The notes under the pieces were generated by a model that was not told the DNA's origin, searched no databases, and saw only the letters and a list, made by a program, of their open reading frames with translations. 64,000 bases of DNA from Thermobaculum terrenum ATCC BAA-798 (GTDB lineage: Bacteria; Chloroflexota; Chloroflexia; Thermobaculales; Thermobaculaceae), in NCBI RefSeq assembly GCF_000025005.1, contig NC_013525.1, forward strand, positions 1,576,501-1,640,500, in the 5' to 3' direction. The stretch's first letter is position 1. Each line of letters begins with the position of its first letter. Positions 1 through 64,000 of this stretch are shown one piece after another. Position numbers and translations under genes: made by a program.

Positions 1-354
1 TTCAAACTGCTTCTTTACCTGAGCTCCCCACTTTTGAAGGTAAGCTTGAATAATAGGAGGCTTATCTTGGTCTGGGACCTCTACAGCTCTAAAGTGTTCA
101 GTCTTTCCTTTGAAGCGTATCATGCCTTCTCCCGCGGATCTCAGATTAAGCACCCAGTCGGTATTGCCCCTAGGTGCGACAAGATATTTCTGACCTTGGT
201 ACTCAAGTACATTAACGGGCACACTTCGCATCTTACCCGTCTTTCTGCCACGAACCACAAGCACAGGTACTAATCCTAGCTTCATCAATAAAGGGTTGAC
301 CAGGTTTTTTACGAACCATCCTGGCTTGAGATAGGGACCATTTCTACCGGGCAC
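1..354 (-). CDS. Deazaflavin (F420)-dependent nitroreductase-family protein, partial
   Basis: The minus-strand frame is open from a GTG at 354 to the window edge, giving 118 codons with the C-terminus missing. GGAGG lies at 365-361, six bases before the GTG. The translation contains GRKTGKMRSVPV, then YLVAPRGNTDW and NLRSAGEG. This is the core signature of the split-barrel Ddn family of deazaflavin-dependent nitroreductases, where the Arg/Lys and Gly-Asn-Thr-Asp-Trp residues contact the F420 cofactor in known members. It is probably a cytosolic F420H2-dependent reductase of unknown substrate. No F420 biosynthesis gene is visible here. It lies 24 bases downstream of lpdA on the same strand and could be cotranscribed. 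The family call is strong; the substrate is unknown. Confidence 0.8.
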   Translation of the reverse strand, partial: MPGRNGPYLKPGWFVKNLVNPLLMKLGLVPVLVVRGRKTGKMRSVPVNVLEYQGQKYLVAPRGNTDWVLNLRSAGEGMIRFKGKTEHFRAVEVPDQDKPPIIQAYLQKWGAQVKKQFE

Positions 355-378
355 GTGTTTCCTCCGATTATCGGTAAA

Positions 379-1779
379 TCATTTGACTATGTAGTGTATT
401 GCGCGTCCTGTGGTAGCCAACGCTGCTTCCTGGATCGCCTCAGGCAGAGTGGGATGTGCATGAATAGTGAGATCGACATCCTCAGCAGTTGCCCCCATCT
501 CCATCGCAAGGGTTAGCTCTGCAATGAGGTCGGAAGCATGCGGACCCAAAATATGTGCCCCTAGTATCTCACCTGAATCCGCCTCAGATATGATCTTGAC
601 TAGACCTTGAGACTCTCCCATACCTAGAGCCCTTCCATTAGCTGAGAAGGGGAACCTACCTACTTTAATCTCGTATCCTTGCTCGTAAGCAGCCTGCTCG
701 GTAAGCCCTACGCTAGCCATCTCGGGGACAGAGAACACACAGGAAGGTACAGCAAAGTACTCCATCTTGGTTCTCTTGCCTAGCATATTACGGACTGCTA
801 CTTGTGCCTCAGTCCAAGCCACATGTGCCAGCGGCATCTTGGCTACCACGTCACCTGCAGCATATACATTCGGGATATTGGTTTGCATTCTGTCATCTAC
901 TTTAACAGCTCTCTTATTCATCTCAACACCCAAGTTGTCCAGCCCAAGACCTTCCGTATAGGGAATCCTACCGGTAGCCACAAGTACTACATCCCCTTCG
1001 GCTACCTTCTCCTGTCCGTTCTCGCTGTATCTGACCAAAAGCTTGCCTTCGCCCTGTTCCACTGCCTGTACGGGGGCGTTTAGGTGAAACTCTACCCCAT
1101 CGCGCTGCAGAAGCTGTTGCAGTCGCTTGGTGAGCTCCTCATCATAGCCAGCAAGGATTCGTGGAAGCATCTCGATCACAGTTACTTTGGTACCGAGGTT
1201 CACGAAGATGCTTGCAAACTCTATCCCTATGTAACCTCCGCCTATAATGACCAGCTCCTGTGGCTGTTCCTTAAGGGATAGCAACCCTGTACTGTCTACT
1301 ACGCCTGGCAGATCCATCCCTTCTACCGGAGGTTTGGCTGGGACAGATCCAGTAGCTATAAGTATGTTGCGTGTTCTAACTGTTTGGGTGCCCTCCTGGG
1401 TACGTACCTCAATCTCATTAGGAGTCTTGATTGTGGCTTCTCCAAATATCTGGGTAGCTCCATTAGACCTCAGGAGTCCTTGCACTCCAGACACAAGCTG
1501 CTTCACCACCTTGTCACGCCGGGCAACTATCGCATCAAAATCGGGCTCGATATCTCCCTTGAGGCCCATCTCAGCTCCCTGGCGCGCCAACTTAAGCACT
1601 TCAACGGTGCTTACCATAGCCTTTGTTGGGATACAACCTACATTGAGACAAGTGCCTCCCCAATACTGCTTCTCTATTACAACGGCCCTTACCCCCATCT
1701 GTTGGGCATATATTCCGGCCACATAGCCTGCTGGACCTCCACCTATTATGGCTATGTCAAACTCCTGATTCTCAGACAA
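379..1779 (-). CDS. lpdA: Dihydrolipoyl dehydrogenase (E3 / glycine cleavage L protein)
   Basis: This 466-aa flavoprotein reoxidises the dihydrolipoyl arm of 2-oxoacid dehydrogenase complexes or of GcvH, passing electrons through FAD to NAD+. Visible features in order are the FAD motif GGGPAG (13-18), the redox disulfide C44/C49 in GGTCLNVGC, the NAD-binding GGGYIG near 182, the second FAD motif ATGRIPY, and the catalytic pair H442/E447 in HPTLPE. Length and domain order are standard. The start is TTG at 1779 with AGGAGGG at 1792-1786 seven bases upstream. The window carries no E1/E2 genes next to it. The lipoyl carrier GcvH lies 46 kb away, so one E3 may serve several complexes. Confidence 0.96.
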   Translation of the reverse strand: MSENQEFDIAIIGGGPAGYVAGIYAQQMGVRAVVIEKQYWGGTCLNVGCIPTKAMVSTVEVLKLARQGAEMGLKGDIEPDFDAIVARRDKVVKQLVSGVQGLLRSNGATQIFGEATIKTPNEIEVRTQEGTQTVRTRNILIATGSVPAKPPVEGMDLPGVVDSTGLLSLKEQPQELVIIGGGYIGIEFASIFVNLGTKVTVIEMLPRILAGYDEELTKRLQQLLQRDGVEFHLNAPVQAVEQGEGKLLVRYSENGQEKVAEGDVVLVATGRIPYTEGLGLDNLGVEMNKRAVKVDDRMQTNIPNVYAAGDVVAKMPLAHVAWTEAQVAVRNMLGKRTKMEYFAVPSCVFSVPEMASVGLTEQAAYEQGYEIKVGRFPFSANGRALGMGESQGLVKIISEADSGEILGAHILGPHASDLIAELTLAMEMGATAEDVDLTIHAHPTLPEAIQEAALATTGRAIHYIVK

Positions 1780-1822
1780 CTGTTACCCTCCTACCTATTT
1801 ACTGTTGAATCTCCAAGCTATG

Positions 1823-3031
1823 TTAGCGAATCAGCATGACTTTGACCTCATCACCTGGCTCCAGTGCAGGTTTATCTTCCGGTACGATAGCTATACCATC
1901 CGCATGCATCAGCGAGGTCAATATGCCTGATCCTTGCTCTCCTGTCAAACGCGCAAAAAACTTGCCATTTGATCTATGAAGCTTTACCCTCACGAAATGA
2001 CGACGGTCATCTGTCTTCTTGTAACCTTCTTCCATAAAAGCAGTTACCATTGTCCGCTCTTCAGGGTACTGCTGCATCATCTTCTTGATTGATGGTCTCC
2101 CAAAGAGCTCAAAAGAGATCATGGAGGACACAGGATTACCAGGGAGCCCTAGCATAGGCACTCCACGAACATGACCGAAAGCCAGAGGCTTACCAGGCTT
2201 CATGTTTACTTGCCAAAACTCCATGCTCCCCTCAGCCGTCAACATATCCTTCACCAAATCAAAATCACCCACAGATACTCCGCCGCTAGACACTATCAAG
2301 TCTACCTGCAGCGCAAGCGCCTCCTGTAACTTGTTCGCCAAGCTCTCTCTGGTGTCTCGAGCTATTCCCAGGAGCACGGGTATGCCACCTGCCTCTTTCA
2401 CTTGAGCAGCAACAGCATAGCTATTGGAGTTATATATCTTGCCTGGAGGCAGAACCTCTCCAGGTTCAACTACCTCGTCACCAGTAGCAAGTATCGCTAC
2501 TTTAGGTCGGCGAATACACCGGACAGTCTTTCGTCCTAAGCTTGCTAATACCCCAATATCGGCAGCACTTATGATCTCTCCAGAACTCAAGACTTTCTGC
2601 CCAGACTTTATATCCTCCCCTGCTAACCTGACATTCCTACCCCTTGGCAGGGATGCCTTAACCAATACTTTGTCCCCTTCAGTCTCAGTAAGTTCCACCT
2701 GTACAACTGTATCTGCTCCTTCTGGCAAAGGAGCACCAGTCATAATTCTAATAGCTGTCCCTGGCTGCACGGCTCGGTCTGCCAAATAGCCAGCAGGAAC
2801 ATTAGATATAACTTGCAGACGTACCGGCTTATCCTTTGAAGCTCCAACAATATCCTCTGCTCTAACAGCATAGCCATCCATGGCTGAATTAGAATGAGGA
2901 GGAACATCGAAGTTAGCAATTATGTCCTCAGTCAGGGTGAGTCCCAAGGCATCAAGCAATGACACCTCAACATCGTTGAGAACATGAATGGAATCCAAGA
3001 TCCTCTTCTCGGCTTCCTCTACACTTAGCAT
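1823..3031 (-). CDS. moeA: Molybdopterin molybdenumtransferase MoeA
   Basis: MoeA inserts molybdate (or tungstate) into adenylylated molybdopterin in the last common step of molybdenum cofactor synthesis. The 402-aa protein has the MoeA N-terminal linker domain with NSAMDGYAV (around 48-56). The MoCF-binding core carries LATGDEVVEPGE and SSGGVSVGDFD, followed by MKPGKPLAFG and GLPGNPVSS. A C-terminal domain IV ends near GDEVKVMLIR. The start is ATG at 3031 with a GAAAGGA-type ribosome site. It lies 43 bases upstream of lpdA on the same strand. With mobA (13.5 kb) and the TupA-like binding protein (7.8 kb) it implies that the cell uses molybdo- or tungsto-enzymes. Confidence 0.95.
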   Translation of the reverse strand: MLSVEEAEKRILDSIHVLNDVEVSLLDALGLTLTEDIIANFDVPPHSNSAMDGYAVRAEDIVGASKDKPVRLQVISNVPAGYLADRAVQPGTAIRIMTGAPLPEGADTVVQVELTETEGDKVLVKASLPRGRNVRLAGEDIKSGQKVLSSGEIISAADIGVLASLGRKTVRCIRRPKVAILATGDEVVEPGEVLPPGKIYNSNSYAVAAQVKEAGGIPVLLGIARDTRESLANKLQEALALQVDLIVSSGGVSVGDFDLVKDMLTAEGSMEFWQVNMKPGKPLAFGHVRGVPMLGLPGNPVSSMISFELFGRPSIKKMMQQYPEERTMVTAFMEEGYKKTDDRRHFVRVKLHRSNGKFFARLTGEQGSGILTSLMHADGIAIVPEDKPALEPGDEVKVMLIR

Positions 3032-3158
3032 ACTAACGAATCCTTTCTTGTGAGCGGCAAGCGCATTTTAGCCTTAGTGTAACACCTAAGCAACTCGACT
3101 AATAAGCTTTAAGGCTTTATAATCCATCTTCAAGTAAGGGTTCTGGAGGAGTGGTGCT

Positions 3159-4013
3159 GTGACCGTTGCAAGCAAGGATTATCTGTACGAGTTGTTCAAT
3201 CTTGAAGGTAAGGTGGCGCTAGTGACGGGTTCTACCGGCGTCTTGGGAGGTGCCATGGCCCATGGGTTAGCTAGAGCCGGGGCTAGAGTCGGCATAATAG
3301 GCAGGAGGGAAGCCAAAGCCAAGGAAGTAGCAGATTCCATACAAGCAGAAGGTGGCACATCTATGGCGCTGCCTGCTGATGTTCTCAGGCAGGATCAGCT
3401 AATAGAAATACGCAACCGAGTACTCCAAGAATGGGGACGCATCGATATACTGGTAAACGCTGCGGGAGGGAATGTACCTGATGCATTCGTACCTCCTCAA
3501 GGCTCGATCTTTGATGTACCTATCGAGGCAACACGAAGAGTAGTTGACCTTAACTTCTATGGCACAATACTACCAACCATGGTGTTCGGAGAAGCCATGG
3601 TAAGGGGAGAACACGTACAGCAACCATCTGGTTGCATAGTCAATATCTCTTCTATGGCAGCTCTACGAGCCATAACTCGCACTATGGGATACTCTGCTGC
3701 CAAGGCAGCAGTAACTAATTTCACGCAGTGGTTAGCAGTGGAGCTAGCTCACAAATTTGGAGAGGGTGTAAGAGTCAATGCTATAGCTCCAGGTTTCTTC
3801 CTGGGAGAACAAAACCGCTCCGTACTCATTAACTCCGATGGCAACCCTACTCCCCGAGGGAAGCTGATTATAAACCGGACTCCTCTAGGTAGGTTTGGCA
3901 GGCCAGAGGAACTTATAACGACATTACTCTGGTTATGTTCTCCAGCCTCTAGCTTTGTAACAGGCGTAGTCGTACCTGTAGATGGCGGATTCTCAGCTTT
4001 CAGTGGGGTCTAA
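3159..4013 (+). CDS. SDR-family oxidoreductase (D-mannonate oxidoreductase-like)
   Basis: This is a 284-aa classical short-chain dehydrogenase. The nucleotide-binding TGSTGVLGGAMA sits near residues 23-34, NAAG at about 107, the catalytic Ser in NISSMAAL, and the YSAAK Tyr/Lys pair. The C-terminus ends VPVDGGFSAFSGV. The Rossmann glycine motif is TGxTGxLG rather than TGxxxGIG. Together with the long substrate loop (AGGNVPDAFVPPQ), this resembles D-mannonate/fructuronate oxidoreductase-type SDRs. The start is GTG at 3159 with GGAGGA at 3145-3150. Its stop overlaps the stop of the convergent SDR by four bases. Sugar-acid metabolism is a plausible role given the nearby glycosidases, but the substrate is inferred only. 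Confidence 0.85.
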   Translation: MTVASKDYLYELFNLEGKVALVTGSTGVLGGAMAHGLARAGARVGIIGRREAKAKEVADSIQAEGGTSMALPADVLRQDQLIEIRNRVLQEWGRIDILVNAAGGNVPDAFVPPQGSIFDVPIEATRRVVDLNFYGTILPTMVFGEAMVRGEHVQQPSGCIVNISSMAALRAITRTMGYSAAKAAVTNFTQWLAVELAHKFGEGVRVNAIAPGFFLGEQNRSVLINSDGNPTPRGKLIINRTPLGRFGRPEELITTLLWLCSPASSFVTGVVVPVDGGFSAFSGV

Positions 4014-4801
4014 CCTCTAAGCAAGGACTCTGCACCTTCTATCCAGATAGGAGTACCTGTTATATGGCTAGAAGCATCTGATGCCAAAAATAGTACGAGA
4101 TTAGCCACCTGTTGAGGACTCCCAGGGCCACCTTCCAAAGGGAAGGAGCCTTCTGGGAACTCAACAGGTACCTCAACCTCTTCTGTATCACGTTTCTCGG
4201 TGCGCTCATCTATATTGGTCTCTATAGCACCAGGACATATGGCATTCACTCTTATCTTATATTGGGCAAGCTCAAGCGCTGCCATCTGAGTAAACACCAC
4301 CTGAGCACCCTTCGAGCATGAATAAGCGGTAGCCCCAGTATTGCTGAAGACTCTTGTGCCATTTATAGAAGAAGTTATGATTATTGATCCGCCTCTTTCT
4401 TTAAGATACGGAATGGCATACTTTACTGTAAGAAAAGTGCCTTTAAGGTTTATAGCCAGAGTCCTATCCCATTCTTGTGGATCTAATTCCTCTAGAGGAG
4501 CCCACACACCATTTATCCCAGCATTAGCAAACACTATATCTAGTCTCCCCCACTCGTTTACCAGCTGCCCTATAGCACTGTTCATTTGCTCTGGATTAGA
4601 TACATCGGCCACAAGAGGTATAGCACTTCCCCCTCTGTTTACAATTTGCTTAGATACCTTTTCTGCAGCATCCTGCCTGAAGTCAAGCACGCCCACCTTA
4701 GCTCCGTTATCGGCCATAAGAACAGCGGCTGCTTCACCAATACCAGACCCTCCGCCTGTAACAAGTGAAACTTTCCCATCCAGTCTAAGATCCACCATCA
4801 A
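4010..4801 (-). CDS. SDR-family oxidoreductase
   Basis: A 263-aa classical short-chain dehydrogenase/reductase acting in the cytosol. TGGGSGIGEAA (about 16-26) binds NAD(P). NAGINGVW follows the fourth beta strand. The catalytic Ser lies in TSSINGT and the Tyr-Lys pair in YSCSK. The end motif ITGTPIWIEGAESLL replaces the common DGG tail. ATG at 4801 is followed by a second Met and preceded by an AGGAGG-like site. It converges on the SDR at 3159 with a four-base stop overlap and shares only family-level similarity with it. The substrate cannot be read from the sequence; sugar or sugar-acid oxidation is likely from context. Confidence 0.85.
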   Translation of the reverse strand: MMVDLRLDGKVSLVTGGGSGIGEAAAVLMADNGAKVGVLDFRQDAAEKVSKQIVNRGGSAIPLVADVSNPEQMNSAIGQLVNEWGRLDIVFANAGINGVWAPLEELDPQEWDRTLAINLKGTFLTVKYAIPYLKERGGSIIITSSINGTRVFSNTGATAYSCSKGAQVVFTQMAALELAQYKIRVNAICPGAIETNIDERTEKRDTEEVEVPVEFPEGSFPLEGGPGSPQQVANLVLFLASDASSHITGTPIWIEGAESLLRG

Positions 4802-4919
4802 CCTCCTAAATTGTTGTTACAAGGATGTAAGCAGGAGATATGCCAGTAGGCAAAAGATCCGCTCCAGATGGTAGGATATAAGGCGCCTGAATATAGAGAG
4901 TCATTTAGGAAGGGGTAAG

Positions 4920-5399
4920 TTGAAAAAAGTAATCATACATACTGACGGTGGGTGTGAGCCCAATCCTGGTCCAGGCGGCTGGGCAGCAGTGATACGCTAC
5001 AACTCAGAGGTCCAAGAGATCTCAGGGGGTGAGGAAAACACCACCAATAACAGGATGGAGATGACAGCAGTAATAAAAGCCCTTGAGGCACTTCATGAAC
5101 CCCATGAGGTAGAGCTTTACACAGATTCCGAGTATCTTTGCAAAGGCATGATGGAATGGCTACCTATGTGGAAGGCTAAGGGTAGGTTACAAAAAGGTTC
5201 CGTCAAGAACGCCGACCTCTGGCAGAGAATAGATGAGCTTATGTCTAGACATCTAGTTAAGTGTTATTGGGTAAAAGGGCATGCAGGGAACACCGATAAC
5301 GAAAGGTGTGACAAACTTGCCTATGAGGAAATAAAGAAGATCTATAAACAGAAAGGACAGACACCACCGCCTCCAATACAGATGCGTCTTATCTCCTAA
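4920..5399 (+). CDS. rnhA: Ribonuclease HI
   Basis: Type 1 RNase H cleaves RNA in RNA-DNA hybrids, removing primers and R-loops. All catalytic residues are visible: D9 in HTDGG, E47 in NNRMEM, D69 in YTDSEYL, H121 in KGHAGN and D131 in NERCDKLA. The basic protrusion WKAKGRLQKGS (84-94) marks the bacterial RNase HI handle region. At 159 aa it is the usual size, with a proline-rich C-terminal tail. The start is TTG at 4920 behind GGAAGGGG. Its 3' end overlaps the convergent PAP2 gene by four bases. Confidence 0.96.
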   Translation: MKKVIIHTDGGCEPNPGPGGWAAVIRYNSEVQEISGGEENTTNNRMEMTAVIKALEALHEPHEVELYTDSEYLCKGMMEWLPMWKAKGRLQKGSVKNADLWQRIDELMSRHLVKCYWVKGHAGNTDNERCDKLAYEEIKKIYKQKGQTPPPPIQMRLIS

Positions 5400-5974
5400 A
5401 ATAGCGCAGCACGAGCCTTCATAAGCATAGTTTCCAATCTACCACTTATATACCTTGCAACTCGTTGGAAGCAAAACAGTAGCAGAAGAGCGGAAACTAG
5501 GCCTACAATTAGCCCAGCAAAGATATCACCCGGATAGTGATCTCCCACGTAGACCCGGGAATAGCACATAAGCAACGCAAACAGCAGCAACAATATGCCC
5601 AAGTACCTGTGGAAATTCATCAATACAAAGGATATTGCCATGGATGCTGCAGCATGATCGCTCGGAAAAGAAGCATCTGGACTGTGATGGAGCAGCAAGT
5701 GAACTGTATTAGGATGCGCGACGTAGGGTCTGGGCCTATACCAGATATGGGCTATAGCCTGATTGGCAGATAATGCCACTACGGCTGCTAACAAAGCAGT
5801 TACAGCGCCAAGAAGTTCTAAACTATCAGCCGTAATTACACCTTGCAAAAGCCACAGGGCCACCACGACTATAAATGCGTACTCACCCCACGCAACTATA
5901 TGCACCATCACACCATCGATTAATGGATGATGTCCTGCGGATGAGTTGATCCATCTTTCAAAAGCGTAGTCCAC
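5396..5974 (-). CDS. PAP2-family membrane phosphatase (undecaprenyl-diphosphatase-like)
   Basis: This 192-aa integral membrane protein has about five to six hydrophobic segments. The three-part PAP2 phosphatase signature is present: a degenerate first motif around WYRPRPYV, then SFPSDHAAA with the catalytic His, and RVYVGDHYPGDIFAG with the second His. Known relatives (BcrC/PgpB type) remove a phosphate from undecaprenyl diphosphate or phosphatidylglycerol phosphate at the outer face of the membrane. The start is GTG at 5974 with GAGG eight bases upstream. There is no operon partner. Specificity between the bactoprenol and PGP roles cannot be decided. Confidence 0.88.
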   Translation of the reverse strand: MDYAFERWINSSAGHHPLIDGVMVHIVAWGEYAFIVVVALWLLQGVITADSLELLGAVTALLAAVVALSANQAIAHIWYRPRPYVAHPNTVHLLLHHSPDASFPSDHAAASMAISFVLMNFHRYLGILLLLFALLMCYSRVYVGDHYPGDIFAGLIVGLVSALLLLFCFQRVARYISGRLETMLMKARAALF

Positions 5975-6069
5975 TTATCGACCTCAAACCGAGAATTTAT
6001 TTTCGAATCACGATGGAGAATACGTAAATGAGACCTATATCCTCTGAAACAAGTTCCATAAACAGCTAA

Positions 6070-6759
6070 CTAATCTTGAGGTCTCCTCATCTCTATCACA
6101 CCATCTTGTGTGCCTACCATTACTAGGGAAGCTATATCTATAAATAGTCCCGTCTCCACAACTCCTGTTACAAGGTGTAACTTGAGATCGAGGTCGCTGG
6201 GATTGGATATAGGGCCAACGTGTAGGTCAAGAACATAATTACCATTGTCAGTTACATATGGCAACCCATCTCTCGTGCGCAGAACCGGCTGTAGTCCCAT
6301 AGACTCGAGCTCTCGTGAAGTCCTAGTCCAACCAAATTGAAGCACTTCTACTGGCACAGGGGATTTTGAGCCTAAGATATCCACTAACTTCGACTCATCC
6401 ACTAGTACCACGAAAACTCTGCTAGCCTTAGCCACTATCTTTTCTCTGGCTAAAGCTCCTCCTAGTCCTTTCACGAGGTTGAGATCGGGGTCGACCTCAT
6501 CTGCGCCATCAAAAGCCATATCTAACTCAGGATGCTCTTCCAATGTAGTAAGTTCGACTCCTGCTGCTTTAGCGGCTGCTACAGTCCTCTCGCTAGTGGG
6601 AACCCCCACAACCCTTAGTCCTTCGTTTCTTACCCTCTCTCCCAGGAATTGCACAAATAACTCAGCAGTGGATCCAGATCCCAAACCTATTAATGCACCA
6701 TCAGGCACGAGTTGAGCTGCTCTATAAGCTACCATCCTTTTGAGATCTAGCTGATTCAA
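6070..6759 (-). CDS. rpiA: Ribose-5-phosphate isomerase A
   Basis: RpiA interconverts ribose 5-phosphate and ribulose 5-phosphate in the pentose phosphate pathway. GLGSGSTAE is the phosphate loop. FDGADEVDPDLNLVKG holds the catalytic Asp residues and GGALAREKIVA the catalytic Glu/Lys. VDESKLVD completes the family signature. The frame is open to 6792. A perfect AGGAGGT at 6775-6769 sits nine bases before a TTG at 6759, so I place the start there, giving 229 aa, the normal family length. It is divergent from the RAM-domain gene at 6908. Confidence 0.94.
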   Translation of the reverse strand: MNQLDLKRMVAYRAAQLVPDGALIGLGSGSTAELFVQFLGERVRNEGLRVVGVPTSERTVAAAKAAGVELTTLEEHPELDMAFDGADEVDPDLNLVKGLGGALAREKIVAKASRVFVVLVDESKLVDILGSKSPVPVEVLQFGWTRTSRELESMGLQPVLRTRDGLPYVTDNGNYVLDLHVGPISNPSDLDLKLHLVTGVVETGLFIDIASLVMVGTQDGVIEMRRPQD

Positions 6760-6907
6760 TTTACAGAAACCTCCTAAGAGCCGATCATTCACTAGTATAG
6801 ATCACTAGCCGTCTATCAGGGGTATATCCTTGTTACTCACTAGAGTTATGATGAGTTAAGATAGACGGTACTATACTCAGCAAGACATACAATTCCAGGA
6901 GGACCAG

Positions 6908-7186
6908 GTGATTACAGCGCTTGTAGAAATAGATGTAGAAAGGGGACGAATCAACGAGGCGGCTCAGAAGCTGGTAGATATAGACGGAGTAGCGGAGGTC
7001 TGGAGTGTTACAGGTGATCACGATCTTGTAGCTCTTCTAAAGCTCAGGGAGTACGATCAGCTCTCCGAGGTAGTAACGAACCATATAGCTTCACTGCCAG
7101 AAGTAGTGAGAACAAAGACTATGCTTGCGTTCAAAGTCTATTCAAAGCAAGAGTTAGAGGAGGCCTGGAACATAGGAGTGGATTAG
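6908..7186 (+). CDS. Stand-alone RAM (Lrp/AsnC ligand-binding) domain protein
   Basis: This 92-aa protein is only the C-terminal effector domain of Lrp/AsnC regulators. It begins ITALVEIDVERGR, passes VTGDHDLVALLKL and ends with the TKTMLAFKVYSK strand, with no helix-turn-helix. Such single RAM domains bind amino acids and oligomerise. They are thought to modulate full-length Lrp proteins or act as small-molecule sensors. The start is GTG at 6908 with AGGAGGA just upstream. The gene faces rnpB and shares the hairpin region at 7196-7235 with it. Confidence 0.88.
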   Translation: MITALVEIDVERGRINEAAQKLVDIDGVAEVWSVTGDHDLVALLKLREYDQLSEVVTNHIASLPEVVRTKTMLAFKVYSKQELEEAWNIGVD

Positions 7187-7195
7187 TAGCCTGAT

Positions 7196-7235
7196 TAAAA
7201 GACATGATGGACCACCAGTTAGGTGGTCCATCATG
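7196..7235 (-). terminator. Intrinsic terminator of rnpB
   Basis: A perfect 14-bp stem (7203-7216 with 7222-7235) closes a five-base loop. Read on the minus strand it is followed at once by TCTTTTAAT, the expected U-rich tract. It lies six bases past the 3' end of rnpB. On the plus strand no T-run follows, so it mainly terminates rnpB, although the hairpin may also block read-through from the RAM gene. Confidence 0.85.
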
Positions 7236-7241
7236 GCATTC

Positions 7242-7614
7242 GCAGGATTCCGTACCCCCCATTCTGTTCTAGTCCACCATCTGTCTCACGTCTTACGACG
7301 TGGTGGCTGCTCGCTCTAGGCGGCTCGCCACTGCGGCAATTACTGCCTTGCTCCCGGACGCACACTCCCCTAGCCGCCGACATTACTGCCGACGCTGCGG
7401 CGATCTTACCGCCGCTGTTTCACCCCTTACCTGTGACCCTGACGGGCCCATCGGCGGGTTAGTTTTCTGTTGGGGTTGTGGTCGTCACGGCTCTCGCCAT
7501 GACCCGCCCTGGCTTGCTGTTTCGCCAGGCGTCCTTGCCCTCGCAGGTCCGGACCCGGGGCTGGGAGTGGGGAAGTTCCTCTGGCACTAGCGCCAGCGGT
7601 GGACCGAATCCTGC
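7242..7614 (-). ncRNA. rnpB: RNase P RNA (catalytic subunit)
   Basis: On the minus strand this roughly 373-nt GC-rich segment carries the conserved core of bacterial RNase P RNA, which matures tRNA 5' ends. Near the 5' end is GAGGAAcuUCC...CUCC (conserved region I). The centre has CAACAGAAAA, CCGCCGATGGGCCC, AGGTAAGGGGTGAAA and GCGGTAAGA (regions II-III). Further on is GTCCGGGAGCAAGGC. Near the 3' end is ACAGAATGGGGGGTA (region V), whose G-run can pair with CCCCA of region I to form P4. The ends pair as P1: GCAGGATTC (7614-7606) with GAATCCTGC (7250-7242). Several short open frames run across it on both strands and are spurious. It is flanked by a promoter and a terminator of its own. Confidence 0.95.
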
Positions 7615-7621
7615 AGCTAAT

Positions 7622-7651
7622 AATATACAAAGCAAGTCGATAAAACGTCAA
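7622..7651 (-). promoter_or_regulatory. Sigma70-type promoter of rnpB
   Basis: On the minus strand TTGACG (7651-7646) and TATATT (7627-7622) are separated by 18 bases. The predicted transcription start about seven bases further, near 7615, coincides with the first base of the P1 helix of rnpB. Confidence 0.75.
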
Positions 7652-7789
7652 CTAAGTAGACAGAAGCATTTTATATATTGTTTGCATGTTATAGATAGTA
7701 AGCTTATTAATTAGGATTACAAAATATAAATATCATGTTATACTTGCTAGCGATTTGCTCAAGACCTATACCCCATTGAGGATGAAGAT

Positions 7790-8656
7790 ATGTCCAGAAA
7801 CATATACAGGTTGGGTATGGCTGCTTTGGCAGTATTGTGGTTATTGTCAGCCTATAGATGTTCACCCCCTGGATCTGCTAAGAGAGACTTAATTCTCGCA
7901 ACCACTACCAGCACTCAGGACTCGGGCTTACTTGATGTACTTATACCTCAATTCGAAAAGCAAACAGGCTACCGTGTAAAAACAGTAGCAGTAGGAACTG
8001 GAGAAGCGCTTGAGATGGGAGAGCAAGGTAACGCCGATGTCCTGCTGGTGCATGCTCCCTCCTCTGAGCTGGAATTCATGAAGACAGGTGCAGGCACAAA
8101 CAGGCACCTTGTGATGTATAACGACTTTATAATCGTAGGGCCTCAAAGCGACCCTGCAAATATTAAGTCAGCGAAAGATGTCATGGAAGCTTTCAGGAGA
8201 ATAGCCACCAGCAAGTCCCTCTTCTTCTCAAGGGGGGATGACTCCGGCACCAACAAGAAGGAGCTGGAAATCTGGAAGCAGGCAGGTATCAGCCCTCAAG
8301 GAGACTGGTATCAGGAGACAGGTAACAGCATGGGGCAGACCCTCCAGATAGCCTCCGAGAAGGGCGGTTACACCCTTACCGATAGAGGTACATACTTAGC
8401 CCTCAGAGACCAACTCGATCTATCCATATTGTTTGAGGGTGACCCAGTGCTACTCAACATATATCATGTGATCCAGGTCAACCCGGATAAATTCCCCAAG
8501 GTAAATGCTGAGGGAGCAAAAGCATTTGTCGACTTCTTGCTGAGTCCTGATACTCAGAAGATGATTGGCAATTTTGGGAAAGACAAATATGGGCAGGCGC
8601 TATTCACACCTTGTGCAAATAACAGCTGTGGGATAGAATCGGCTGCTGATAAGTAA
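7790..8656 (+). CDS. TupA-like tungstate/molybdate-binding lipoprotein
   Basis: This 288-aa periplasmic-type binding protein has a hydrophobic signal segment (10-22) and a Cys at 24 that probably serves as lipid anchor, although the lipobox (SAYRC) is atypical. The mature part starts LATTTSTQDSGLLDVL, the hallmark of the TupA/WtpA-like tungstate-binding family (PBP-like 2). It continues with VAVGTGEALEMGEQGNADVL, FSRGDDSGTNKKE and YTLTDRGTYLA, all typical of TupA. Known TupA delivers tungstate to the TupBC permease and ATPase. No permease or ATPase gene follows; the next gene is on the other strand. It is an orphan binding protein, functionally linked to moeA and mobA in this window. Confidence 0.87.
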   Translation: MSRNIYRLGMAALAVLWLLSAYRCSPPGSAKRDLILATTTSTQDSGLLDVLIPQFEKQTGYRVKTVAVGTGEALEMGEQGNADVLLVHAPSSELEFMKTGAGTNRHLVMYNDFIIVGPQSDPANIKSAKDVMEAFRRIATSKSLFFSRGDDSGTNKKELEIWKQAGISPQGDWYQETGNSMGQTLQIASEKGGYTLTDRGTYLALRDQLDLSILFEGDPVLLNIYHVIQVNPDKFPKVNAEGAKAFVDFLLSPDTQKMIGNFGKDKYGQALFTPCANNSCGIESAADK

Positions 8657-8687
8657 AAGCAATAACTGGGAGCTGTGGGTCAAACTA

Positions 8688-9425
8688 TCACATAGGCGGG
8701 AAGCGATGAATTAGTTGGTCTTTACTCATCCAGACATCATGCGGCCAACCCTGCAGTACTAGCCTCTCTGCAGCCTTCCAGCCGTGCGGGTGATAGATCG
8801 CCCTTAGTCCTACAAAGAAAAAGAACCTGAACCTATTCCATAAGTTATTCCTCAAAGGGAAGGCCGTAAACCCAAGCCTGATGCATGGTACTACAAGTAA
8901 TGTAGTACCACGAACAGCTACAACGTCCGGAAGAGCTCCCGAAGCTATGCGCGATGATAGTACTCGAAGCTCCTTACGTGCCTCTTTGATAAGTTCCCAT
9001 GTGGAAGCTCCTTCTTGGAATTTACGACTTAAAATTGGATTATTCATATGAAGGTCAATTACCCCGTCACCGGGCATGACGATGACACCATCAGGGAGAG
9101 ATAAAGGTCTTCCCTTATAGGTATTGACTTTATATGAGAGTATAGAGTCAGGGAATAATGGACGAAGCTTCCACCACCATATAGTGAATCTTTCCCACCA
9201 GAGCCACACAGATAGGACTCCGGCTGCCTTACCCCCGCCGGCCCATCCCAGCCGAACTAGCCGCCATAGGATACCCCAAAACAGACTACCTAATACACCC
9301 AGCGCCTTCCAAAACCAATGTGTGCCAACGCCCACCTTAGAAACGTAGTGACCACTGCTAGGTGGAGAGGCAGAGTATGTAACCTTCTCGGGGAGGTTGC
9401 TATCCATGTCTCCATTATGTGGCAA
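8688..9425 (-). CDS. YkoP-like domain protein
   Basis: Up to 245 aa. The C-terminal two thirds contain PDGVIVMPGDGVIDLHMNNPIL followed by an alpha/beta region ending PHDVWMSKDQLIHRFPPM. This resembles the YkoP-like domain of Bacillus, whose gene sits beside GT2 glycosyltransferases. An N-terminal aromatic, hydrophobic stretch (FWKALGVLGSLFWGILWRL) may be a membrane anchor. The frame opens with TTG at 9425. Other possible starts are ATG at 9407 and GTG at 9335; none has a convincing ribosome site. All overlap the preceding glycosyltransferase gene, so translational coupling is likely. The biochemical function is unknown; a role in a glycolipid or polysaccharide pathway is inferred from the neighbour. 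Confidence 0.65.
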   Translation of the reverse strand: MPHNGDMDSNLPEKVTYSASPPSSGHYVSKVGVGTHWFWKALGVLGSLFWGILWRLVRLGWAGGGKAAGVLSVWLWWERFTIWWWKLRPLFPDSILSYKVNTYKGRPLSLPDGVIVMPGDGVIDLHMNNPILSRKFQEGASTWELIKEARKELRVLSSRIASGALPDVVAVRGTTLLVVPCIRLGFTAFPLRNNLWNRFRFFFFVGLRAIYHPHGWKAAERLVLQGWPHDVWMSKDQLIHRFPPM

Positions 9426-10009
9426 GTGGGCACCCCCAGATTGATTATTCGGTCGAAGAGATCCTTATCCTCAGCTATCTCTAAGGATTCGTTGAACCCT
9501 CCCACCCTCCAGAAGAGCTCCTGGTCAAAATAACCCATCTGAGCTCGTATACCAAAATGCTTCTTGCCGTATTCCATCATATCGAAGAATAAACAGTCAA
9601 TAAAATGGTCTGAATCGGCTTTTACTCTAATGCTACCTGCAGGGTAGCCCTTAGCTACATAGCGCATTACAGTGCTAACAAGGTTGGGTGCAGCATAGGA
9701 GTCAGCATCCATAAATATTAGTATTCTGCCTTTAGCGAATTTCGCCCCAAGGTTCTTTGCTCTTCCCCTACCTCGCAGGTTTTCAGCAAGTAAAGAGAAA
9801 TTAAGCCCTGTAAAGCGGCTAGCACATGCAGAAGCTACTTCGGAGGTACCGTCGGTTGAGCCATTGTCAACAACAACTACCTCTACCCTGTTCAAAGGCC
9901 ACTTCTGATTGGCAATGGAGGAAATCGCCCTGCATATATATTTAGATTCATTTCTAGCAGGGATAACTACCGACACATCAAACTGACTAGTTGTGGAATA
10001 CAATTGCAT
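9290..10009 (-). CDS. GT2-family glycosyltransferase
   Basis: This 239-aa GT-A fold transferase has VSVVIPARNESKYI at the N-terminus and VVVDNGSTDGT for nucleotide-sugar binding. The metal-binding MDADSY (DXD) and the GGFNESLEIAEDKDLF acceptor-side ED motif follow. The C-terminal hydrophobic helix (LHLAVVTTFLRWALAHIGF) suggests membrane association. The start is ATG at 10009. It is the upstream partner of the YkoP-like gene, which overlaps its last ~136 bases in another frame. The sugar donor and acceptor cannot be deduced. Confidence 0.88.
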   Translation of the reverse strand: MQLYSTTSQFDVSVVIPARNESKYICRAISSIANQKWPLNRVEVVVVDNGSTDGTSEVASACASRFTGLNFSLLAENLRGRGRAKNLGAKFAKGRILIFMDADSYAAPNLVSTVMRYVAKGYPAGSIRVKADSDHFIDCLFFDMMEYGKKHFGIRAQMGYFDQELFWRVGGFNESLEIAEDKDLFDRIINLGVPTCHIMETWIATSPRRLHTLPLHLAVVTTFLRWALAHIGFGRRWVY

Positions 10010-10110
10010 TCACACCAATTGAGTCTGGCAAGATTAGATTAGCTCAGCAGACAAAATCCAGCCAGGGCTTACACCCTGGCTGCTCTAAGCTCTTATAAAT
10101 CCTGGCAATC

Positions 10111-10488
10111 CTACAACTTCTCTATCTCACCAGATTTTAGCAACTCATGAAAAGCAAGCTTGGCTATGCCACCAGCCACATGTGTTCTTAAGTCTTTCTC
10201 CTGCCTTTCCTCTTCTAGTTTTTCTAATACTTTCTCAGTATCTGCCCGAAGAACGTTGTAGACCGTAGAGCTACTTATACCCAAAAACTCAGCGATCTCG
10301 TCTGCCGTTTTGTTATAAAGTTCATGCAAAACCACTATATAAGAAGCCTCTATCAACGAAGGTACCCAGGTTAGGTTCCTGTACTCAACAAGCCTACGGA
10401 GGCCGCCTACCACATCTATAGCTTTCAAATAAACCTTACGAACTATCTCATCCACATCTACATCGACTGGTTGCACCTCGCCTGGCAT
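10111..10488 (-). CDS. Small helix-turn-helix protein paired with a KaiC-like ATPase
   Basis: A 125-aa acidic protein. After an N-terminal helix region (VDVDEIVRKVYLKAIDVVGG), a clear HTH follows: KTADEIAEFLGISSSTVYNVLR, roughly residues 72-93. A charged helix (EKVLEKLEEERQEKD) and a conserved-looking tail (HVAGGIAKLAFHELL) complete it. The open frame extends to 10527. AAGGAGGTG at 10502-10494 sits just before the ATG at 10488, which I take as the start. It lies 25 bases after the KaiC-like gene and surely shares its transcript. It resembles small regulators accompanying archaeal KaiC-family proteins. Its DNA target is unknown. Confidence 0.8.
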   Translation of the reverse strand: MPGEVQPVDVDVDEIVRKVYLKAIDVVGGLRRLVEYRNLTWVPSLIEASYIVVLHELYNKTADEIAEFLGISSSTVYNVLRADTEKVLEKLEEERQEKDLRTHVAGGIAKLAFHELLKSGEIEKL

Positions 10489-10513
10489 CTTGACACCTCC
10501 TTGCACTCGGAAA

Positions 10514-11404
10514 TTACTTCGTATCACTGGAGTAGATTGTTGATAAAGGAGGACCCACCTTAACCAGCCCTAGATCACTTATCTCCAATATGTGAGTGGA
10601 TTGATCGTGCCCTGATAGCCTGCAACCATCTATCCTAATAGTACGCACTACCTCCCCTAGAGCAGCCTTATAAATCTTCTCCTCGTATGCTCTTTCAATG
10701 AGATGCTTGGAGAGCACAATAGTACAGTCCACAATATGTCCTACTGCATAACCTCCAGCAGCTTCAGCAGAGGTTTCTTCCTGTGCACTGCGCTTCTGAG
10801 TGATCAATATTGCGGTCTGGTGCCATTGCTTCATCAGGTTATAGACTTCCCTCACGATCCCGCGAGCCATTATCTCACGAGCCTCGTAAAGTCCGGTCAC
10901 AGAATCGATAACGGTGTGGCGGATTCGATGCTGCTTATAGGCATAAGCCATGGTGGTAAGCAAACTAGGAAGATCCTCGCGTAATTGTGATCTGCGTGCA
11001 GCATCCAGCAGGTATATAGAATCCTGCATTTCCTTCCATGGAAGGCCCATGGCGTTTGCCCTGAATTCGAGACTCTGACTTACAAAAGGTGCTGGGGTTT
11101 CAACAGTCACAAATAGGATCGGATTACCTAATGAAGCCTGCTTGACTGCAAACTGCTCCCCCATTAGACTCTTCCCGGTATCCGGCACACCTGTTAGGTT
11201 TACAACTGCCCCCTGCGGATACCCCCCTAGGTTACGCCTAACCGGGCGACCATTTTCAAATTCAGCTATATAGAATAAGTCATCTAGGCCCTCGACTCCG
11301 CTAGGCACACCCCGTATAGGCTCTGCATGTTTGATAGCCTCGGAAGCTATTTGCAAGGCATCTAGTATAGGTTCCGCCGACTCAGTTGAGCGTCTATATG
11401 ACAT
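10514..11404 (-). CDS. KaiC-like RecA-superfamily ATPase (single domain)
   Basis: This 296-aa protein has one KaiC-type ATPase domain. The N-terminus has RGVPSGVEGLDDLF, the usual KaiC entry motif. Walker A is GVPDTGKS, the catalytic Glu region is LFVTVETP, and Walker B is HTVIDSVTGLYE. TQKRSAQEE and a C-terminal strand region follow. Unlike cyanobacterial clock KaiC, which has two domains, this is the short form common in archaea and thought to be a signal-transduction ATPase. ATG at 11404 with GGGAGGT eight bases upstream is preferred over the GTG at 11419. The following HTH gene is its probable effector. No kaiA or kaiB is visible. Confidence 0.87.
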   Translation of the reverse strand: MSYRRSTESAEPILDALQIASEAIKHAEPIRGVPSGVEGLDDLFYIAEFENGRPVRRNLGGYPQGAVVNLTGVPDTGKSLMGEQFAVKQASLGNPILFVTVETPAPFVSQSLEFRANAMGLPWKEMQDSIYLLDAARRSQLREDLPSLLTTMAYAYKQHRIRHTVIDSVTGLYEAREIMARGIVREVYNLMKQWHQTAILITQKRSAQEETSAEAAGGYAVGHIVDCTIVLSKHLIERAYEEKIYKAALGEVVRTIRIDGCRLSGHDQSTHILEISDLGLVKVGPPLSTIYSSDTK

Positions 11405-11485
11405 AGATTTACCTCCCACAGGAGCTACGTGCTAATTAGCGTAGTTTGAGGTACAAACGGTAACTATGATGATAGACGTGACACC

Positions 11486-12439
11486 TTGTACAATAAGTCG
11501 AATGTGATGCGCAACAGAACTGTCAAAGCAAGCACAACTGGTTATTTACTTGTTCTTTCAGCAGCGACTATATGGGCCACCATAGGCCCTGCCTACAAGC
11601 TAATAACCAGAAATCAACAAGTACTGCCTGCTCAGGCGGCGTTCCTACGCTGTCTGACTGGGTTCTTCTTCTTGCTGATTGTGCTAGCAATTTTTAGACC
11701 GAGGGCACTTACTATAGACATTAGCGATCTGCCTTTATTCCTCGCGTTTGGCTCCATAAGCATTGCGGGTTTTTACCTGGCCTACGTGGAGGCAGTTAGC
11801 CTGTTGGGCGTAGCCTTAGCTGTAACATTGCTATATACATCCCCAGCATGGGTGACGATCCTGAGCTGGATTTTATTCAGAGAAAGGCCAAGCAGACTTC
11901 AAATGATGGCATTAATATCTGCTCTTTTGGGATGTGCGTTGCTCTCTGAGGTTTACGACACATCGCAGCTAAGGATTAATCTTTTAGGCATAATCGCAGG
12001 TATCCTATCAGGAATAACCTATGCTGGATACACCCTATTTGGACGCATAACCCTACGAAAATACGATCCACTAAGCTCTGTGGTATGGCCTATAGGTATA
12101 GGATCCCTAATACTAGGTGCTTACTCCTACATTACTACAGGAGTACCTACCCCTTCCTTGGAAGCATGGGGATTAATCTTATACTTGGGAGTAGGCCCCA
12201 CTGTAGTTGCCATGGTGCTCTATATAGCATCACTAAATTACATACCGGGATCATTAGCAAGCATAGTTGCCACTGCTGAACCACTTATAGCTATACTGAT
12301 CAGCGTTACATTCATGGAGGAAAAACTCAACCTGATACAATCAATAGGAGGAGCACTAATACTATTAGCGGTTATTATGCTCCAAACAGGAAGCAGTAAA
12401 TCAGAGGACATATCGCCAACTACCGAAGCCGCTCTATAG
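11486..12439 (+). CDS. EamA/DMT-superfamily transporter
   Basis: A 317-aa polytopic protein with about ten membrane spans arranged as two EamA repeats, roughly residues 16-145 and 165-305. Features include ATIWATIGPAYKL at the first span, LLYTSPAWVTILSWILFRERPS at the end of repeat one, and TAEPLIAILISVTFMEEKL at the equivalent place in repeat two. Family members export amino acids or other metabolites; the substrate here is unknown. The frame opens at TTG 11486, but GTG 11504 or ATG 11507 are equally possible because no clear ribosome site is present. It is first in a plus-strand run through polyprenyl synthase and mobA. Confidence 0.88.
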   Translation: MYNKSNVMRNRTVKASTTGYLLVLSAATIWATIGPAYKLITRNQQVLPAQAAFLRCLTGFFFLLIVLAIFRPRALTIDISDLPLFLAFGSISIAGFYLAYVEAVSLLGVALAVTLLYTSPAWVTILSWILFRERPSRLQMMALISALLGCALLSEVYDTSQLRINLLGIIAGILSGITYAGYTLFGRITLRKYDPLSSVVWPIGIGSLILGAYSYITTGVPTPSLEAWGLILYLGVGPTVVAMVLYIASLNYIPGSLASIVATAEPLIAILISVTFMEEKLNLIQSIGGALILLAVIMLQTGSSKSEDISPTTEAAL

Positions 12440-12475
12440 AATTCCAGCAACCGTTTTTTGATATCATCAAACAAT

Positions 12476-13513
12476 ATGAATGAGATAGATAAAGATATAG
12501 AACAGCTAGACAAATACCTTCAGGATGTAAGGAACTACATCAGGCAGTTTCTAACTGATAACGGTCGAGAACCCAGAGAATTTTATAACGCCATCCAATA
12601 CCCAGTGGGGCTCGTGGACGAGCAGATGGTACCCGGCGATAGCCAAAGCGGAAAAATGTTACGTCCACGCCTTTGTATACTGTCGTGTATGGCTGCTGGT
12701 GGAGAAGTAAGAAAGGCTATTCCAGCTGCGGCTGCAATCGAGATACTCCACAACTTCACGCTTGTGCATGATGATATCGAAGATCATAGCCCTAGTAGAC
12801 GCCATAGACCATCCTTATGGAAGCTGATCGGGGTACCACTTGCGCTCAACGCTGGAGACGGCATGTTCGTGATATCTCATATGGTGCTTCAGTCCATGTT
12901 AGAGCTAGGAGTACCTGCGCAAACTGTCCTTGCTGCTATCGACAAATTTGACCAAGCAGCACTCAGCGTGTGTGAAGGCCAGCATATGGACCTCATGTTC
13001 GAGGCGCGGGAAGAGGTATCACTGCAGGAATACCTTGCTATGATCAGCAGGAAGACTGGTGCTCTCATGGGATTATCATGCTACCTTGGAGCATTAGTAG
13101 CAGGTAAGGATGAGTGCGTTCTAGAGCAATATAGGCACTTCGGTGAGAATCTAGGGCTTGCTTATCAAATTAGAGACGACATAGCCGGGATATGGGAATC
13201 CTCGGAATCCACGGGTAAGAGAGAGCTGGAAGATATATTTCGGAAAAAAAAGAGCTACCCTATAGTCAAAGCGATGGAGGTCTTAGAAGGCAACGAAGCT
13301 GAACGACTAAGGCAAATCTACAAGAACGAGTCTATTACAGACGAAGAAGCTCTTTGGGTAAAGGAAACGCTCAAAAATAGGGGTATCATGCAGGAAGGTA
13401 TAGAAAAAGTCCATGAGTACCTAAGCCGGGCTGTGGCAGCATTACAGCAAGCAGGGGCATCCGGTGTGGCCATGCAGAGGCTTCAAGTCTTTGTAGAATC
13501 ACTATCAATGTAA
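12476..13513 (+). CDS. Polyprenyl (geranylgeranyl/farnesyl-type) diphosphate synthase
   Basis: This 345-aa trans-isoprenyl diphosphate synthase condenses isopentenyl diphosphate with an allylic primer. The first aspartate-rich motif is DDIED in LVHDDIEDHSPSRRHRP. The second is RDDIAGIW, where the usual final Asp is Gly. GKMLRPRLCI is the IPP-binding Lys-Arg region and KKKSYPIVKA is the conserved Lys region near the C-terminus. The frame opens upstream at TTG 12458, but the ATG at 12476 is the more natural start. Product chain length is not decidable. The C-terminal extension (HEYLSRAVAALQQAG) is typical of medium-chain enzymes. Confidence 0.9.
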   Translation: MNEIDKDIEQLDKYLQDVRNYIRQFLTDNGREPREFYNAIQYPVGLVDEQMVPGDSQSGKMLRPRLCILSCMAAGGEVRKAIPAAAAIEILHNFTLVHDDIEDHSPSRRHRPSLWKLIGVPLALNAGDGMFVISHMVLQSMLELGVPAQTVLAAIDKFDQAALSVCEGQHMDLMFEAREEVSLQEYLAMISRKTGALMGLSCYLGALVAGKDECVLEQYRHFGENLGLAYQIRDDIAGIWESSESTGKRELEDIFRKKKSYPIVKAMEVLEGNEAERLRQIYKNESITDEEALWVKETLKNRGIMQEGIEKVHEYLSRAVAALQQAGASGVAMQRLQVFVESLSM

Positions 13514-13519
13514 GCAGCT

Positions 13520-14128
13520 ATGAGCAACCCAAAAGATATCACTGGCCTTATACTTGTAGGGGGTAAATCCAGAAGAATGGGCTTTAATAAGGCCCTAATA
13601 GAACTCACTCCCAGTGGACCCACGGTTATACAGACTGTAGCGGATAAACTCAAAGATGTATGCCCTGAAGTAATTCTTGTAGGTTCACAATTAGAACCTT
13701 ATAGATTCCTGAATCTGCCACAGGTTCCTGATGAATTTCCCAATACAGGTTCACTAGGTGGTATATACTCAGGACTCAAATCGGCACGCACCGATTATGC
13801 TCTTGTAGTCGCATGTGATATGCCCTTTTTAAACACGGAGCTCTTAAAATACATGATATCCCTGCCCAGGGACTACGATGTCCTTATACCCGTTCTAGAT
13901 GAACCAGAACCCATGCACGCGATTTACTCGAAGAGATGCATACCCTGGATAGCCCAGAGCATAGAATCTGGAAGCTACAGGATAATAGGTTGGTTTGACC
14001 GCGCGAAGGTCAAGTATATACCTAAGGAAACTATAGCAAGATTTGATTCAGACTTCATGTCATTCTTCAACATGAACACTCCTGAAGAACTAGAATTTGC
14101 CAAGAGCTACATGAACAGGAAGATCTAA
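13520..14128 (+). CDS. mobA: Molybdenum cofactor guanylyltransferase MobA
   Basis: MobA transfers GMP from GTP to molybdopterin to make the guanine-dinucleotide cofactor of DMSO-reductase-type enzymes. The 202-aa protein opens with the nucleotidyltransferase motif GLILVGGKSRRMGFNKAL (9-26). PNTGSLGGIYSGL and VVACDMPFL, with the metal-binding Asp, follow. The C-terminal region around NMNTPEEL completes the family pattern. It begins six bases after the polyprenyl synthase stop, so they are cotranscribed. With moeA in the same window it indicates that MGD-containing enzymes are made. Confidence 0.93.
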   Translation: MSNPKDITGLILVGGKSRRMGFNKALIELTPSGPTVIQTVADKLKDVCPEVILVGSQLEPYRFLNLPQVPDEFPNTGSLGGIYSGLKSARTDYALVVACDMPFLNTELLKYMISLPRDYDVLIPVLDEPEPMHAIYSKRCIPWIAQSIESGSYRIIGWFDRAKVKYIPKETIARFDSDFMSFFNMNTPEELEFAKSYMNRKI

Positions 14129-14153
14129 ATACCTGATATACTCTCCCAGAAAG

Positions 14154-14963
14154 ATGTTCAGCTCAATTACACTGGTCAAGACCAACCGCTACTTGTTAGC
14201 GGGTACTATAGCTTCAGCACTATTACTTGTAGTCCTGCTGGGATCCAGCTTCCTGGACCAAGCCAAGATATTTCACGTGCTCAGGTGGTTACATTCGGGA
14301 CTAGATTACCATCCAGATAACTCCCACTCAATAATGCTTGGAGGATTTCCGAGCGTAGTATGTGCACGTAATACAGGCATTTATGTAGGCACTTTGACCG
14401 TATACTTCTGGTCTTTACTCTCCTCGAGAACCAGGTTGTTCGGTTTTCCCAGCTTGAGGATCTCTATAATCCTGGCGTCTTTCGTAGTGCTAATGGCCGT
14501 AGATGGCTTCAACTCCTTAGCTCATGATCTAGGCATATCCACACCCTATAAGACCACAACGCTCACTAGGCTTGGTACAGGACTGCTAATGGGAACGGCT
14601 GCTGGATGCTTCTTAGTACCAGTCTTGAATGGGATGCTTTGGAAGGAATCTAGCAACAAACCTTTCGTGGATAACACCCGTAGCCTAGCTGGTCTATTAT
14701 GCATGCAAGTCCCACTATTTCTAATAGTAGCACTGAAGTTGGACTTCTTTGCTTTGCCGCTCGCCCTAGTAACAACTATGGCGACTATTGTTTTATTCAC
14801 CACTATCAATCTGATATTCATAGTAGCTATCTTTAACAGACTTAATAAAGCGCGAAACCTATTAGATATACTTCCTGAGATCTCGATTTCGGTCTTGCTC
14901 TCCCTTGGAGAGCTGTCTATAACAGCAATACTTGTCCCCAGGTTTCTGCTTGGGCTTGGATAA
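14154..14963 (+). CDS. DUF2085 membrane protein
   Basis: A 269-aa membrane protein with about six hydrophobic segments. The conserved DUF2085 motif is recognisable as SIMLGGFPSVVCARNTGIYVG (around 62-82), corresponding to the family's CxRCxGIY signature with one Cys replaced by Asn. A second conserved patch is AVDGFNSLAHDLG. The function of the family is unknown. Its TAA overlaps the ATG of the C39/TPR gene by one base, so the two are translationally coupled. Confidence 0.8.
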   Translation: MFSSITLVKTNRYLLAGTIASALLLVVLLGSSFLDQAKIFHVLRWLHSGLDYHPDNSHSIMLGGFPSVVCARNTGIYVGTLTVYFWSLLSSRTRLFGFPSLRISIILASFVVLMAVDGFNSLAHDLGISTPYKTTTLTRLGTGLLMGTAAGCFLVPVLNGMLWKESSNKPFVDNTRSLAGLLCMQVPLFLIVALKLDFFALPLALVTTMATIVLFTTINLIFIVAIFNRLNKARNLLDILPEISISVLLSLGELSITAILVPRFLLGLG

Positions 14964-16069
14964 TGACTCAGATTGTGCAACATAAGCTGGTTCAAATATC
15001 AATACTCTTACTAGTCGCCCTAACAACAGCTGTCGTGAGTCCTGCCACAGTGCGTGGAGCACTAGTTATGCCTGACAGCTATATCAGCAAGCCAAAGACT
15101 AGAGATCTCAATACACTTCCCCTGCAAAGGATTCCAAACTCGTGGTATCTTAGTGGCATTCCCTATCAGAAGCAATGGGAAAACAATTGTGGGCCAGTTA
15201 CCACGAATATGGTACTTGGGTTCTATGGAATTAGATTAAGCCAGGCATACACTGCCAACAAGCTTCGCCCTCGTAGAGATGATGTTTCTGTTTCTGGCCT
15301 GGAGATGGTTAACTTCTCAAAGATCGAGTATGGTCTCCAGGGAGATGTAGGTTATAGCGGATCGCTGAGAACTATAGAGGCTCTTATCTCTAACAACATC
15401 CCGGTGATAGTCCTGCAGCCATTTAAGATAGGGTCTGATATTAACCACTTTCGAGTAGTTAGTGGATACAACAGGACAAGTCGTACCTTTGTTATACAAG
15501 ACTCCATCCTTGGCAAAGACCTGATTTGGACTTACGACTATTTCTTGAACCTATGGAAACAAAGAGGAAGAATCTATATAGCAATCTATCCACCCAGTAA
15601 GGCTAAGATCGTAAAACAGATAAGGAATAGCTACGATTTGCCTAGAAAGAGACTCCAATTATCAGAGCTGGACATGGCTCAAAAAGCCGTTAGGCAAGCA
15701 CCTCAGGACCCCTGGGTGTGGCTGAACCTTGGTAGAGAACTGTACTACTCAGAAAGATACAAAGACTCGTACGCAGCGTGGAACAAAGCCCTATCACTAG
15801 GACTGCCAAGAAGAGCACTCTGGTATATGCCCTGGCCCGTTTACCTGCTCAACGAGCTAGGTTTACACGAGCAGGCGATATCGCTGGCAAATCAAGCTCT
15901 TCAAACTATACCTGCTTCTTCTGAGCTTTACTATGGTCGTGCTATAGCGTACGAAGCGATCGGGAATAACCAAGCAGCCTTGAGAGATCTACGTACGGCC
16001 CTTGCCTATGCACCATACCATCCGTATTATAGACAGGCATTGAGGGAGTTTATGAGGAGGTACAGATAG
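14963..16069 (+). CDS. Exported C39-like cysteine peptidase with TPR repeats
   Basis: A 368-aa exported protein. A signal segment covers about 8-34 (LVQISILLLVALTTAVVSPATVRGA). A papain-like C39-type domain follows, with the catalytic Cys in NNCGPVTTNMVLGFYG, the His in INHFRVVSGYN and the Asp in FVIQDSI. From about residue 240 come two to three tetratricopeptide repeats (DPWVWLNLGRELYYSERYKDSYAAW and AISLANQALQTIPASSELYYGRA). Stand-alone C39_2 domains are usually exported peptidases of unknown target. The TPRs suggest protein binding. No bacteriocin exporter or peptide gene is visible beside it. Confidence 0.85.
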   Translation: MTQIVQHKLVQISILLLVALTTAVVSPATVRGALVMPDSYISKPKTRDLNTLPLQRIPNSWYLSGIPYQKQWENNCGPVTTNMVLGFYGIRLSQAYTANKLRPRRDDVSVSGLEMVNFSKIEYGLQGDVGYSGSLRTIEALISNNIPVIVLQPFKIGSDINHFRVVSGYNRTSRTFVIQDSILGKDLIWTYDYFLNLWKQRGRIYIAIYPPSKAKIVKQIRNSYDLPRKRLQLSELDMAQKAVRQAPQDPWVWLNLGRELYYSERYKDSYAAWNKALSLGLPRRALWYMPWPVYLLNELGLHEQAISLANQALQTIPASSELYYGRAIAYEAIGNNQAALRDLRTALAYAPYHPYYRQALREFMRRYR

Positions 16070-16072
16070 GCT

Positions 16073-16513
16073 GTGATCTTATGCTGGATCCTTAGCTTGC
16101 TTTCAGGGGCAGGGTACATAACTTTATCTCTTCTCCAACTAATGCCACCGCTGATAAAACAAGGCCCCTGGGGCATAAAAGGGCCACTTGCAGGAGACCT
16201 TTTCGGATTACTAGCTACGAATCTCTATCTAGCGATACTCCACCTACTAATCGGCACAATAGCCCTAGCCAGCTCGAAGAGTTATAAGACTTCCCAAAAC
16301 TTTTGCCTCTATGGTGGATTATTTCTCGCAGCTTTGTTCATATTTGGACAAGCAAATCAGCGTATACCGACTCTAGGTGGATATCTACCTCTAGATCTAT
16401 CTCAAGATGCACTACACCTTCTAAGCTCTACTCTCCTACTTTCAGCATACATAGTTAACAAGGCCATGGGAGCAAACAATTTAGAGCAAGATATTGCTAT
16501 TAGGCACGATTAG
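16073..16513 (+). CDS. DUF4383-like four-helix membrane protein, first copy
   Basis: A 146-aa protein with four hydrophobic segments. Its layout follows that of the next gene: an opening span, LAGDLFGLLATNLYLAILHLLIG, a third span, and LPLDLSQDALHLLSS matching MNMPDHILHLVTA. I read it as a diverged paralogue of the DUF4383 protein at 16571. It starts at GTG 16073 with GAGGAGG ten bases upstream, three bases past the TPR gene. The function is unknown. Confidence 0.75.
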   Translation: MILCWILSLLSGAGYITLSLLQLMPPLIKQGPWGIKGPLAGDLFGLLATNLYLAILHLLIGTIALASSKSYKTSQNFCLYGGLFLAALFIFGQANQRIPTLGGYLPLDLSQDALHLLSSTLLLSAYIVNKAMGANNLEQDIAIRHD

Positions 16514-16570
16514 TGCTACTCCTTCATTAGAGGGTCTTAACCCTCAAAAAAACGGGAAGGAGGTGAAATC

Positions 16571-16984
16571 ATGGCTCCCGTTCAAACATTGGCATTGGTC
16601 TTTGGAATCATCTATACGATAGTAGGCATAGCTGGGTTCATTCCTGCCCTTATTACGGGTAACCCTCCAGCTAACGCCTTAGGTCCTGAAAGTCTATCAG
16701 GTAATCTGCTTGGTATCTTCGCAATCAATCTTTACCACAGCATCGCACATCTAGTGATAGGACTGATAGGCCTAGGAGTTTACCGAAACTTCTCCGCTTC
16801 CAGGACTTATGCATTAGTAGTAGGAATCATCTATGCACTCCTCTTCATACTCGGAATTATAGGTGTAGATTTTGGTGGTCTTATTCCCATGAATATGCCG
16901 GATCATATATTGCATCTGGTAACGGCGGTAATATTCCTGGTAATTTACTATCAGTCCGCCAGGAGTGCCCCGGCAACGACCTAG
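16571..16984 (+). CDS. DUF4383 membrane protein, second copy
   Basis: A 137-aa protein with four membrane spans and the typical DUF4383 pattern: VFGIIYTIVGIAGFIP, then NLLGIFAINLYHSIAHLVIGL, a third span, and NMPDHILHLVTAVIF. The conserved His residues on spans two and four are present. The start is ATG at 16571 behind GGAAGGAGG. Family function is unknown. It ends the plus-strand run begun at 11486 and is followed by a strong hairpin. Confidence 0.85.
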   Translation: MAPVQTLALVFGIIYTIVGIAGFIPALITGNPPANALGPESLSGNLLGIFAINLYHSIAHLVIGLIGLGVYRNFSASRTYALVVGIIYALLFILGIIGVDFGGLIPMNMPDHILHLVTAVIFLVIYYQSARSAPATT

Positions 16985-17018
16985 GGGCGAAAGCAACATC
17001 AGGTTCCAAAGACCAGCC

Positions 17019-17050
17019 AGAAGGGGGTAGAGTATCTACCCCCTTCTTTC
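17019..17050. terminator. Terminator hairpin between converging genes
   Basis: A perfect 12-bp stem (17019-17030 with 17036-17047) closes a five-base loop, and TTC follows on the plus strand. The downstream arm contains the last codons and stop of the minus-strand DNA methyltransferase gene, so the same hairpin serves both directions. The T-tract is better on the plus strand. Confidence 0.7.
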
Positions 17051-17875
17051 ATATTCTAATGGAGGTTCGAAGGGCTTAGTCTCTAACTGAACTGAAGCAC
17101 CGATAGCTTTCAGCCTTTCTATACATATAGAAATAGCTTCCGGAGACGAATCCATCCCTATCCATTGCCTCTCAAGCTTATGAGCAGCCACTAAGGTAGT
17201 GCCGGAACCACAAAATGGGTCCAGTACTATATCTCCCTTATCGCTCGAGGCGACAATTATGCGGCGCAACAGTTCTTCCGGCTTCTGGCTCGGGTAACCA
17301 GTTCTTTCAGGGGAGAGGGGATTAACTATAGGGATGAACCAAACATCATCTAGGACCTTTCCTAACGGATGCGGAGAGTAAAACTTACCAGAGCGGGCGC
17401 GTATACCTGACCGCGCGTATCCACTGGTTTTAGCATATGGTTCGCGAACCGCATCAACATTGAACTTATATTTTCTAGTTTTGTGATACACGAGAATATT
17501 GTCATGTTTATGGGGAAAATGGCGAGATCCTCTCCCACCTCCTGTATAGTGCCATATAATCTCGTTCTGAAAGTTATTGGCTCCAAAAATGTCGTCCATT
17601 AACAAACGGACGTAGTGTACACTTCGTCGATCTAGATGAAGATAAAATGTACCGTCCTCAGACAAGATCCTATGTATCTCACACAACCTCGGAGCTAGCC
17701 ACTCAAGATAGTGGTCTATGCCTTGCCAGACATCATTGTATTTTCCGTTCTCATCAACCCTGATCCTATTAGTACGAAAGGGAGGGTCCGCATAAACAAG
17801 AGTAACAGATCCGCTAGCCAGCTTCTTGAGAAAAGATAAATTATCCCCAAGGTATACAGTTCCCATCGAGGGCAA
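17036..17875 (-). CDS. Solitary DNA methyltransferase (N6-adenine/N4-cytosine, beta class)
   Basis: A 279-aa site-specific DNA methyltransferase of the N6_N4_Mtase family. The catalytic motif IV appears early as YADPPFRTN (about 31-39). Motif I comes late as LDPFCGSGTTLVAAH, followed by WIGMDSSPEAI. This order, catalytic before SAM-binding, marks the beta class. The catalytic tetrapeptide is DPPF instead of the common DPPY/SPPY. The recognition sequence is unknown. The start is TTG 17875 or ATG 17866, with no good ribosome site; coupling to the gene eight bases upstream is likely. No restriction endonuclease gene is visible, so it is an orphan methyltransferase. Confidence 0.9.
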   Translation of the reverse strand: MPSMGTVYLGDNLSFLKKLASGSVTLVYADPPFRTNRIRVDENGKYNDVWQGIDHYLEWLAPRLCEIHRILSEDGTFYLHLDRRSVHYVRLLMDDIFGANNFQNEIIWHYTGGGRGSRHFPHKHDNILVYHKTRKYKFNVDAVREPYAKTSGYARSGIRARSGKFYSPHPLGKVLDDVWFIPIVNPLSPERTGYPSQKPEELLRRIIVASSDKGDIVLDPFCGSGTTLVAAHKLERQWIGMDSSPEAISICIERLKAIGASVQLETKPFEPPLEYERRG

Positions 17876-17883
17876 GTATATAC

Positions 17884-18696
17884 TTACGAGCGAACTTTAT
17901 CTATCTCTAGGCGGCTACGCCAGTGCACCCTTTCAGCCCCCAATGTATCCACGAAGGCTTCTACTACGGACTTAAAGTACGAGCTATCGAGGAATCGATC
18001 AAAATAGTGCTGCCTATAGAGCTCTAGGCCATATCCTTTTGCCTTGGGGAAACGAATAGTATCTATGTACACACGCTCTGCAACGCCTGATAGCAACATG
18101 GCCAGGTTATATGGGTTACAGGGCAGCAGAGGGGAAACGGAGGCGCCTGTAATTATCCCTGCCGACCTTAGCGCATGCAACGCTTCTAGTCTTTTATGAA
18201 TCGAGGGGGCATGAGGTTCAAAAATCTTCCTGAATTCGTCGTTATCAGTAGTTATGCTCATATAGACCTCTAGCCTGTCTCCAAAGGCTTGCAGCAATTC
18301 GATATCGTCCACAACGAAAGGAGATCTAGTGTGTATATGTATCTTGCTAGGGCCTGGGAACATAGACAACATAACCTCAAGACAGGACCTAGTCAGCCTA
18401 TATTGCCTCTCAATTGGTTGATAAGGATCAGTCGCTGAAGAGATAAACACAGAAGCGAAAGCCAATTTTCGGGATGACTTATAGACTAGCTCAGGAGCAT
18501 TTATCTTAGGTCTCACCCACTTGCCCCAGGAAGCCTCAAGCTGGTCGTCATGGGTAAATTCCTTAGCATAGCAATAAGAGCATCCAAAGGCACAACCACG
18601 ATACGGGTTCAGACTATAGGAATAGCTACCACTAAGAGCTCCCACCTTTTGAGGAGTAAGAATACTTCGAGCTTCAGAAGCGGTAATCTTTGGCAT
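17884..18696 (-). CDS. SPL-like radical SAM protein
   Basis: A 270-aa radical SAM enzyme. The iron-sulfur cluster motif is GCAFGCSYCYA (CxxxCxxC, about 34-44), preceded by SLNPYRGC, which is typical of the spore-photoproduct-lyase-like/Rv2578c branch. Later motifs are FISSATDPYQPIE, IHIHTRSPFVVDDI, VYMSITTDND and ITGASVSPLLPC. True SplB repairs spore photoproducts in DNA; this branch is widespread in non-sporulating bacteria and its substrate is unknown. The start is ATG 18696 behind GGAGGGG. It is followed by a DNA methyltransferase and preceded by an NYN nuclease, suggesting a nucleic-acid role. Confidence 0.88.
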   Translation of the reverse strand: MPKITASEARSILTPQKVGALSGSYSYSLNPYRGCAFGCSYCYAKEFTHDDQLEASWGKWVRPKINAPELVYKSSRKLAFASVFISSATDPYQPIERQYRLTRSCLEVMLSMFPGPSKIHIHTRSPFVVDDIELLQAFGDRLEVYMSITTDNDEFRKIFEPHAPSIHKRLEALHALRSAGIITGASVSPLLPCNPYNLAMLLSGVAERVYIDTIRFPKAKGYGLELYRQHYFDRFLDSSYFKSVVEAFVDTLGAERVHWRSRLEIDKVRS

Positions 18697-18749
18697 ATAT
18701 GTCCCCTCCTAGAGCGATACATGGGGATTATAGCACGCAAGTTCTTAGA

Positions 18750-19322
18750 TTACCACCGGTCTCGAAAATTCTTAGGAGTTCCTATTTCTAGGTCTTCAAC
18801 ACATAACATGATCCAATCATCGCGGGTGAAGAAGATACACTGTTTACATACGGAAAAGGACCGAAGTTTGGATACCCCGGCTTTAGATGGCTTGGGATCC
18901 GACTGAGGAGAATATTTTCTGGACCCCCTGGATCTTGGTCTAATAGTGTCTAGTAACTTCTCTACTGACCAGACTTTCGGGCCTCTTTGCAAAGTTCGAG
19001 CACGTAACTGAGAGTCATTGGTGACCACTAAATCGTCCGACTTAGCCATGTTAACTATCAAATCATCTGCCGAATCTCGGCCGGAGTATATTACCTTCAC
19101 CTTATTATTGGGTTTAAACCCTCTAGATGGAGGACCATCAAAAACAACTACTATTTGATATGCGGCTAGTTTGGACGCTTTGCCAAGTAGCTGTACTAGT
19201 TGTAGTCGAGCCTTGTCAGCTCCATCTCTCTCTATAGATCTCAAATAGGGATCGCATCTTATGACGTTGTATCCATCCACAATCATCCTAGACATCTTAT
19301 ACAAGATACTAACAGATACCAC
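18750..19322 (-). CDS. NYN-domain (YacP/Rae1-like) ribonuclease
   Basis: A protein of up to 190 aa. The core MIVDGYNVIRCDP, VVVFDGPPSRG and VIYSGRDSADDLIV...VVTNDSQLR is the NYN/PIN-like fold with its acidic cluster (first Asp in IVDGYN, then DSADD and TND). Relatives such as YacP/Rae1 cut mRNA on ribosomes. A basic linker (RPRSRGSRKYSPQSDPKPSK) leads to an unfamiliar C-terminal segment with CKQC. The frame opens at GTG 19322, but the ATG at 19295 (MSRMIVDGYN) may be the true start. It is first of a three-gene minus-strand set with the radical SAM protein and DNA methyltransferase. Confidence 0.82.
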   Translation of the reverse strand: MVSVSILYKMSRMIVDGYNVIRCDPYLRSIERDGADKARLQLVQLLGKASKLAAYQIVVVFDGPPSRGFKPNNKVKVIYSGRDSADDLIVNMAKSDDLVVTNDSQLRARTLQRGPKVWSVEKLLDTIRPRSRGSRKYSPQSDPKPSKAGVSKLRSFSVCKQCIFFTRDDWIMLCVEDLEIGTPKNFRDRW

Positions 19323-19508
19323 ACCGGATTCAACCTTTTAAGTAAACAAAAAAGAAGCTCCTAGGACTCCTTTGCAAATCTCGAAATCACAATCCATCAG
19401 CTGTAAAGTCTGAACCCAATATCAGTTACCTTGTACTTGGAGCATACGTTATAGTATTGCTTAGTTCCGACGATTGCGGTCCCTTTACTAAGTCAGAGGA
19501 GGTAGATC

Positions 19509-21512
19509 TTGAGCAGGATACTCAGATGGGGAATATTAGGCACTGGACGTATAGCTGGGATATTCGCACGGGGCGTGCAGGACTCGGTCTCGGGTAAGCT
19601 TGTTGCTGTCGGCAGCAGGTCAGAAGAATCCGCAAGTAGGTTTGCCAAAGAGTTTAACATTCCCAAGGCTTACGCATCCTATGAAGAGCTACTCGCTGAT
19701 CCAGAGGTAGAAGCAGTTTATATAGCCACACCACACCCTATGCATGCCCAATGGGCTATTAGAGCAGCTGAAGCCGGCAAACACATACTCTGTGAGAAGC
19801 CTCTTGCATTGAACCACGCTGAAGCTATGGCAATAGTAGAAGCAGCTAAGGAACATGATGTCTTTCTGATGGAAGCATTTATGTACAGATGCCATCCTCA
19901 GACTGCTCGAGTAGTTGATATGATCAGAGATGGTGCCATTGGCAATGTTCGAACGATACAGGCTACTTTCAGCTTCGATGCAGGAAGCAATCCAGGAAGC
20001 AGGCTACTGAGGCAAGATCTTGGCGGTGGGGGTATCCTAGATGTTGGATGCTACTGCACATCAATGGCACGACTTATAGCCGGTGTAGCCCTGGGGAAAG
20101 ATTTTGCGGACCCAATAGAGCTCAAGGCCGTAGGGCATATCGGCGAAGAATCCAGAGTTGACGAGTATACAGCCGCAGTGCTGAAGTTTCCCGGAGAAAT
20201 CATAGCTCAGCTCGCCACGGGAGTACGGGTTAAGCAGGAGGACGGAGTCAGAATCTACGGCTCAGATGGATGGATACATATACCTGAGCCATGGATTCCG
20301 GGACCAAACGGCGAACCCACAAGCATATTCCTATATAAGAAGGGTCAGAGCACTCCAGAAGAGATCGTAGTTGATCCTGGTAGCCCGCTTTATGCCATCG
20401 AGGCAGATACGGTCGCTTCTCACATAGAAGACAGGCAGGCTCCTTCTCCAGCTATGACCTGGGAAGATTCTCTTGGGAATATGCGTACGCTCGATATGTG
20501 GAGAGAACAAATAGGCATGATTTACGACAGCGAGAGACCCGAAGCAAATACGCTCCCAGTCCACGGACGCCCCCTGAGGGTCCGCCCCGATAACAAGATG
20601 AAATATGGGCACGTTCAAGGTATAGATAAGCCTATATCGAGGCTAGTAATGGGTGTGGACAATCAACGCACCATGCCCCACCTAGCAGTTATGCTGGATG
20701 ATTTCTTTGAAAGAGGTGGGACTTGCTTCGATACGGCTTACATATACATGGGAGGTCTATCTGAAAAGCTGCTTGGACAGTGGGTGAAGAACAGGGGCAT
20801 TAGAGAGCAGGTAGTTATCGTAGGAAAGGGAGCTCATACTCCTTATTGTGATCCGGAAAACCTAACAAAACAGCTGCTGGAAAGTCTTGATAGGCTGCAG
20901 ACAGACTATATAGATCTGTACTTTATGCACCGAGACAACCCCGAAATACCTGTAGGCGAATTTGTAGAGGTACTTAACGAGCACCTTCGAGCAGGTAGGA
21001 TAAGAGCTTTTGGAGGTTCAAACTGGACTATACAGAGGGTAGAAGAGGCAAACAAGTACGCGAGAGAGCATGGATTGACAGGATTTGCAGCAGTGAGCAA
21101 CAACTTCAGCCTTGCCAGGATGATAGAGCCACCCTGGGCAGGATGCATCTCGTCATCTGACCCAGAATCCCGAGCATGGTTCGAGCGGAATCAGATGCCA
21201 CTGTTCTCGTGGTCGAGTCAGGCTCGTGGTTTCTTTACAGGCCGGGCTCGTCCAGATGACTTCTCAGATCCTGAATTAGTACGTTGCTGGTATAGCGAGG
21301 ACAACTTCCGTCGTCTGGAGCGTGTGAACCAATTAGCCAGGGAAAAGGGAGTAGAACCAATAAATATCGCTCTCGCCTACGTACTATCTCAACCCTTTCC
21401 CACATTTGCGCTAATAGGACCAAGGGCACTATCTGAAACCCATTCTTCCTTAAAGGCTCTGGAAATCGAGCTTACCCCAGAAGAAGTGAAATGGCTCAAT
21501 CTTGAAGCCTGA
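19509..21512 (+). CDS. Fusion protein: Gfo/Idh/MocA dehydrogenase plus aldo/keto reductase
   Basis: One uninterrupted 667-aa frame joins two oxidoreductases. Residues 1 to about 340 are Gfo/Idh/MocA: the Rossmann start RWGILGTGRIAG, the catalytic EKPLALN, and GGGGILDVGCYC. From about 355 an aldo/keto reductase barrel follows. It has FDTAYIY (Asp and Tyr of the tetrad), VIVGKGAH (Lys), LYFMHRDNP (His) and the NADP-side IALAYVLSQPFPTFALIGP. Both active sites look intact. The start is TTG 19509 behind AGAGGAGG. The GH13 gene begins 21 bases later, so the pair probably works on released sugars. Domain coupling of two redox steps is my inference. Confidence 0.9.
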   Translation: MSRILRWGILGTGRIAGIFARGVQDSVSGKLVAVGSRSEESASRFAKEFNIPKAYASYEELLADPEVEAVYIATPHPMHAQWAIRAAEAGKHILCEKPLALNHAEAMAIVEAAKEHDVFLMEAFMYRCHPQTARVVDMIRDGAIGNVRTIQATFSFDAGSNPGSRLLRQDLGGGGILDVGCYCTSMARLIAGVALGKDFADPIELKAVGHIGEESRVDEYTAAVLKFPGEIIAQLATGVRVKQEDGVRIYGSDGWIHIPEPWIPGPNGEPTSIFLYKKGQSTPEEIVVDPGSPLYAIEADTVASHIEDRQAPSPAMTWEDSLGNMRTLDMWREQIGMIYDSERPEANTLPVHGRPLRVRPDNKMKYGHVQGIDKPISRLVMGVDNQRTMPHLAVMLDDFFERGGTCFDTAYIYMGGLSEKLLGQWVKNRGIREQVVIVGKGAHTPYCDPENLTKQLLESLDRLQTDYIDLYFMHRDNPEIPVGEFVEVLNEHLRAGRIRAFGGSNWTIQRVEEANKYAREHGLTGFAAVSNNFSLARMIEPPWAGCISSSDPESRAWFERNQMPLFSWSSQARGFFTGRARPDDFSDPELVRCWYSEDNFRRLERVNQLAREKGVEPINIALAYVLSQPFPTFALIGPRALSETHSSLKALEIELTPEEVKWLNLEA

Positions 21513-21533
21513 AAGATAGGTAGGAGAACCGTA

Positions 21534-23195
21534 ATGAGCAGCGAAGAGAAGAGATATCTTTGGTGGCAAAAGGGTATTATCTACCAGATCTATCCCAGGT
21601 CATTCATGGATAGTAATGGTGACGGTATAGGTGATCTACCAGGCATAACTAGCAAACTAAGCTATCTAGAATGGCTAGGGGTGGATGCCATCTGGATATC
21701 GCCAATCTACCCCTCTCCTATGGCAGATTTTGGTTATGATGTCGCTGATTATACCGACATTCACCCAATATTCGGGACGCTGGATGATTTCGACAGGTTG
21801 TTGGAAGAAGCTCACTCAAAAGGGCTCAAAGTTATTCTAGACTGGGTACCAAATCATACATCTGACGAGCATCCCTGGTTTATTGAGTCAAGGTCCTCGA
21901 GGGATAACCCCAAGCGCGATTGGTACATATGGCGAGATCCTGCTCCAGACGGAGGTCCACCGAACAACTGGCAGAGTGTGTTTGGGGGAAGTGCATGGGA
22001 ATATGACGAGCGCACAGGGCAATACTACTACCACGCATTTCTAGCAAAACAACCAGACCTTAACTGGAGAAATCCAGAAGTACAGGAGGCCATGCTAAAT
22101 ACTTTGAGGTTTTGGTTTGACCGCGGGGTAGATGGCTTCCGAGTAGACGTGATGTGGCATCTCATAAAAGACGATCAATTTCGGGATAACCCCATCAACC
22201 CTGACTACAAGCCAGGAGCTTACCTGAAGAACTTGCCTGAGGGAGTTCAGCTTCCTCAGGAGATCATAGAGATGGCCGAAGCTCAGATGAAATACCTACC
22301 GGTCTACAATACTGATCGCCCTGAGGTACACGATATTGTAAGAAAGATTAGACAAGTGGCAGATGAGTATCCAGAAAGGGTCATCATTGGCGAGATTTAC
22401 TTGCCAGTCGAGCGTTTGGTGAAATACTACGGAGAGCACGGCGATGGTGCCCACATGCCGTTCAACTTCCAGCTCATTCTCCTTCCTTGGAATGCAGATG
22501 AGATCTTCCACGCAATAGATGCCTATGAGAAAGCTTTACCAGAAAACGCTTGGCCTAACTGGGTACTAGGCAACCATGACAACCATCGAATTGCCAGTCG
22601 AGTTGGCAGAGATCAAGCCAGGGTGGCTGCAATGCTGCTTCTTACACTTAGAGGCACTCCCACCATGTACTATGGTGATGAGATAGGAATGAAAGATGTT
22701 CCTATCCCACCAGACATGGTTCAAGACCCTCCAGCAAAGAGATTCCCGGGACTTGGACTTGGCCGAGATCCCGAGAGAACGCCGATGCAATGGGACAGTG
22801 GCCCCAATGCGGGTTTCACAACCGGTACCCCATGGTTGCCTATTGCCGACGACTACAAAGAATATAACGTAGAGGTAGAGAGAAACAATCCTAAATCGTT
22901 CCTATCGCTATATCGAGCACTTATAGGGCTAAGAAGATCTGAGCCTGCATTACATGTGGGAAGTTACAAATCTCTACCTCGCAATGGCGATCTGATAGCA
23001 TACGAGCGAGCATATGGTCAACAGCGCTTTATTGTATTACTTAACCTAGGGAATCAACAACAGACATACACAGAGCTGGGTGACATACCCTGCCAAGTGG
23101 TGCTATCAACGCACATGGACAGGCATGGAGAGAAAGTTAGCAGAGAAGTCAATTTAAGGGCTAATGAAGGAGTGATATTGCAGGTTGAGCAATAA
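21534..23195 (+). CDS. GH13 alpha-glucosidase (oligo-1,6-glucosidase type)
   Basis: A 553-aa cytosolic alpha-glycosidase without signal peptide. The GH13 regions are all visible: YQIYPRSFMDSNGDGIGD, LDWVPNHTSDEHPWF (region I), GFRVDVMWHL with the nucleophile Asp (region II), VIIGEIYLP with the acid/base Glu (region III) and VLGNHDNHR (region IV). QPDLNW is the alpha-glucosidase/oligo-1,6-glucosidase region V. Val directly after the nucleophile is the residue associated with alpha-1,6 activity in characterised enzymes. The start is ATG 21534 behind TAGGAG. It is flanked by a sugar oxidoreductase fusion and a HAD phosphatase in one operon. Confidence 0.93.
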   Translation: MSSEEKRYLWWQKGIIYQIYPRSFMDSNGDGIGDLPGITSKLSYLEWLGVDAIWISPIYPSPMADFGYDVADYTDIHPIFGTLDDFDRLLEEAHSKGLKVILDWVPNHTSDEHPWFIESRSSRDNPKRDWYIWRDPAPDGGPPNNWQSVFGGSAWEYDERTGQYYYHAFLAKQPDLNWRNPEVQEAMLNTLRFWFDRGVDGFRVDVMWHLIKDDQFRDNPINPDYKPGAYLKNLPEGVQLPQEIIEMAEAQMKYLPVYNTDRPEVHDIVRKIRQVADEYPERVIIGEIYLPVERLVKYYGEHGDGAHMPFNFQLILLPWNADEIFHAIDAYEKALPENAWPNWVLGNHDNHRIASRVGRDQARVAAMLLLTLRGTPTMYYGDEIGMKDVPIPPDMVQDPPAKRFPGLGLGRDPERTPMQWDSGPNAGFTTGTPWLPIADDYKEYNVEVERNNPKSFLSLYRALIGLRRSEPALHVGSYKSLPRNGDLIAYERAYGQQRFIVLLNLGNQQQTYTELGDIPCQVVLSTHMDRHGEKVSREVNLRANEGVILQVEQ

Positions 23196-23949
23196 TCGAT
23201 CAGATACAAAAGTAGTGCTGTTTGACCTCGACGATACTCTATTTGATCATAGGGGCACTACTCTAAGAACACTTGAAGTGCTAAGGAAAAAGCATAAGGA
23301 ACTACGGACCAGGACCCTCCAGGAGCTTGAGGCCAGATACTCCGAGCTCCTGGAGGAGATTTGGATAGATGTGCTTCGTGGCAAAATGTCCGTGGAAGAG
23401 TCACGTATAATTCGTTTCCAACTACTCGTAGAGTGGTGCGGAAACAAAATAGATAGAGAAGAAGCTGAACAATTCGCAACAGAATACCGACAACTCTATC
23501 TAGATCTGAGAACTCCGGTGGAAGGAGCTTCTGAACTTCTATCCCATCTACGTCAGAGTGTCAAGATTGGGATAGTAACGAACAACTTCGTTCAGGAGCA
23601 GCGTGACAAGCTTCTGTGCTGTGGGCTGAATCATCTCATAGACTTCATGGTGACTTCGGAAGAAGTTGGGGTTCCGAAACCCGAACCTGAAATATTCCAC
23701 GCAGCACTTGACGTAGCCGGATGCAAAGCACACCAGGCTGTTATGGTGGGAGATGTATGGGAAACGGATATCATCGGTGCCACAAGAGTAGGTATAAGAG
23801 GTGTCTGGTTCAACAGACTCGGGCTTTCCTGTCCAGATACATCTTTGGCCGCGGAGATAAGATCTCTGATACCGGCTAGAGAGGTGGCGGATAAGATTCT
23901 CTCCGCTCCAATACCTCAACATATAGATGCTATTAGAAGTCATAGATAA
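23185..23949 (+). CDS. HAD-superfamily hydrolase
   Basis: A 254-aa haloacid-dehalogenase-type phosphatase. Motif I is VLFDLDDTLFDH (nucleophile and acid Asp). Motif II is GIVTNNF. Motif III has the Lys in VPKPEPEIF and motif IV is MVGDVWETDIIGA. A helical cap lies between motifs I and II, giving subclass IA, similar to YjjG/phosphoglycolate-type enzymes. The start is TTG 23185, overlapping the GH13 stop by 11 bases, with AAGGAG 12 bases upstream. The operon position suggests a sugar-phosphate or nucleotide substrate. Confidence 0.88.
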   Translation: MSNNRSDTKVVLFDLDDTLFDHRGTTLRTLEVLRKKHKELRTRTLQELEARYSELLEEIWIDVLRGKMSVEESRIIRFQLLVEWCGNKIDREEAEQFATEYRQLYLDLRTPVEGASELLSHLRQSVKIGIVTNNFVQEQRDKLLCCGLNHLIDFMVTSEEVGVPKPEPEIFHAALDVAGCKAHQAVMVGDVWETDIIGATRVGIRGVWFNRLGLSCPDTSLAAEIRSLIPAREVADKILSAPIPQHIDAIRSHR

Positions 23950-23956
23950 ACGATTA

Positions 23957-24577
23957 TTACAGGCTGTGGACAGTCCCGCCTATAAGTAAGAAGGTTATGG
24001 TATTACTCAATGTGTGTACCAGCAAAGTACCTGCTATTGTTTTGTGGCGCAGCACCTGCCATCCAAAAATAAGTCCCCAAGTCAGCACTATTATGAGCAT
24101 CCACCACCTACCCCCTAAGAGGTATCTTAGGTGTCCGCCAGCAAAAATGGCCGCTTGTAGTACTATTGCCCAGTTGCTATCAATACCGATCTCACATAAA
24201 TAACCCAAGAGAAACCCTCTAAAGAGAACTTCTTCTATGAGTGCAGCTGTAAAGAAGCTATTTAATAACACAACTGGTACCGCCTCTAGAGGCAAAAAGG
24301 ATACGCCTCCTAGCAGTAAGTAGGCTTCACCTACTCCTTCGGCTAGAGCCAGCAGTAAGAGTAAGCAGCCCTCGACCAAGGCTCCACGTAAGTCCCCTGA
24401 CTGCAAGAAGAAGCTTTCCAATCTATCCCTAGCACTGAAAACCATAATTGGCAATATAAAGTAAGAGGACGCTATATAGATCCCGAATGCCAAATCCTGA
24501 TTTAGCGGTGCTATCAGCTGCCTCAGCACCACCCTGATAAGGAGGGCCAAGACCAATAAGAAAGTAAAAGGCTTCAT
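23957..24577 (-). CDS. CPBP-family intramembrane metalloprotease
   Basis: A 206-aa protein with about six membrane spans. The CPBP/Rce1 motifs are present: IEEVLFRGFLLG (the EExxxR motif with the catalytic Glu pair), AAIFAGGHL (FxxxH) and a third His/Asn patch at LVHTLSNTI. Bacterial members are implicated in peptide processing or bacteriocin self-protection. No peptide gene is nearby. The start is ATG 24577. The gene converges on the HAD gene with only seven bases between stops. Confidence 0.87.
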   Translation of the reverse strand: MKPFTFLLVLALLIRVVLRQLIAPLNQDLAFGIYIASSYFILPIMVFSARDRLESFFLQSGDLRGALVEGCLLLLLALAEGVGEAYLLLGGVSFLPLEAVPVVLLNSFFTAALIEEVLFRGFLLGYLCEIGIDSNWAIVLQAAIFAGGHLRYLLGGRWWMLIIVLTWGLIFGWQVLRHKTIAGTLLVHTLSNTITFLLIGGTVHSL

Positions 24578-24721
24578 CGGTCAACAATATTCTCCTAACA
24601 TCGTTGATGGAGAGTATAGTTGTACACCACAGTCCCAGGCAACATCCCTTGTTGAAATCCGTCAGCTAGGTTAACATCTATGCATCCTTTGTTTATTATT
24701 GCTGCAACTAAATGGAGATAG

Positions 24722-25939
24722 ATGATGCATAGAAGACAATTCATTAAACTGTCCGTAGCTACCGCCGCCTCGCTAACTCTTACATCCTGGGGTAAAGCTT
24801 CAGCGAGTTGGAGCATGCAGAGTTCCCTTAATAAAGCCTACAGCTTTATTGATTCAATGATGGATCTTTACGATCGTGGTGACCACCTTAGGCTTATACA
24901 AAGCTATAAAGGAGGATACCTAGGTAGTATAGGTTTTGACCCGGCTTTCACTTATGACAATGCATTAGCCATAATTGCCTATTTATCAAGAGGACTAGGC
25001 AAAGATAAGAAGCGAGCGACTGTCTTAGGTGATTCTCTGCTATATGTGCAAGAAAACGATCCTGCCGCAGATGGCAGGGTACGTGATGCTTATGAACCAT
25101 CCCAACTACTTCTGGAGGACGGTACACCTAACATTGCTTACCGCTGGGGGCAAGGAGGTAGCGCCACCGGCAATCAGGCCTGGACTGGGTTAGCCTTCTT
25201 ATGGTTGTACTTAACTACTAAGCACCATAGGTTTCTCCAAGGTGCTGAGAGTATTGGAACATGGATATTAGAGAACACCTATGACACAAGAGGCGCTGGT
25301 GGATACATGGGAGGTGTTGATGCAGCCAACAACGTACTTACATGGAAATCTACGGAGCACAATATAGATGCATACTCACTCTTCAGGTCACTATATAACA
25401 TGTTAGGCAATATCAACTGGAAGAATGCCGCAGACCATGCCTATGACTTCATCATATCCATGTGGAATGGGGAAGGTGGCTTTTTCTGGACTGGCACCGG
25501 GACCGATGGTACCACCACTAATACTTACCCTATACCTGAGGATGTGCAAACGTGGAGCTATCTAGCTATCCAAGACCCTCACCTCCAGCGATCCATAGAC
25601 TGGGCAGCAGAAAACCTAGCAGCTCAGGATTCGATATTTCGCGGCGTGAGCTTTAGCAATGCAGATACTAGTAAAGTTTGGTTCGAAGGTACGGCTCACT
25701 TGGCATTAGCGCTCAATCGTCGTGGAGCCGCACGGGATCTGGAGCAATCGGAATTACTAATCCAATACATACGACTAGCACAAGAAAAAGCTATGAACAC
25801 CGATGGCAAAGGCATAGTAGCAGCTAGTAGCGATGGTCTCCAGACAGGATTTGGCTATAGTTACTACGCATCCCTACATATTGGAGCTACATCTTGGTAC
25901 TGCATTGCAGCCAACCGCTCTAATCCATTCCAACCGTAA
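24722..25939 (+). CDS. Tat-exported protein with probable alpha/alpha-barrel (six-hairpin) fold
   Basis: A 405-aa exported protein. The twin-arginine signal is MHRRQFIKLSVATAASL, with a likely cleavage after GKASA near residue 28. The mature part has repeated helical hairpins rich in aromatic and glycine residues. Examples are FDPAFTYDNALAIIAYLSRG, GNQAWTGLAFLWLYLTT, GGYMGGVD, WKSTEHNIDAYSLFRSL and VWFEGTAHLALALN. These recall six-hairpin glycosidases or lyases. I cannot assign a CAZy family. Its place beside a GH10 xylanase gene suggests extracytoplasmic polysaccharide work. Cotranscription with the convergent xylanase is excluded. Confidence 0.7.
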   Translation: MMHRRQFIKLSVATAASLTLTSWGKASASWSMQSSLNKAYSFIDSMMDLYDRGDHLRLIQSYKGGYLGSIGFDPAFTYDNALAIIAYLSRGLGKDKKRATVLGDSLLYVQENDPAADGRVRDAYEPSQLLLEDGTPNIAYRWGQGGSATGNQAWTGLAFLWLYLTTKHHRFLQGAESIGTWILENTYDTRGAGGYMGGVDAANNVLTWKSTEHNIDAYSLFRSLYNMLGNINWKNAADHAYDFIISMWNGEGGFFWTGTGTDGTTTNTYPIPEDVQTWSYLAIQDPHLQRSIDWAAENLAAQDSIFRGVSFSNADTSKVWFEGTAHLALALNRRGAARDLEQSELLIQYIRLAQEKAMNTDGKGIVAASSDGLQTGFGYSYYASLHIGATSWYCIAANRSNPFQP

Positions 25940-25944
25940 ACCGT

Positions 25945-25986
25945 AAACAAAAAACCCTAGGTGCAGGTGATCACCTGCACCTAGGG
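25945..25986 (-). terminator. Intrinsic terminator of the xylanase gene
   Basis: A perfect 32-base inverted repeat (25955-25986, 16-bp arms with no spacer) is followed on the minus strand by TTTTTTG. It sits 25 bases past the xylanase stop. On the plus strand it is preceded, not followed, by the A/T run, so it belongs to the minus-strand gene. Confidence 0.88.
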
Positions 25987-26011
25987 GAGAGAACAAAGAA
26001 GATAACTATGA

Positions 26012-27127
26012 TTATTCGGTCCTATAGTGCTTGCCCTGAGGTCGACCTGAACGTTCAGTAAGTTCATCCTTCAAAGCAAAGTAAGCAGGTTTTGGCTGAT
26101 AATTCTCATCAAATATAGTGGCCGCACCTTGTCCCTGGAAGAATCCGGGTACCCATGAATGCGCGTCCGTGAATCCCCATACTGTGAAAGATACGCAGCG
26201 GCGCACATTTAGGCAAGCATCCATAAGCCGACGGTAATACTCAGCCTGCGTGGTAAGTTTCTCTTGGGTAACAGGTAGAATCATGCGCACATCCACTTCA
26301 GACAGAGCTACATCCAATCCTAGATCAGCAAATCTCTGCATATTCTGTTGAATATCCCCAGGAAATCCGTACTGTATGCCGAGATGTCCCTGGAAGCCCA
26401 CGCCATCGATAGGCACACCCGCTTCCTTGAGGCTCTTCACCAGCTCATACATCCCATTGCTCTTAGGCCCGATCCACTCGATGTTGTAGTCGTTGATGTA
26501 GAGTTTGGCATGAGGATCAGCCTCGTGCGCCCACCGGAAAGCTTTGGCTATGTAGTCCGGGCCAAGAGCCCTAAGCCATATGGTATCCCTTAGGGTGCCA
26601 TCTTCATTCAGCGGCTCGTTCACTACGTCCCAAGAGTACACCTTGCCCTTGAAATGCCTTACAACATCATAGATGTGCTGTCGGAGTATCTCCTCCAGCT
26701 CCTGGTTGGTAAAGTTGCCATTTGTCAACCAGCTGGGCAGTTGGCTATGCCAGACGAGTGTGTGCCCTCTCACCATCTGCCCATGCCGCCGAGCAAAATC
26801 TACAAGTTGATCCGCAGGCTCAAAATTCAGCTGGCCACGTACGGGTTCAATGGTGTCCCATTTCATGACATTTTCTGGAGTAACACTATTGAATTCTCTA
26901 GCCAATACCTGCCTGTACTGCTCCTCATTCTGTAATGCATTTACATCTACCGCCGTGCCTATTCTAAGAACATGACGTACTGCATAGTCTCTTAGACCAA
27001 ATTGGTCTTGTCCCCTTGCATCACCGTTAGATGCTGCGACTACAGGACTTGAAAAAGTCAATCCCAACAATACAGCTAATATGATCCTAAGTGCTAGCGC
27101 AGCTTTACTGTTACTAATATCTTTCAT
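26012..27127 (-). CDS. GH10 endo-1,4-beta-xylanase, secreted
   Basis: A 371-aa secreted xylanase that cuts internal beta-1,4 bonds of xylan. An N-terminal signal (LALRIILAVLLGLTFSSPVVA) precedes a single GH10 barrel. Motifs in order are FNSVTPENVMKWDTIEP, RGHTLVWHSQLPSWL, WDVVNEPLNEDG with the acid/base Glu, and LDVALSEVDVRM with the nucleophile Glu. FTVWGFTDAHSWVPGF follows near the C-terminus. No carbohydrate-binding module is attached. The start is ATG 27127 behind GGAGGG. It is a monocistronic gene with its own terminator. Confidence 0.95.
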   Translation of the reverse strand: MKDISNSKAALALRIILAVLLGLTFSSPVVAASNGDARGQDQFGLRDYAVRHVLRIGTAVDVNALQNEEQYRQVLAREFNSVTPENVMKWDTIEPVRGQLNFEPADQLVDFARRHGQMVRGHTLVWHSQLPSWLTNGNFTNQELEEILRQHIYDVVRHFKGKVYSWDVVNEPLNEDGTLRDTIWLRALGPDYIAKAFRWAHEADPHAKLYINDYNIEWIGPKSNGMYELVKSLKEAGVPIDGVGFQGHLGIQYGFPGDIQQNMQRFADLGLDVALSEVDVRMILPVTQEKLTTQAEYYRRLMDACLNVRRCVSFTVWGFTDAHSWVPGFFQGQGAATIFDENYQPKPAYFALKDELTERSGRPQGKHYRTE

Positions 27128-27198
27128 GGTGCCCTCCAGTCACAGAACATTTTGACGATCATATCTTTTATATGTTAGAAAATCGCCTTTCAATATTT

Positions 27199-27226
27199 TT
27201 GTGTTTCCCAAATCAGGCACTATACT
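27199..27226 (+). promoter_or_regulatory. Probable promoter of the BNR-repeat gene
   Basis: TTGTGT (27199-27204) and TATACT (27221-27226) are 16 bases apart, about 45 bases before the ATG at 27273. A second candidate, TTGACG at about 27155 with TTAGAA 17 bases later, lies further upstream. Confidence 0.45.
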
Positions 27227-27272
27227 CAATAGTGACTAGAGAAACCTCTACATTCGTGGCATAGAATGACTA

Positions 27273-28316
27273 ATGATCTATCTAACAACGGGAAATACAG
27301 TAATAACTCTCTTAAGAAAAAGTTCTCAAGAATGGCATGCTAGCCAATACCATCTGCCGGATGTAGCAACAGCTATCTGCTCTGATCCCTTGATCCCGGG
27401 AAGAGCCTTCTGTGCAGTGAAAGGCTCAGGTTTTTGGATTACTTCAGACGGTGGAAGATCCTGGCAATGGATAGGTAGCCTTACATCTGTATACTCCGGA
27501 GAGAAACCAATTCGTTATATCTCTGCACTAGCTGTCAGTCCTCTAGAGAGGGAAGTAATATATGCTGGAACAGATCCAAGTGCCATGTTCAAATCAGAAA
27601 ACTTCGGCAGATCCTGGGTGGAGCTAACTAGCTTTCGAGACCTGCCTTCGGCTCCGACATGGAGCTTTCCTCCCGAACCATCTACAAGCCATATCAAATG
27701 GATAGAACCTGATCCAATTGTATATGGAAGGGTTTTCGTTGCAGTAGAAGCAGGAGCTCTGGTTCGCACCATAGACGGAGGTCATACTTGGGAGGACAGG
27801 CTGCCAGATTCACCCTATGATTCGCACACCCTGGCAACTCATCCGTTAGCTCCTCATAAACTGTACTCGGCAGCAGGAGATGGAGTATCTAATCCTGGGA
27901 GGGGATACAACGAAAGCATGGACGCCGGTCTAACATGGCAGAGACCCAACGAAGGATTAGAACACCACTACTTATGGGGACTTGCTGTGGACTCAGGTAA
28001 CCCCGACATCGTAGTGGTGTCTGGTGCGAGCACTCCATGGAAAGCTCATAACATAGGGGTAGCAGAATCTTTCATATATAGGCGTGAGAAAGATTCTCCA
28101 TGGCAAAAGGTTACACAGGGTCTACCACCAATAATAGGCACGATAGTATGGAGGCTGGTGGCAGATGTATCTAGAGCAGGTACCTTCTATGCACTAAGCA
28201 ACAAGGAACTGTATATGTCCGAAGACACCGGCCTATCTTGGCGGCAAATCCACCTGCCAAGCTCCATAAAACCTACTGAACCCTTAGGGATAGCCGTTGG
28301 CCCTGATGAGAAATAA
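27273..28316 (+). CDS. BNR/Asp-box repeat beta-propeller protein
   Basis: A 347-aa protein with at least five Asp-box-type repeats: SDGGRSWQW, ENFGRSWVEL, IDGGHTWED, MDAGLTWQRP and EDTGLSWRQI. They are spaced as in sialidase or VPS10-like beta-propellers. There is no signal peptide, so it is probably cytosolic. Catalytic sialidase residues are not evident, so I do not call it a sialidase. Similar proteins are annotated as WD40/YVTN or 'glycosyl hydrolase' by repeat similarity only. The methyltransferase gene follows 39 bases later. Confidence 0.8.
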   Translation: MIYLTTGNTVITLLRKSSQEWHASQYHLPDVATAICSDPLIPGRAFCAVKGSGFWITSDGGRSWQWIGSLTSVYSGEKPIRYISALAVSPLEREVIYAGTDPSAMFKSENFGRSWVELTSFRDLPSAPTWSFPPEPSTSHIKWIEPDPIVYGRVFVAVEAGALVRTIDGGHTWEDRLPDSPYDSHTLATHPLAPHKLYSAAGDGVSNPGRGYNESMDAGLTWQRPNEGLEHHYLWGLAVDSGNPDIVVVSGASTPWKAHNIGVAESFIYRREKDSPWQKVTQGLPPIIGTIVWRLVADVSRAGTFYALSNKELYMSEDTGLSWRQIHLPSSIKPTEPLGIAVGPDEK

Positions 28317-28355
28317 CTGGAGCTATTACCTCAAAAAATAGGAGGTTGGTATACC

Positions 28356-29195
28356 TTGGAATCAGCTATTGAGAGACACAACAGGATGGTGAAGGAAGAA
28401 AGGCTACAAGCAGAGAGAGTGCGCACAGACGGGGGTGGATCGGCAGACATTTGGAAACACAGGGCACATCAATTCCGCCCCAAGCAAGATGAGCATGATC
28501 TAGTCATAGATCTAGTAGCAGACTTAGCTGGGCCATATGGAAAGGTAATAGATGTAGGAGCTGGCGGTGGCAGAATAGCTATACCGCTTTCGTATAGAAT
28601 TAGCGAGGTGATCGCAGTTGAACCTTCTGAGGCTATGCAATCCGTACTCCAGGCTGAAATCTCCCATCGTGGAATTCGCAACATAAGGATCATACCTACA
28701 AGCTGGGAAAATGCTGAGGTTGATCCAGCTGAGGTAGTCTTGGCTTCACACGTCACTTATGGAGTGCAGGATATAGAGCCGTTTCTGAGAAAGATGGACC
28801 AGAAAGCCGCAAGACGAGCTGCTGTCGTGGTGTTTACTGATCCCCCACAGAACGCCCTAGCACCATTTTGGGAATATATCTATGGGGAACCAAGGTTACG
28901 ACTGCCATGTCGTGATGAGTTATTAGATGTCCTGATAGAACTAGGAGTTAAACCAGAGATACTCGAACTGCCACCCCAACCACCACAACCGATTGGTAAC
29001 CCCGATGAGGCGTTCGCAGAGCTTAGACGTAGATTATTTATAGGACAAGGAAATCCTTTGGAAAAACGACTACGTGCAGCCATGCAAGCACTGACAATCG
29101 AGCGTGATGGCTTAATATGGATCAAGGATGCCCAACCTAACCAGCGCTCGCTCATACACTGGCAAGGTGGTAGCATGCGAGCTACACAAACCTGA
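28356..29195 (+). CDS. SAM-dependent class I methyltransferase
   Basis: A 279-aa cytosolic methyltransferase. The SAM motif I is VIDVGAGGGRIAIPL (about 62-76), followed by the acidic residue in VIAVEPSEAM and the post-II region EVVLASHVTYGV. The C-terminal half (PCRDELLDVLIELG...) is a substrate domain I cannot assign. The start is TTG 28356, behind AGGAGG at 28341-28346. It is probably cotranscribed with the BNR-repeat gene. The substrate is unknown. Confidence 0.85.
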   Translation: MESAIERHNRMVKEERLQAERVRTDGGGSADIWKHRAHQFRPKQDEHDLVIDLVADLAGPYGKVIDVGAGGGRIAIPLSYRISEVIAVEPSEAMQSVLQAEISHRGIRNIRIIPTSWENAEVDPAEVVLASHVTYGVQDIEPFLRKMDQKAARRAAVVVFTDPPQNALAPFWEYIYGEPRLRLPCRDELLDVLIELGVKPEILELPPQPPQPIGNPDEAFAELRRRLFIGQGNPLEKRLRAAMQALTIERDGLIWIKDAQPNQRSLIHWQGGSMRATQT

Positions 29196-29795
29196 ATATA
29201 AAGGCAACAGTTCCTAGTCAGAATAACCCTCTACTGCTTCTGGCTTTAAGCGACACTGGGCGTGGCCCTACCCGAAAGCTCGGGGAAAACTACCTAAATA
29301 GTAGTTGTACTGAGACCCGCAGAAGATGATCATTATGCTGTTTGGTTATGTCTAATTTGCCTTGCAATCAAGACAGACCGTCTCCAGACTCAAACATAGG
29401 GAGCCAATTTAAGCTTATGCAGGCACAGATACAGGCCACGTTCGGCAGGCACATGTTAGGGGTCCATGATAGATAGAAGCTCAATGCTCGCGTGCTGCTC
29501 CCTGTGGTCCTGCATCGGCGCTCGCATCCAGGAAGACACTGGCATCGCTCAGGCAATCGTAGTACATAGCAACTACATCTACATACATATGCAAAGCTAC
29601 GTAAGTCTGAAACAGGACAATATCATGCCTGGACAGCAGGCCACTCCTGTGGAAGTCACCCAGTGGTCAGGCGCCCTCACCGAGTTGGAACATGATAGAA
29701 TCACGTATCAGAGGCAAATGACATTGTACTAACGGACGACTGGCTCTATGGCTACAAGCCAACCCAGCTACTCAGAACCCAGGATGAGCCATACA
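29196..29795. other. 600-bp intergenic stretch without a recognised gene
   Basis: No convincing coding frame is present. The longest is 88 codons (29466-29732, plus), without a ribosome site or family resemblance. A small hairpin (CCC-UACCCGAAAGCUCGGGG-like) lies at about 29268-29285. Base composition and reading-frame debris are compatible with a decayed gene, but no identifiable domain survives in any frame I translated. Confidence 0.4.
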
Positions 29796-29824
29796 TTGAC
29801 ATACATTGCTGACATAAGTAGAAT
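29796..29824 (+). promoter_or_regulatory. Sigma70-type promoter of the valS leader
   Basis: TTGACA (29796-29801) and TAGAAT (29819-29824) are separated by exactly 17 bases. The start is expected near 29831, giving a leader of about 300 bases before valS. Confidence 0.8.
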
Positions 29825-29839
29825 TGAAGCACGAAAAAT

Positions 29840-30106
29840 TCAAAGGCGTTGACCGAGAGGAGTAAGCGGATCAAGCGCCAGACAGAGAGGACGAGTCACC
29901 GGCTGAGAGCTCGTCGTGGGAAAGCAATCCGCTGAACGTAGCTCGCGAGCCGCTGGTTCGAACACAGCAACTAGACTGTTAGTAGGGTCAGACGGGCAAG
30001 CCCGTTATAGCGGCAATGAGGGTGTAGGAGCTTGCTCCTATGCCGAACCAGAGGTGGTACCACGGTACGCCCACCGTCCACTGGACGCGTGGGCGGTTTT
30101 GTTTTA
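29840..30106 (+). promoter_or_regulatory. T-box riboswitch upstream of valS
   Basis: The leader has the hallmark T-box sequence around 30050-30065 (AGGTGGTACCACGG), whose TGGT can pair with the acceptor end of uncharged tRNA. A rho-independent terminator follows: arms 30068-30079 and 30083-30095, then GTTTTGTTTT. Stem I is visible: AGCGGAT (29865-29871) pairs with ATCCGCT (about 29927-29933). Opposite the AGGAGTA side lies GAACGTAG, with a GTA codon at 29938-29940 placed as the specifier. GTA is a valine codon, matching the downstream gene. In known T-boxes uncharged tRNA stabilises the antiterminator, so valS is induced on valine-tRNA starvation. The stem assignments are by eye. Confidence 0.88.
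30068..30105 (+). terminator. Conditional terminator of the valS T-box
   Basis: CGCCCAC (30068-30074) pairs with GTGGGCG (30089-30095). An inner CGTCC/GGACG stem extends it, and GTTTTGTTTT follows. It overlaps the 3' side of the T-box element and so competes with the antiterminator. Confidence 0.85.
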
Positions 30107-30131
30107 AGGACTGTCTATGGAGGTGAGGATT

Positions 30132-32807
30132 ATGCAGATCTCTGAGAAAGAGATGGCAAAGGCTTACGACCCGCGAGCAGTGGAAGCACGTTGGTACGAT
30201 TGGTGGGACAAACAGGGTTACTTTACGCCCAAGATAGACCCCACACGTAAGCCCTTCACGATTATAATGCCTCCGCCCAACGTAACTGGGGAGCTACACA
30301 TGGGACATGCACTCTTCGTCACGGTTGAGGATATACTTACGCGCTGGCGCAGGATGCAGGGATATCCAACACTGTGGTTGCCAGGCGCCGATCACGCTGG
30401 TATCGCAGGACAGTGGGTAGTAGAGAAGGAGCTTGCTGCCGAAGGGCTCACACGCCACGATCTAGGCAGGGAGAAGTTTTTGGAGCGCACTTGGGACTGG
30501 ATGAATCGATACCGAGGCCGGATCAGAGAGCAACTCCGCATACTTGGCGCCTCGTGCGATTGGTCCCGCTTTAAATTTACAATGGATCCGGAACCATCAA
30601 GAGCAGTGCGCACCGCTTTCAAGAGACTCTACGACGAGGGACTCATCTATCGTGGAAAGCGCATGATCAACTGGTGCCCACGATGTATGACAGCTCTCTC
30701 TGACCTCGAAGTTGATCACGAAGAGGTGAAGTCTCACCTTTGGACTCTACGCTACCCAATAGATGGTACTGACCAGTTTATAGAGGTTGCCACGACGCGT
30801 CCTGAGACCATGCTAGGAGACACAGCCGTCGCTGTTCATCCCGATGACGAGCGATATAGAGGGATCGTTGGCAGAACGGCCACATTACCAATAATTGGAC
30901 GTAAGCTACAGATCGTAGCGGACGAGCTAGTCGATCCCGAGTTTGGCAGCGGCGCAGTCAAGGTCACACCGGCACACGATCCCACCGACTTCGAGATAGG
31001 GCAGAAGCATAACCTACCTGCAGTCAACATCCTGAATTTAAATGGGACCCTTAATGAGAATGCAGGGCCCTTTGCGGGCCAAACAATACAGGAAGCCAGA
31101 CGTAATGTAGTTCGCAGGCTTGAAGAAGAAGGATACTTAGTAAGAGTAGAGGATTATACCCATTCGGTCGCAGTGTGTGATCGATGCGAGTCAGTAATCG
31201 AGCCAATTATCAGCGAACAATGGTTCCTTCGAATGGACAGACTCAACAAACCTGCGCTCGAAGTCGTTCGTAATGAGATCGTGCGCATGATTCCCGATCG
31301 CTTCAAGCAGATTTACATCAACTGGGTCGAGAACGAGCACGATTGGTGCATCTCGCGTCAGCTATGGTGGGGACACAGGATACCGATATGGTACTGTCAT
31401 GATTGTGGGCACACTATGGCAACTGATCAGGAAATGCTCGAAAGGTGTGAGAAGTGCGGAAGCACACATATAGAACAGGATCCAGATGTTCTAGACACAT
31501 GGTTTAGCTCCGCTCTGTGGCCGATGAGCACGCTCGGCTGGCCCGAAGATACAGATGACCTGCGTTACTTCTACCCCACATCAGTGATGGAAACTGGATA
31601 TGACATCATCTTCCTGTGGGTGCACCGCATGATCTTCATGGGCCTGCACTTCATGGGCGAGGTACCATTCTTTGATGTGTACTTCCACGGCACAGTACGA
31701 GATGAAAAAGGCCAGAGGATGAGCAAAACAAAGGGAAATGTGCTGGATCCTACAGAGATCACAGAGCAGTACGGAAGCGATGCCTTAAGGTTTGCTCTCA
31801 TAACGTCGGCTCCCGCTGGTTCGGACATGAAGCTGGGAATTCAGCGCGTGGAGGCTATGCGCAACTTCGCCAACAAGATCTGGAATGCTACCCGCTATGT
31901 TATTCGAGCTTGTGAAGATAGCCAGATAGAGACGGGACCTGATGGAGATCCACTGCCAACAAGCTCAGAGGATGCAACACTTGCTGACAAGTGGATCATC
32001 AGCCGTTTGCATAGAACCATAAGAGACGTTACCAACATGATGGAGCGTTATCAGCTCCATGAAGCGGGGAGGAGACTCTACGACTTCATCTGGTCTGAGT
32101 ACTGTGACTGGTACATAGAGTCAACAAAAGTTGTACTTGCTGGAGATAATGAGCCTGCAAAACGGGCCGCGAGACAGACATTAGTATACGTCCTCGAAAG
32201 AGCACTTAGACTACTTCACCCATATATGCCCTTTGTGACGGAAGAGTTGTGGCACTACCTGCCACATAAAGGTGAATCCATAATGATAGCCAATTGGCCA
32301 GAGGGAGGAGATACAGATAGCGAGGCAGAACGGCAATATGAACTCGTGACAGATATCATCAGAGCAATCCGTAACGTTCGCGCTGAAAGAGATGTGCCGA
32401 CTAACCGACTTGTGAGCGCCATGATAATCGCAGGTAACGATACAAATATCCTGCAGGAGCAGGCACCTATCATCAGCAGGCTGGCAAGGGTTGATCAATC
32501 TCAGCTTAGGATAGAGGCCGAGGGCGACATGCCATCAGAAGATGTAGTAGCACTAGTTATAGGAAATACTCGAGTCTACCTGCCTCTAACAGGATTGATA
32601 GACATAGAAGAGGAACGAAAGAGGCTAAACCAAGAGCGAGACAAAACCTTGGCAGAGATCGAGAGAGTTCGCAACCTGCTCTCAAACGAGCAGTTCACGT
32701 CCAGAGCCCCTGAGCACGTCGTTCAAAGAGAACGGGACAAGCTCATGGCGGCGGAAGAAAGACTAAGAACACTGGATGAGCATATACAAAGGTTGGGCAA
32801 GAGCTAG
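30132..32807 (+). CDS. valS: Valine--tRNA ligase
   Basis: A cytosolic class Ia synthetase of 891 aa that charges tRNA-Val. The HIGH motif appears as PPNVTGELHMGHAL. A large editing (CP1) domain includes VATTRPETMLGDTAV. Zinc-type Cys pairs appear as WCPRCM, CDRCES, CHDCGH and CEKCGS. The KMSKS motif is RMSKTKGN. An anticodon-binding domain and the C-terminal coiled-coil arm (EERKRLNQERDKTLAEIERV) end the protein. The frame opens at ATG 30117. GGAGGTGAGG lies within that stretch and points to the ATG at 30132. It is controlled by the T-box just upstream. Confidence 0.96.
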   Translation: MQISEKEMAKAYDPRAVEARWYDWWDKQGYFTPKIDPTRKPFTIIMPPPNVTGELHMGHALFVTVEDILTRWRRMQGYPTLWLPGADHAGIAGQWVVEKELAAEGLTRHDLGREKFLERTWDWMNRYRGRIREQLRILGASCDWSRFKFTMDPEPSRAVRTAFKRLYDEGLIYRGKRMINWCPRCMTALSDLEVDHEEVKSHLWTLRYPIDGTDQFIEVATTRPETMLGDTAVAVHPDDERYRGIVGRTATLPIIGRKLQIVADELVDPEFGSGAVKVTPAHDPTDFEIGQKHNLPAVNILNLNGTLNENAGPFAGQTIQEARRNVVRRLEEEGYLVRVEDYTHSVAVCDRCESVIEPIISEQWFLRMDRLNKPALEVVRNEIVRMIPDRFKQIYINWVENEHDWCISRQLWWGHRIPIWYCHDCGHTMATDQEMLERCEKCGSTHIEQDPDVLDTWFSSALWPMSTLGWPEDTDDLRYFYPTSVMETGYDIIFLWVHRMIFMGLHFMGEVPFFDVYFHGTVRDEKGQRMSKTKGNVLDPTEITEQYGSDALRFALITSAPAGSDMKLGIQRVEAMRNFANKIWNATRYVIRACEDSQIETGPDGDPLPTSSEDATLADKWIISRLHRTIRDVTNMMERYQLHEAGRRLYDFIWSEYCDWYIESTKVVLAGDNEPAKRAARQTLVYVLERALRLLHPYMPFVTEELWHYLPHKGESIMIANWPEGGDTDSEAERQYELVTDIIRAIRNVRAERDVPTNRLVSAMIIAGNDTNILQEQAPIISRLARVDQSQLRIEAEGDMPSEDVVALVIGNTRVYLPLTGLIDIEEERKRLNQERDKTLAEIERVRNLLSNEQFTSRAPEHVVQRERDKLMAAEERLRTLDEHIQRLGKS

Positions 32808-32855
32808 AACACTAAGTCCATAGCGGCAATCAAAACAATAATACTGGAGGCAAGC

Positions 32856-34103
32856 ATGAGTATCTCTCCGGATGCCAACTTGATAAAAGAAGGCGAACGC
32901 AAAATTGAATGGGTAGCCCAACATTCTCCTGTGCTTAACCGCCTGAGGGATACAATTCTGAACGATGGGACTTTCCAGGGCAAACGCCTGGCATTGTGCG
33001 TACATCTGGAGGCCAAGACCGCTTATTTAGCGACTATACTAGCCGACTGTGGTGCACAAGTAGTCGTTACCGGATCTAACCCTCACTCAACAAAAGATGA
33101 TGTATGCGCAGCTCTGGCAAGTCGGGGCATTACGGTCTATGCCAAGCAGGATTGCCCTCGAGAGGTATGGGAGGAACACCTGCTAAATACTATCGACACT
33201 GAACCTGAGATCATAATAGACGATGGAGCAGAACTCGTAAGCAGGCTCATTACGCACAGACCTCACTTAGCAAGTAAAGTCATAGGATCTTCTGAACAGA
33301 CAACTACGGGAGTAATCAAACTGAGGGCTATGGAAAAAGATGGAGTACTCCCATGGCCAGCAATTGCAGCCAATGATGCTATGTGTAAGCATATGTTCGA
33401 TAACCGGTACGGCACTGGACAGTCAGCCATAGGAGCGGTTCTGAGCTCAACTAATCTACTCATGGCAGGTAGAAAAGTAGTGATCATAGGATATGGGTGG
33501 TGTGGGAGAGGGCTCGCACGCTATGCAGATGGCATGGGAGCAAGGGTCATTGTCGTGGAAGTAGATCCAGTAAAAGCTCTTGAAGCTATAGCTGATGGCT
33601 TCCGAGTAATGAACATGCAGGAAGCAGCTCGCGAAGGCGAGTTCTTTATAACAGCTACAGGCAACATCGATGCCATACGCAAGGAGCACTTTGAAGTCAT
33701 GCAAGATGGTGCTCTAATTGCCAACGCCGGACACTATGAGCATGAGATAAATCTTCAAGATCTAAGCAGCATAAGTGTGAGCGTCCAAGAAGCCAGGCCT
33801 TACATCAAGGAGTACAGGTTGCAAGATGGGCGTAGAATACACGTAATAGCTGATGGCGAGCTTGTGAATCTAGCTGCAGGCGATGGGCACCCAGTAGAGA
33901 TCATAGACTTGACATTTGCAGTACAGGCACTATCCGCCCATTACGTAGCCAAGCATAGAGATGAGTTACAACCAGGAGTATATAACCTACCAGAGGAGAT
34001 CGACAAGAACATAGCCAAAACCAAACTAGAGACCCTTGGTATAAAGCTCGAGGGACTGACTCAGAAACAGCAGCAATATCTCAATTCCTGGAGGACATCA
34101 TAA
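32856..34103 (+). CDS. ahcY: S-adenosylhomocysteine hydrolase, canonical copy
   Basis: A 415-aa NAD-dependent hydrolase that splits SAH (or its deaminated form) into homocysteine and nucleoside, removing the methyltransferase inhibitor. It is the short Thermotoga/archaeal type. Human active-site positions map as His55 to H50 (VHLEAKT), Asp131 to D123 (IDDGAEL), Lys186/Asp190 to K178/D182 (CKHMFDN) and His301 to H293 (NAGHYEHEIN). Glu156 appears to be Gln148 (SSEQTTTGV). The NAD loop is VIIGYGWCGRGLA. The start is ATG 32856 behind CTGGAGG. Its stop overlaps the ATG of the second copy. Confidence 0.93.
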   Translation: MSISPDANLIKEGERKIEWVAQHSPVLNRLRDTILNDGTFQGKRLALCVHLEAKTAYLATILADCGAQVVVTGSNPHSTKDDVCAALASRGITVYAKQDCPREVWEEHLLNTIDTEPEIIIDDGAELVSRLITHRPHLASKVIGSSEQTTTGVIKLRAMEKDGVLPWPAIAANDAMCKHMFDNRYGTGQSAIGAVLSSTNLLMAGRKVVIIGYGWCGRGLARYADGMGARVIVVEVDPVKALEAIADGFRVMNMQEAAREGEFFITATGNIDAIRKEHFEVMQDGALIANAGHYEHEINLQDLSSISVSVQEARPYIKEYRLQDGRRIHVIADGELVNLAAGDGHPVEIIDLTFAVQALSAHYVAKHRDELQPGVYNLPEEIDKNIAKTKLETLGIKLEGLTQKQQQYLNSWRTS

Positions 34104-35356
34104 TGATATCCAATGAATCCATAATCAAAGACCCATCTCTAGCGCCTAGTGGTGAAAGAAAAATTCAGTGGGTTGATCAGCACTCCCCTGTATTGAATGC
34201 CCTGCGCGAGAAATACCTGAACAAGGAGTCCATAGGCGGGCTTAAGATAGGAATCATAGTACCTCTAGAAGCTAAAACCGGTTTTCTAGCAACAGTGCTG
34301 GCAGATGCCGGAGCTGAGGTAGTGGTTACAGGTACAGGGCCAGCCTATGTTCAGGATGATGTAGCAGCTGCTCTAGTCGCTAGAGGTTTGAGGGTTTACG
34401 CGATATCAGGGGTATCAGATGATGAGTTTAGAAAATACCTAGAGAAAGTGCTGGAATTTCAGCCAGATGTCCTCATAGATGACAGAGCAGAATTCGTTCG
34501 CATGTTGCATACAGACTACCAACATCTATTATCAAAAGTCAGAGGCGCATCCGAACAAACCACATCAGGTGTAACAAGGCTCCTGGCTATGCAGGAGCAA
34601 GGGGTGCTGAGATTGCCGGTAATAGCCGCCAATAACGCTATGTGCAAACACTTTTTTGATAACAGATACGGTACTGGTCAGTCCGTATGGACGGCGATAA
34701 TGTCAGCCACCAACCTATTCATAGCGGGGAGAGAAGTAGTAGTCATAGGATACGGCTGGTGTGGTAAAGGGCTTGCACGCAGGGCTAAAGGCCTAGGCGC
34801 GAGAGTAACTGTCGTAGAGGTGGATCCGGTGAAGGGTCTAGAAGCCTGGGCAGATGGATTTGAGGTACACCCCTTGGAGAAGTGCGCTTCTTATGGAGAT
34901 ATATTTGTTACATCCACGGGTTCCCCGCATGCGATAGACACCCAGCATATCGAACAGATGAAAGATGGTGCCATTTTGGCCAATGCAGGGGGCCTGGATG
35001 ACGAAATTAACGTGAAAGGACTGGAAGCCATCGCTAAAGAAAAGAGAGAAGCGCGTAGATACATTACTGAGTATGTACTTCCGGATGGTAGACGCATACA
35101 TCTACTTGCTGAGGGTTTCCTGGTAAATCTAGTCGCTGGAGACGGACACCCAGTCGAGATAATTGACATGACATTTGCAGTACAGGCACTAGGAATGAGG
35201 CACGTTGCTCTGCACTACGATCAACTGGGGCCTGGAGTTCACGATTTCCCTAAGGAATTGGACGAAGAAATAGCAAGGCTAAAACTTAAGTCTCTTGGCA
35301 TGGGAGTGGGATCTCTTACCAAGGAGCAGATCAACTACCTTCATAGCTGGAGATAA
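34103..35356 (+). CDS. SAH-hydrolase paralogue with altered active site
   Basis: A 417-aa tandem paralogue of the preceding gene, alignable almost without gaps and clearly diverged. NAD binding looks intact (VVIGYGWCGKGLA and VVEVDPVKG), as do K182/D186 (CKHFFDN). The human His55 equivalent is P54 (VPLEAKTG), the Gly after the catalytic Asp is R128 (IDDRAEF), the STQD substrate loop is AYVQDD, and the His301 equivalent is G297 (NAGGLDDEIN). Canonical SAH hydrolysis is therefore doubtful. A changed substrate, such as a deaminated or decarboxylated thioether nucleoside, or a regulatory subunit role is possible. ATG 34103 overlaps the upstream stop by one base, and the deaminase follows five bases later. 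Confidence 0.88.
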   Translation: MISNESIIKDPSLAPSGERKIQWVDQHSPVLNALREKYLNKESIGGLKIGIIVPLEAKTGFLATVLADAGAEVVVTGTGPAYVQDDVAAALVARGLRVYAISGVSDDEFRKYLEKVLEFQPDVLIDDRAEFVRMLHTDYQHLLSKVRGASEQTTSGVTRLLAMQEQGVLRLPVIAANNAMCKHFFDNRYGTGQSVWTAIMSATNLFIAGREVVVIGYGWCGKGLARRAKGLGARVTVVEVDPVKGLEAWADGFEVHPLEKCASYGDIFVTSTGSPHAIDTQHIEQMKDGAILANAGGLDDEINVKGLEAIAKEKREARRYITEYVLPDGRRIHLLAEGFLVNLVAGDGHPVEIIDMTFAVQALGMRHVALHYDQLGPGVHDFPKELDEEIARLKLKSLGMGVGSLTKEQINYLHSWR

Positions 35357-35361
35357 CCGTC

Positions 35362-36669
35362 ATGAAAACGTTGCTTTCTGGAGCAGTGGTAGTTACCTGC
35401 AACGAGTCGCATAATGTCTTGAGGCCAGGAGATGTCCTTATTGAAGACGACAGAATCGCGTTTGTAGGACCCAAATACGAGGGCGATTATGATCAGAAGG
35501 TACACCTAGGAGGGTACCTTCTCATGCCTGGACTCATAAACGCTCATACGCACTCTTCCATGACGCTCTTTAGGTCCAAGGCCGATGATGTCGACTTAAG
35601 AACTTTCCTTCAGGAAAGGGTTTGGCCATTAGAGGCCAAGCTTACAGACGAAGATGCGTACGTAGGTTCTCTACTCTCAGCCATCGAGATGCTCAAGTCA
35701 GGAGTTACCTGTTACGTAGATATGTACTTCTTTGAAGAAGGTTTAGTGCGTGCAGCACTAGATACAGGTATCAGAGCAGTTATAACTCCTGGAATAATCG
35801 AAGTCCCAGGATTAGTGAAAGCTTTGGGACATTGGGATCAGCGAACTAACACAGTAATAGACTTCTGCAGGCGTTGGGAGAACTACACAGGCAGGATCCA
35901 CACAGGATTAGGTCCACACGCTCCATATACTTTGCCATTCGAAGCCCTCAAGGAGATAAGCAGCGAAGCTAAGCGCAATGATCTGCCAGTTCATATACAC
36001 CTAGTAGAAACCAAGGAAGAACGGGACAACTTCAACTCCAAAGGTTTAGGATCTACTGTCGGTGCTCTTGAAGAAGCTGGGTTCTTTGAGGCCAAGGTAA
36101 TATCAGCACATAGCGTATGGATAGAAGAGGGAGATGAGCATATATATACACGTCACCACGCCGGCGTGGCTCATTGTCCAATCAGTAACGCCAAGTTGGG
36201 AGTAGGGGTAGCACCCATAAACAGAATGCTTTCGGCCGGAGTCAATGTAGGTTTGGGGACGGATAGTGCAGCATCTAACAACAACCTGAACCTCTGGGAA
36301 GAGCTAAAGTTTGCACCTCTGATTGCCAAGGCTGTATCTCAGAACCCACTTGTAATATCAGCTGAACAAGCCCTATGGATGGCAACTAGGTTAGGAGCAA
36401 TGGCTATCCATAGGAGTGATATCGGAGTTATAGCTAACGGCATGAAAGCAGACGTTATCGCATTAGATATAGACAGGCCAGAATTTCTACCAGCCACCAC
36501 AGCCTCCGACTACGTACATCACTTGGTGTATTCCGCTAACAAGGACATGGTTAAGCATGTGTGGGTTAATGGCAGCAAAGTAGTAGAGAATGGTCAGTTA
36601 CTTATGCTTGATGAAGCCGAAACTATAAAGAAAGCAGGTGTAGTTGCAGCCAGGCTGCTGGAGGGTTAA
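35362..36669 (+). CDS. mtaD: SAH/MTA deaminase (amidohydrolase)
   Basis: A 435-aa amidohydrolase of the MtaD/DadD/TrzN group, which deaminates S-adenosylhomocysteine, methylthioadenosine or 5'-deoxyadenosine. Metal ligands are visible: HTHSSM after MPGLINA, HIHLVET, ISAHSVW and GLGTDSAASNNN. The glutamate of HLVETKEE and the GLGPHAPYT loop are typical of this group. It begins five bases after the second SAH-hydrolase paralogue. In some archaea SAH is deaminated before hydrolysis, and this operon has the right parts for that route. The preferred nucleoside is not proven by sequence. Confidence 0.92.
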   Translation: MKTLLSGAVVVTCNESHNVLRPGDVLIEDDRIAFVGPKYEGDYDQKVHLGGYLLMPGLINAHTHSSMTLFRSKADDVDLRTFLQERVWPLEAKLTDEDAYVGSLLSAIEMLKSGVTCYVDMYFFEEGLVRAALDTGIRAVITPGIIEVPGLVKALGHWDQRTNTVIDFCRRWENYTGRIHTGLGPHAPYTLPFEALKEISSEAKRNDLPVHIHLVETKEERDNFNSKGLGSTVGALEEAGFFEAKVISAHSVWIEEGDEHIYTRHHAGVAHCPISNAKLGVGVAPINRMLSAGVNVGLGTDSAASNNNLNLWEELKFAPLIAKAVSQNPLVISAEQALWMATRLGAMAIHRSDIGVIANGMKADVIALDIDRPEFLPATTASDYVHHLVYSANKDMVKHVWVNGSKVVENGQLLMLDEAETIKKAGVVAARLLEG

Positions 36670-36795
36670 TAGCCTTTGGCTGTGATTCCTCTATGCCTTT
36701 GCATAGAACTTGCTGTAATCAAGGTGGCTATTATCCCCCATTCGCCAGAGGTCGCTCTTCCCACATCTACACGACAATGCAAGGAGGTGTAGGCA

Positions 36796-38790
36796 ATGGT
36801 AATTCTTAAGCGGCACGCCCTCTTGCTGGAGCAAATATTGACCGATATGTCTAATGGTAAGTCATTCACAGAGGTCCCTGAAGGGGAGGAGATGGTCAAA
36901 GAGCTAGAGGCTATGGGGCTTATCAGATATGAGACTCCTATAAGAATCACCCTTACCTATGCAGGCAGCGAGCTGGCAAATACTCTACACGACCTCTATC
37001 AAGGAAAAGACCAAAAGGCCGATGACGAGCAAGCAAACATAACCATCCTAGAAAAGGGAAGACTAGCCCCTCCTCAAGAATGGACCGAGGATTGGAGATT
37101 TTTAGGTAGCGAGATCATAGCGATGTTGGATGCTGCTCACAAAGCTGGCAGGGTAGGGCCAGTTGCACAAGAGGCACTTATGGAGAGGGGCTTAGCTCAG
37201 AGAGTGAGGAACGATGAGACGAAGAAAGAATATATAGCTCTTTCGAATGCAGGTAAAAAAATCCTGAACCTGTATAGGGAAATAACACCTCGCATCGAAG
37301 TAGATGACAAACTTGCGGGCTTCGTAAGAGATGTGCCCCTAGGGCCGGCGCATTCAAGCCTGCTGCCCACTGGAAGCCACGAAGAGCACCTATTAGAAGC
37401 AATGAGGCTGATAGCCTATTCTGTTCCAAACTCAGATGTTTATGCATTTACTGCTCTAGGCCAAGCTATCAAAATGGCCCTCCAAGATGGAGGATTTGCC
37501 GAAGGTACTGTTATTAGCGAGGACATATTTATAGCTTTGGCCGAGCATGTAGATGGCGAGGGCACACCTGCAGGGCTTTCTCTACTTCAAACCCTCAATT
37601 ACGTAGGTAACAATGGCGAATTGCTACTTTCCGGAGAATGGCTGCTCGAGGCCTACCGTCTGTGGAAAGATGGTCCTCGTGAGGACGTGTGGAGTTTCGC
37701 GCTTGAGGCCGAAGAAGTAGAGATAATGGAAGCTATAGATCATGTATGGGAGAAAACCAAATCCAACCCTGAGGACGTACCCACATTCGATAGGATTCGG
37801 CGCGAGATGATAGACCGTAAGATCAGGCAGTACAAGGATCTCCTAGAGCGGTATGGGCGCAAGCTTGAGGAGATGCCTGAAAAATACCAGCTCATAGCTC
37901 GCAGATTTCAGGAGGCTAAGGACCTGGCAGCTTGGTATGACGACAACTTCGATCTACGACAGGGTCTGTATGCGCTGGAAGCTTTTAGCCTCATCCGCGA
38001 GGAAGAGCATGACAACAAAGCAGTATATAGCTTGACTGATTGGGGTAGGAGAGTACTACAGGAGCAAACACAGAATCAGAGAGATATTAGTTCGGTAGCA
38101 GTTAAGGCTATAACTATGACACGCAAAACCTTCTCTTCACCCAATGTGGAATGGTGGCAAGAAGCTAAGGAATCAGGACTTATCGGTACTAGTGAGCCTT
38201 CTGATTCTGGCTGGTTCTACGCAAAGCTTGCAGAACAACCCATACGCATGCCTTATCTCTCAGAGTATGAGATGGAGGTATTCCAGACTATTCCCCCAAA
38301 GGGCATGACGATAGATGAGCTATACTCCGAGCTCACCCACCTACCTAAAGAGCGAATTCGGTGGGCATTGGAGAAATTAGAGGCCAGACATCTTATTGAC
38401 ATCCTACCGGACGGTAACATCGTAGAAACCCTAGCCGGTGAACACATGGATGTGGCATTATCCGGTAGACCACAGGGGCTGGGAGAACCAGTTAATCCGA
38501 CCATAATAAGAGTATTACAAGCCCTATATCATGTCGGTACCTTATATGTGAAAGAGAAAAAGGTAAGGATGCTTCCGAGAAACTTAGATCATGCAATAAA
38601 GGCTAGTGGTCTAGCGCGCAAATCATTTGAAGATGCTCTCGAATTGGCCCGAGCTGCTGGATTCGTGGGACAAAACAGTATAAATGAATCTGGGCTTATG
38701 CTGCTTGAGGCTGTCGACATGATGAACCCATCAACAGAGCTTGCGGGCTTTACAGAGATAAGCAGTATTCCATCAGAAGTAGTAGCCTGA
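36796..38790 (+). CDS. Large multi-winged-helix protein, probable DUF505 family
   Basis: A 664-aa soluble, acidic protein without signal or membrane segments. It appears built of repeated winged-helix-like units: an N-terminal unit (KRHALLLEQILTDMSNG...LIRYETPIRITLTYAGSELA), a middle unit (GLYALEAFSLIREEE...YSLTDWGRRVL) and a C-terminal one (YLSEYEMEVFQTIPPKGMTIDELYSEL...RWALEKLEARHLIDI). This layout matches my memory of DUF505, a family common in archaea and thermophiles. Function is unknown; nucleic-acid binding is plausible. ATG 36796 follows AAGGAGG. It lies 126 bases after mtaD and ends at a strong hairpin. Confidence 0.75.
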   Translation: MVILKRHALLLEQILTDMSNGKSFTEVPEGEEMVKELEAMGLIRYETPIRITLTYAGSELANTLHDLYQGKDQKADDEQANITILEKGRLAPPQEWTEDWRFLGSEIIAMLDAAHKAGRVGPVAQEALMERGLAQRVRNDETKKEYIALSNAGKKILNLYREITPRIEVDDKLAGFVRDVPLGPAHSSLLPTGSHEEHLLEAMRLIAYSVPNSDVYAFTALGQAIKMALQDGGFAEGTVISEDIFIALAEHVDGEGTPAGLSLLQTLNYVGNNGELLLSGEWLLEAYRLWKDGPREDVWSFALEAEEVEIMEAIDHVWEKTKSNPEDVPTFDRIRREMIDRKIRQYKDLLERYGRKLEEMPEKYQLIARRFQEAKDLAAWYDDNFDLRQGLYALEAFSLIREEEHDNKAVYSLTDWGRRVLQEQTQNQRDISSVAVKAITMTRKTFSSPNVEWWQEAKESGLIGTSEPSDSGWFYAKLAEQPIRMPYLSEYEMEVFQTIPPKGMTIDELYSELTHLPKERIRWALEKLEARHLIDILPDGNIVETLAGEHMDVALSGRPQGLGEPVNPTIIRVLQALYHVGTLYVKEKKVRMLPRNLDHAIKASGLARKSFEDALELARAAGFVGQNSINESGLMLLEAVDMMNPSTELAGFTEISSIPSEVVA

Positions 38791-38802
38791 TACAGGAAAT
38801 TT

Positions 38803-38845
38803 ATGCCTAGTGGGGACAACTTAAAGATATGTCCCCACTAGGCAT
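38803..38845. terminator. Terminator-like hairpin between converging genes
   Basis: A perfect 15-bp stem (38803-38817 with 38831-38845) encloses a 13-base loop. It lies just past the DUF505-like stop and 20 bases from the end of the minus-strand GYD gene. U-tracts are weak on both sides (AAATTT on the minus). Confidence 0.6.
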
Positions 38846-38864
38846 TCGGTAGTAAACGCTAGCT

Positions 38865-39158
38865 TTAGGAAGGTAATGAGGCGACTATCCGCCTGAAATC
38901 ATCCTCAGTAAAAGCCTTGAGGGTTTCACTAACAGTGGTGCCAGTTTTTGCCTGCGAAAGCGCAAACTTCATAAATGTATCGTCATCCGGAGCCTCAAGT
39001 ACAACCACAGCATCATATCTTCCAAGGGTCATGTACCACTGCCTCCACTGCAAGCCCATCTGTTCTGCAGCTTGCTTTGCCGCATCGAGGCCGCTTACAT
39101 CACCGATATTTTTCCTACCCTCTTCCGTAAACCTTAAGAGCACTACATACGTAGCCAT
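38865..39158 (-). CDS. GYD-domain protein
   Basis: A 97-aa alpha/beta-barrel-like small protein of the GYD family, named for the motif seen here as TLGRYDAVVVLEAPDD (Gly replaced by Arg in GYD order: GRYD). It begins YVVLLRFTEEGRKNI and has FALSQAKTGTTVSETLKAF near the end, both typical. The function of the family is not established; it forms dimers like the ABM/ferredoxin-like folds. ATG 39158 follows AAGGAGG. It is monocistronic. Confidence 0.88.
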   Translation of the reverse strand: MATYVVLLRFTEEGRKNIGDVSGLDAAKQAAEQMGLQWRQWYMTLGRYDAVVVLEAPDDDTFMKFALSQAKTGTTVSETLKAFTEDDFRRIVASLPS

Positions 39159-39230
39159 CTCTAATCCTCCTTGGGCTTCTGCTCCCGCGCCCCTTGCCGA
39201 CAGAAAGTGATTTTAATAGCAGCTAACATA

Positions 39231-39431
39231 ATGTCAAGTAAAAAGCCAAACAGCGTTATCAGTTCGTATATCCCCAATCCGTTACGGCTTCATAAGTGGG
39301 TAATTCTAGATCCCTTAGAACATAGACAAGGTATGTCCGTAAACAACGTTATTAGAATTGCAAGGGAATCTGCTGAAGATAATTTGTTGGTAAGATCTTT
39401 CCAGCTATTAATGATTCACGAGTGCCTTTAA
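39231..39431 (+). CDS. Possible small protein of 66 aa
   Basis: An ATG-started frame of 66 codons in the gap between the GYD gene and tRNA-Arg. It is basic at first (MSSKKPNSVISSYIPNP) and has a helix-rich second half (MSVNNVIRIARESAEDNLLVRSF) that could form an amphipathic helix. There is no ribosome site and no recognised family. Leaderless expression is conceivable. The rest of the gap (39432-39641) shows nothing recognisable. Confidence 0.25.
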   Translation: MSSKKPNSVISSYIPNPLRLHKWVILDPLEHRQGMSVNNVIRIARESAEDNLLVRSFQLLMIHECL

Positions 39432-39641
39432 GGCTTATTGTAGTCGTGCAACAAACCTAAGCGAGAATAGGGCCACATATGCGAGATAGGAACTCCTCTA
39501 TCAAAACTGATGTAAGTCTCATTAGGGGAATTATCGTTCTTGCTAACAGGAGGTTCTATATAACTGTTCCAGACTCGCCCTTTCAGGTACGGACTTGATA
39601 GACACACAGGTGGAAATCCTACCGCAGATAGGCAAGATACT

Positions 39642-39717
39642 TGGCGCCCGATAGAGGATTCGAACCCCTAACCCCCTGGTCCGAAGCCAGGTGCTCTATC
39701 CGTTGAGCTAATCGGGC
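39642..39717 (-). tRNA. tRNA-Arg (anticodon TCG)
   Basis: A full cloverleaf on the minus strand. The acceptor GCCCGAT (39717-39711) pairs with ATCGGGC (39652-39646). The D-arm is AGCTCAACGGATAGAGC. The anticodon arm CCTGG-CTTCGGA-CCAGG carries anticodon TCG, reading CGA. The T-arm has GGTTCGAATCC. The discriminator is G and the CCA end is encoded (39644-39642). Confidence 0.95.
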
Positions 39718-39725
39718 TCATCCAT

Positions 39726-39755
39726 ATTTTAGCATGAGGTATGAGTCCATACCAA
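39726..39755 (-). promoter_or_regulatory. Probable promoter of tRNA-Arg
   Basis: On the minus strand TTGGTA (39755-39750) and TAAAAT (39731-39726) are 18 bases apart, with transcription expected to begin just at the tRNA 5' end. Confidence 0.6.
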
Positions 39756-39758
39756 GGT

Positions 39759-40577
39759 TTACTCAACTTGTCCCATCGAAAACTTTCGTCGTTGGCTGAA
39801 GCCAACTAAGCGAATAGCTCCATAAGCCTGAGCCTCATGTAGGGCATCCTCTAGCCTATAACCAACCTCGGAAGGCTGATGAGAATCGGATCCTAGCACA
39901 AAATCTACTTCTCTAGATACTAACTCCCTAAGTAGGTCCCCCGAAGGGTACAGCTTCCCAACAGGCTTTCTATAACCAGCTGTATTGAGTTCAACAGCCA
40001 AACCTGATTCAGCTATTACGTCAGCAACATGCTTATAGAGCTCTATAGGGCTCTCTAGTGGTTCATGTCCCCACTTCTTTATCACGTCTATATGCCCTAT
40101 TATGTCAAATAGTCGCGACCTAGCAGCACTAGCTATAATCTCAAAATACTTCTCATAAAGCTCCAGTAGATCCCATTCTTCGTATCTATGAGCATATTCG
40201 GGATTATCAAAGCCCCAATCATCTATAAAATGCACAGAGCCATAAACGTAATCCCACGGATACTGCTCAAGTAATCTCTCTAGCTTTTCCTCCGATCCAG
40301 GGATATAATCGGCCTCTATTCCCAGCCTGATAGTTATCTCAGGATATACAGACTTGAGCGACAGGACTGTATCAACATAGGATTCAAGCTTATCTTCCGA
40401 CATAGCAATAGTAGGATCACGCTTATCCACTGGAAGCCAGTACATTGGGATGTGATCAGATATACCTATCTCTGTGAGGCCGAGTCTTATAGCCGCAACT
40501 ACGTACTCTTCAGCAGTGCCGGTGGCGTGTCCACAGAGATAAGTATGGTTATGGTAGTCAAACAAAGTCTTGGACAT
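39759..40577 (-). CDS. PHP-family phosphatase (histidinol-phosphatase type)
   Basis: A metal-dependent PHP phosphoesterase. The first metal motif is FDYHNHTYLCGHA, followed by GISDHIPMYWLP and RLGIEADYIPG. YGSVHFIDDWGFD and DIIGHIDVIKKWG come next, and VLGSDSHQPSEVG closes it. This pattern fits HisJ-type histidinol-phosphate phosphatases; related PHP enzymes also act on other phosphates. The open frame extends to 40640, but the extra N-terminal stretch is hydrophobic and non-homologous in look. I therefore start at the ATG at 40577 (272 aa). No other histidine genes are nearby. Confidence 0.85.
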   Translation of the reverse strand: MSKTLFDYHNHTYLCGHATGTAEEYVVAAIRLGLTEIGISDHIPMYWLPVDKRDPTIAMSEDKLESYVDTVLSLKSVYPEITIRLGIEADYIPGSEEKLERLLEQYPWDYVYGSVHFIDDWGFDNPEYAHRYEEWDLLELYEKYFEIIASAARSRLFDIIGHIDVIKKWGHEPLESPIELYKHVADVIAESGLAVELNTAGYRKPVGKLYPSGDLLRELVSREVDFVLGSDSHQPSEVGYRLEDALHEAQAYGAIRLVGFSQRRKFSMGQVE

Positions 40578-40654
40578 GTCGTATGATAACGTGAAACTTA
40601 GCAACCGAGCAAGGAGTATTATAATTACCAAAAGACTCACTTGGACTTGTAATT

Positions 40655-42010
40655 ATGTCCTCTAAGGTCAGACAAGATAAGGCTTATGTCAACAACCTGA
40701 GGGCTCTACTCTCTATAAGATTAGTAATCCTAGAAATCTCAATACTAATCTTGGTACTGGTGGCTGCAACGCTTATACCACAAGTGCCGTTACAAACACG
40801 AGGAGATCCTGTAAAAGCCTTAGAATGGCTAGAAAATAGAACTGACCTGCAGGCTAGCATAACCGCGTTCCTATCTTCTCTATCGATATTCACTGTATCT
40901 AGCTCCTGGTGGTTCATAATACTTTGGCTATCTATAGCTTTATCAGTTTTTGCCTACTTGATTACACGATTCCCATCCAACGTAATATCCTCCCCAAGGA
41001 GAAGATACATACATCAAACATATGACTTTGGTTCAACTGAACCTTTATTCGTAGCTTCCAGAATCAGGGCGTATCTGAGTTCATTGGGCTTCAGCATTAC
41101 CCTACAAGTATCGGACAACAGCCTGGCTATATATGCAACTAAGCATTGGAAAAACACCTGGCTTCTTTGGATTGCCCACCTAGGCTTTATATTACTTTTA
41201 TTAGGAGTGATACTAAACTCTATATACGGATGGCAGATAACAGATATACCAGTACCCAATAGGGAAAGGTTAGATATACCTAGGACGGATCTAAGCGTAG
41301 TAAGTAACGGACTAAGTACTTCGTGGGATCCTCTAATCTCATCCCCTATAGACTACATCGCGAGGATAGACCTCTACGAAGGAGATAAGAAGGTAGTTAG
41401 CAACTATCCCCTTAGAGTTAATAACCCCGTAGCCTACGAAGGCATCAGTCTGCATCTGAGATCCTTTGGGCAAGCAGCGATAATGAGAGTCTATGATACA
41501 AGTGGGAGATTAGTGTTCGACGGTGGCATTCCCCTAACATCAAAAGATGACATCGGGAGAAGCTATGGGGTAGTACAAGTTGAAAATTATGACCTCAAAG
41601 TCAGCGTACCACCGGAGAATACTTATGATCCAGATATCCCAGCCGGTACCGTCAAAGTAGATCTGTATAAATCTGGCACTAGCCATATGGGAACAAAAAT
41701 AGTATCGCGGACAGCCCCTCAAACCATAGACAGGCTGAGGGTTATGCTCTTAAGGGAAGATAGATACGTCGGCTTATCATTCAGCTATCAACCATTCTCA
41801 CCAGCGGTGTGGTTAGGCGGGGGACTTTTACTAGTCGGCTCTGCCGGTATGTTCATCAGGAGAAAAGGCAAGTTAGTATTTGACTTGTATGCCAATAACG
41901 ACAACTGCTTCTGTGATCTTAAGGCAGACTGTATGCCGCTTATAGACTTCTCACGGGCTCTAAAGTCCTTAGGTGGTAAACAGCTATGTACTGGTTGGGA
42001 CAACAATTAG
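40655..42010 (+). CDS. resB: ResB-like cytochrome c biogenesis protein
   Basis: A 451-aa membrane protein of System II cytochrome c maturation, which with CcsA/ResC carries heme across the membrane and attaches it to apocytochromes. Three hydrophobic segments occur in the first 190 residues (LVILEISILILVLVAATLIPQ, WWFIILWLSIALSVFAYLI, WLLWIAHLGFILLLLGVIL). A long extracytoplasmic domain (about 190-385) and a final span (VWLGGGLLLVGSAGMFI) follow. LHLRSFGQ and the IAHLGF His are family-typical. It overlaps the ccsB/resC-type gene by 25 bases, forming a three-gene operon with the thioredoxin-like gene. Confidence 0.88.
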   Translation: MSSKVRQDKAYVNNLRALLSIRLVILEISILILVLVAATLIPQVPLQTRGDPVKALEWLENRTDLQASITAFLSSLSIFTVSSSWWFIILWLSIALSVFAYLITRFPSNVISSPRRRYIHQTYDFGSTEPLFVASRIRAYLSSLGFSITLQVSDNSLAIYATKHWKNTWLLWIAHLGFILLLLGVILNSIYGWQITDIPVPNRERLDIPRTDLSVVSNGLSTSWDPLISSPIDYIARIDLYEGDKKVVSNYPLRVNNPVAYEGISLHLRSFGQAAIMRVYDTSGRLVFDGGIPLTSKDDIGRSYGVVQVENYDLKVSVPPENTYDPDIPAGTVKVDLYKSGTSHMGTKIVSRTAPQTIDRLRVMLLREDRYVGLSFSYQPFSPAVWLGGGLLLVGSAGMFIRRKGKLVFDLYANNDNCFCDLKADCMPLIDFSRALKSLGGKQLCTGWDNN

Positions 42011-42852
42011 TGTATGCTGTTTACGCAGCAACAATCTTGAACCTGTTCGCCGTCTTCGCTGCCATCTCCGACGTGCTGTTAACAAACTATAGGTACAGTA
42101 CTCTTAGTATTAGTTATGTTGACAGACGTCATTCAATATCTTATAAGTTATTCTCTCTATTCACACTTTCATCAATCCTATTATTGGCTTTATGTTTCGC
42201 ATTGAGATCCCTGATTACAGGTAAACCTGCCTTTACTAACCAGTATGAGTTCTCTGTATCTCTAGCTTTTTGCTTGTTGTTAGTCAACTTATTCCTGTAT
42301 CTAAAAGTGTACCCCAAGTTACTTAACGCCTCGCTATCGGTACTGAGCCTGATTGTCCTCGTGTATTCAAGTTTCTTAAACAGCTTGCCTACTCCAGCTC
42401 CTCCAGCATTGCAAAATAACACTATGCTCCTTCTACATGTGACATCTGCTCTAGTGGCCTATAGTACACTATTGTGCTCAGCATTGAGCACGCTACTGAA
42501 GTATCTCTGTAAATTCCTGTGGAGAGACCAGTATTCGTTACTAATAGACAGAACAGAATCTATCTCCTATAACACTGCAGGCATAGCGTTCCTAGCATTA
42601 GGGGCAACACTGCTTTTCGGCTCGATATGGGCATCCGTTGCCTGGGGTTACTATTGGAACTGGGATCCTAAAGAAACCTCTACACTTGCAACCTGGCTAT
42701 CCATAGGGGCATACCTGCATACTAGGAGGGATCAGGGTAAACTAAAGAGTAGAGGAGACCTGTTTATCCTAGTTAGTTTATTGCTGGCGGGGTTGACGTT
42801 TACTGGGAATTATTTTTTTGAGAGTCTGCATAGCTATGGCGGTTTACAATAG
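41986..42852 (+). CDS. CcsA/CcsB (ResC)-type cytochrome c heme lyase subunit
   Basis: A 288-aa polytopic protein with about eight spans. Near the C-terminus is the tryptophan-rich WWD heme-handling segment, here WASVAWGYYWNWDPKETSTLATWL, with conserved His residues (LLHVTSALVAY before it and AYLHTR after it). Together with ResB it forms the System II heme exporter/lyase. ATG 41986 sits within the resB 3' end, with AGGTGG nine bases upstream. Confidence 0.92.
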   Translation: MYWLGQQLVYAVYAATILNLFAVFAAISDVLLTNYRYSTLSISYVDRRHSISYKLFSLFTLSSILLLALCFALRSLITGKPAFTNQYEFSVSLAFCLLLVNLFLYLKVYPKLLNASLSVLSLIVLVYSSFLNSLPTPAPPALQNNTMLLLHVTSALVAYSTLLCSALSTLLKYLCKFLWRDQYSLLIDRTESISYNTAGIAFLALGATLLFGSIWASVAWGYYWNWDPKETSTLATWLSIGAYLHTRRDQGKLKSRGDLFILVSLLLAGLTFTGNYFFESLHSYGGLQ

Positions 42853-43417
42853 CGAGGAAGAAATCAGAAACAGCAAGAAGTCCAACCAAAGACTACTAGT
42901 TGGGCTCATCATATTAGCTTCGATATTAGCTGCTCTGCTAGCATGGATGTTTCTCAGCAGCTCAAGAAACAGTGTAAGTTTACCCTCTAGACCTATAAAA
43001 GTAGGTGACCAAGTACCTAACTGGACGATTACTATGATGGATGGGAAGCACATAGACATGAGAGATCTAAGGGGATCGCCCGTGTGGTTGAACTTCTGGG
43101 CATCCTGGTGTGGGCCATGTAGAGCGGAGATGCCTGACATGGCAATTGTGGGGAAGAAGTTTGAATCCAAAGGCGGGAAGCTGATAGCTATCAACGTAGG
43201 CGAATCAGAAGGTACTATCAGGTCTTACTTAGAAACAACAGGTTTGCAAGGACTGCCTGTAGCTATGGATTCGGATGGCAAGATAGCGAATGCACTTGGA
43301 ATCTATACCTTACCTGTGCACGTGTTTATAACACCCGACGGGAAAGTAGTAGACGTACATATGGGATCGCTTGATGCCAAGGCAATGGAGGAGGAACTAA
43401 GTAAAATCCAGAGATAA
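42836..43417 (+). CDS. resA: ResA/TlpA-like membrane-anchored thiol-disulfide oxidoreductase
   Basis: A roughly 193-aa thioredoxin-fold protein anchored by one N-terminal span (LLVGLIILASILAALLAWMFL) with its domain outside the membrane. The active site is NFWASWCGPCRAEMP (CGPC). The cis-Pro region is GIYTLPVHVFI. It should reduce apocytochrome c Cys pairs before heme attachment. The frame opens at TTG 42818, but the ATG at 42836 is more likely; both overlap the preceding gene. It ends the System II operon. Confidence 0.92.
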   Translation: MAVYNSEEEIRNSKKSNQRLLVGLIILASILAALLAWMFLSSSRNSVSLPSRPIKVGDQVPNWTITMMDGKHIDMRDLRGSPVWLNFWASWCGPCRAEMPDMAIVGKKFESKGGKLIAINVGESEGTIRSYLETTGLQGLPVAMDSDGKIANALGIYTLPVHVFITPDGKVVDVHMGSLDAKAMEEELSKIQR

Positions 43418-43439
43418 ATCTTTTGGTCTAGATTATTAG

Positions 43440-43495
43440 ACGTTGAGGATTGCTTCACCTTCACAGATAAATGCTTTGTGAGCAATCCTCAACGT
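43440..43495. terminator. Inverted repeat between converging operons
   Basis: A 15-bp perfect stem (43440-43454 with 43481-43495) with a 26-base loop lies between resA (plus) and the response regulator gene (minus). T-tracts are poor on both sides, so it is either a bidirectional terminator or another RNA-stabilising hairpin. Confidence 0.5.
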
Positions 43496-43537
43496 ATTCA
43501 TATTTACTTCTAATAACAGAAAATATCCTCCGGGTAG

Positions 43538-44239
43538 CTATTGTGAGCAGGCATCCACAAACCTATAGCCAACTCCTTGCTCGGTAACTATAAACTTGGG
43601 GCCATTAGGACCTGGGTCAAGCTTTCTTCTCAATCTACCTATGTAGACTCTAAGGTACTCGTTTTCTTCGGTATACTCAGGTCCCCAAACTCTGTTTAGG
43701 AGCATTTGATGAGTCATTACTTTGCCAGCATTCTGAACAAGTTGCTCTAGTATAGAGTACTCAGTGGGCGTGAGCTTGACCTCCTCATCATTGAGAGTGA
43801 CTTGCCGTCTAGAGAAGTTAATAGTCAAAGGCCCACATCTGAAGACCGACTGTACCTGCTGTGAAGGCCTTTCTTCAGCCCTTCTAAGTTGAGTCTTTAC
43901 CCTAGCGAACAACTCCTCCTGATGGAATGGCTTGCGCACGTAATCATCAGCTCCTGAGTTTAGGGCCTCCACAACGTACTCAACGTCATCGTAAGCGCTA
44001 ATAACTATGATCGGTACCTTGGACCATTCCCTTAGGCGCTTACATACTTCCAGGCCGTTCATCACAGGCATCTTTAGATCTAGTAACAGCAGATCAGGAT
44101 CGTGCTGCTCTACGAGACTAATAGCTTCCTCACCATTCATACCTGGATATACGTTATAACCCTTGGCTTTCAATTGCTGAGAGATATACTTTAGGATACT
44201 TTTTTCATCATCTACTACTACTATTGTTTCCTTCTTCAT
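43538..44239 (-). CDS. OmpR/PhoB-family response regulator
   Basis: A 233-aa two-domain regulator. The receiver has the acidic pair D10/D11, phosphoacceptor D54 (LLLLDLKMP), the Ser/Thr switch in VISAYDD and Lys in VRKPFHQEE. The C-terminal winged helix is LTPTEYSILEQLVQNAGKVMT...WGPEYTEENEYLRVYIGRLRRKLDP, the KdpE-like version. ATG 44239 overlaps the stop of the single-domain regulator (ATGA), with GGAGG upstream. It is the DNA-binding output of the kinase/receiver/regulator set at 43.5-46.4 kb. Confidence 0.94.
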   Translation of the reverse strand: MKKETIVVVDDEKSILKYISQQLKAKGYNVYPGMNGEEAISLVEQHDPDLLLLDLKMPVMNGLEVCKRLREWSKVPIIVISAYDDVEYVVEALNSGADDYVRKPFHQEELFARVKTQLRRAEERPSQQVQSVFRCGPLTINFSRRQVTLNDEEVKLTPTEYSILEQLVQNAGKVMTHQMLLNRVWGPEYTEENEYLRVYIGRLRRKLDPGPNGPKFIVTEQGVGYRFVDACSQ

Positions 44240-44652
44240 GATGACCTCCTGCTCGGCTTCTCCTGTTTATTCCTACCTGCCTGATTATGGCTGGACAGTG
44301 CCGTTGAAACGCACTGCAGAAGCTCCTTTATGTAGAAAGGCTTTACTAAGTAGTCTCTAGCGCCAAGGGAGCGAGCTCTCTTCTCGTCTTCTTCACGTGC
44401 TGCAGCGGTAACAACTATTACTGGCACACGATCGAGTATGCCTTGATTTCCTAATTCCCTCAGAACCTCCCAGCCAGATATTACTGGCAACATAAGATCT
44501 AACAGTATGAGATCGTATTTACCCTCTCTAGCCCGAGTAAGGCCAGTTTCACCATCCGTGGCAATCTCTATATCGAAGCCTCGAAGAGTTAGGTTCTGGC
44601 TTATAAGCTTGAGTATGCTAGGTTCATCTTCAACCACAAGTATCCTAGCCAT
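44236..44652 (-). CDS. Single-domain response regulator (CheY-like receiver)
   Basis: A 138-aa receiver: ARILVVEDEPSILKLI, phosphoacceptor D52 (LILLDLMLP), VIVVTAAAREED and DYLVKPF. There is no output domain; the tail is basic and serine-rich. The frame is open to 44733 but overlaps the kinase gene there. ATG 44652, one base after the kinase stop and with GGGAG upstream, is the natural start. It may be a phosphate shuttle or sink between the kinase and the OmpR-type regulator. Confidence 0.92.
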   Translation of the reverse strand: MARILVVEDEPSILKLISQNLTLRGFDIEIATDGETGLTRAREGKYDLILLDLMLPVISGWEVLRELGNQGILDRVPVIVVTAAAREEDEKRARSLGARDYLVKPFYIKELLQCVSTALSSHNQAGRNKQEKPSRRSS

Positions 44653-44653
44653 G

Positions 44654-46393
44654 TCAACTCCCAGTAACTGGAAGGGTGAAGTAGAATATGGAGCCCTTGC
44701 CAGGGCTACTCTCCACCCATATACGTCCACCATGCGCCTCTACTATATTCCTGCAGATAGCAAGTCCCAAACCTGTACCCTTTTGAGGTCTGAATGATGC
44801 CCCTTCTATCTGGAAGAATCGCTCGAATATCTTGTCGTGATATTCGGGAGGTATACCCTCTCCCTCGTCTAGAACACCCACCCTTATACCATTCTCATAT
44901 CTCTCAGCTCCCACGACGATGTTACTGCCGGGAGGAGAAAACTTCCTAGCGTTCTCGACCAAATTGCGCAGGACTTGCCCTATCCTCTCGGCATCGCACT
45001 TGATAAGCGGAAGCGTATCCGAGACCTGCACTACAAGATTACGACCTTCAGCTATCATTTGGAGGTCAGGTGCTAGTTCATCAAGCACATCGTTCATATC
45101 CTGCCATTCCATCTGCATCCTGAGCGCACCTGACTCGAGTCTGGATAAATCCAGAAGGTCTGTAACTAATCTTCTTAACCTCTCAGCATTTTGTTCTATC
45201 TCATTGATCCAGTCTTGCTGCATCTCCTTAGGTATCTCAACCTCATCTGCGCATTTCAAAGAAGATGCGAAGCCTTGAATAGCAGCTATGGGAGTTCTTA
45301 ATTCATGACTTACAGTTCCGAGGAGTTGGGATCTAAGCTTATCAGCCTCTTTTGCAGCCTCAATAGTCTTCGCCTCTTCAAATAAGAATGCCGTATGGAT
45401 GCTGACTGCTGCTTGAACAGCCAATGTAGAGGCAAATCGCAGTTCATGCTGTGAGACCCTATGAGGTTCTTCTCTCCCTAACACAAAAACTCCCACTCTC
45501 TTTGCACCGGGAGCAAACATCGGCATTATAACTGCCGATCTAATGATGCCATTGTTCAGTACAGAATTTTGGAAACGCTTGTCTGATAATAAATCCTGAG
45601 TGTTTCTTGGAGAGTTAGTGTAGATTACCGTATACAGGATATCTGAAGGTGCTACCCAGGGGGTTTCATGCTTTACATCGCTATCGAGATCGCTACAAGA
45701 AAGGGAGTAACAATCAGTAAAACGGTCATCCTTTTCTTCGTAAAGATATACTGCAGCCCAACAGCAATTGGTAGCACTTAAGGCTCCGCTAAGTATATTC
45801 CCTATGACGGTAGGTATATCTCCTGTATGTATAGGCGCAGCTGCCGCCCTATGTAGAGCTCCGAGCTCATCTCTCCGCCGTGCTTTATCCTGACGAGTAT
45901 CGTCAGAGTAGTAGACGTACGCCATAACCAAATACAAGGCCCATAGAAGTCCAATCTGAGCCAACCAATGGAAGGGCCCATTGAGACCATGGAAGAGGAC
46001 AGCCGAAGAATAGAGAGCAGTAGTCACCAGGCAGTAGGCAGCACCAGCATCTGCACCATATCTCAGAACAGCAATAGAGAGAGGTATGCCATAAAGCAGA
46101 AATAGAGGACTATTCTGGCCGCCTGTGAAGTAGACAAGCAGGGTAATCAGTAATAAATCCAGAAAAGCATAAGTCCTGTACGTGAATATGCTTCTAAATC
46201 TTCTATGAAGGTCCAGGAAGCTGTTGGCAACAGCATAGACTGCTGCTATCCCGATAATTAGCCATACCATAGGGCTGCCAACCCTAATCATACCCACCAA
46301 CAACGCCATACCAGTAACTAAAACTATTGCCAAACGAAGCCATGCGAAGTCTGAGTCAGCTATAGCAAGGTGACGTTGTTCTCTTACTGCCAT
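44654..46393 (-). CDS. Membrane sensor histidine kinase with GAF domain
   Basis: A roughly 579-aa kinase. About six spans in residues 20-170 form an unclassified membrane sensor. A GAF domain follows (about 185-345), then HisKA with LLGTVSHELRTPIAAIQGF (phospho-His). The ATPase has NLVENARKFSP (N box), VGVLDEGEGIP (G1) and GTGLGLAICRNIVEAHGG (G2). The frame is open to 46438, but GGAGAGGGG immediately before ATG 46393 supports that start. It is first of a kinase-receiver-regulator operon. The signal is unknown. Confidence 0.92.
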   Translation of the reverse strand: MAVREQRHLAIADSDFAWLRLAIVLVTGMALLVGMIRVGSPMVWLIIGIAAVYAVANSFLDLHRRFRSIFTYRTYAFLDLLLITLLVYFTGGQNSPLFLLYGIPLSIAVLRYGADAGAAYCLVTTALYSSAVLFHGLNGPFHWLAQIGLLWALYLVMAYVYYSDDTRQDKARRRDELGALHRAAAAPIHTGDIPTVIGNILSGALSATNCCWAAVYLYEEKDDRFTDCYSLSCSDLDSDVKHETPWVAPSDILYTVIYTNSPRNTQDLLSDKRFQNSVLNNGIIRSAVIMPMFAPGAKRVGVFVLGREEPHRVSQHELRFASTLAVQAAVSIHTAFLFEEAKTIEAAKEADKLRSQLLGTVSHELRTPIAAIQGFASSLKCADEVEIPKEMQQDWINEIEQNAERLRRLVTDLLDLSRLESGALRMQMEWQDMNDVLDELAPDLQMIAEGRNLVVQVSDTLPLIKCDAERIGQVLRNLVENARKFSPPGSNIVVGAERYENGIRVGVLDEGEGIPPEYHDKIFERFFQIEGASFRPQKGTGLGLAICRNIVEAHGGRIWVESSPGKGSIFYFTLPVTGS

Positions 46394-46577
46394 TCCCCTC
46401 TCCGTTCCCGTGGCCGTATGCTTGTGCCAGCTAAGCATCCTGGCAGTCCCTTACAGACAAATACTCTATCACATACTGAGGATTTGGTCAGCCCATTTTG
46501 CCTGTGAACCTTGTTTATACCTAGAAAGGGTTTAGGGGCAATACTATCACGTTATGTGTAAAAATTTTCTTATAAGT

Positions 46578-46606
46578 TGACTTTCTATGTTCGTGATTCT
46601 AGAATA
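46578..46606 (+). promoter_or_regulatory. Sigma70-type promoter of gcvT
   Basis: TTGACT (46578-46583) and TAGAAT (46601-46606) are 17 bases apart. The expected start near 46613 leaves a leader of about 26 bases before the TTG at 46639, too short for a glycine riboswitch. Confidence 0.75.
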
Positions 46607-46638
46607 CGCCGCGGTTTGACTAATAGGAGGCTTCTAGG

Positions 46639-47754
46639 TTGAGTAAAAACACCAGGCAAACACCTCTATACCATGAGCATCTCAAGCTGGGCGCGAAGAT
46701 GACCGACTTCGCTGGATGGGAAATGCCATTACAGTATGAAGGAGTAATAACTGAGCACCAAGCAGTAAGAACAAATGCAGGGATTTTTGACCTAAGCCAC
46801 ATGGGTGAGTTCGAGATAACAGGGGAAAATGCTGTACATTTCTTGAATTATTGCCTAACCAATAACGCTGCCAAGCTAAAGATTGGACAAGCTCAGTACA
46901 CACTTATTCCTTACACTGACGGCTCAGTAGCAGATGATGCCATACTATATAGGCTGGACGAAGACAAATACTTATTGGTTGTCAATGCTGCCAATACACA
47001 GAAGGATTTAGAGTGGTTATCTCATCAAAAGCTGGGCTTCGAGAAGGTGAACCTCGAAGATATATCGGATAGGACCGCTCTTATAGCGATACAGGGGCCT
47101 AAATCCGAGGGGATTCTACAAAAATTGACGTCAGTCGATCTTCGAAATCTGAAGTACTACCACATCACCAAGGGAGAAGTAACAGGCATCGATGCACTTA
47201 TAGCCCGCACAGGATATACAGGCGAAGATGGATTCGAGATCTTCCTGCCTTGGGATAAAGCTACAGTTGTATGGAGATCCCTGCTTGATGCAGGGAAAGA
47301 CTCAGGATTAAAACCTGCAGGATTGGGCTCGAGAGATACATTACGCATCGAGGCTGGTATGCCGCTCTACGGACATGAATTAAGCGAACAGGTCAATCCG
47401 TATGAGGCAGGTCTCGACTGGGCAGTGAAACTGGACAAAGGAGACTTTGTAGGCAGAGAAGCGCTTGAGAGAGAGAAACAGCTGGGTCCAGCTAGGAAGT
47501 TGGTAGGATTTACTCTACTTGAAATGGGAGTACCTAGAGCAGAACAGCCTATACAAAAACAGGGTAGACAGATAGGTTTTGTCACAAGTGGTACATTTTC
47601 GCCCACTCTCAAGAAACCGATAGGTATGGGGTATGTACCAAGCCTATTTGCAAGAACAGGTACTCTAATCGACATAGTAATTAGGAACAAGCCAGTAAAA
47701 GCTGAGATAGTACAACTACCGTTCTACAGTAGAAAAAGAGGAGGGGAAAGTTGA
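46639..47754 (+). CDS. gcvT: Aminomethyltransferase (glycine cleavage T protein)
   Basis: A 371-aa tetrahydrofolate-dependent enzyme that releases ammonia from the aminomethyl-lipoyl arm of GcvH and makes methylene-THF. Motifs are MTDFAGWEMPLQY, IFDLSHMGEF, the folate-site ARTGYTGEDGFEI, and GLGSRDTLRIEAGMPLYGHEL. The C-terminal barrel has TSGTFSPTLKKPIGMGYV. Length is typical. The start is TTG 46639 behind AGGAGG. gcvH follows with a four-base overlap. No gcvP gene lies beside it. Confidence 0.95.
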   Translation: MSKNTRQTPLYHEHLKLGAKMTDFAGWEMPLQYEGVITEHQAVRTNAGIFDLSHMGEFEITGENAVHFLNYCLTNNAAKLKIGQAQYTLIPYTDGSVADDAILYRLDEDKYLLVVNAANTQKDLEWLSHQKLGFEKVNLEDISDRTALIAIQGPKSEGILQKLTSVDLRNLKYYHITKGEVTGIDALIARTGYTGEDGFEIFLPWDKATVVWRSLLDAGKDSGLKPAGLGSRDTLRIEAGMPLYGHELSEQVNPYEAGLDWAVKLDKGDFVGREALEREKQLGPARKLVGFTLLEMGVPRAEQPIQKQGRQIGFVTSGTFSPTLKKPIGMGYVPSLFARTGTLIDIVIRNKPVKAEIVQLPFYSRKRGGES

Positions 47755-48131
47755 TTCCGGAAGATCTGAAGTATACTAGAGAACACGAATGGCTTAGAAT
47801 GGAAGATGATTTGGCTGTGGTGGGGATAACAGACTATGCCCAAAGGGAGTTAGGAGATGTTGTCTTTGTTGACCTCCCAGCAGTGGGTAGCACTGTTCAA
47901 CAAGGGGAAATTTTTGGGAGCATAGACTCTGTGAAGACAGCAAGCGACCTATATAGTCCTATATCGGGAGAGGTCGTGGAAATTAACTCCGCTCTAGCTG
48001 ATGATCCCGCTCTGGTAAACACTGATCCCTATGGCAAAGGATGGATGATCAAAGTAAGACCCAGGGATGAGAGTGAGTTGGACAATCTTCTAACCCCACA
48101 AGAATACAGAGAGTACGTACGGGAAGAATAA
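47751..48131 (+). CDS. gcvH: Glycine cleavage system H protein
   Basis: A 126-aa lipoyl carrier that shuttles the aminomethyl group between P, T and L proteins. The lipoylated lysine is K62 in SIDSVKTASD. YTREHEWLRM, GITDYAQRELGDVVFVDLP and SPISGEVVEIN are family hallmarks. The start is TTG 47751 overlapping the gcvT stop (TTGA), with GAGGAGGGG upstream. The nearest visible L protein is lpdA at the start of the window. Confidence 0.95.
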   Translation: MIPEDLKYTREHEWLRMEDDLAVVGITDYAQRELGDVVFVDLPAVGSTVQQGEIFGSIDSVKTASDLYSPISGEVVEINSALADDPALVNTDPYGKGWMIKVRPRDESELDNLLTPQEYREYVREE

Positions 48132-48229
48132 GCCCCGAAGTCATAAAAGACCACAAATAGGACTAATACGCATACTCGATATTGCTTTGGCACCCAATAG
48201 TTCCCAATAAGCTGGGAAAAGAAGGTTCA

Positions 48230-48267
48230 TAAAATAAGGGCTGAGGAGGCACTATACCTCAGCCCTT
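48230..48267 (-). terminator. Terminator of tRNA-Gln
   Basis: An 11-bp stem (48236-48246 with 48257-48267) with a ten-base loop begins at the CCA end of the tRNA. On the minus strand it is followed by TATTTTATG. Confidence 0.8.
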
Positions 48268-48340
48268 GGCTCGGGGGCAGGGACTCGAACCCCGACTCAC
48301 AGATCCAAAGTCTGTTGTCCTACCATTAGACGACCCCCGA
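48267..48340 (-). tRNA. tRNA-Gln (anticodon TTG)
   Basis: A full cloverleaf on the minus strand. The acceptor TCGGGGG (48340-48334) pairs with CCCCCGA (48277-48271). The D-arm has CGTCTAATGGTAGGAC. The anticodon arm is ACAGA-CTTTGGA-TCTGT with anticodon TTG. The T-arm has GGTTCGAGTCC. The discriminator is G and CCA is encoded (48269-48267). Confidence 0.95.
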
Positions 48341-48354
48341 ACGGCCCAGATCAT

Positions 48355-48360
48355 ATTATA
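48355..48360 (-). promoter_or_regulatory. Minus-10 box of tRNA-Gln
   Basis: A consensus TATAAT on the minus strand lies 15 bases before the tRNA 5' end. No clear minus-35 box is seen; the upstream sequence is the 3' end of the small gene at 48373. Confidence 0.55.
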
Positions 48361-48372
48361 CGAAATTAACCC

Positions 48373-48582
48373 CTATTTGATCGAGCCACTTGCCACTAAC
48401 ATCTCGGGAAGAGACATCTTGTGCATCTTCGAGAAAACCTTCATCTTATGCAGATGCCATATAACTGAATCGTACCTTCTAGCTTGAGCTGCTTTGTGTA
48501 GCTGCCACCAATCGTTACTGAGTTGCTCTAAGGCTGCTACCCTTTCAAACCTAGTTCTACTCTTAATTATTTTGATTGCCAT
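48373..48582 (-). CDS. Small basic protein, unknown
   Basis: A 69-aa basic protein (MAIKIIKSRTRFERVAALEQLSND...) rich in Trp, His, Lys and Arg, largely helical by look, with no recognised family. The frame opens at 48591, but GGAGG at 48596-48592 is adjacent to that ATG and nine bases from the ATG at 48582, which I choose. Its ribosome site falls next to the stop of the zinc-finger gene at 48601, so the two are cotranscribed. Nucleic-acid or ribosome association is only a guess. Confidence 0.6.
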   Translation of the reverse strand: MAIKIIKSRTRFERVAALEQLSNDWWQLHKAAQARRYDSVIWHLHKMKVFSKMHKMSLPEMLVASGSIK

Positions 48583-48600
48583 AGCCTTCATCCTCCGTAG

Positions 48601-48867
48601 CTAGTAAATCATGTCAGATACTTTGGTACGTCTTCTCTTACGTTGCTGAGATATAGCTTTACGCCTGCACTCATCCGAGCAGTACTTGCTCTTTCCGTAT
48701 GCTTGATAAGGTGTACCGCATATCTCACACGCCTTCTGACCAGGTGCTAAGGTAATCTTGGGCTTCTTGGCTGGCTTCTTCCCAAATATGCAGGTCTCTG
48801 CCCAACACTCTGAACAAGGAAAGGATCTATATCGCCTGTTCTCATCCAGGCATGGGTACTTTCCCAC
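48601..48867 (-). CDS. Small Cys-rich zinc-finger-like protein
   Basis: An 88-aa protein with two Cys clusters. The N-terminal half has YPCLDENRRYRSFPCSECWAETC. The C-terminal half has CEICGTPYQAYGKSKYCSDECRRK, a treble-clef type C-x2-C...C-x3-C finger. A strongly basic stretch QQRKRRRTKVS follows, as in DNA- or RNA-binding fingers. The start is GTG 48867 behind AAGGAG. It is paired with the small basic gene downstream. The function is unknown. Confidence 0.7.
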   Translation of the reverse strand: MGKYPCLDENRRYRSFPCSECWAETCIFGKKPAKKPKITLAPGQKACEICGTPYQAYGKSKYCSDECRRKAISQQRKRRRTKVSDMIY

Positions 48868-49074
48868 CTTGATTCACACTCCTTCCAGAATTAAGCTCAC
48901 CAGGTGTTAGGAGTATAGAAATGAACGAATTAAAGTGGCGGTAACAAATCGCAATCATTTGTAAAAGACTTGTAAACTTGCAGGAACAAGAATTGCTATC
49001 TACAGGTACTAGTACTTCAGTAAAATATGTTTTATACTCTTTCTAAGGGCGATTAGGTACAAGGTGGGCAAAAA

Positions 49075-49257
49075 ATGAAGATAAGCACGCGCATAAGAAA
49101 AGTATTAGTAGTTCTGGCTTTAATAGCGGCCCTAGCGGCAGCCACAGGTTGGGAATGGGGGACTTACCGTCAAGGTAGCTCTGGATGGGAATGGGGCAAA
49201 GTTAATACCCATAACCATTCGGCAGCCGTCGTTATTAAGCACAACCAAGGCGCCTAG
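49075..49257 (+). CDS. Small exported peptide with GWEWG repeats
   Basis: A 60-aa product. A clear signal segment (RKVLVVLALIAALAAATG) follows a basic N-terminus. The short mature part contains two copies of GWEWG separated by ten residues, then a His/Asn-rich tail (NTHNHSAAVVIKHNQGA). ATG 49075 follows AAGGTGG. The kinase gene starts 39 bases later on the same strand, so the peptide could be cotranscribed with it. There is no Cys, no double-glycine leader and no modifying enzyme nearby. Confidence 0.6.
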   Translation: MKISTRIRKVLVVLALIAALAAATGWEWGTYRQGSSGWEWGKVNTHNHSAAVVIKHNQGA

Positions 49258-49296
49258 CAGGGCTAGAATTACTGGTTCACCCTTGGAAATATACGT

Positions 49297-51069
49297 ATGA
49301 AAGACAGCTCTAGAGCTGTAAGGATATATGTATTTATTCTTGCAGCTTTAGTATGCTGTCTTTTTTTAATCTCCCTTACACATACAAATAGTATTAGCTA
49401 TGAGAGATTTATACTAATACTAACCTTTATAGTCTTCATGATAGCTGCCTGCCTCTTCCCCCTCGAGTTCGCGGCTGGCACGAGAGCTACCCTTGATACC
49501 AGTGTCATCTTCGCCTCCGCTCTTATGTTTCAACCTTATGTAGCGATGATAATAGCAGGTGCTGGCTCTGTTATAGCTCAACTCATGACTAGGCGCCCCT
49601 TCATCCAGACCATCTTTAATGCATCGCAAAGAATGTTACAAGCTGGCTGCGGAGCTCTATTGCTGATGGTTCTAGGATGGGACTATCTAAGGCCAGATCT
49701 GGGGACTTTATACTCTTGGACACCTTTAGTACTGGCAGCAATAGCTATCTTCCTAATCAACACTCTAGCGGTATCAATGGTAGTTGCTCTCCAAACAGGC
49801 AAGAGCTTAGTCAGGATTTGGACTGAACGAGCCAGATTTGGAATCTTAGAATATATATCTCAGCTGGCAATAGGAGCACTGATAGTAGTAGTTGCTTACT
49901 CCAACAAGTGGGCATTGCCTCTGCTGTTGCTGCCCGCTATCGCTGTCTATCGTGCTCTCGCCCACCACGTAGAAGCAAGACAGATAACACAACGAGCGCT
50001 GGATCAGCAACGAACCATGACCGACGTCATGGTTACAAGCTTGGCAGAGGGCATATGTGCACTGGATAAAGAAGGATACATCACCTTTATGAATCCAGCA
50101 GCTTGCCAGATGCTCAGGTGTACCCTCGATAAAGTTCGCAACAAGAGCTTTGTAGAACTTGTATCAGTCGAAGGGCATGACAATTCTCTCCTGGTAAATG
50201 TCCCATTAGAGGGGAAGATCTATCGTAACGATGATTGTACCTTCCGTACTCTAGACGGTGGAACTATACAGGTTGCCTGCACATCCTCTCCCATCACGCT
50301 AGATGGTCGAATAATAGGAGTCATAGTAGCTTTTAGGGATATGACAGAGTTCCGTAGGCTAGAGCAGGCTAGAGAAGAATACTTATCCCTGATATCTCAT
50401 GACCTTAGGACCCCACTGTCCGTGGTTATAGGTCACTCACAAATACTCAAGACCTTACTCAGGGAAAAGGGACTTGAAAGAGAAGAGCGTAATGTAGATG
50501 CCATTATAGGTGGGGGAAGACAACTTACCCGCATGGTAGAGAATCTACTAGATAGAGCAAGTCTGGAGGCAGGCGCTGTCAAGCTGAAGCTTCAAAGAGT
50601 GGACTTAGAAAGCTGGCTTCCAGATGCGATAGAAAGGGTAACTGTGCCTGCAAACCGCTCCCGCGTACACCTGGTAATAGAGCGTGGATGTACGTTAGAC
50701 GTAGATGTAGATCGAATCGAGAGAGTACTGGGCAATCTTGTGACAAACGCCCTGAAATATTCTGCACCTGAGACAGATGTAATAGTCAGAGCAAAAGTAT
50801 CATCTAATAATCTAATAATATCTGTGAAGGACCAAGGGCCAGGTATCAAACCAGAAGATGTGCCCAAACTCTTTCAGAAATACTACAGAACAAACAGGGG
50901 AAGGAATGAAGGCTTAGGTCTCGGATTGTACATCAGCAGGTTGATAGTAGAAGCACATGGTGGCCATATATGGGTAGAAAGCGAACCCTCTAAGGGCAGT
51001 ACTTTTAGCTTCTCTTTACCCATCCACAATCTAGACAGAGAGACAATCCAAGCAGACAATAACAAGTAG
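49297..51069 (+). CDS. Membrane PAS-domain sensor histidine kinase
   Basis: A 590-aa kinase. About seven to eight spans in residues 8-215 resemble a MASE1-like membrane sensor. A PAS domain follows (about 240-350: MVTSLAEGICALDKEGYITFMNPAA). HisKA has YLSLISHDLRTPLSVVIGH (phospho-His) and the ATPase has NLVTNALKYSAP, VKDQGPGIKPED and GLGLGLYISRLIVEAHGG. No response regulator gene is adjacent. The start is ATG 49297; the next gene is on the opposite strand. Confidence 0.92.
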   Translation: MKDSSRAVRIYVFILAALVCCLFLISLTHTNSISYERFILILTFIVFMIAACLFPLEFAAGTRATLDTSVIFASALMFQPYVAMIIAGAGSVIAQLMTRRPFIQTIFNASQRMLQAGCGALLLMVLGWDYLRPDLGTLYSWTPLVLAAIAIFLINTLAVSMVVALQTGKSLVRIWTERARFGILEYISQLAIGALIVVVAYSNKWALPLLLLPAIAVYRALAHHVEARQITQRALDQQRTMTDVMVTSLAEGICALDKEGYITFMNPAACQMLRCTLDKVRNKSFVELVSVEGHDNSLLVNVPLEGKIYRNDDCTFRTLDGGTIQVACTSSPITLDGRIIGVIVAFRDMTEFRRLEQAREEYLSLISHDLRTPLSVVIGHSQILKTLLREKGLEREERNVDAIIGGGRQLTRMVENLLDRASLEAGAVKLKLQRVDLESWLPDAIERVTVPANRSRVHLVIERGCTLDVDVDRIERVLGNLVTNALKYSAPETDVIVRAKVSSNNLIISVKDQGPGIKPEDVPKLFQKYYRTNRGRNEGLGLGLYISRLIVEAHGGHIWVESEPSKGSTFSFSLPIHNLDRETIQADNNK

Positions 51070-51106
51070 CTGCTTACTTCGCGCTTATGCTTCGCCAAAT
51101 AAAACA

Positions 51107-51149
51107 GAACAAGAGCTACCCCAAGAATGGTAGCATTCTTGGGGTAGCT
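51107..51149 (-). terminator. Terminator of the first alpha-mannosidase gene
   Basis: A perfect 16-bp stem (51114-51129 with 51134-51149) has a four-base loop. On the minus strand it is followed by CTTGTTCTGTTTTATTT. It lies just past the mannosidase stop and may also stop the kinase transcript from the other side. Confidence 0.8.
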
Positions 51150-51159
51150 ATATATCGAG

Positions 51160-54100
51160 CTAGAACTCCAGCCTAAGAGATATAACCTCGAAGGGCCTGA
51201 CACTCAGGACTATCTTCCCATCCTCAAGCTTGGGTTGAGCAGATTCTGTATCTGGCTCTTCCAGAAGGTTGACCCTTTGAACCGAGATTGGTGACAATCC
51301 GCAACTTAGTATTGCAGTTCCCCTTGCACCTCTATGTTCATACAACCGGACTATTAAACCACTTCCGTCTTCTGATACCTTTACAGCACCAACTGCTAGA
51401 GGCAAACCCTCACTAGTTATTAGTGAGAAACGACTAGTGTTGGACCCCTGCCCAGACGTGGTAACAGATACCAATGGACTGTTAAGCCAAAAGGCCTCTT
51501 CAACCACGTTAGCCTCTGTCCAATCCCCAATATGTGGGTAGAGGCTGTAGATAAATTTATGCTCACCCTCGTCAGCAATTACATCCGGGTATACAGCACT
51601 CTTCAGAAGCGTCACAGAAACTTCACTATCCAAAACACCGTAGCCATACTTAGCGTTGTTGAGTATGGCAACTCCATAATCAGTCTCAGATAGATCCACA
51701 AAACGATGAGCTACAACCTCGAACTTCGCTGCATCCCAAGAAGTATTTCTGTGTGTGGGACGCTGATGCACACCATACATAGTCTCATAGGTTGCAGTTC
51801 TTGTATGCACCATTAGTGGGAAATGAGCCTTAAGAATGACATTACGTTCGTGCCAGTCGATGTGAGTCTCTATATCCAGCCTGCGGGAGGATGAGAGCAA
51901 TCTATAAATTTGAGTTACCTTAGAGCTTCGCCAGCTTCTATCCACTTTTACTGCTACCCTCAGTGGGCCTGCCTCTAATACTTCTATACTATCGACTTGA
52001 TCTATGGGTGCACCCTCTGCAGTGTAGTTAGCTTCAAGCTCCCAGGCGTCCCACATACGAGGCTTGTCAACATATGCCCAAATTTGGTTACCCTTGCCTT
52101 GTAGAACCTCTCTGTCTACTTCTTTATCGTAAACTCTGGATAAAGTACCATCAGCGTCTATCTCTACGAATAAATATTCGTTCTCAATAGTTATTTTCTC
52201 ACCAGCCTGTTTTACGGATACTTGATCCTCCACCTCTAGTTCGCCAGATAGCTCGCTGGACGTTTGGAACACCTGCCATCCACATGCAGGGATTCTACTC
52301 TTCAGTGCATGTATTAGGACACCTTCATCTACCTGCTGATATGGTAGAGTATTGCCATTCTGATCAACCAGAGTAGCTCCAGATGGTAAGTCTCTTACTA
52401 TCAGCGTCAGAGGTCTTTCCTTGAGAGAGGCATTAGCTATGAGAACGCTATGTGCTTCGTTACCCTTAGAGTCTACATTAGCAATAAAAGCCAGGGCCTC
52501 ATCCCTTATCGCTTCAGCAGTGGATATTACATTCTCCAACATTCTGTGTGAGTCTTGATAGACCTCATGAATGCTAGATCCTGGCAGTATGTCGTGAAAC
52601 TGACAGAGCAATAAGTCCTTCCAAGCAGCATCAAACTGTTCCTTCGGATAAGTGTATCCGTAACGGCTAGCGATGGCAGCAAACATCTCGGCTTCGAGAA
52701 GTCTATGTTCAGAGGCTCTGTTCAGTTCTTTCTGCTTAGCCTGAGACGTATACACTCCTCTATGGAATTCCAGGTAGAGCTCACCAGACCACTTTGGAAG
52801 AGCATCTGGCAATGATGCAAAGTAATCCTCCACGTGCGCCATCCTCAACCTTGGCATAGCCGGGAAATCTTTGAGACGCTGGTAGTTATCGAGCATGCGC
52901 GCCGAAGGTCCTCCACCACCGTCTCCCCAACCAAATGCCAGCAACGTCTCAGGATGTAAAGTCTTGGCTTTGTAATTGCGCCAAGTGCCAAGTATATCTA
53001 GAGGTGCTATATGTCCGTTATAGCCTTGTCCTGGATTGTAAAATATATGAGCCTTTACCTTCGAACCATCGATCCCCTCCCACCAGAACAGGTGATAGGG
53101 GAATTGATTAGTATCATTCCATGTAAGCTTGATAGTAAAGAAGTTCTTGATTCCAGCACCACGTAGTAGCTGTGGTATCCCCCCTGAGAACCCAAATACG
53201 TCTGGAAGCCAAGCTACTTCGTTCCTTACTCCAAACTTCTCCTGGAAGTAGCGTTGACCATAAAACAGCTGCCGGACGAAGGATTCACCACCAGTAATTT
53301 GGCAATCGGACTCACACCATGAGCCGCCAACTGGCTCCCATCTCCCTTCCTTGACGAGCTTCTGAATCTCCCCAAATAGCTCAGGGTCCTCGTGTTCCAT
53401 CCACTCATAAGCCTGAGCAGATGATTGGTTAAAAGTGAAATCTTCGTATGTCTTCATCAGGTTGACTACAGACCACCAGGTACGCCTAACCTTTCTATGA
53501 GTCTCTGCCAAAGGCCACAACCATGCCAAGTCAATATGCGCATGTCCAGTGAGGGCAATAGCACCATGCGGTGGAAATTTTTCTTTTATCTCTTCTAAGC
53601 GAGACCTAAGCGTCTTCCGAGCTTCATTGATAGCTTCAACAGCCTCTGAAGGTAGAGGTGGTGCGGGCTTATCAGACCAAGGGAAGTTCCATATAACTCT
53701 ATCGAAGGGATTTATATCTATAGCCTCTCGTAGATAGGTAAGAGGCACCATAGTAACACCATTGCCTATGGGATTCTCGTAACCCTCTTGCAAACGCCTC
53801 ACAGTAACCTCGGTGTTAGAGGGCCAGGCACGCGAGATAATAGCTAATGCCTCCTCAGCGGCACCTATTAAGTAGGGAACTACCTCATGATTTCCAAGCT
53901 GCTGCGAAGCCTCAAGAATCATCGTGAGGTCTCTATCCAGGTCAATTACTTCTTGCTGAGGAACTATCAGCTGTGCCCACTCAATCCTAGGTTCCCTAAC
54001 ATGCTGGCCGAACATGCCCTTGGGAACAACCTCAGCATTTATATTTATAGACTCGCCCCCTTCGGCTACATCTGCTATCTTGTAGGTCCTATGGAAGGGA

Positions 54101-54390
54101 TCCAGTCCACCCTTTACCCCATTGGAAAGGCTTACGAATCCTTCCCCTCCAAGCCAGAGTTCTAGGTTCACCGCCTTGCCTTTCCATTCAGCAGGGACTA
54201 CTGCAGTAGCTTTCATCCTTACCGGAGTCTCAACTACAGGCCAAAAATCCCCCAATTTCAGACTGTATTCCTGCTTGCTCGATATAAATGTCCAATCTCT
54301 TACTGGACACTCCATAGCATGACGCCATAATCGTATTTCTTCCAGCCTCCGAGCTATGCGAGCAAGCTGTGTCTCATAAGGGCTATCCAT
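51160..54390 (-). CDS. GH38 alpha-mannosidase, long form
   Basis: A 1076-aa family 38 retaining alpha-mannosidase without signal peptide. An N-terminal beta domain (about 1-270) precedes the catalytic domain, which starts at GHAHIDLAWLWPL with zinc ligands His and Asp. Next come TFNQSSAQAYEWME, GGSWCESDCQITGGESFVRQ, the nucleophile Asp in WLPDVFGFSGGIPQLL, and the zinc His in LCQFHDILPGSSIHEVY. C-terminal beta domains begin near 700. The start is ATG 54390 behind GAGGATT. Likely substrates are mannosides or glycan fragments taken up by the cell; linkage specificity is unknown. Confidence 0.93.
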   Translation of the reverse strand: MDSPYETQLARIARRLEEIRLWRHAMECPVRDWTFISSKQEYSLKLGDFWPVVETPVRMKATAVVPAEWKGKAVNLELWLGGEGFVSLSNGVKGGLDPFHRTYKIADVAEGGESININAEVVPKGMFGQHVREPRIEWAQLIVPQQEVIDLDRDLTMILEASQQLGNHEVVPYLIGAAEEALAIISRAWPSNTEVTVRRLQEGYENPIGNGVTMVPLTYLREAIDINPFDRVIWNFPWSDKPAPPLPSEAVEAINEARKTLRSRLEEIKEKFPPHGAIALTGHAHIDLAWLWPLAETHRKVRRTWWSVVNLMKTYEDFTFNQSSAQAYEWMEHEDPELFGEIQKLVKEGRWEPVGGSWCESDCQITGGESFVRQLFYGQRYFQEKFGVRNEVAWLPDVFGFSGGIPQLLRGAGIKNFFTIKLTWNDTNQFPYHLFWWEGIDGSKVKAHIFYNPGQGYNGHIAPLDILGTWRNYKAKTLHPETLLAFGWGDGGGGPSARMLDNYQRLKDFPAMPRLRMAHVEDYFASLPDALPKWSGELYLEFHRGVYTSQAKQKELNRASEHRLLEAEMFAAIASRYGYTYPKEQFDAAWKDLLLCQFHDILPGSSIHEVYQDSHRMLENVISTAEAIRDEALAFIANVDSKGNEAHSVLIANASLKERPLTLIVRDLPSGATLVDQNGNTLPYQQVDEGVLIHALKSRIPACGWQVFQTSSELSGELEVEDQVSVKQAGEKITIENEYLFVEIDADGTLSRVYDKEVDREVLQGKGNQIWAYVDKPRMWDAWELEANYTAEGAPIDQVDSIEVLEAGPLRVAVKVDRSWRSSKVTQIYRLLSSSRRLDIETHIDWHERNVILKAHFPLMVHTRTATYETMYGVHQRPTHRNTSWDAAKFEVVAHRFVDLSETDYGVAILNNAKYGYGVLDSEVSVTLLKSAVYPDVIADEGEHKFIYSLYPHIGDWTEANVVEEAFWLNSPLVSVTTSGQGSNTSRFSLITSEGLPLAVGAVKVSEDGSGLIVRLYEHRGARGTAILSCGLSPISVQRVNLLEEPDTESAQPKLEDGKIVLSVRPFEVISLRLEF

Positions 54391-54436
54391 TCAAATCCTC
54401 CTACACAAGCAAAATATCGTTATTTATTGTAAGATT

Positions 54437-55075
54437 ATGAACACTATGAACGTCACCGAAAATCGAATCTATAAAGCCCTTGAAGTATTAGCTAACTTCC
54501 TGTTTCTAAATGTGCTTTGGCTATTTGTTGCTGCCCCAATTTTCACTATCTTTCCTGCAACTACCGCTTTGTTTGGAGTGGTAAAGGACTGGATTACTGG
54601 CAAAGACAATGGTTTCTTCTTTCCTTTTCTGAGACACCTAAGAAAAGAGTTCTTACAGAGCTTGTTTATAGGTGCTTTTTGGATCCCACTAGGATTAATA
54701 CTGCTCCTGGACATATACGCAATATATCATATGACAGGAATAATCAAACTACTCCTAATACCATTTACCAGCATAATTTGCTTGTTGTATCTAGCGGCAT
54801 CTGTATACATTTTCCCGGTAGCAGTGACTTATAGACTCAAATCCTTGCACATCATACGCAACTCTTTGCTCTATGCTCTCAGCTATCCACATATGACTTT
54901 TGTCAACATTTTGATAGCAACATGCATTGTCTACCTAGCCTGGCTTCTACCTCTCAGCGTACTAATAACTCCAAGTGTAGGAGCTTACACTATGTATCTA
55001 CTTTGCAATAATGTATTCCTGAAGGTTGAGAGAATCCGAGGTCTCAGTCGCTCAGAGGAAGAAATAAAATCATGA
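54437..55075 (+). CDS. yesL: YesL-like (DUF624) membrane protein
   Basis: A 212-aa protein with about five spans. NFLFLNVLWLFVAAPIFTIFPATTALFGVV near the N-terminus is the YesL signature, followed by FFFPFLRHLRKEFLQSL. In Bacillus and relatives these genes accompany ABC sugar importers and intracellular glycosidases; function is unproven. Here it sits between two GH38 genes with no transporter gene in view. ATG 54437 has no strong ribosome site. Its 3' end overlaps the convergent second GH38 gene by six bases. Confidence 0.85.
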   Translation: MNTMNVTENRIYKALEVLANFLFLNVLWLFVAAPIFTIFPATTALFGVVKDWITGKDNGFFFPFLRHLRKEFLQSLFIGAFWIPLGLILLLDIYAIYHMTGIIKLLLIPFTSIICLLYLAASVYIFPVAVTYRLKSLHIIRNSLLYALSYPHMTFVNILIATCIVYLAWLLPLSVLITPSVGAYTMYLLCNNVFLKVERIRGLSRSEEEIKS

Positions 55076-57532
55076 ATTCCCCTCGGCGAACTCCAGCAAG
55101 TTAACCTCTTCAAACTGTTTGCTCTCAGGATCTATCTTAATGGTCTTGATCTCATAAGGTGCGAACTGTAATTCAATATCTAGATCTAACATGAAAAGTC
55201 TTACTCTGGCAGTAACCACTTCTCCATTAGTCTCATAGGCCCTCAAGATATATCCATATCCATCCTCGGCCCTCTTAAGCACGCTGACGATCACATTACT
55301 CGGCGAAACTTCCATAGCCGAATAGGTGGGTGGGAGGACTCCAGGGTGAAAGGACTCAAAAATGGCGATAGGAGGTTGATTGAGTAATGCAGCAGCGAGA
55401 GGAGTGCGGGCATCTCGCCAGCTACCGCTATGAGGTAGTAGTGTGTATCTAAATCTCTGCATCCCCTGATCTATGTAGGAGTAAGAAACGTCAGGATTTA
55501 GCTCAGCAGGTACATGGTGAGCATAAACAGGACTTCTCAGGACTGTGATTGCGAATGCATTATCGAACGCACTGTAGCTGTACTTACAGTCATTGATCAA
55601 GCTCAAACCATACTCTTGTCCAGACTCCAACACACCAGATATATCTACCCATGATTGTCCTGGTTCCTCCTCTCCATTAAGAGGACGGGTAATATGCCCA
55701 TAAGGGATCTCATATGTCACATAATCAGCGTTCCAATTCACCGGGAAGGCAAGCTTGAGCAACTTATGCTTTTCTCGCCAATCTACCACAACATTCACAT
55801 CGATCTGATCTCTCCAAGGATACAGAGTAAATTCTTGTACTAATAGGGAACTCCCATAATGACTTTCAGTCCTAATTACGGACTTAACACTTCCATGTTC
55901 AACCAGCTTGCTTCCGGCTAGTTCAAATCTTCCACATATGTCATCAAACTTGAAGACTCCATGGCTCCAAGTATCAGAGTTGTCGGCTATAACCAGTGGG
56001 AGTGCGGCTGTTGACCTGAAGACCTCAACATTATGTCTTTTATCGAACAGCCTAGCTATCCCACCACAAGAATCGTCGACTTGCATGACAAAGCTAGGTG
56101 TTTCAATCCGAAGGTCATCAGCGATACAGTTTACCGGATTAGTATCTTCCTCAAGTGATTTGGAAGACCTTGGCTTGAGTGTATAGGTCTGCCACCCAAA
56201 GGCCGGGACATCAGCAACAAAGCATATCTTACGATGCGACATTGTAGTAGCATCGGGTTTAATGTATTGAAAAGGATGGCTACCTCCAGAAGCATCCACC
56301 AATTCGTACTGCAAGTCCTTTCTAAGGCTTGACTCTACTTCAACAATCTCTGAAATCTTCCAAGGATGAGGATTGAAAACAAATACGGCCTTGGAATCTT
56401 CCAGGCTATGTGTATCACCCTCTATATTGACCTTCCATGATACGGACTGAAGCGCTGCATTAAGGTTTCTATCTGCGATGCTAATAGCCTCACCGTAAGT
56501 ATAGAGGGCATCCTCATAAGCAAGCTCTATGCTTGTGCCTGCAAGAATATCGTGAAACTGATTGAACAACACGTTTTTCCAGGCCCGATCAAAGTCCTCC
56601 GGATAAGGATGTCGAAGCAACAGATTGGCGAGAGAAGATACCTTCTCGGCAACTATCAGCCTATTCTCCGCCAATCTGTTCAATTTCTTGATACTGGAGT
56701 GCACAGAGTAACAACCACTGGCATGATGCTGAAGCTCATCCTCGATAACAGGAGACTCCTGAGCTAAGTCCGAAACAGCATTAAAGAACATGTTGGGAGA
56801 GCTAAATACAAGCTCAGGTAAATCTTCTTCGGATCCCATAGAGATTATGCTCTCTATGTTCCTTCGAGTAGGCCCTCCACCATGGTTACCAACTCCATAA
56901 AAGCACATAGAGATATCAAGATCCTCGTCTGCTATGCAATTCAATAAATGCTCTCGCAAATCTCCCCTGTCGGTACAGTATGGGTAAGGTATCCTATAAG
57001 CCAACACTGAACTACCATCAGGAGATTTCCACCAAAACAGCCTCGAGGGCAATTCCTTTTCATGCGGCCCAGGGCGCATGAAAACGTAAAACTGCATTTC
57101 ACTCTTACTCAAGATCTGCGGGAGCATAATGTTATGCCCGAAGCTATCTGGGTTGTAGCCTACGCTAGCAGTGATGCCAAACCTAGATAGGAAATATCTC
57201 TGGCCGTATAGCCCTTGCCTGACGAAGGATTCTCCAGATGGCAGGTTACAGTCGGGCTCTACCCACCAGCCGCCGCAAATGTGCCACCTCCCCTCCTTTA
57301 CCCTCTTCTGTATCTCCTCAAACATATCTGGATCGTTGCCCTCGATCCACTCATAGAAAGCAGCAGAGCTAGCTGTGAATATGAAATCCGGATACTCTTT
57401 GAGCCTATCCAGAGCAGACCTGAAAGTGGCTTTGATCTCTTGAAACCCCTCGTTCCACCTCCAAAGCCAGACAGGATCTATATGAGCGTTGCCCACCATG
57501 TAAACTATGCGAGGTCTGTGCGAGGAAGGCAA
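55070..57532 (-). CDS. GH38 alpha-mannosidase, short form
   Basis: An 820-aa family 38 glycosidase that starts directly with the catalytic domain, lacking the N-terminal beta domain of its 1076-aa neighbour. Zinc motif GNAHIDPVWLWRW lies at about 14-26. TASSAAFYEWIEG, GGWWVEPDCNLPSGESFVRQ and the nucleophile Asp in GYNPDSFGHNIMLP follow. The zinc His is in LFNQFHDILAGTSIELAY. The second catalytic residue in the HIDP version differs from HIDL of the long form. It starts at TTG 57532 with GGAG nine bases upstream. It is probably intracellular and complements the other enzyme on a different linkage. Confidence 0.92.
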   Translation of the reverse strand: MPSSHRPRIVYMVGNAHIDPVWLWRWNEGFQEIKATFRSALDRLKEYPDFIFTASSAAFYEWIEGNDPDMFEEIQKRVKEGRWHICGGWWVEPDCNLPSGESFVRQGLYGQRYFLSRFGITASVGYNPDSFGHNIMLPQILSKSEMQFYVFMRPGPHEKELPSRLFWWKSPDGSSVLAYRIPYPYCTDRGDLREHLLNCIADEDLDISMCFYGVGNHGGGPTRRNIESIISMGSEEDLPELVFSSPNMFFNAVSDLAQESPVIEDELQHHASGCYSVHSSIKKLNRLAENRLIVAEKVSSLANLLLRHPYPEDFDRAWKNVLFNQFHDILAGTSIELAYEDALYTYGEAISIADRNLNAALQSVSWKVNIEGDTHSLEDSKAVFVFNPHPWKISEIVEVESSLRKDLQYELVDASGGSHPFQYIKPDATTMSHRKICFVADVPAFGWQTYTLKPRSSKSLEEDTNPVNCIADDLRIETPSFVMQVDDSCGGIARLFDKRHNVEVFRSTAALPLVIADNSDTWSHGVFKFDDICGRFELAGSKLVEHGSVKSVIRTESHYGSSLLVQEFTLYPWRDQIDVNVVVDWREKHKLLKLAFPVNWNADYVTYEIPYGHITRPLNGEEEPGQSWVDISGVLESGQEYGLSLINDCKYSYSAFDNAFAITVLRSPVYAHHVPAELNPDVSYSYIDQGMQRFRYTLLPHSGSWRDARTPLAAALLNQPPIAIFESFHPGVLPPTYSAMEVSPSNVIVSVLKRAEDGYGYILRAYETNGEVVTARVRLFMLDLDIELQFAPYEIKTIKIDPESKQFEEVNLLEFAEGNS

Positions 57533-57558
57533 TAGCTATACTCCAAATCTATGTTATC

Positions 57559-57933
57559 CTAGGCGCTAGCTAACCTAGATCTCCTCTCGCGAGCAGCAGC
57601 CATTTCTACCAAGGCCAGTGAGATTATGCCCAACACCATATGCAGGATTACCAGGGATTCGCTATAAGCTATACCCAGCATAAATCCCAAACCTAAAAGC
57701 AGAGGTAGTAGAGGGAAAAATCTGGCTGTAATCCTTATGCCATTGTTCTCGACACCTGGCTTGGGCCTGAGAGCGATAATGGCAAGTATCGCTATAACAA
57801 AAGCCAGTCCTCTATGTAACTCCCATATATGTTGGTTAAGCACGAAGTCTGATACTCTAGGACCAAAGAAACGAACTATACCAAGCAGAAGCTGTACATA
57901 CAGACAAATCCTTAAGACCCAAAGAAGTTTCAA
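57559..57933 (-). CDS. Four-span membrane protein next to the heme A synthase fusion
   Basis: A 124-aa protein with four hydrophobic segments: LRICLYVQLLLGIVRFF, HRGLAFVIAILAIIALR, FFPLLPLLLGLGFMLGIAY and LVILHMVLGIISLALVEMA. His residues near spans two and four (IWELHRGLAF, VILHMVLG) could bind heme. No family is recognised with confidence. It lies 22 bases after the CtaA-CtaB fusion gene and is almost surely cotranscribed, suggesting a part in heme or oxidase assembly. Confidence 0.7.
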   Translation of the reverse strand: MKLLWVLRICLYVQLLLGIVRFFGPRVSDFVLNQHIWELHRGLAFVIAILAIIALRPKPGVENNGIRITARFFPLLPLLLGLGFMLGIAYSESLVILHMVLGIISLALVEMAAARERRSRLASA

Positions 57934-57955
57934 CTTCTACCTCCAGAAAGGATTG

Positions 57956-59824
57956 TTATCTTAGGGCAATCAACCTATCGATAACCATGGCAGCATAGAG
58001 CATCGCCAGATAGATGTTCGAATACTTGAATACTCTCCAAGCCAAAGCTATCTCAGGATGCAGCTTGAGCTGAATAGCCCTGATGACAAGTAGCAGTCCC
58101 AAGGATATAGCCACAACAAGGTAAATATAACCGAGGGAATGGGTTAGGAAAGGTAAGATCGTGCTAAGAAGCAGCAGCACAGCATACTTCAGTATGCCGT
58201 TCATGGTAGCTTCCTGTCCTTTTACCACGGGCAACATCGGAATACCAGCTGCTTTATAGTCCTCCTGTCGAACCAGAGCCAATGACCAGAAATGAGCCGG
58301 GGTCCAGAAGAAGATAATCGCAAAGAACAATATGGCCGGCAGACCAACGTCACCTGTGACTGCCGCCCAACCAACTAACGGCGGAACTGCACCAGCGGCT
58401 CCACCTATAACTATATTCTGCGTAGTGGTTCTCTTGAGCCAAGCTGTGTAGACAAATACGTAGAATAAGTTTCCTAGTATAGCCAGTACCGCCGCCACAG
58501 GATTCACAAATACCCACATCTCAACCAGGGCTAGGATGCTAAGAAAAATACCAAACCAAAGAGCTCGTTCAGGACTAACCCTGCCGGTAACCACAGGGCG
58601 GTTCCTGGTGCGCCTCATCTTGGCATCTATATCCCGGTCCAGGAAGTTGTTGATGGAGTGTGCTCCACCTGTGGCCAAAATACCCCCAAGAACGGTCCAG
58701 AACATCAATCCCAGCAGAGAGCCTTGAGGTGGATGCTGAACAGCAGCTATCAGCATCGCAGCTATTGTGGGCACAAGCAGCAGAGGGATTATCCTAGGCT
58801 TCATCAACGCAAAGTAAGCTCTCACAGGTTCTGGCACCCTAGAGAATACTCGCCTTGACAACCCCTTAGAACCCTTCTTAATCTTGCTCGCCTGAGGCTC
58901 CCCTACCCAAATCAGGGTTACAAGAACTACAAGTGCTGCCCAAGTGGCTGCAGCTACGGCCAAATGCAACCCCTTCATTGCTGGCGAAGCCTTAGTCCAG
59001 ATAGTGAACGCTCCTATGAATACCTGAGAAACATAAAATATGGCCAGTACATGTGTGGCCGACATTACCAAACGGTCGCCTCGCCTTTTTCTCCAAACCC
59101 CTATAGCAAGTAACAACATTAAAATGTCAGCCACACCAACAGCCAGACGATGACCAAAGTTCACCCATTGCAAGTAGTTTTGGGGAAGTATGTTAGCATC
59201 GCTACAATGGGGCCATGCAGGACAAGCTATATCTGCACCCTCTCCAATAACAGCCGACCCAGAGAAGAGAGCTATATACGTCCATATCAGAGTTGCAATA
59301 GCAAACCATTTTAACCATCCACTCTTCTCGCTGATAGGCACAGCGCCTATCCTAGCAAACAAAGCCAAGAGAATAGTCGAGCCCATGAGTATCATGGAGT
59401 TGCCCATATGGGCTGCTACCCATCCATGACCGACCTCAAAGATAACGGTCAGAGCACCCAATATAGCCTGTGCTATATAAGACACCGCGGCAAGGAGAGC
59501 AAAGACCAACAACCTACGGGGCTTTCGGAACCATAGTAGCGTTGAGAGCACTGTGAAAAGCATCAAGAAACCAACGAGCACAGCAAACAGCCTATGGTTC
59601 CATTCCACCATAGGATGAAACTCGAGTGGAGGAACCCACCGACCATTACACTTAGGCCAAGAAGCCCCACAGCCGGTGCCAGACTCGGTAACCCGGACTA
59701 TACCCCCAAGGACTATAAGCATCCATACTGCGAAAGCGTTGAGTGCTGTTATGCGTTGGTACCAGTTTGGGGTAGTGCCATCACTATTAGCCCTATTGGC
59801 GAATAAGGTGCTCAGAACGCTCAT
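57956..59824 (-). CDS. ctaAB: Fused heme A synthase (CtaA) - heme O synthase (CtaB)
   Basis: A single 622-aa membrane protein carrying both final steps of heme A synthesis. Residues 1 to about 300 are CtaA/COX15: LGGIVRVTESGTGCGASWPKCNG, EWNHRLFAVLVGF, AHMGNSMIL, FGHRLAVGV and GLHLAVAAATW supply the heme-binding His residues. From about 335 comes the prenyltransferase CtaB: YFALMKPRII, the Asp-rich INNFLDRDIDAKMRRTRNRP and GGAAGAVPPLVGW. CtaB farnesylates heme B to heme O and CtaA oxidises it to heme A. The start is ATG 59824. It implies an aa3-type oxidase, whose genes are not in the window. Confidence 0.95.
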   Translation of the reverse strand: MSVLSTLFANRANSDGTTPNWYQRITALNAFAVWMLIVLGGIVRVTESGTGCGASWPKCNGRWVPPLEFHPMVEWNHRLFAVLVGFLMLFTVLSTLLWFRKPRRLLVFALLAAVSYIAQAILGALTVIFEVGHGWVAAHMGNSMILMGSTILLALFARIGAVPISEKSGWLKWFAIATLIWTYIALFSGSAVIGEGADIACPAWPHCSDANILPQNYLQWVNFGHRLAVGVADILMLLLAIGVWRKRRGDRLVMSATHVLAIFYVSQVFIGAFTIWTKASPAMKGLHLAVAAATWAALVVLVTLIWVGEPQASKIKKGSKGLSRRVFSRVPEPVRAYFALMKPRIIPLLLVPTIAAMLIAAVQHPPQGSLLGLMFWTVLGGILATGGAHSINNFLDRDIDAKMRRTRNRPVVTGRVSPERALWFGIFLSILALVEMWVFVNPVAAVLAILGNLFYVFVYTAWLKRTTTQNIVIGGAAGAVPPLVGWAAVTGDVGLPAILFFAIIFFWTPAHFWSLALVRQEDYKAAGIPMLPVVKGQEATMNGILKYAVLLLLSTILPFLTHSLGYIYLVVAISLGLLLVIRAIQLKLHPEIALAWRVFKYSNIYLAMLYAAMVIDRLIALR

Positions 59825-60144
59825 ATCTTGTATAGCCCCTTACAGCATGGTTATAAATACGCAAGAATATCATAAGGAAAAATTAAAGAATACTTTCCCT
59901 GTTTATCTGAATCTATTGTCTCACTTTGTGCCTACAAACACAAACTAGTAAACAGATCTCGTTCTATGATAACAGCTGCTAATATCGAGCACCCAGTAAA
60001 CTGCAAAATTTCTATCTCCAAAGGGTCAATTAACTCTAAGCCGACACATTTTAGCTTCATGGTTATCATCAAGCTGAAACCTAATGTAGATACCGCATTA
60101 AATAGTTAGTAGACGAGATAGGGATGAATGCTGAAATTTGAAGA
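59825..60144. other. Intergenic region between divergent genes
   Basis: This 320-base AT-rich stretch separates the CtaA-CtaB fusion (minus) from ccmE (plus) and must hold both promoters. I see TATGAT- and TATAAC-like boxes on the minus strand but no pair good enough to call, and no RNA gene or repeat. Confidence 0.4.
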
Positions 60145-60594
60145 GTGAATTCCATGTGGTATACTGCCAAGGGAATGGCACAAGCTGTAGCGGTAGACAC
60201 CACGAGGAGAAGAAACCTGGGACTGCTAGTTGTGGGACTGGTGGCAGCTGCCGCCATCCTCTACCTGGTGGTCTCCAACTTCTCGGCCAACACCGTCTAC
60301 TACCTGAAGGTCTCCGAGCTGCAGTCCTCCTATCATGGGGGACAGGTCAGGGTGTCAGGCAAGGTGTTGCCTGGCTCCATCTCCAGGCAAGGAGACAAGC
60401 TCAGCTTCACAGCCTATGATGGTTCTGGCAGGATGAGGGTGGAGTATCAGGGTGTGGTGCCGGACATCTTCAAGGACAATGCTGATGTGGTGGTGGAGGG
60501 CACCTATGATGGGCAGGTGTTCCATGCCCACACCCTACTTGCCAAGTGCCCCTCCAAGTTCCAGTCCAAACCATCCCAAGGATATGCCCAGTGA
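60145..60594 (+). CDS. ccmE: CcmE, cytochrome c-type biogenesis heme chaperone (Cys variant)
   Basis: A 149-aa heme chaperone of System I. A cytosolic N-terminus and one span (LGLLVVGLVAAAAILYLVV, about 25-43) are followed by the periplasmic OB-fold (VRVSGKVLPGSI, LSFTAYDGSGRMRVEY, VVVEGTYDGQVF). The covalent heme-binding His of Escherichia CcmE is replaced by C135 in LLAKCPSKF, as in Cys-type CcmE of archaea and several Gram-positive or Chloroflexota-like lineages. The usual following Tyr is F139. Codons are far more G/C-ending than in neighbouring genes. Start choices are GTG 60145, ATG 60154 or ATG 60175. Its stop overlaps the ccmF start. Confidence 0.92.
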   Translation: MNSMWYTAKGMAQAVAVDTTRRRNLGLLVVGLVAAAAILYLVVSNFSANTVYYLKVSELQSSYHGGQVRVSGKVLPGSISRQGDKLSFTAYDGSGRMRVEYQGVVPDIFKDNADVVVEGTYDGQVFHAHTLLAKCPSKFQSKPSQGYAQ

Positions 60595-62648
60595 TTCCTT
60601 CTGATATAGCTTTCCTGGCACTAGTAATAGCTTTTGTACTAGCTGTATATGGTTTAGCGACAGGAGCATACGGTTCCTGGCTGCTGGCTAACAGCGAAAA
60701 CAGGTTGTACAATAAGCTGAGGGGTAATCTACTTGTTAGAAGCTCTCAGCATGCAGTATTCGCAAATGCCTTTCTGGTTACTCTGGCAAGCGGGTTCCTG
60801 TTCTGGGCATTGTTTACTCATGACTTCAGAATTGCATACGTAGCCCAGACATCTAGTAGAGATATGAGTCCCAGTTATCTATTCACAAGTTTCTGGGGCG
60901 GGCAAGCAGGATCTCTTTTGTTCTGGGCCTGGATGCTGACCATCTTCTCAGCCATCGCAGTTTGGCATGCTAGAAAGAACTATCCAGAACTAGCTCCTTA
61001 TGTAGGTTCGGTACTTCTTGGCATAGAAGTATTCTTCTTATTGCTTCTAAGCTTCGTCTCCAATCCATTTGAGAGGCTAGCGGTCGAAGCAGTTGACGGG
61101 CAAGGACTCAATCCGCTCCTCATGGACCCTGGGATGAGATTTCATCCTCCATTCCTACTTACTGGTTATATGAGTTTCTCCATACCCTTTGCCTATGCTA
61201 TAGCAGCTCTCCTAACCGGAAGACTCGGCAAGGAATGGTTGCTGGCTATCCGAAGGTGGATGCTCGTCGGATGGCTAATACAAGGTATAGGACTGCTTAT
61301 AGGTGCGTGGTGGGCCTACCACGTTCTTGGTTGGGGAGGCTATTGGGGTTGGGACCCAGTGGAAAATGCAGCTCTAATGCCTTGGTTAACCGCGACAGCA
61401 TTTATTCACTCAACCATGGTCCAAGAGCGTCGCGGAATGCTCAAGGTATGGAATCTGGGACTCGTGGTTTTGACCTTCCTTCTAGCCATATTCGGTACTT
61501 TCATTGTACGTAGCGGTGTAATCTCCTCTGTACATGCTTTCGCACTTTCTAGTCTGGGACCATTCTTCTTCACATTCCTAGGTATAGCTACTATATTCTC
61601 GTTGGGGCTGATATTCTTCAGGTTGCCCAAGCTGAAGACGGAGGGAAGGTTTGATTCCCTATTGTCCAAAGAGGCCAGCTTCCTAATGAACAACCTACTG
61701 ATACTTGGAATTACTTTCGCCACCTTCTGGGGTACTATATTCCCGCTCATATCAGAGGTAGTTAGGGGAGCAAAGGTATCGGTAGGTCCACCATTCTTCA
61801 AGCAAGTGAATGGTCCTTTGTTCCTGCTGCTGATACTCCTAATCGGCTTCGGAACGTTGTTAGCATGGCGGCGCAGCTCAGGCCACAAGTTCATACGTAA
61901 TTTGGCACTCCCAGCAGTATCTGGAATAATAGTAGGATCACTTCTATTCCTACTGGGCGTACGAAAGTTCCCTGCATTACTATCTTTCTCTGCTATAGTG
62001 TTTGTTTTCGTAGCCACCTGCATAGAATTCTATAAGGCCGCAGCTGCTAGAAGCAGGAATACCTCAGAGCCATTTGCGATCGCTCTGGTAAATATAGTTA
62101 GAAGAAATAGACGAAGATATGGTGGATATATAGTCCACTTAGCTATGTTGCTACTGGCAGTAGGTATAACAGCCTCTAGCTTCTATCAATATGAATCCAC
62201 GCGTACACTACAGAAGGGCCAGTCTATGAGCGTGGATGGCTATACCATCACAAGCAATGGCCTATACGTTATACAAAGACCAAGCGTCCAGGTAATCTAT
62301 GCAGATCTGAGTCTCAGGCATGGGCAAGAGTACTTGGGTAACATACGCCCTGAGAAAAGGATTTATAAGAATTGGGAAGACCAGCCTGTCACCGGAATAG
62401 CTATCAAGACTCTATTTCCCAACCTAGATGATATATACGTGCTAATAAGTGATATAGACCAAAACGGCAACGCAACTATTAGGGTATTTATAAATCCCAT
62501 GGTGGCTCTTATATGGTGGGGTGGTGTACTATTTGTAATTGGCACCCTAATATGTGCATGGCCACAGGCAAGGAGAAGCGTGGTCAGACAAAGGAGTACA
62601 GCTGCAGAGGCATTAGTTAATCGGGTGGGCGCGAATGTCCAGGCTTAG
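60591..62648 (+). CDS. ccmF: CcmF, cytochrome c heme lyase subunit (System I)
   Basis: A 685-aa polytopic protein that takes heme from holo-CcmE and attaches it to apocytochrome c with CcmH. About fifteen spans are visible. The WWD motif is GWGGYWGWDPVENAALMPWL, preceded by YHVLG. Conserved His regions include RSSQHAVFANAF, FHPPFLLTGY, TAFIHSTM and SSVHAFA. A periplasmic C-terminal domain and a last span (ALIWWGGVLFVIGTLI) follow. The frame opens at 60546, but GTG 60591 overlapping the ccmE TGA is the likely start. It overlaps ccmH by 14 bases. Confidence 0.94.
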   Translation: MIPSDIAFLALVIAFVLAVYGLATGAYGSWLLANSENRLYNKLRGNLLVRSSQHAVFANAFLVTLASGFLFWALFTHDFRIAYVAQTSSRDMSPSYLFTSFWGGQAGSLLFWAWMLTIFSAIAVWHARKNYPELAPYVGSVLLGIEVFFLLLLSFVSNPFERLAVEAVDGQGLNPLLMDPGMRFHPPFLLTGYMSFSIPFAYAIAALLTGRLGKEWLLAIRRWMLVGWLIQGIGLLIGAWWAYHVLGWGGYWGWDPVENAALMPWLTATAFIHSTMVQERRGMLKVWNLGLVVLTFLLAIFGTFIVRSGVISSVHAFALSSLGPFFFTFLGIATIFSLGLIFFRLPKLKTEGRFDSLLSKEASFLMNNLLILGITFATFWGTIFPLISEVVRGAKVSVGPPFFKQVNGPLFLLLILLIGFGTLLAWRRSSGHKFIRNLALPAVSGIIVGSLLFLLGVRKFPALLSFSAIVFVFVATCIEFYKAAAARSRNTSEPFAIALVNIVRRNRRRYGGYIVHLAMLLLAVGITASSFYQYESTRTLQKGQSMSVDGYTITSNGLYVIQRPSVQVIYADLSLRHGQEYLGNIRPEKRIYKNWEDQPVTGIAIKTLFPNLDDIYVLISDIDQNGNATIRVFINPMVALIWWGGVLFVIGTLICAWPQARRSVVRQRSTAAEALVNRVGANVQA

Positions 62649-63159
62649 ATTAGCGAATCTATTGATGGTTAACATCATAACTTTGGTACTACTATTAGCT
62701 CCCACATTTGTAATCGCTACCAAGGTATATGCTGAATCACAGCCTGCTAACATAGATGATCAGGTAAGACAAATAGCAAAAGACCTAAAGTGTTTAGTGT
62801 GCGAAAACGAGTCCGTGGCTGACTCCCCTTCCCCTCTAGCTGCAGATATGAGAGAGACAATTAAAGAGAAACTACTTGCTGGCGAGACTCCGGAACAGAT
62901 AAAAGCTTACTTTGTGCAGCAATATGGCGAGCAAATATTGCTGACACCTCCAAAGGAGGGTTTTGGACTCCTTGTTTGGTCCTGGCCTATATTGGCCATA
63001 ATCATTTGTGGAATAGCCCTATTCTTTGCCATGAATAAGTGGGTCAGAAGAAAATCTGTCTCTATAATAGAGAGCTCAAATCATGTATCAGATACCGAGA
63101 TAGAGGACGCTGAGATTCTACAGGAGATCAAGGATCGAAGGGTTTCTGAACTGTGGTAA
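62635..63159 (+). CDS. ccmH: CcmH, cytochrome c maturation thiol reductase
   Basis: A 174-aa membrane-anchored protein. A signal or anchor at 5-28 is followed by the CcmH three-helix domain: DDQVRQIAKDLKCLVCENESVADSPSPLA with the redox pair Cys-Leu-Val-Cys. IKAYFVQQYGEQILLTPP follows, then a second span (GLLVWSWPILAIIICGIALFF). It reduces apocytochrome Cys residues and presents the protein to CcmF. ATG 62635 lies inside the ccmF end. The next gene starts inside its own last codons. Confidence 0.94.
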   Translation: MSRLRLANLLMVNIITLVLLLAPTFVIATKVYAESQPANIDDQVRQIAKDLKCLVCENESVADSPSPLAADMRETIKEKLLAGETPEQIKAYFVQQYGEQILLTPPKEGFGLLVWSWPILAIIICGIALFFAMNKWVRRKSVSIIESSNHVSDTEIEDAEILQEIKDRRVSELW

Positions 63160-64000
63160 TAGCTCTCGTTGCGTCAGTTATATTTCTGGCTGTAATAATC
63201 TTCGTGCTACAGCCATTATTTACACGTAAGCCCTCCTACGCATATCTGCAGGGCTCCTTGGGCAACCCTGAAGACTCCAATGTTCATGATATGGCATTGG
63301 AAGCTCTCGCAGATATAGAAACTGATTACAGGTTAGGCAAACTAAGCGAAGAGGACTACAGGCAACTACGCATTCAATATAGAGAGCTTGTTAGCGCTAC
63401 GGCAGGATATAGCACAGATTCCGCAGAGAGTGATTTAGCCTACATCGATAGGCAGATAGAGCATGACCTTTCAATGATCAAGGCCAATCAACCCGTAACT
63501 GAAGTGCAAGAGTTGGTATGTCCAAGGTGTTCAGCCAAGGTAGATAAGGATGATCTGTTCTGCTCCAAATGCGGAGCCAAACTCCGGACGACATCAATTG
63601 AGACGACACCCGATTTGCAACCTCACCCCCATGCTACAAAGCGGGTTAGATTACCCTCCCTAGACAGGAAAAGAAAAGCCCTAATATCCATAGTTATAGC
63701 TTGCTTATTATTTGCTCTGGCGACCGCAGGCATTTACCTCCAACAGACAGCTAGAAACGCCAGCGCAAGAGCAGTAGGTACCATTCCATCGAACAATGTG
63801 CAGACTATAGCTACTTACGGTCCTGGTGATCTAGTGTTTGCGGGAGACGGTACTACTATCTGGAAGAGTACTGATGGTGGCAAGACTTGGGAATCCCTTT
63901 CCGGTATACAAGGTAACGTAACATCCATAGGTGCTATCGATAATCGTTTATTTGCTGTAGTCAACTTCCAGGTATGGACATCAGCAGATCAAGGCGACTC
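63153..64000 (+). CDS. CcmI-like N-terminus plus zinc ribbon and BNR repeats, partial
   Basis: A frame open from GTG 63153 to the window end (282 codons, C-terminus missing), starting within the last codons of ccmH. Order of parts: an N-terminal span (ALVASVIFLAVIIFVLQPLF); an acidic helical stretch (MALEALADIETDYRLGKLSEEDYRQLR) like that of CcmI/CycH; a zinc ribbon CPRCSAKVDKDDLFCSKCGAKL; a second span (ALISIVIACLLFALATAGIYL); and the start of a BNR/Asp-box propeller (IWKSTDGGKTWES). CcmI usually carries TPRs for apocytochrome binding; here a beta-propeller seems to take that place. This is inference from the part visible. Confidence 0.8.
   Translation, partial: MVIALVASVIFLAVIIFVLQPLFTRKPSYAYLQGSLGNPEDSNVHDMALEALADIETDYRLGKLSEEDYRQLRIQYRELVSATAGYSTDSAESDLAYIDRQIEHDLSMIKANQPVTEVQELVCPRCSAKVDKDDLFCSKCGAKLRTTSIETTPDLQPHPHATKRVRLPSLDRKRKALISIVIACLLFALATAGIYLQQTARNASARAVGTIPSNNVQTIATYGPGDLVFAGDGTTIWKSTDGGKTWESLSGIQGNVTSIGAIDNRLFAVVNFQVWTSADQGD

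Follow-up and report, generated by a model that had tools for sequence, protein, structure and literature searches.

Orphan DNA methyltransferases conserved across the majority of related species form a described class (PMC4752239), and for the Chloroflexi of Lake Biwa, which share GANTC and TTAA methylation, PMC6329791 lists the methylases as lying outside any RM system. Radical SAM proteins resembling SplB are tied to SOS-type repair neighbourhoods in PMC3765255, and archaeal NreB adjoins SplB-like genes whose role is left open in the review concerned (PMC4929162). For the spore photoproduct lyase (SPL) of B. subtilis itself, PMC3742179 gives the cysteines C91, C95 and C98, the donor C141 and the tyrosines Y97 and Y99. 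We recognised no description of a methyltransferase, a radical SAM protein and an NYN ribonuclease together, in a literature search that was thin on subscription journals.

Genes for these three enzymes, each of which belongs to a known kind, stand side by side in the thermophilic soil bacterium Thermobaculum terrenum YNP1, described in PMC3035366 as a non-spore-forming member of the phylum Chloroflexi. They lie within the window, by which we mean the whole 64,000-nucleotide stretch of chromosome 1 that was analysed (G000:C1:1576501-1640500, on a contig of 2,026,947 bases in a genome of 3,101,581). All three are on the minus strand: a solitary beta-class DNA methyltransferase of the N6_N4_Mtase family (17036-17875, ORF of 279 aa); a radical SAM protein with the cluster motif CAFGCSYC (17884-18696, ORF of 270 aa), of the SplB-like group that we take to be COG1533-type; and an NYN/YacP, Rae1-like ribonuclease with a lineage-specific C-terminal tail bearing cysteines (18750-19322, ORF of 190 aa). 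An earlier note on this DNA had given the strand and the gaps between the genes, 8 bases between methyltransferase and radical SAM and 53 bases between radical SAM and NYN, and the ORF listing bears these out. Each protein is well above the cut-off of its Pfam family (NYN_YacP, 68.5 bits against 24.6; Radical_SAM, 54.6 against 29.5; N6_N4_Mtase, 192.5 against 26.7), and we regard the ORFs as genes rather than chance frames because they are conserved in other genomes. Comparison with relatives suggests that the methyltransferase begins at ATG 17866 and NYN at ATG 19295. The neighbours scanned with Pfam are a MobA-like transferase, a DUF2085 protein, a C39-like peptidase with TPRs, two DUF4383 proteins and a GFO/IDH-aldo/keto reductase fusion, and beyond them lies a glucosidase-like protein with a GlgB-type PADLOC match. 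The two DUF4383 membrane-protein genes are adjacent (16073-16984) and apparently a duplicated pair. Having compared the locus across the seven genomes of the order, G000 (T. terrenum) to G006, and beyond, we think it likely that the three enzymes work separately and that their adjacency is a lineage-specific, partly conserved neighbourhood; the trio is probably not a dedicated system.

In the methyltransferase METHYLTRANSFERASE (gene 17036-17875) the motifs follow the beta-class order, DPPF then DPFCGSGT, and its classification as a beta-class DNA methyltransferase in the earlier note stands, with an N6_N4_Mtase domain above cut-off, a catalytic DPP[YF] and a SAM-binding DPFxGSGT. A DPP motif with D goes with m6A. 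Among solved structures, M.MboIIA, M.RsrI and an unnamed methyltransferase come out as the best relatives of the enzyme. The DPPF motif had been thought unusual; it is in fact normal for the clade, since nearly all clade frames carry it (42/42 cellular frames scoring 250 bits or more against the clade profile, a count in which overlapping loci enter some genes repeatedly, and 13/14 viral frames matching the clade). Besides T. terrenum, five genomes of the order carry the enzyme at 64-67% identity, and G006 alone among the seven searched gave no close homologue. The six order members form one clade in the methyltransferase tree (support 100/98), within which T. terrenum groups with G003 at just 87/90. 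With six of seven genomes carrying it, the enzyme is conserved in a majority of its relatives' genomes, the criterion that PMC4752239 applies to orphan methylases. No restriction domain was found by Pfam in nine proteins, the trio and six neighbours (13520-21512), where unknown types could escape, and no restriction or effector partner of known type was recognised there or among the ten flanking proteins scanned with PADLOC, in keeping with the earlier remark that a restriction enzyme is missing. The enzyme thus resembles the orphan beta-class m6A methylases of the CcrM/YhdJ type in family, in motif order, in having no partner nuclease in view and in being kept across the order, and it differs from them in scoring below the cut-offs of the CcrM and PRK11524 models, the latter of which we take to be YhdJ. 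Seven homologues were fetched from family f8, presumably Herpetosiphon-like, and at the five loci with flanks listed no restriction gene was apparent by eye; these homologues also appear to stand alone. By analogy with the conserved orphan methylases, the T. terrenum protein would be a stand-alone m6A-type DNA methylase marking one short motif genome-wide, and from its family, motifs and conservation we infer both the m6A chemistry and a regulatory role. A second DPPF methylase, likewise solitary and with no evident partner, is encoded in T. terrenum (L116:6347-7222; G000:C1 about 384346-385221), and proteins like it, 48-53% identical to the window methylase, occur throughout the order (7/7 genomes) as well as in other families. 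L004 was considered as a third DNA methylase and set aside, its protein reading by eye as an RNA or other N-methylase.

The sole PDB sequence match to the NYN protein is YacP/Rae1 of B. subtilis (E 6e-7), which also heads the fold matches to the NYN structure model, and the acidic active-site residues D16, D62, D86 and D103 show no variation across 28 aligned NYN sequences. With the NYN_YacP domain above cut-off, these observations uphold the RNase fold that had been read from the sequence. We would expect the protein to cut mRNA as a metal-dependent endoribonuclease of the Rae1/YacP type. The protein shares domain, acidic residues and fold with Rae1, and it differs in its order-specific, cysteine-bearing tail. 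This tail (window 18750-18900) contains CxxC...DDWxMLC, is seen just within the order, and is left unresolved in the structure model, at a pLDDT of about 45; the NYN gene of G002 has a frame break in it, and most of the 28 other NYN tails inspected from the phylum (Chloroflexota) are rich in basic residues. In four relatives (G001, G002, G004 and G005) the NYN gene adjoins an RskA-type anti-sigma gene, at L107:13923-15821, L109:4973-7021, L111:9565-10903 and L114:6861-8141, a neighbour absent from the window copy. An ECF-sigma-like gene is also near NYN in G001 and G004; for this context the RskA-like domain was tested in G004 and the sigma domain in G001.

The nearest solved fold to the radical SAM protein is that of SPL. 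An AlphaFold2 model made from 70 sequences (mean pLDDT 93.8) retrieved SPL first in Foldseek (E 4e-10) and in VIA-align (Z 19.7, rmsd 3.5, 240 residues, 15% identity), with 4fhf and its relatives leading both lists and viperin as the next kind in VIA-align (Z 15.9). A single-sequence search returned no solved relative, and the profile matched solved RlmN at E 0.0004. The cysteines C35, C39 and C42 of the CxxxCxxC cluster motif are invariant in 70/70 aligned sequences, as are Y41 and Y43, which flank the last cluster cysteine and correspond by motif position to Y97 and Y99 of SPL. The likeness ends at the donor cysteine: SPL has its C141 43 residues past the last cluster cysteine, whereas the T. 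terrenum protein has no cysteine at residues 43-104, an absence judged from spacing and alignment without superposition on SPL coordinates. Among the relatives, only 5/70 carry any cysteine where they align to residues 78-100.

The spore photoproduct lyase model TIGR04070 gives the T. terrenum radical SAM protein 16.8 bits against a cut-off of 400, and a search of the T. terrenum genome with it found no match at E 0.001. The best family-level matches in NCBIfam are PA0069 (NF033668; 132.1 bits, cut-off 360), radical SAM mobile pair protein B (90 bits, cut-off 410) and Rv2578c (83 bits, cut-off 430), yet none comes near its curated cut-off. G002 encodes a separate SPL-type protein (L325:1459-2538) that reaches 129 bits to TIGR04070, also below 400; to this nearer SPL-type protein the radical SAM profile aligns only in a partial, late match. 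The T. terrenum protein thus agrees with SPL in cluster motif, tyrosines and nearest solved fold, and departs from it in the donor cysteine and the family score; the non-spore-forming host is a further difference. It appears to be an SPL-fold radical SAM enzyme, though not one that is filed as an SPL. We infer from motif, tyrosine positions and fold that it would bind a 4Fe-4S cluster and SAM and make a 5'-deoxyadenosyl radical, and that its target would be some lesion in nucleic acid, or a modified base, that is not spore photoproduct.

The neighbours of its relatives were surveyed at the best 80 of 212 genome loci and at 68 viral loci. An Nre gene is present in 14 loci of this survey, all 14 labelled archaeal, and lies within about 220 bases of the radical SAM relative in nine of the 14; the relatives stand directly beside Nre at L165, L179, L182, L183, L186, L187, L188, L190 and L194. 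This adjacency repeats the published observation. The archaeal SplB-like proteins next to NreB belong to the same radical SAM group as the T. terrenum protein (roughly 32-48% identity over the matched part), whose gene differs in having NYN and methylase as neighbours and no adjacent Nre. At four loci (L133, L134, L139 and L174) a UvrD-helicase-type gene adjoins the relative. Three of these records are labelled Flaviaesturariibacter, Chitinophagaceae and Hymenobacter, and the fourth, L139, is a 'Gammaproteobacteria' MAG that is possibly mis-binned, since its helicase is 91% identical to that of the Flaviaesturariibacter-labelled record. Taken as gene neighbourhoods, these loci point to a putative repair role for the family and to nothing specific to T. 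terrenum. The idea that the locus serves DNA modification or repair is accordingly plausible for the radical SAM protein by itself, through its fold and its archaeal neighbours, and does not extend to the trio as a whole. One viral locus, L207:117-2836, has genes for TcmP (three-Cys-motif partner), an SPL-like radical SAM protein and a methylase in a row.

The alternative that survives best is one DNA-maintenance unit, in which the methylase would mark DNA, the radical SAM enzyme would repair or alter bases and NYN would trim nucleic acid or tune expression; we regard it as unlikely. What speaks for it comes from G003, a member of another genus, where the three genes keep the strand and order of T. 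terrenum and the gap between NYN (7322-7858) and radical SAM (6472-7263) is similar, at 58 bases against 53. Within the 20 kb fetched from G003, nothing beyond the trio matched a window protein. The trio is thus the one shared segment amid dissimilar flanks, and this is the best evidence for a link: order and strand are kept, which exceeds the expectation of random scatter. The 8-base link between radical SAM and methyltransferase, the tightest in T. terrenum, is nevertheless broken in G003 by an opposite-strand ORF (5655-6455) that reads, by eye, as nucleotidyltransferase-like.

Against the unit stands the rest of the order, where absences are provisional because several genomes are fragmented drafts. 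NYN is present in six of the seven genomes and radical SAM in three (G000, G002 and G003); these same three hold all three genes, clustered in just two of the seven, T. terrenum and G003, and placed on three different contigs in G002. In G001, G004 and G005 the methylase and NYN are present and no radical SAM gene was detected. The row in G004 consists of a sigma-like gene, an anti-sigma gene, NYN, an AHSA1-glyoxalase fusion and the methyltransferase, with no radical SAM match in that genome. NYN and methyltransferase lie within about 2 kb of each other in three of the six genomes that have both (G000, G003 and G004) and on different contigs in G001, G002 and G005. The wider searches also count against the unit. 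Among the best 80 of the 212 radical SAM genome loci, the single convincing trio was G003's own record. Across the phylum, 122/400 genomes had an NYN match and 29/400 a strong radical SAM match, and among the best 30 loci of each, with 1.5 kb flanks, another trio gene appeared at the window locus alone, leaving 0/28 further NYN and 0/28 further radical SAM loci outside the order. Two loci were rejected as trio support: at L177 the methylase and NYN-profile frames overlap on opposite strands (NYN, 27.6 bits), and at L191 the methylase is a fragment. The earlier note had proposed conservation of gene order as the check on its unit and scattered occurrence, along with independent transcription here, as what would refute it, and scattered occurrence is largely what the comparison returned; the recurrence in G003 leaves the unit claim holding weakly.

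The extended -10-like sequence TGCTATAAT, in the gap between NYN and radical SAM (18727..18735, minus strand), could be a separate promoter; because 3.1 occurrences of TGNTATAAT are expected by chance in the window, where TGCTATAAT is the sole one, it is suggestive by position alone. Read directly from the sequence, the Shine-Dalgarno-like AGGAGGGG precedes the radical SAM start codon (18703..18710, minus strand), and a 53-base gap holding both elements fits a separate start for the radical SAM gene and possible independent transcription. By the same direct reading, no clear ribosome-binding site precedes the methylase start, so that in T. terrenum the methylase is probably coupled to radical SAM; the 8-base gap suggests that these two would be co-transcribed here, a coupling absent in G003. 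An ancestral transcription unit may have been common to NYN and radical SAM, and the link between them may be real and non-obligate. At the other end, between the convergent methyltransferase and DUF4383 genes, a 13-pair hairpin (17019..17047, no strand assigned) is terminator-like on the plus strand. A cluster peculiar to the Thermobaculum lineage could also be imagined, in which the SPL-fold enzyme lacking the SPL-type cysteine and the Rae1-like nuclease would repair or edit a base lesion and the methylase would provide the context, for example methylated sites; we hold this to be decidedly improbable.

It is very unlikely that radical SAM and methylase arrived next to NYN as recent phage cargo. 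Both families do have viral members (of 50,697 phage records, 9 hold radical SAM and 1028 the methylase), and at four IMG/VR loci a radical SAM gene adjoins some methylase. However, the 68 viral loci have seven methylase frames within 2 kb and five further off, too few to carry the argument, and we rejected joint travel of the two genes in viruses on this about two-fold density from few events, mostly unlike the window's clade. No phage genes were seen in the Pfam-scanned flanks, GC is even over the trio in the window at 0.45, and the nearest relatives found lie on chromosomes of order members.

To a defence module, with the orphan methylase as self-mark and NYN as effector nuclease, we attach next to no probability: methylase and nuclease are close together, PADLOC methyltransferase models match the methylase and a CRISPR-associated NYN ribonuclease is known from PMC11346440, but PADLOC gave no match for NYN, which is closest to the mRNA-acting Rae1, and a weak pVip match alone for the radical SAM protein (E 0.054), the methylase is inherited within the order, and the locus is not a defence island because the ten flanking proteins gave only the GlgB-type match on the glucosidase-like protein. 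PADLOC on the trio and these flanking proteins thus yields nothing in support of the defence-like module first suggested for this locus.

With the three enzymes taken to work separately in a partly conserved neighbourhood, the trio as such is mostly ordinary and it is the radical SAM member that matters most. SplB-like proteins occur widely, in bacteria and archaea as well as in viruses, and what they act on is a wider question than this locus. Coming from a cultured, thermophilic, non-spore-forming aerobe, the T. terrenum radical SAM protein would be a convenient one with which to find an SplB-like substrate.
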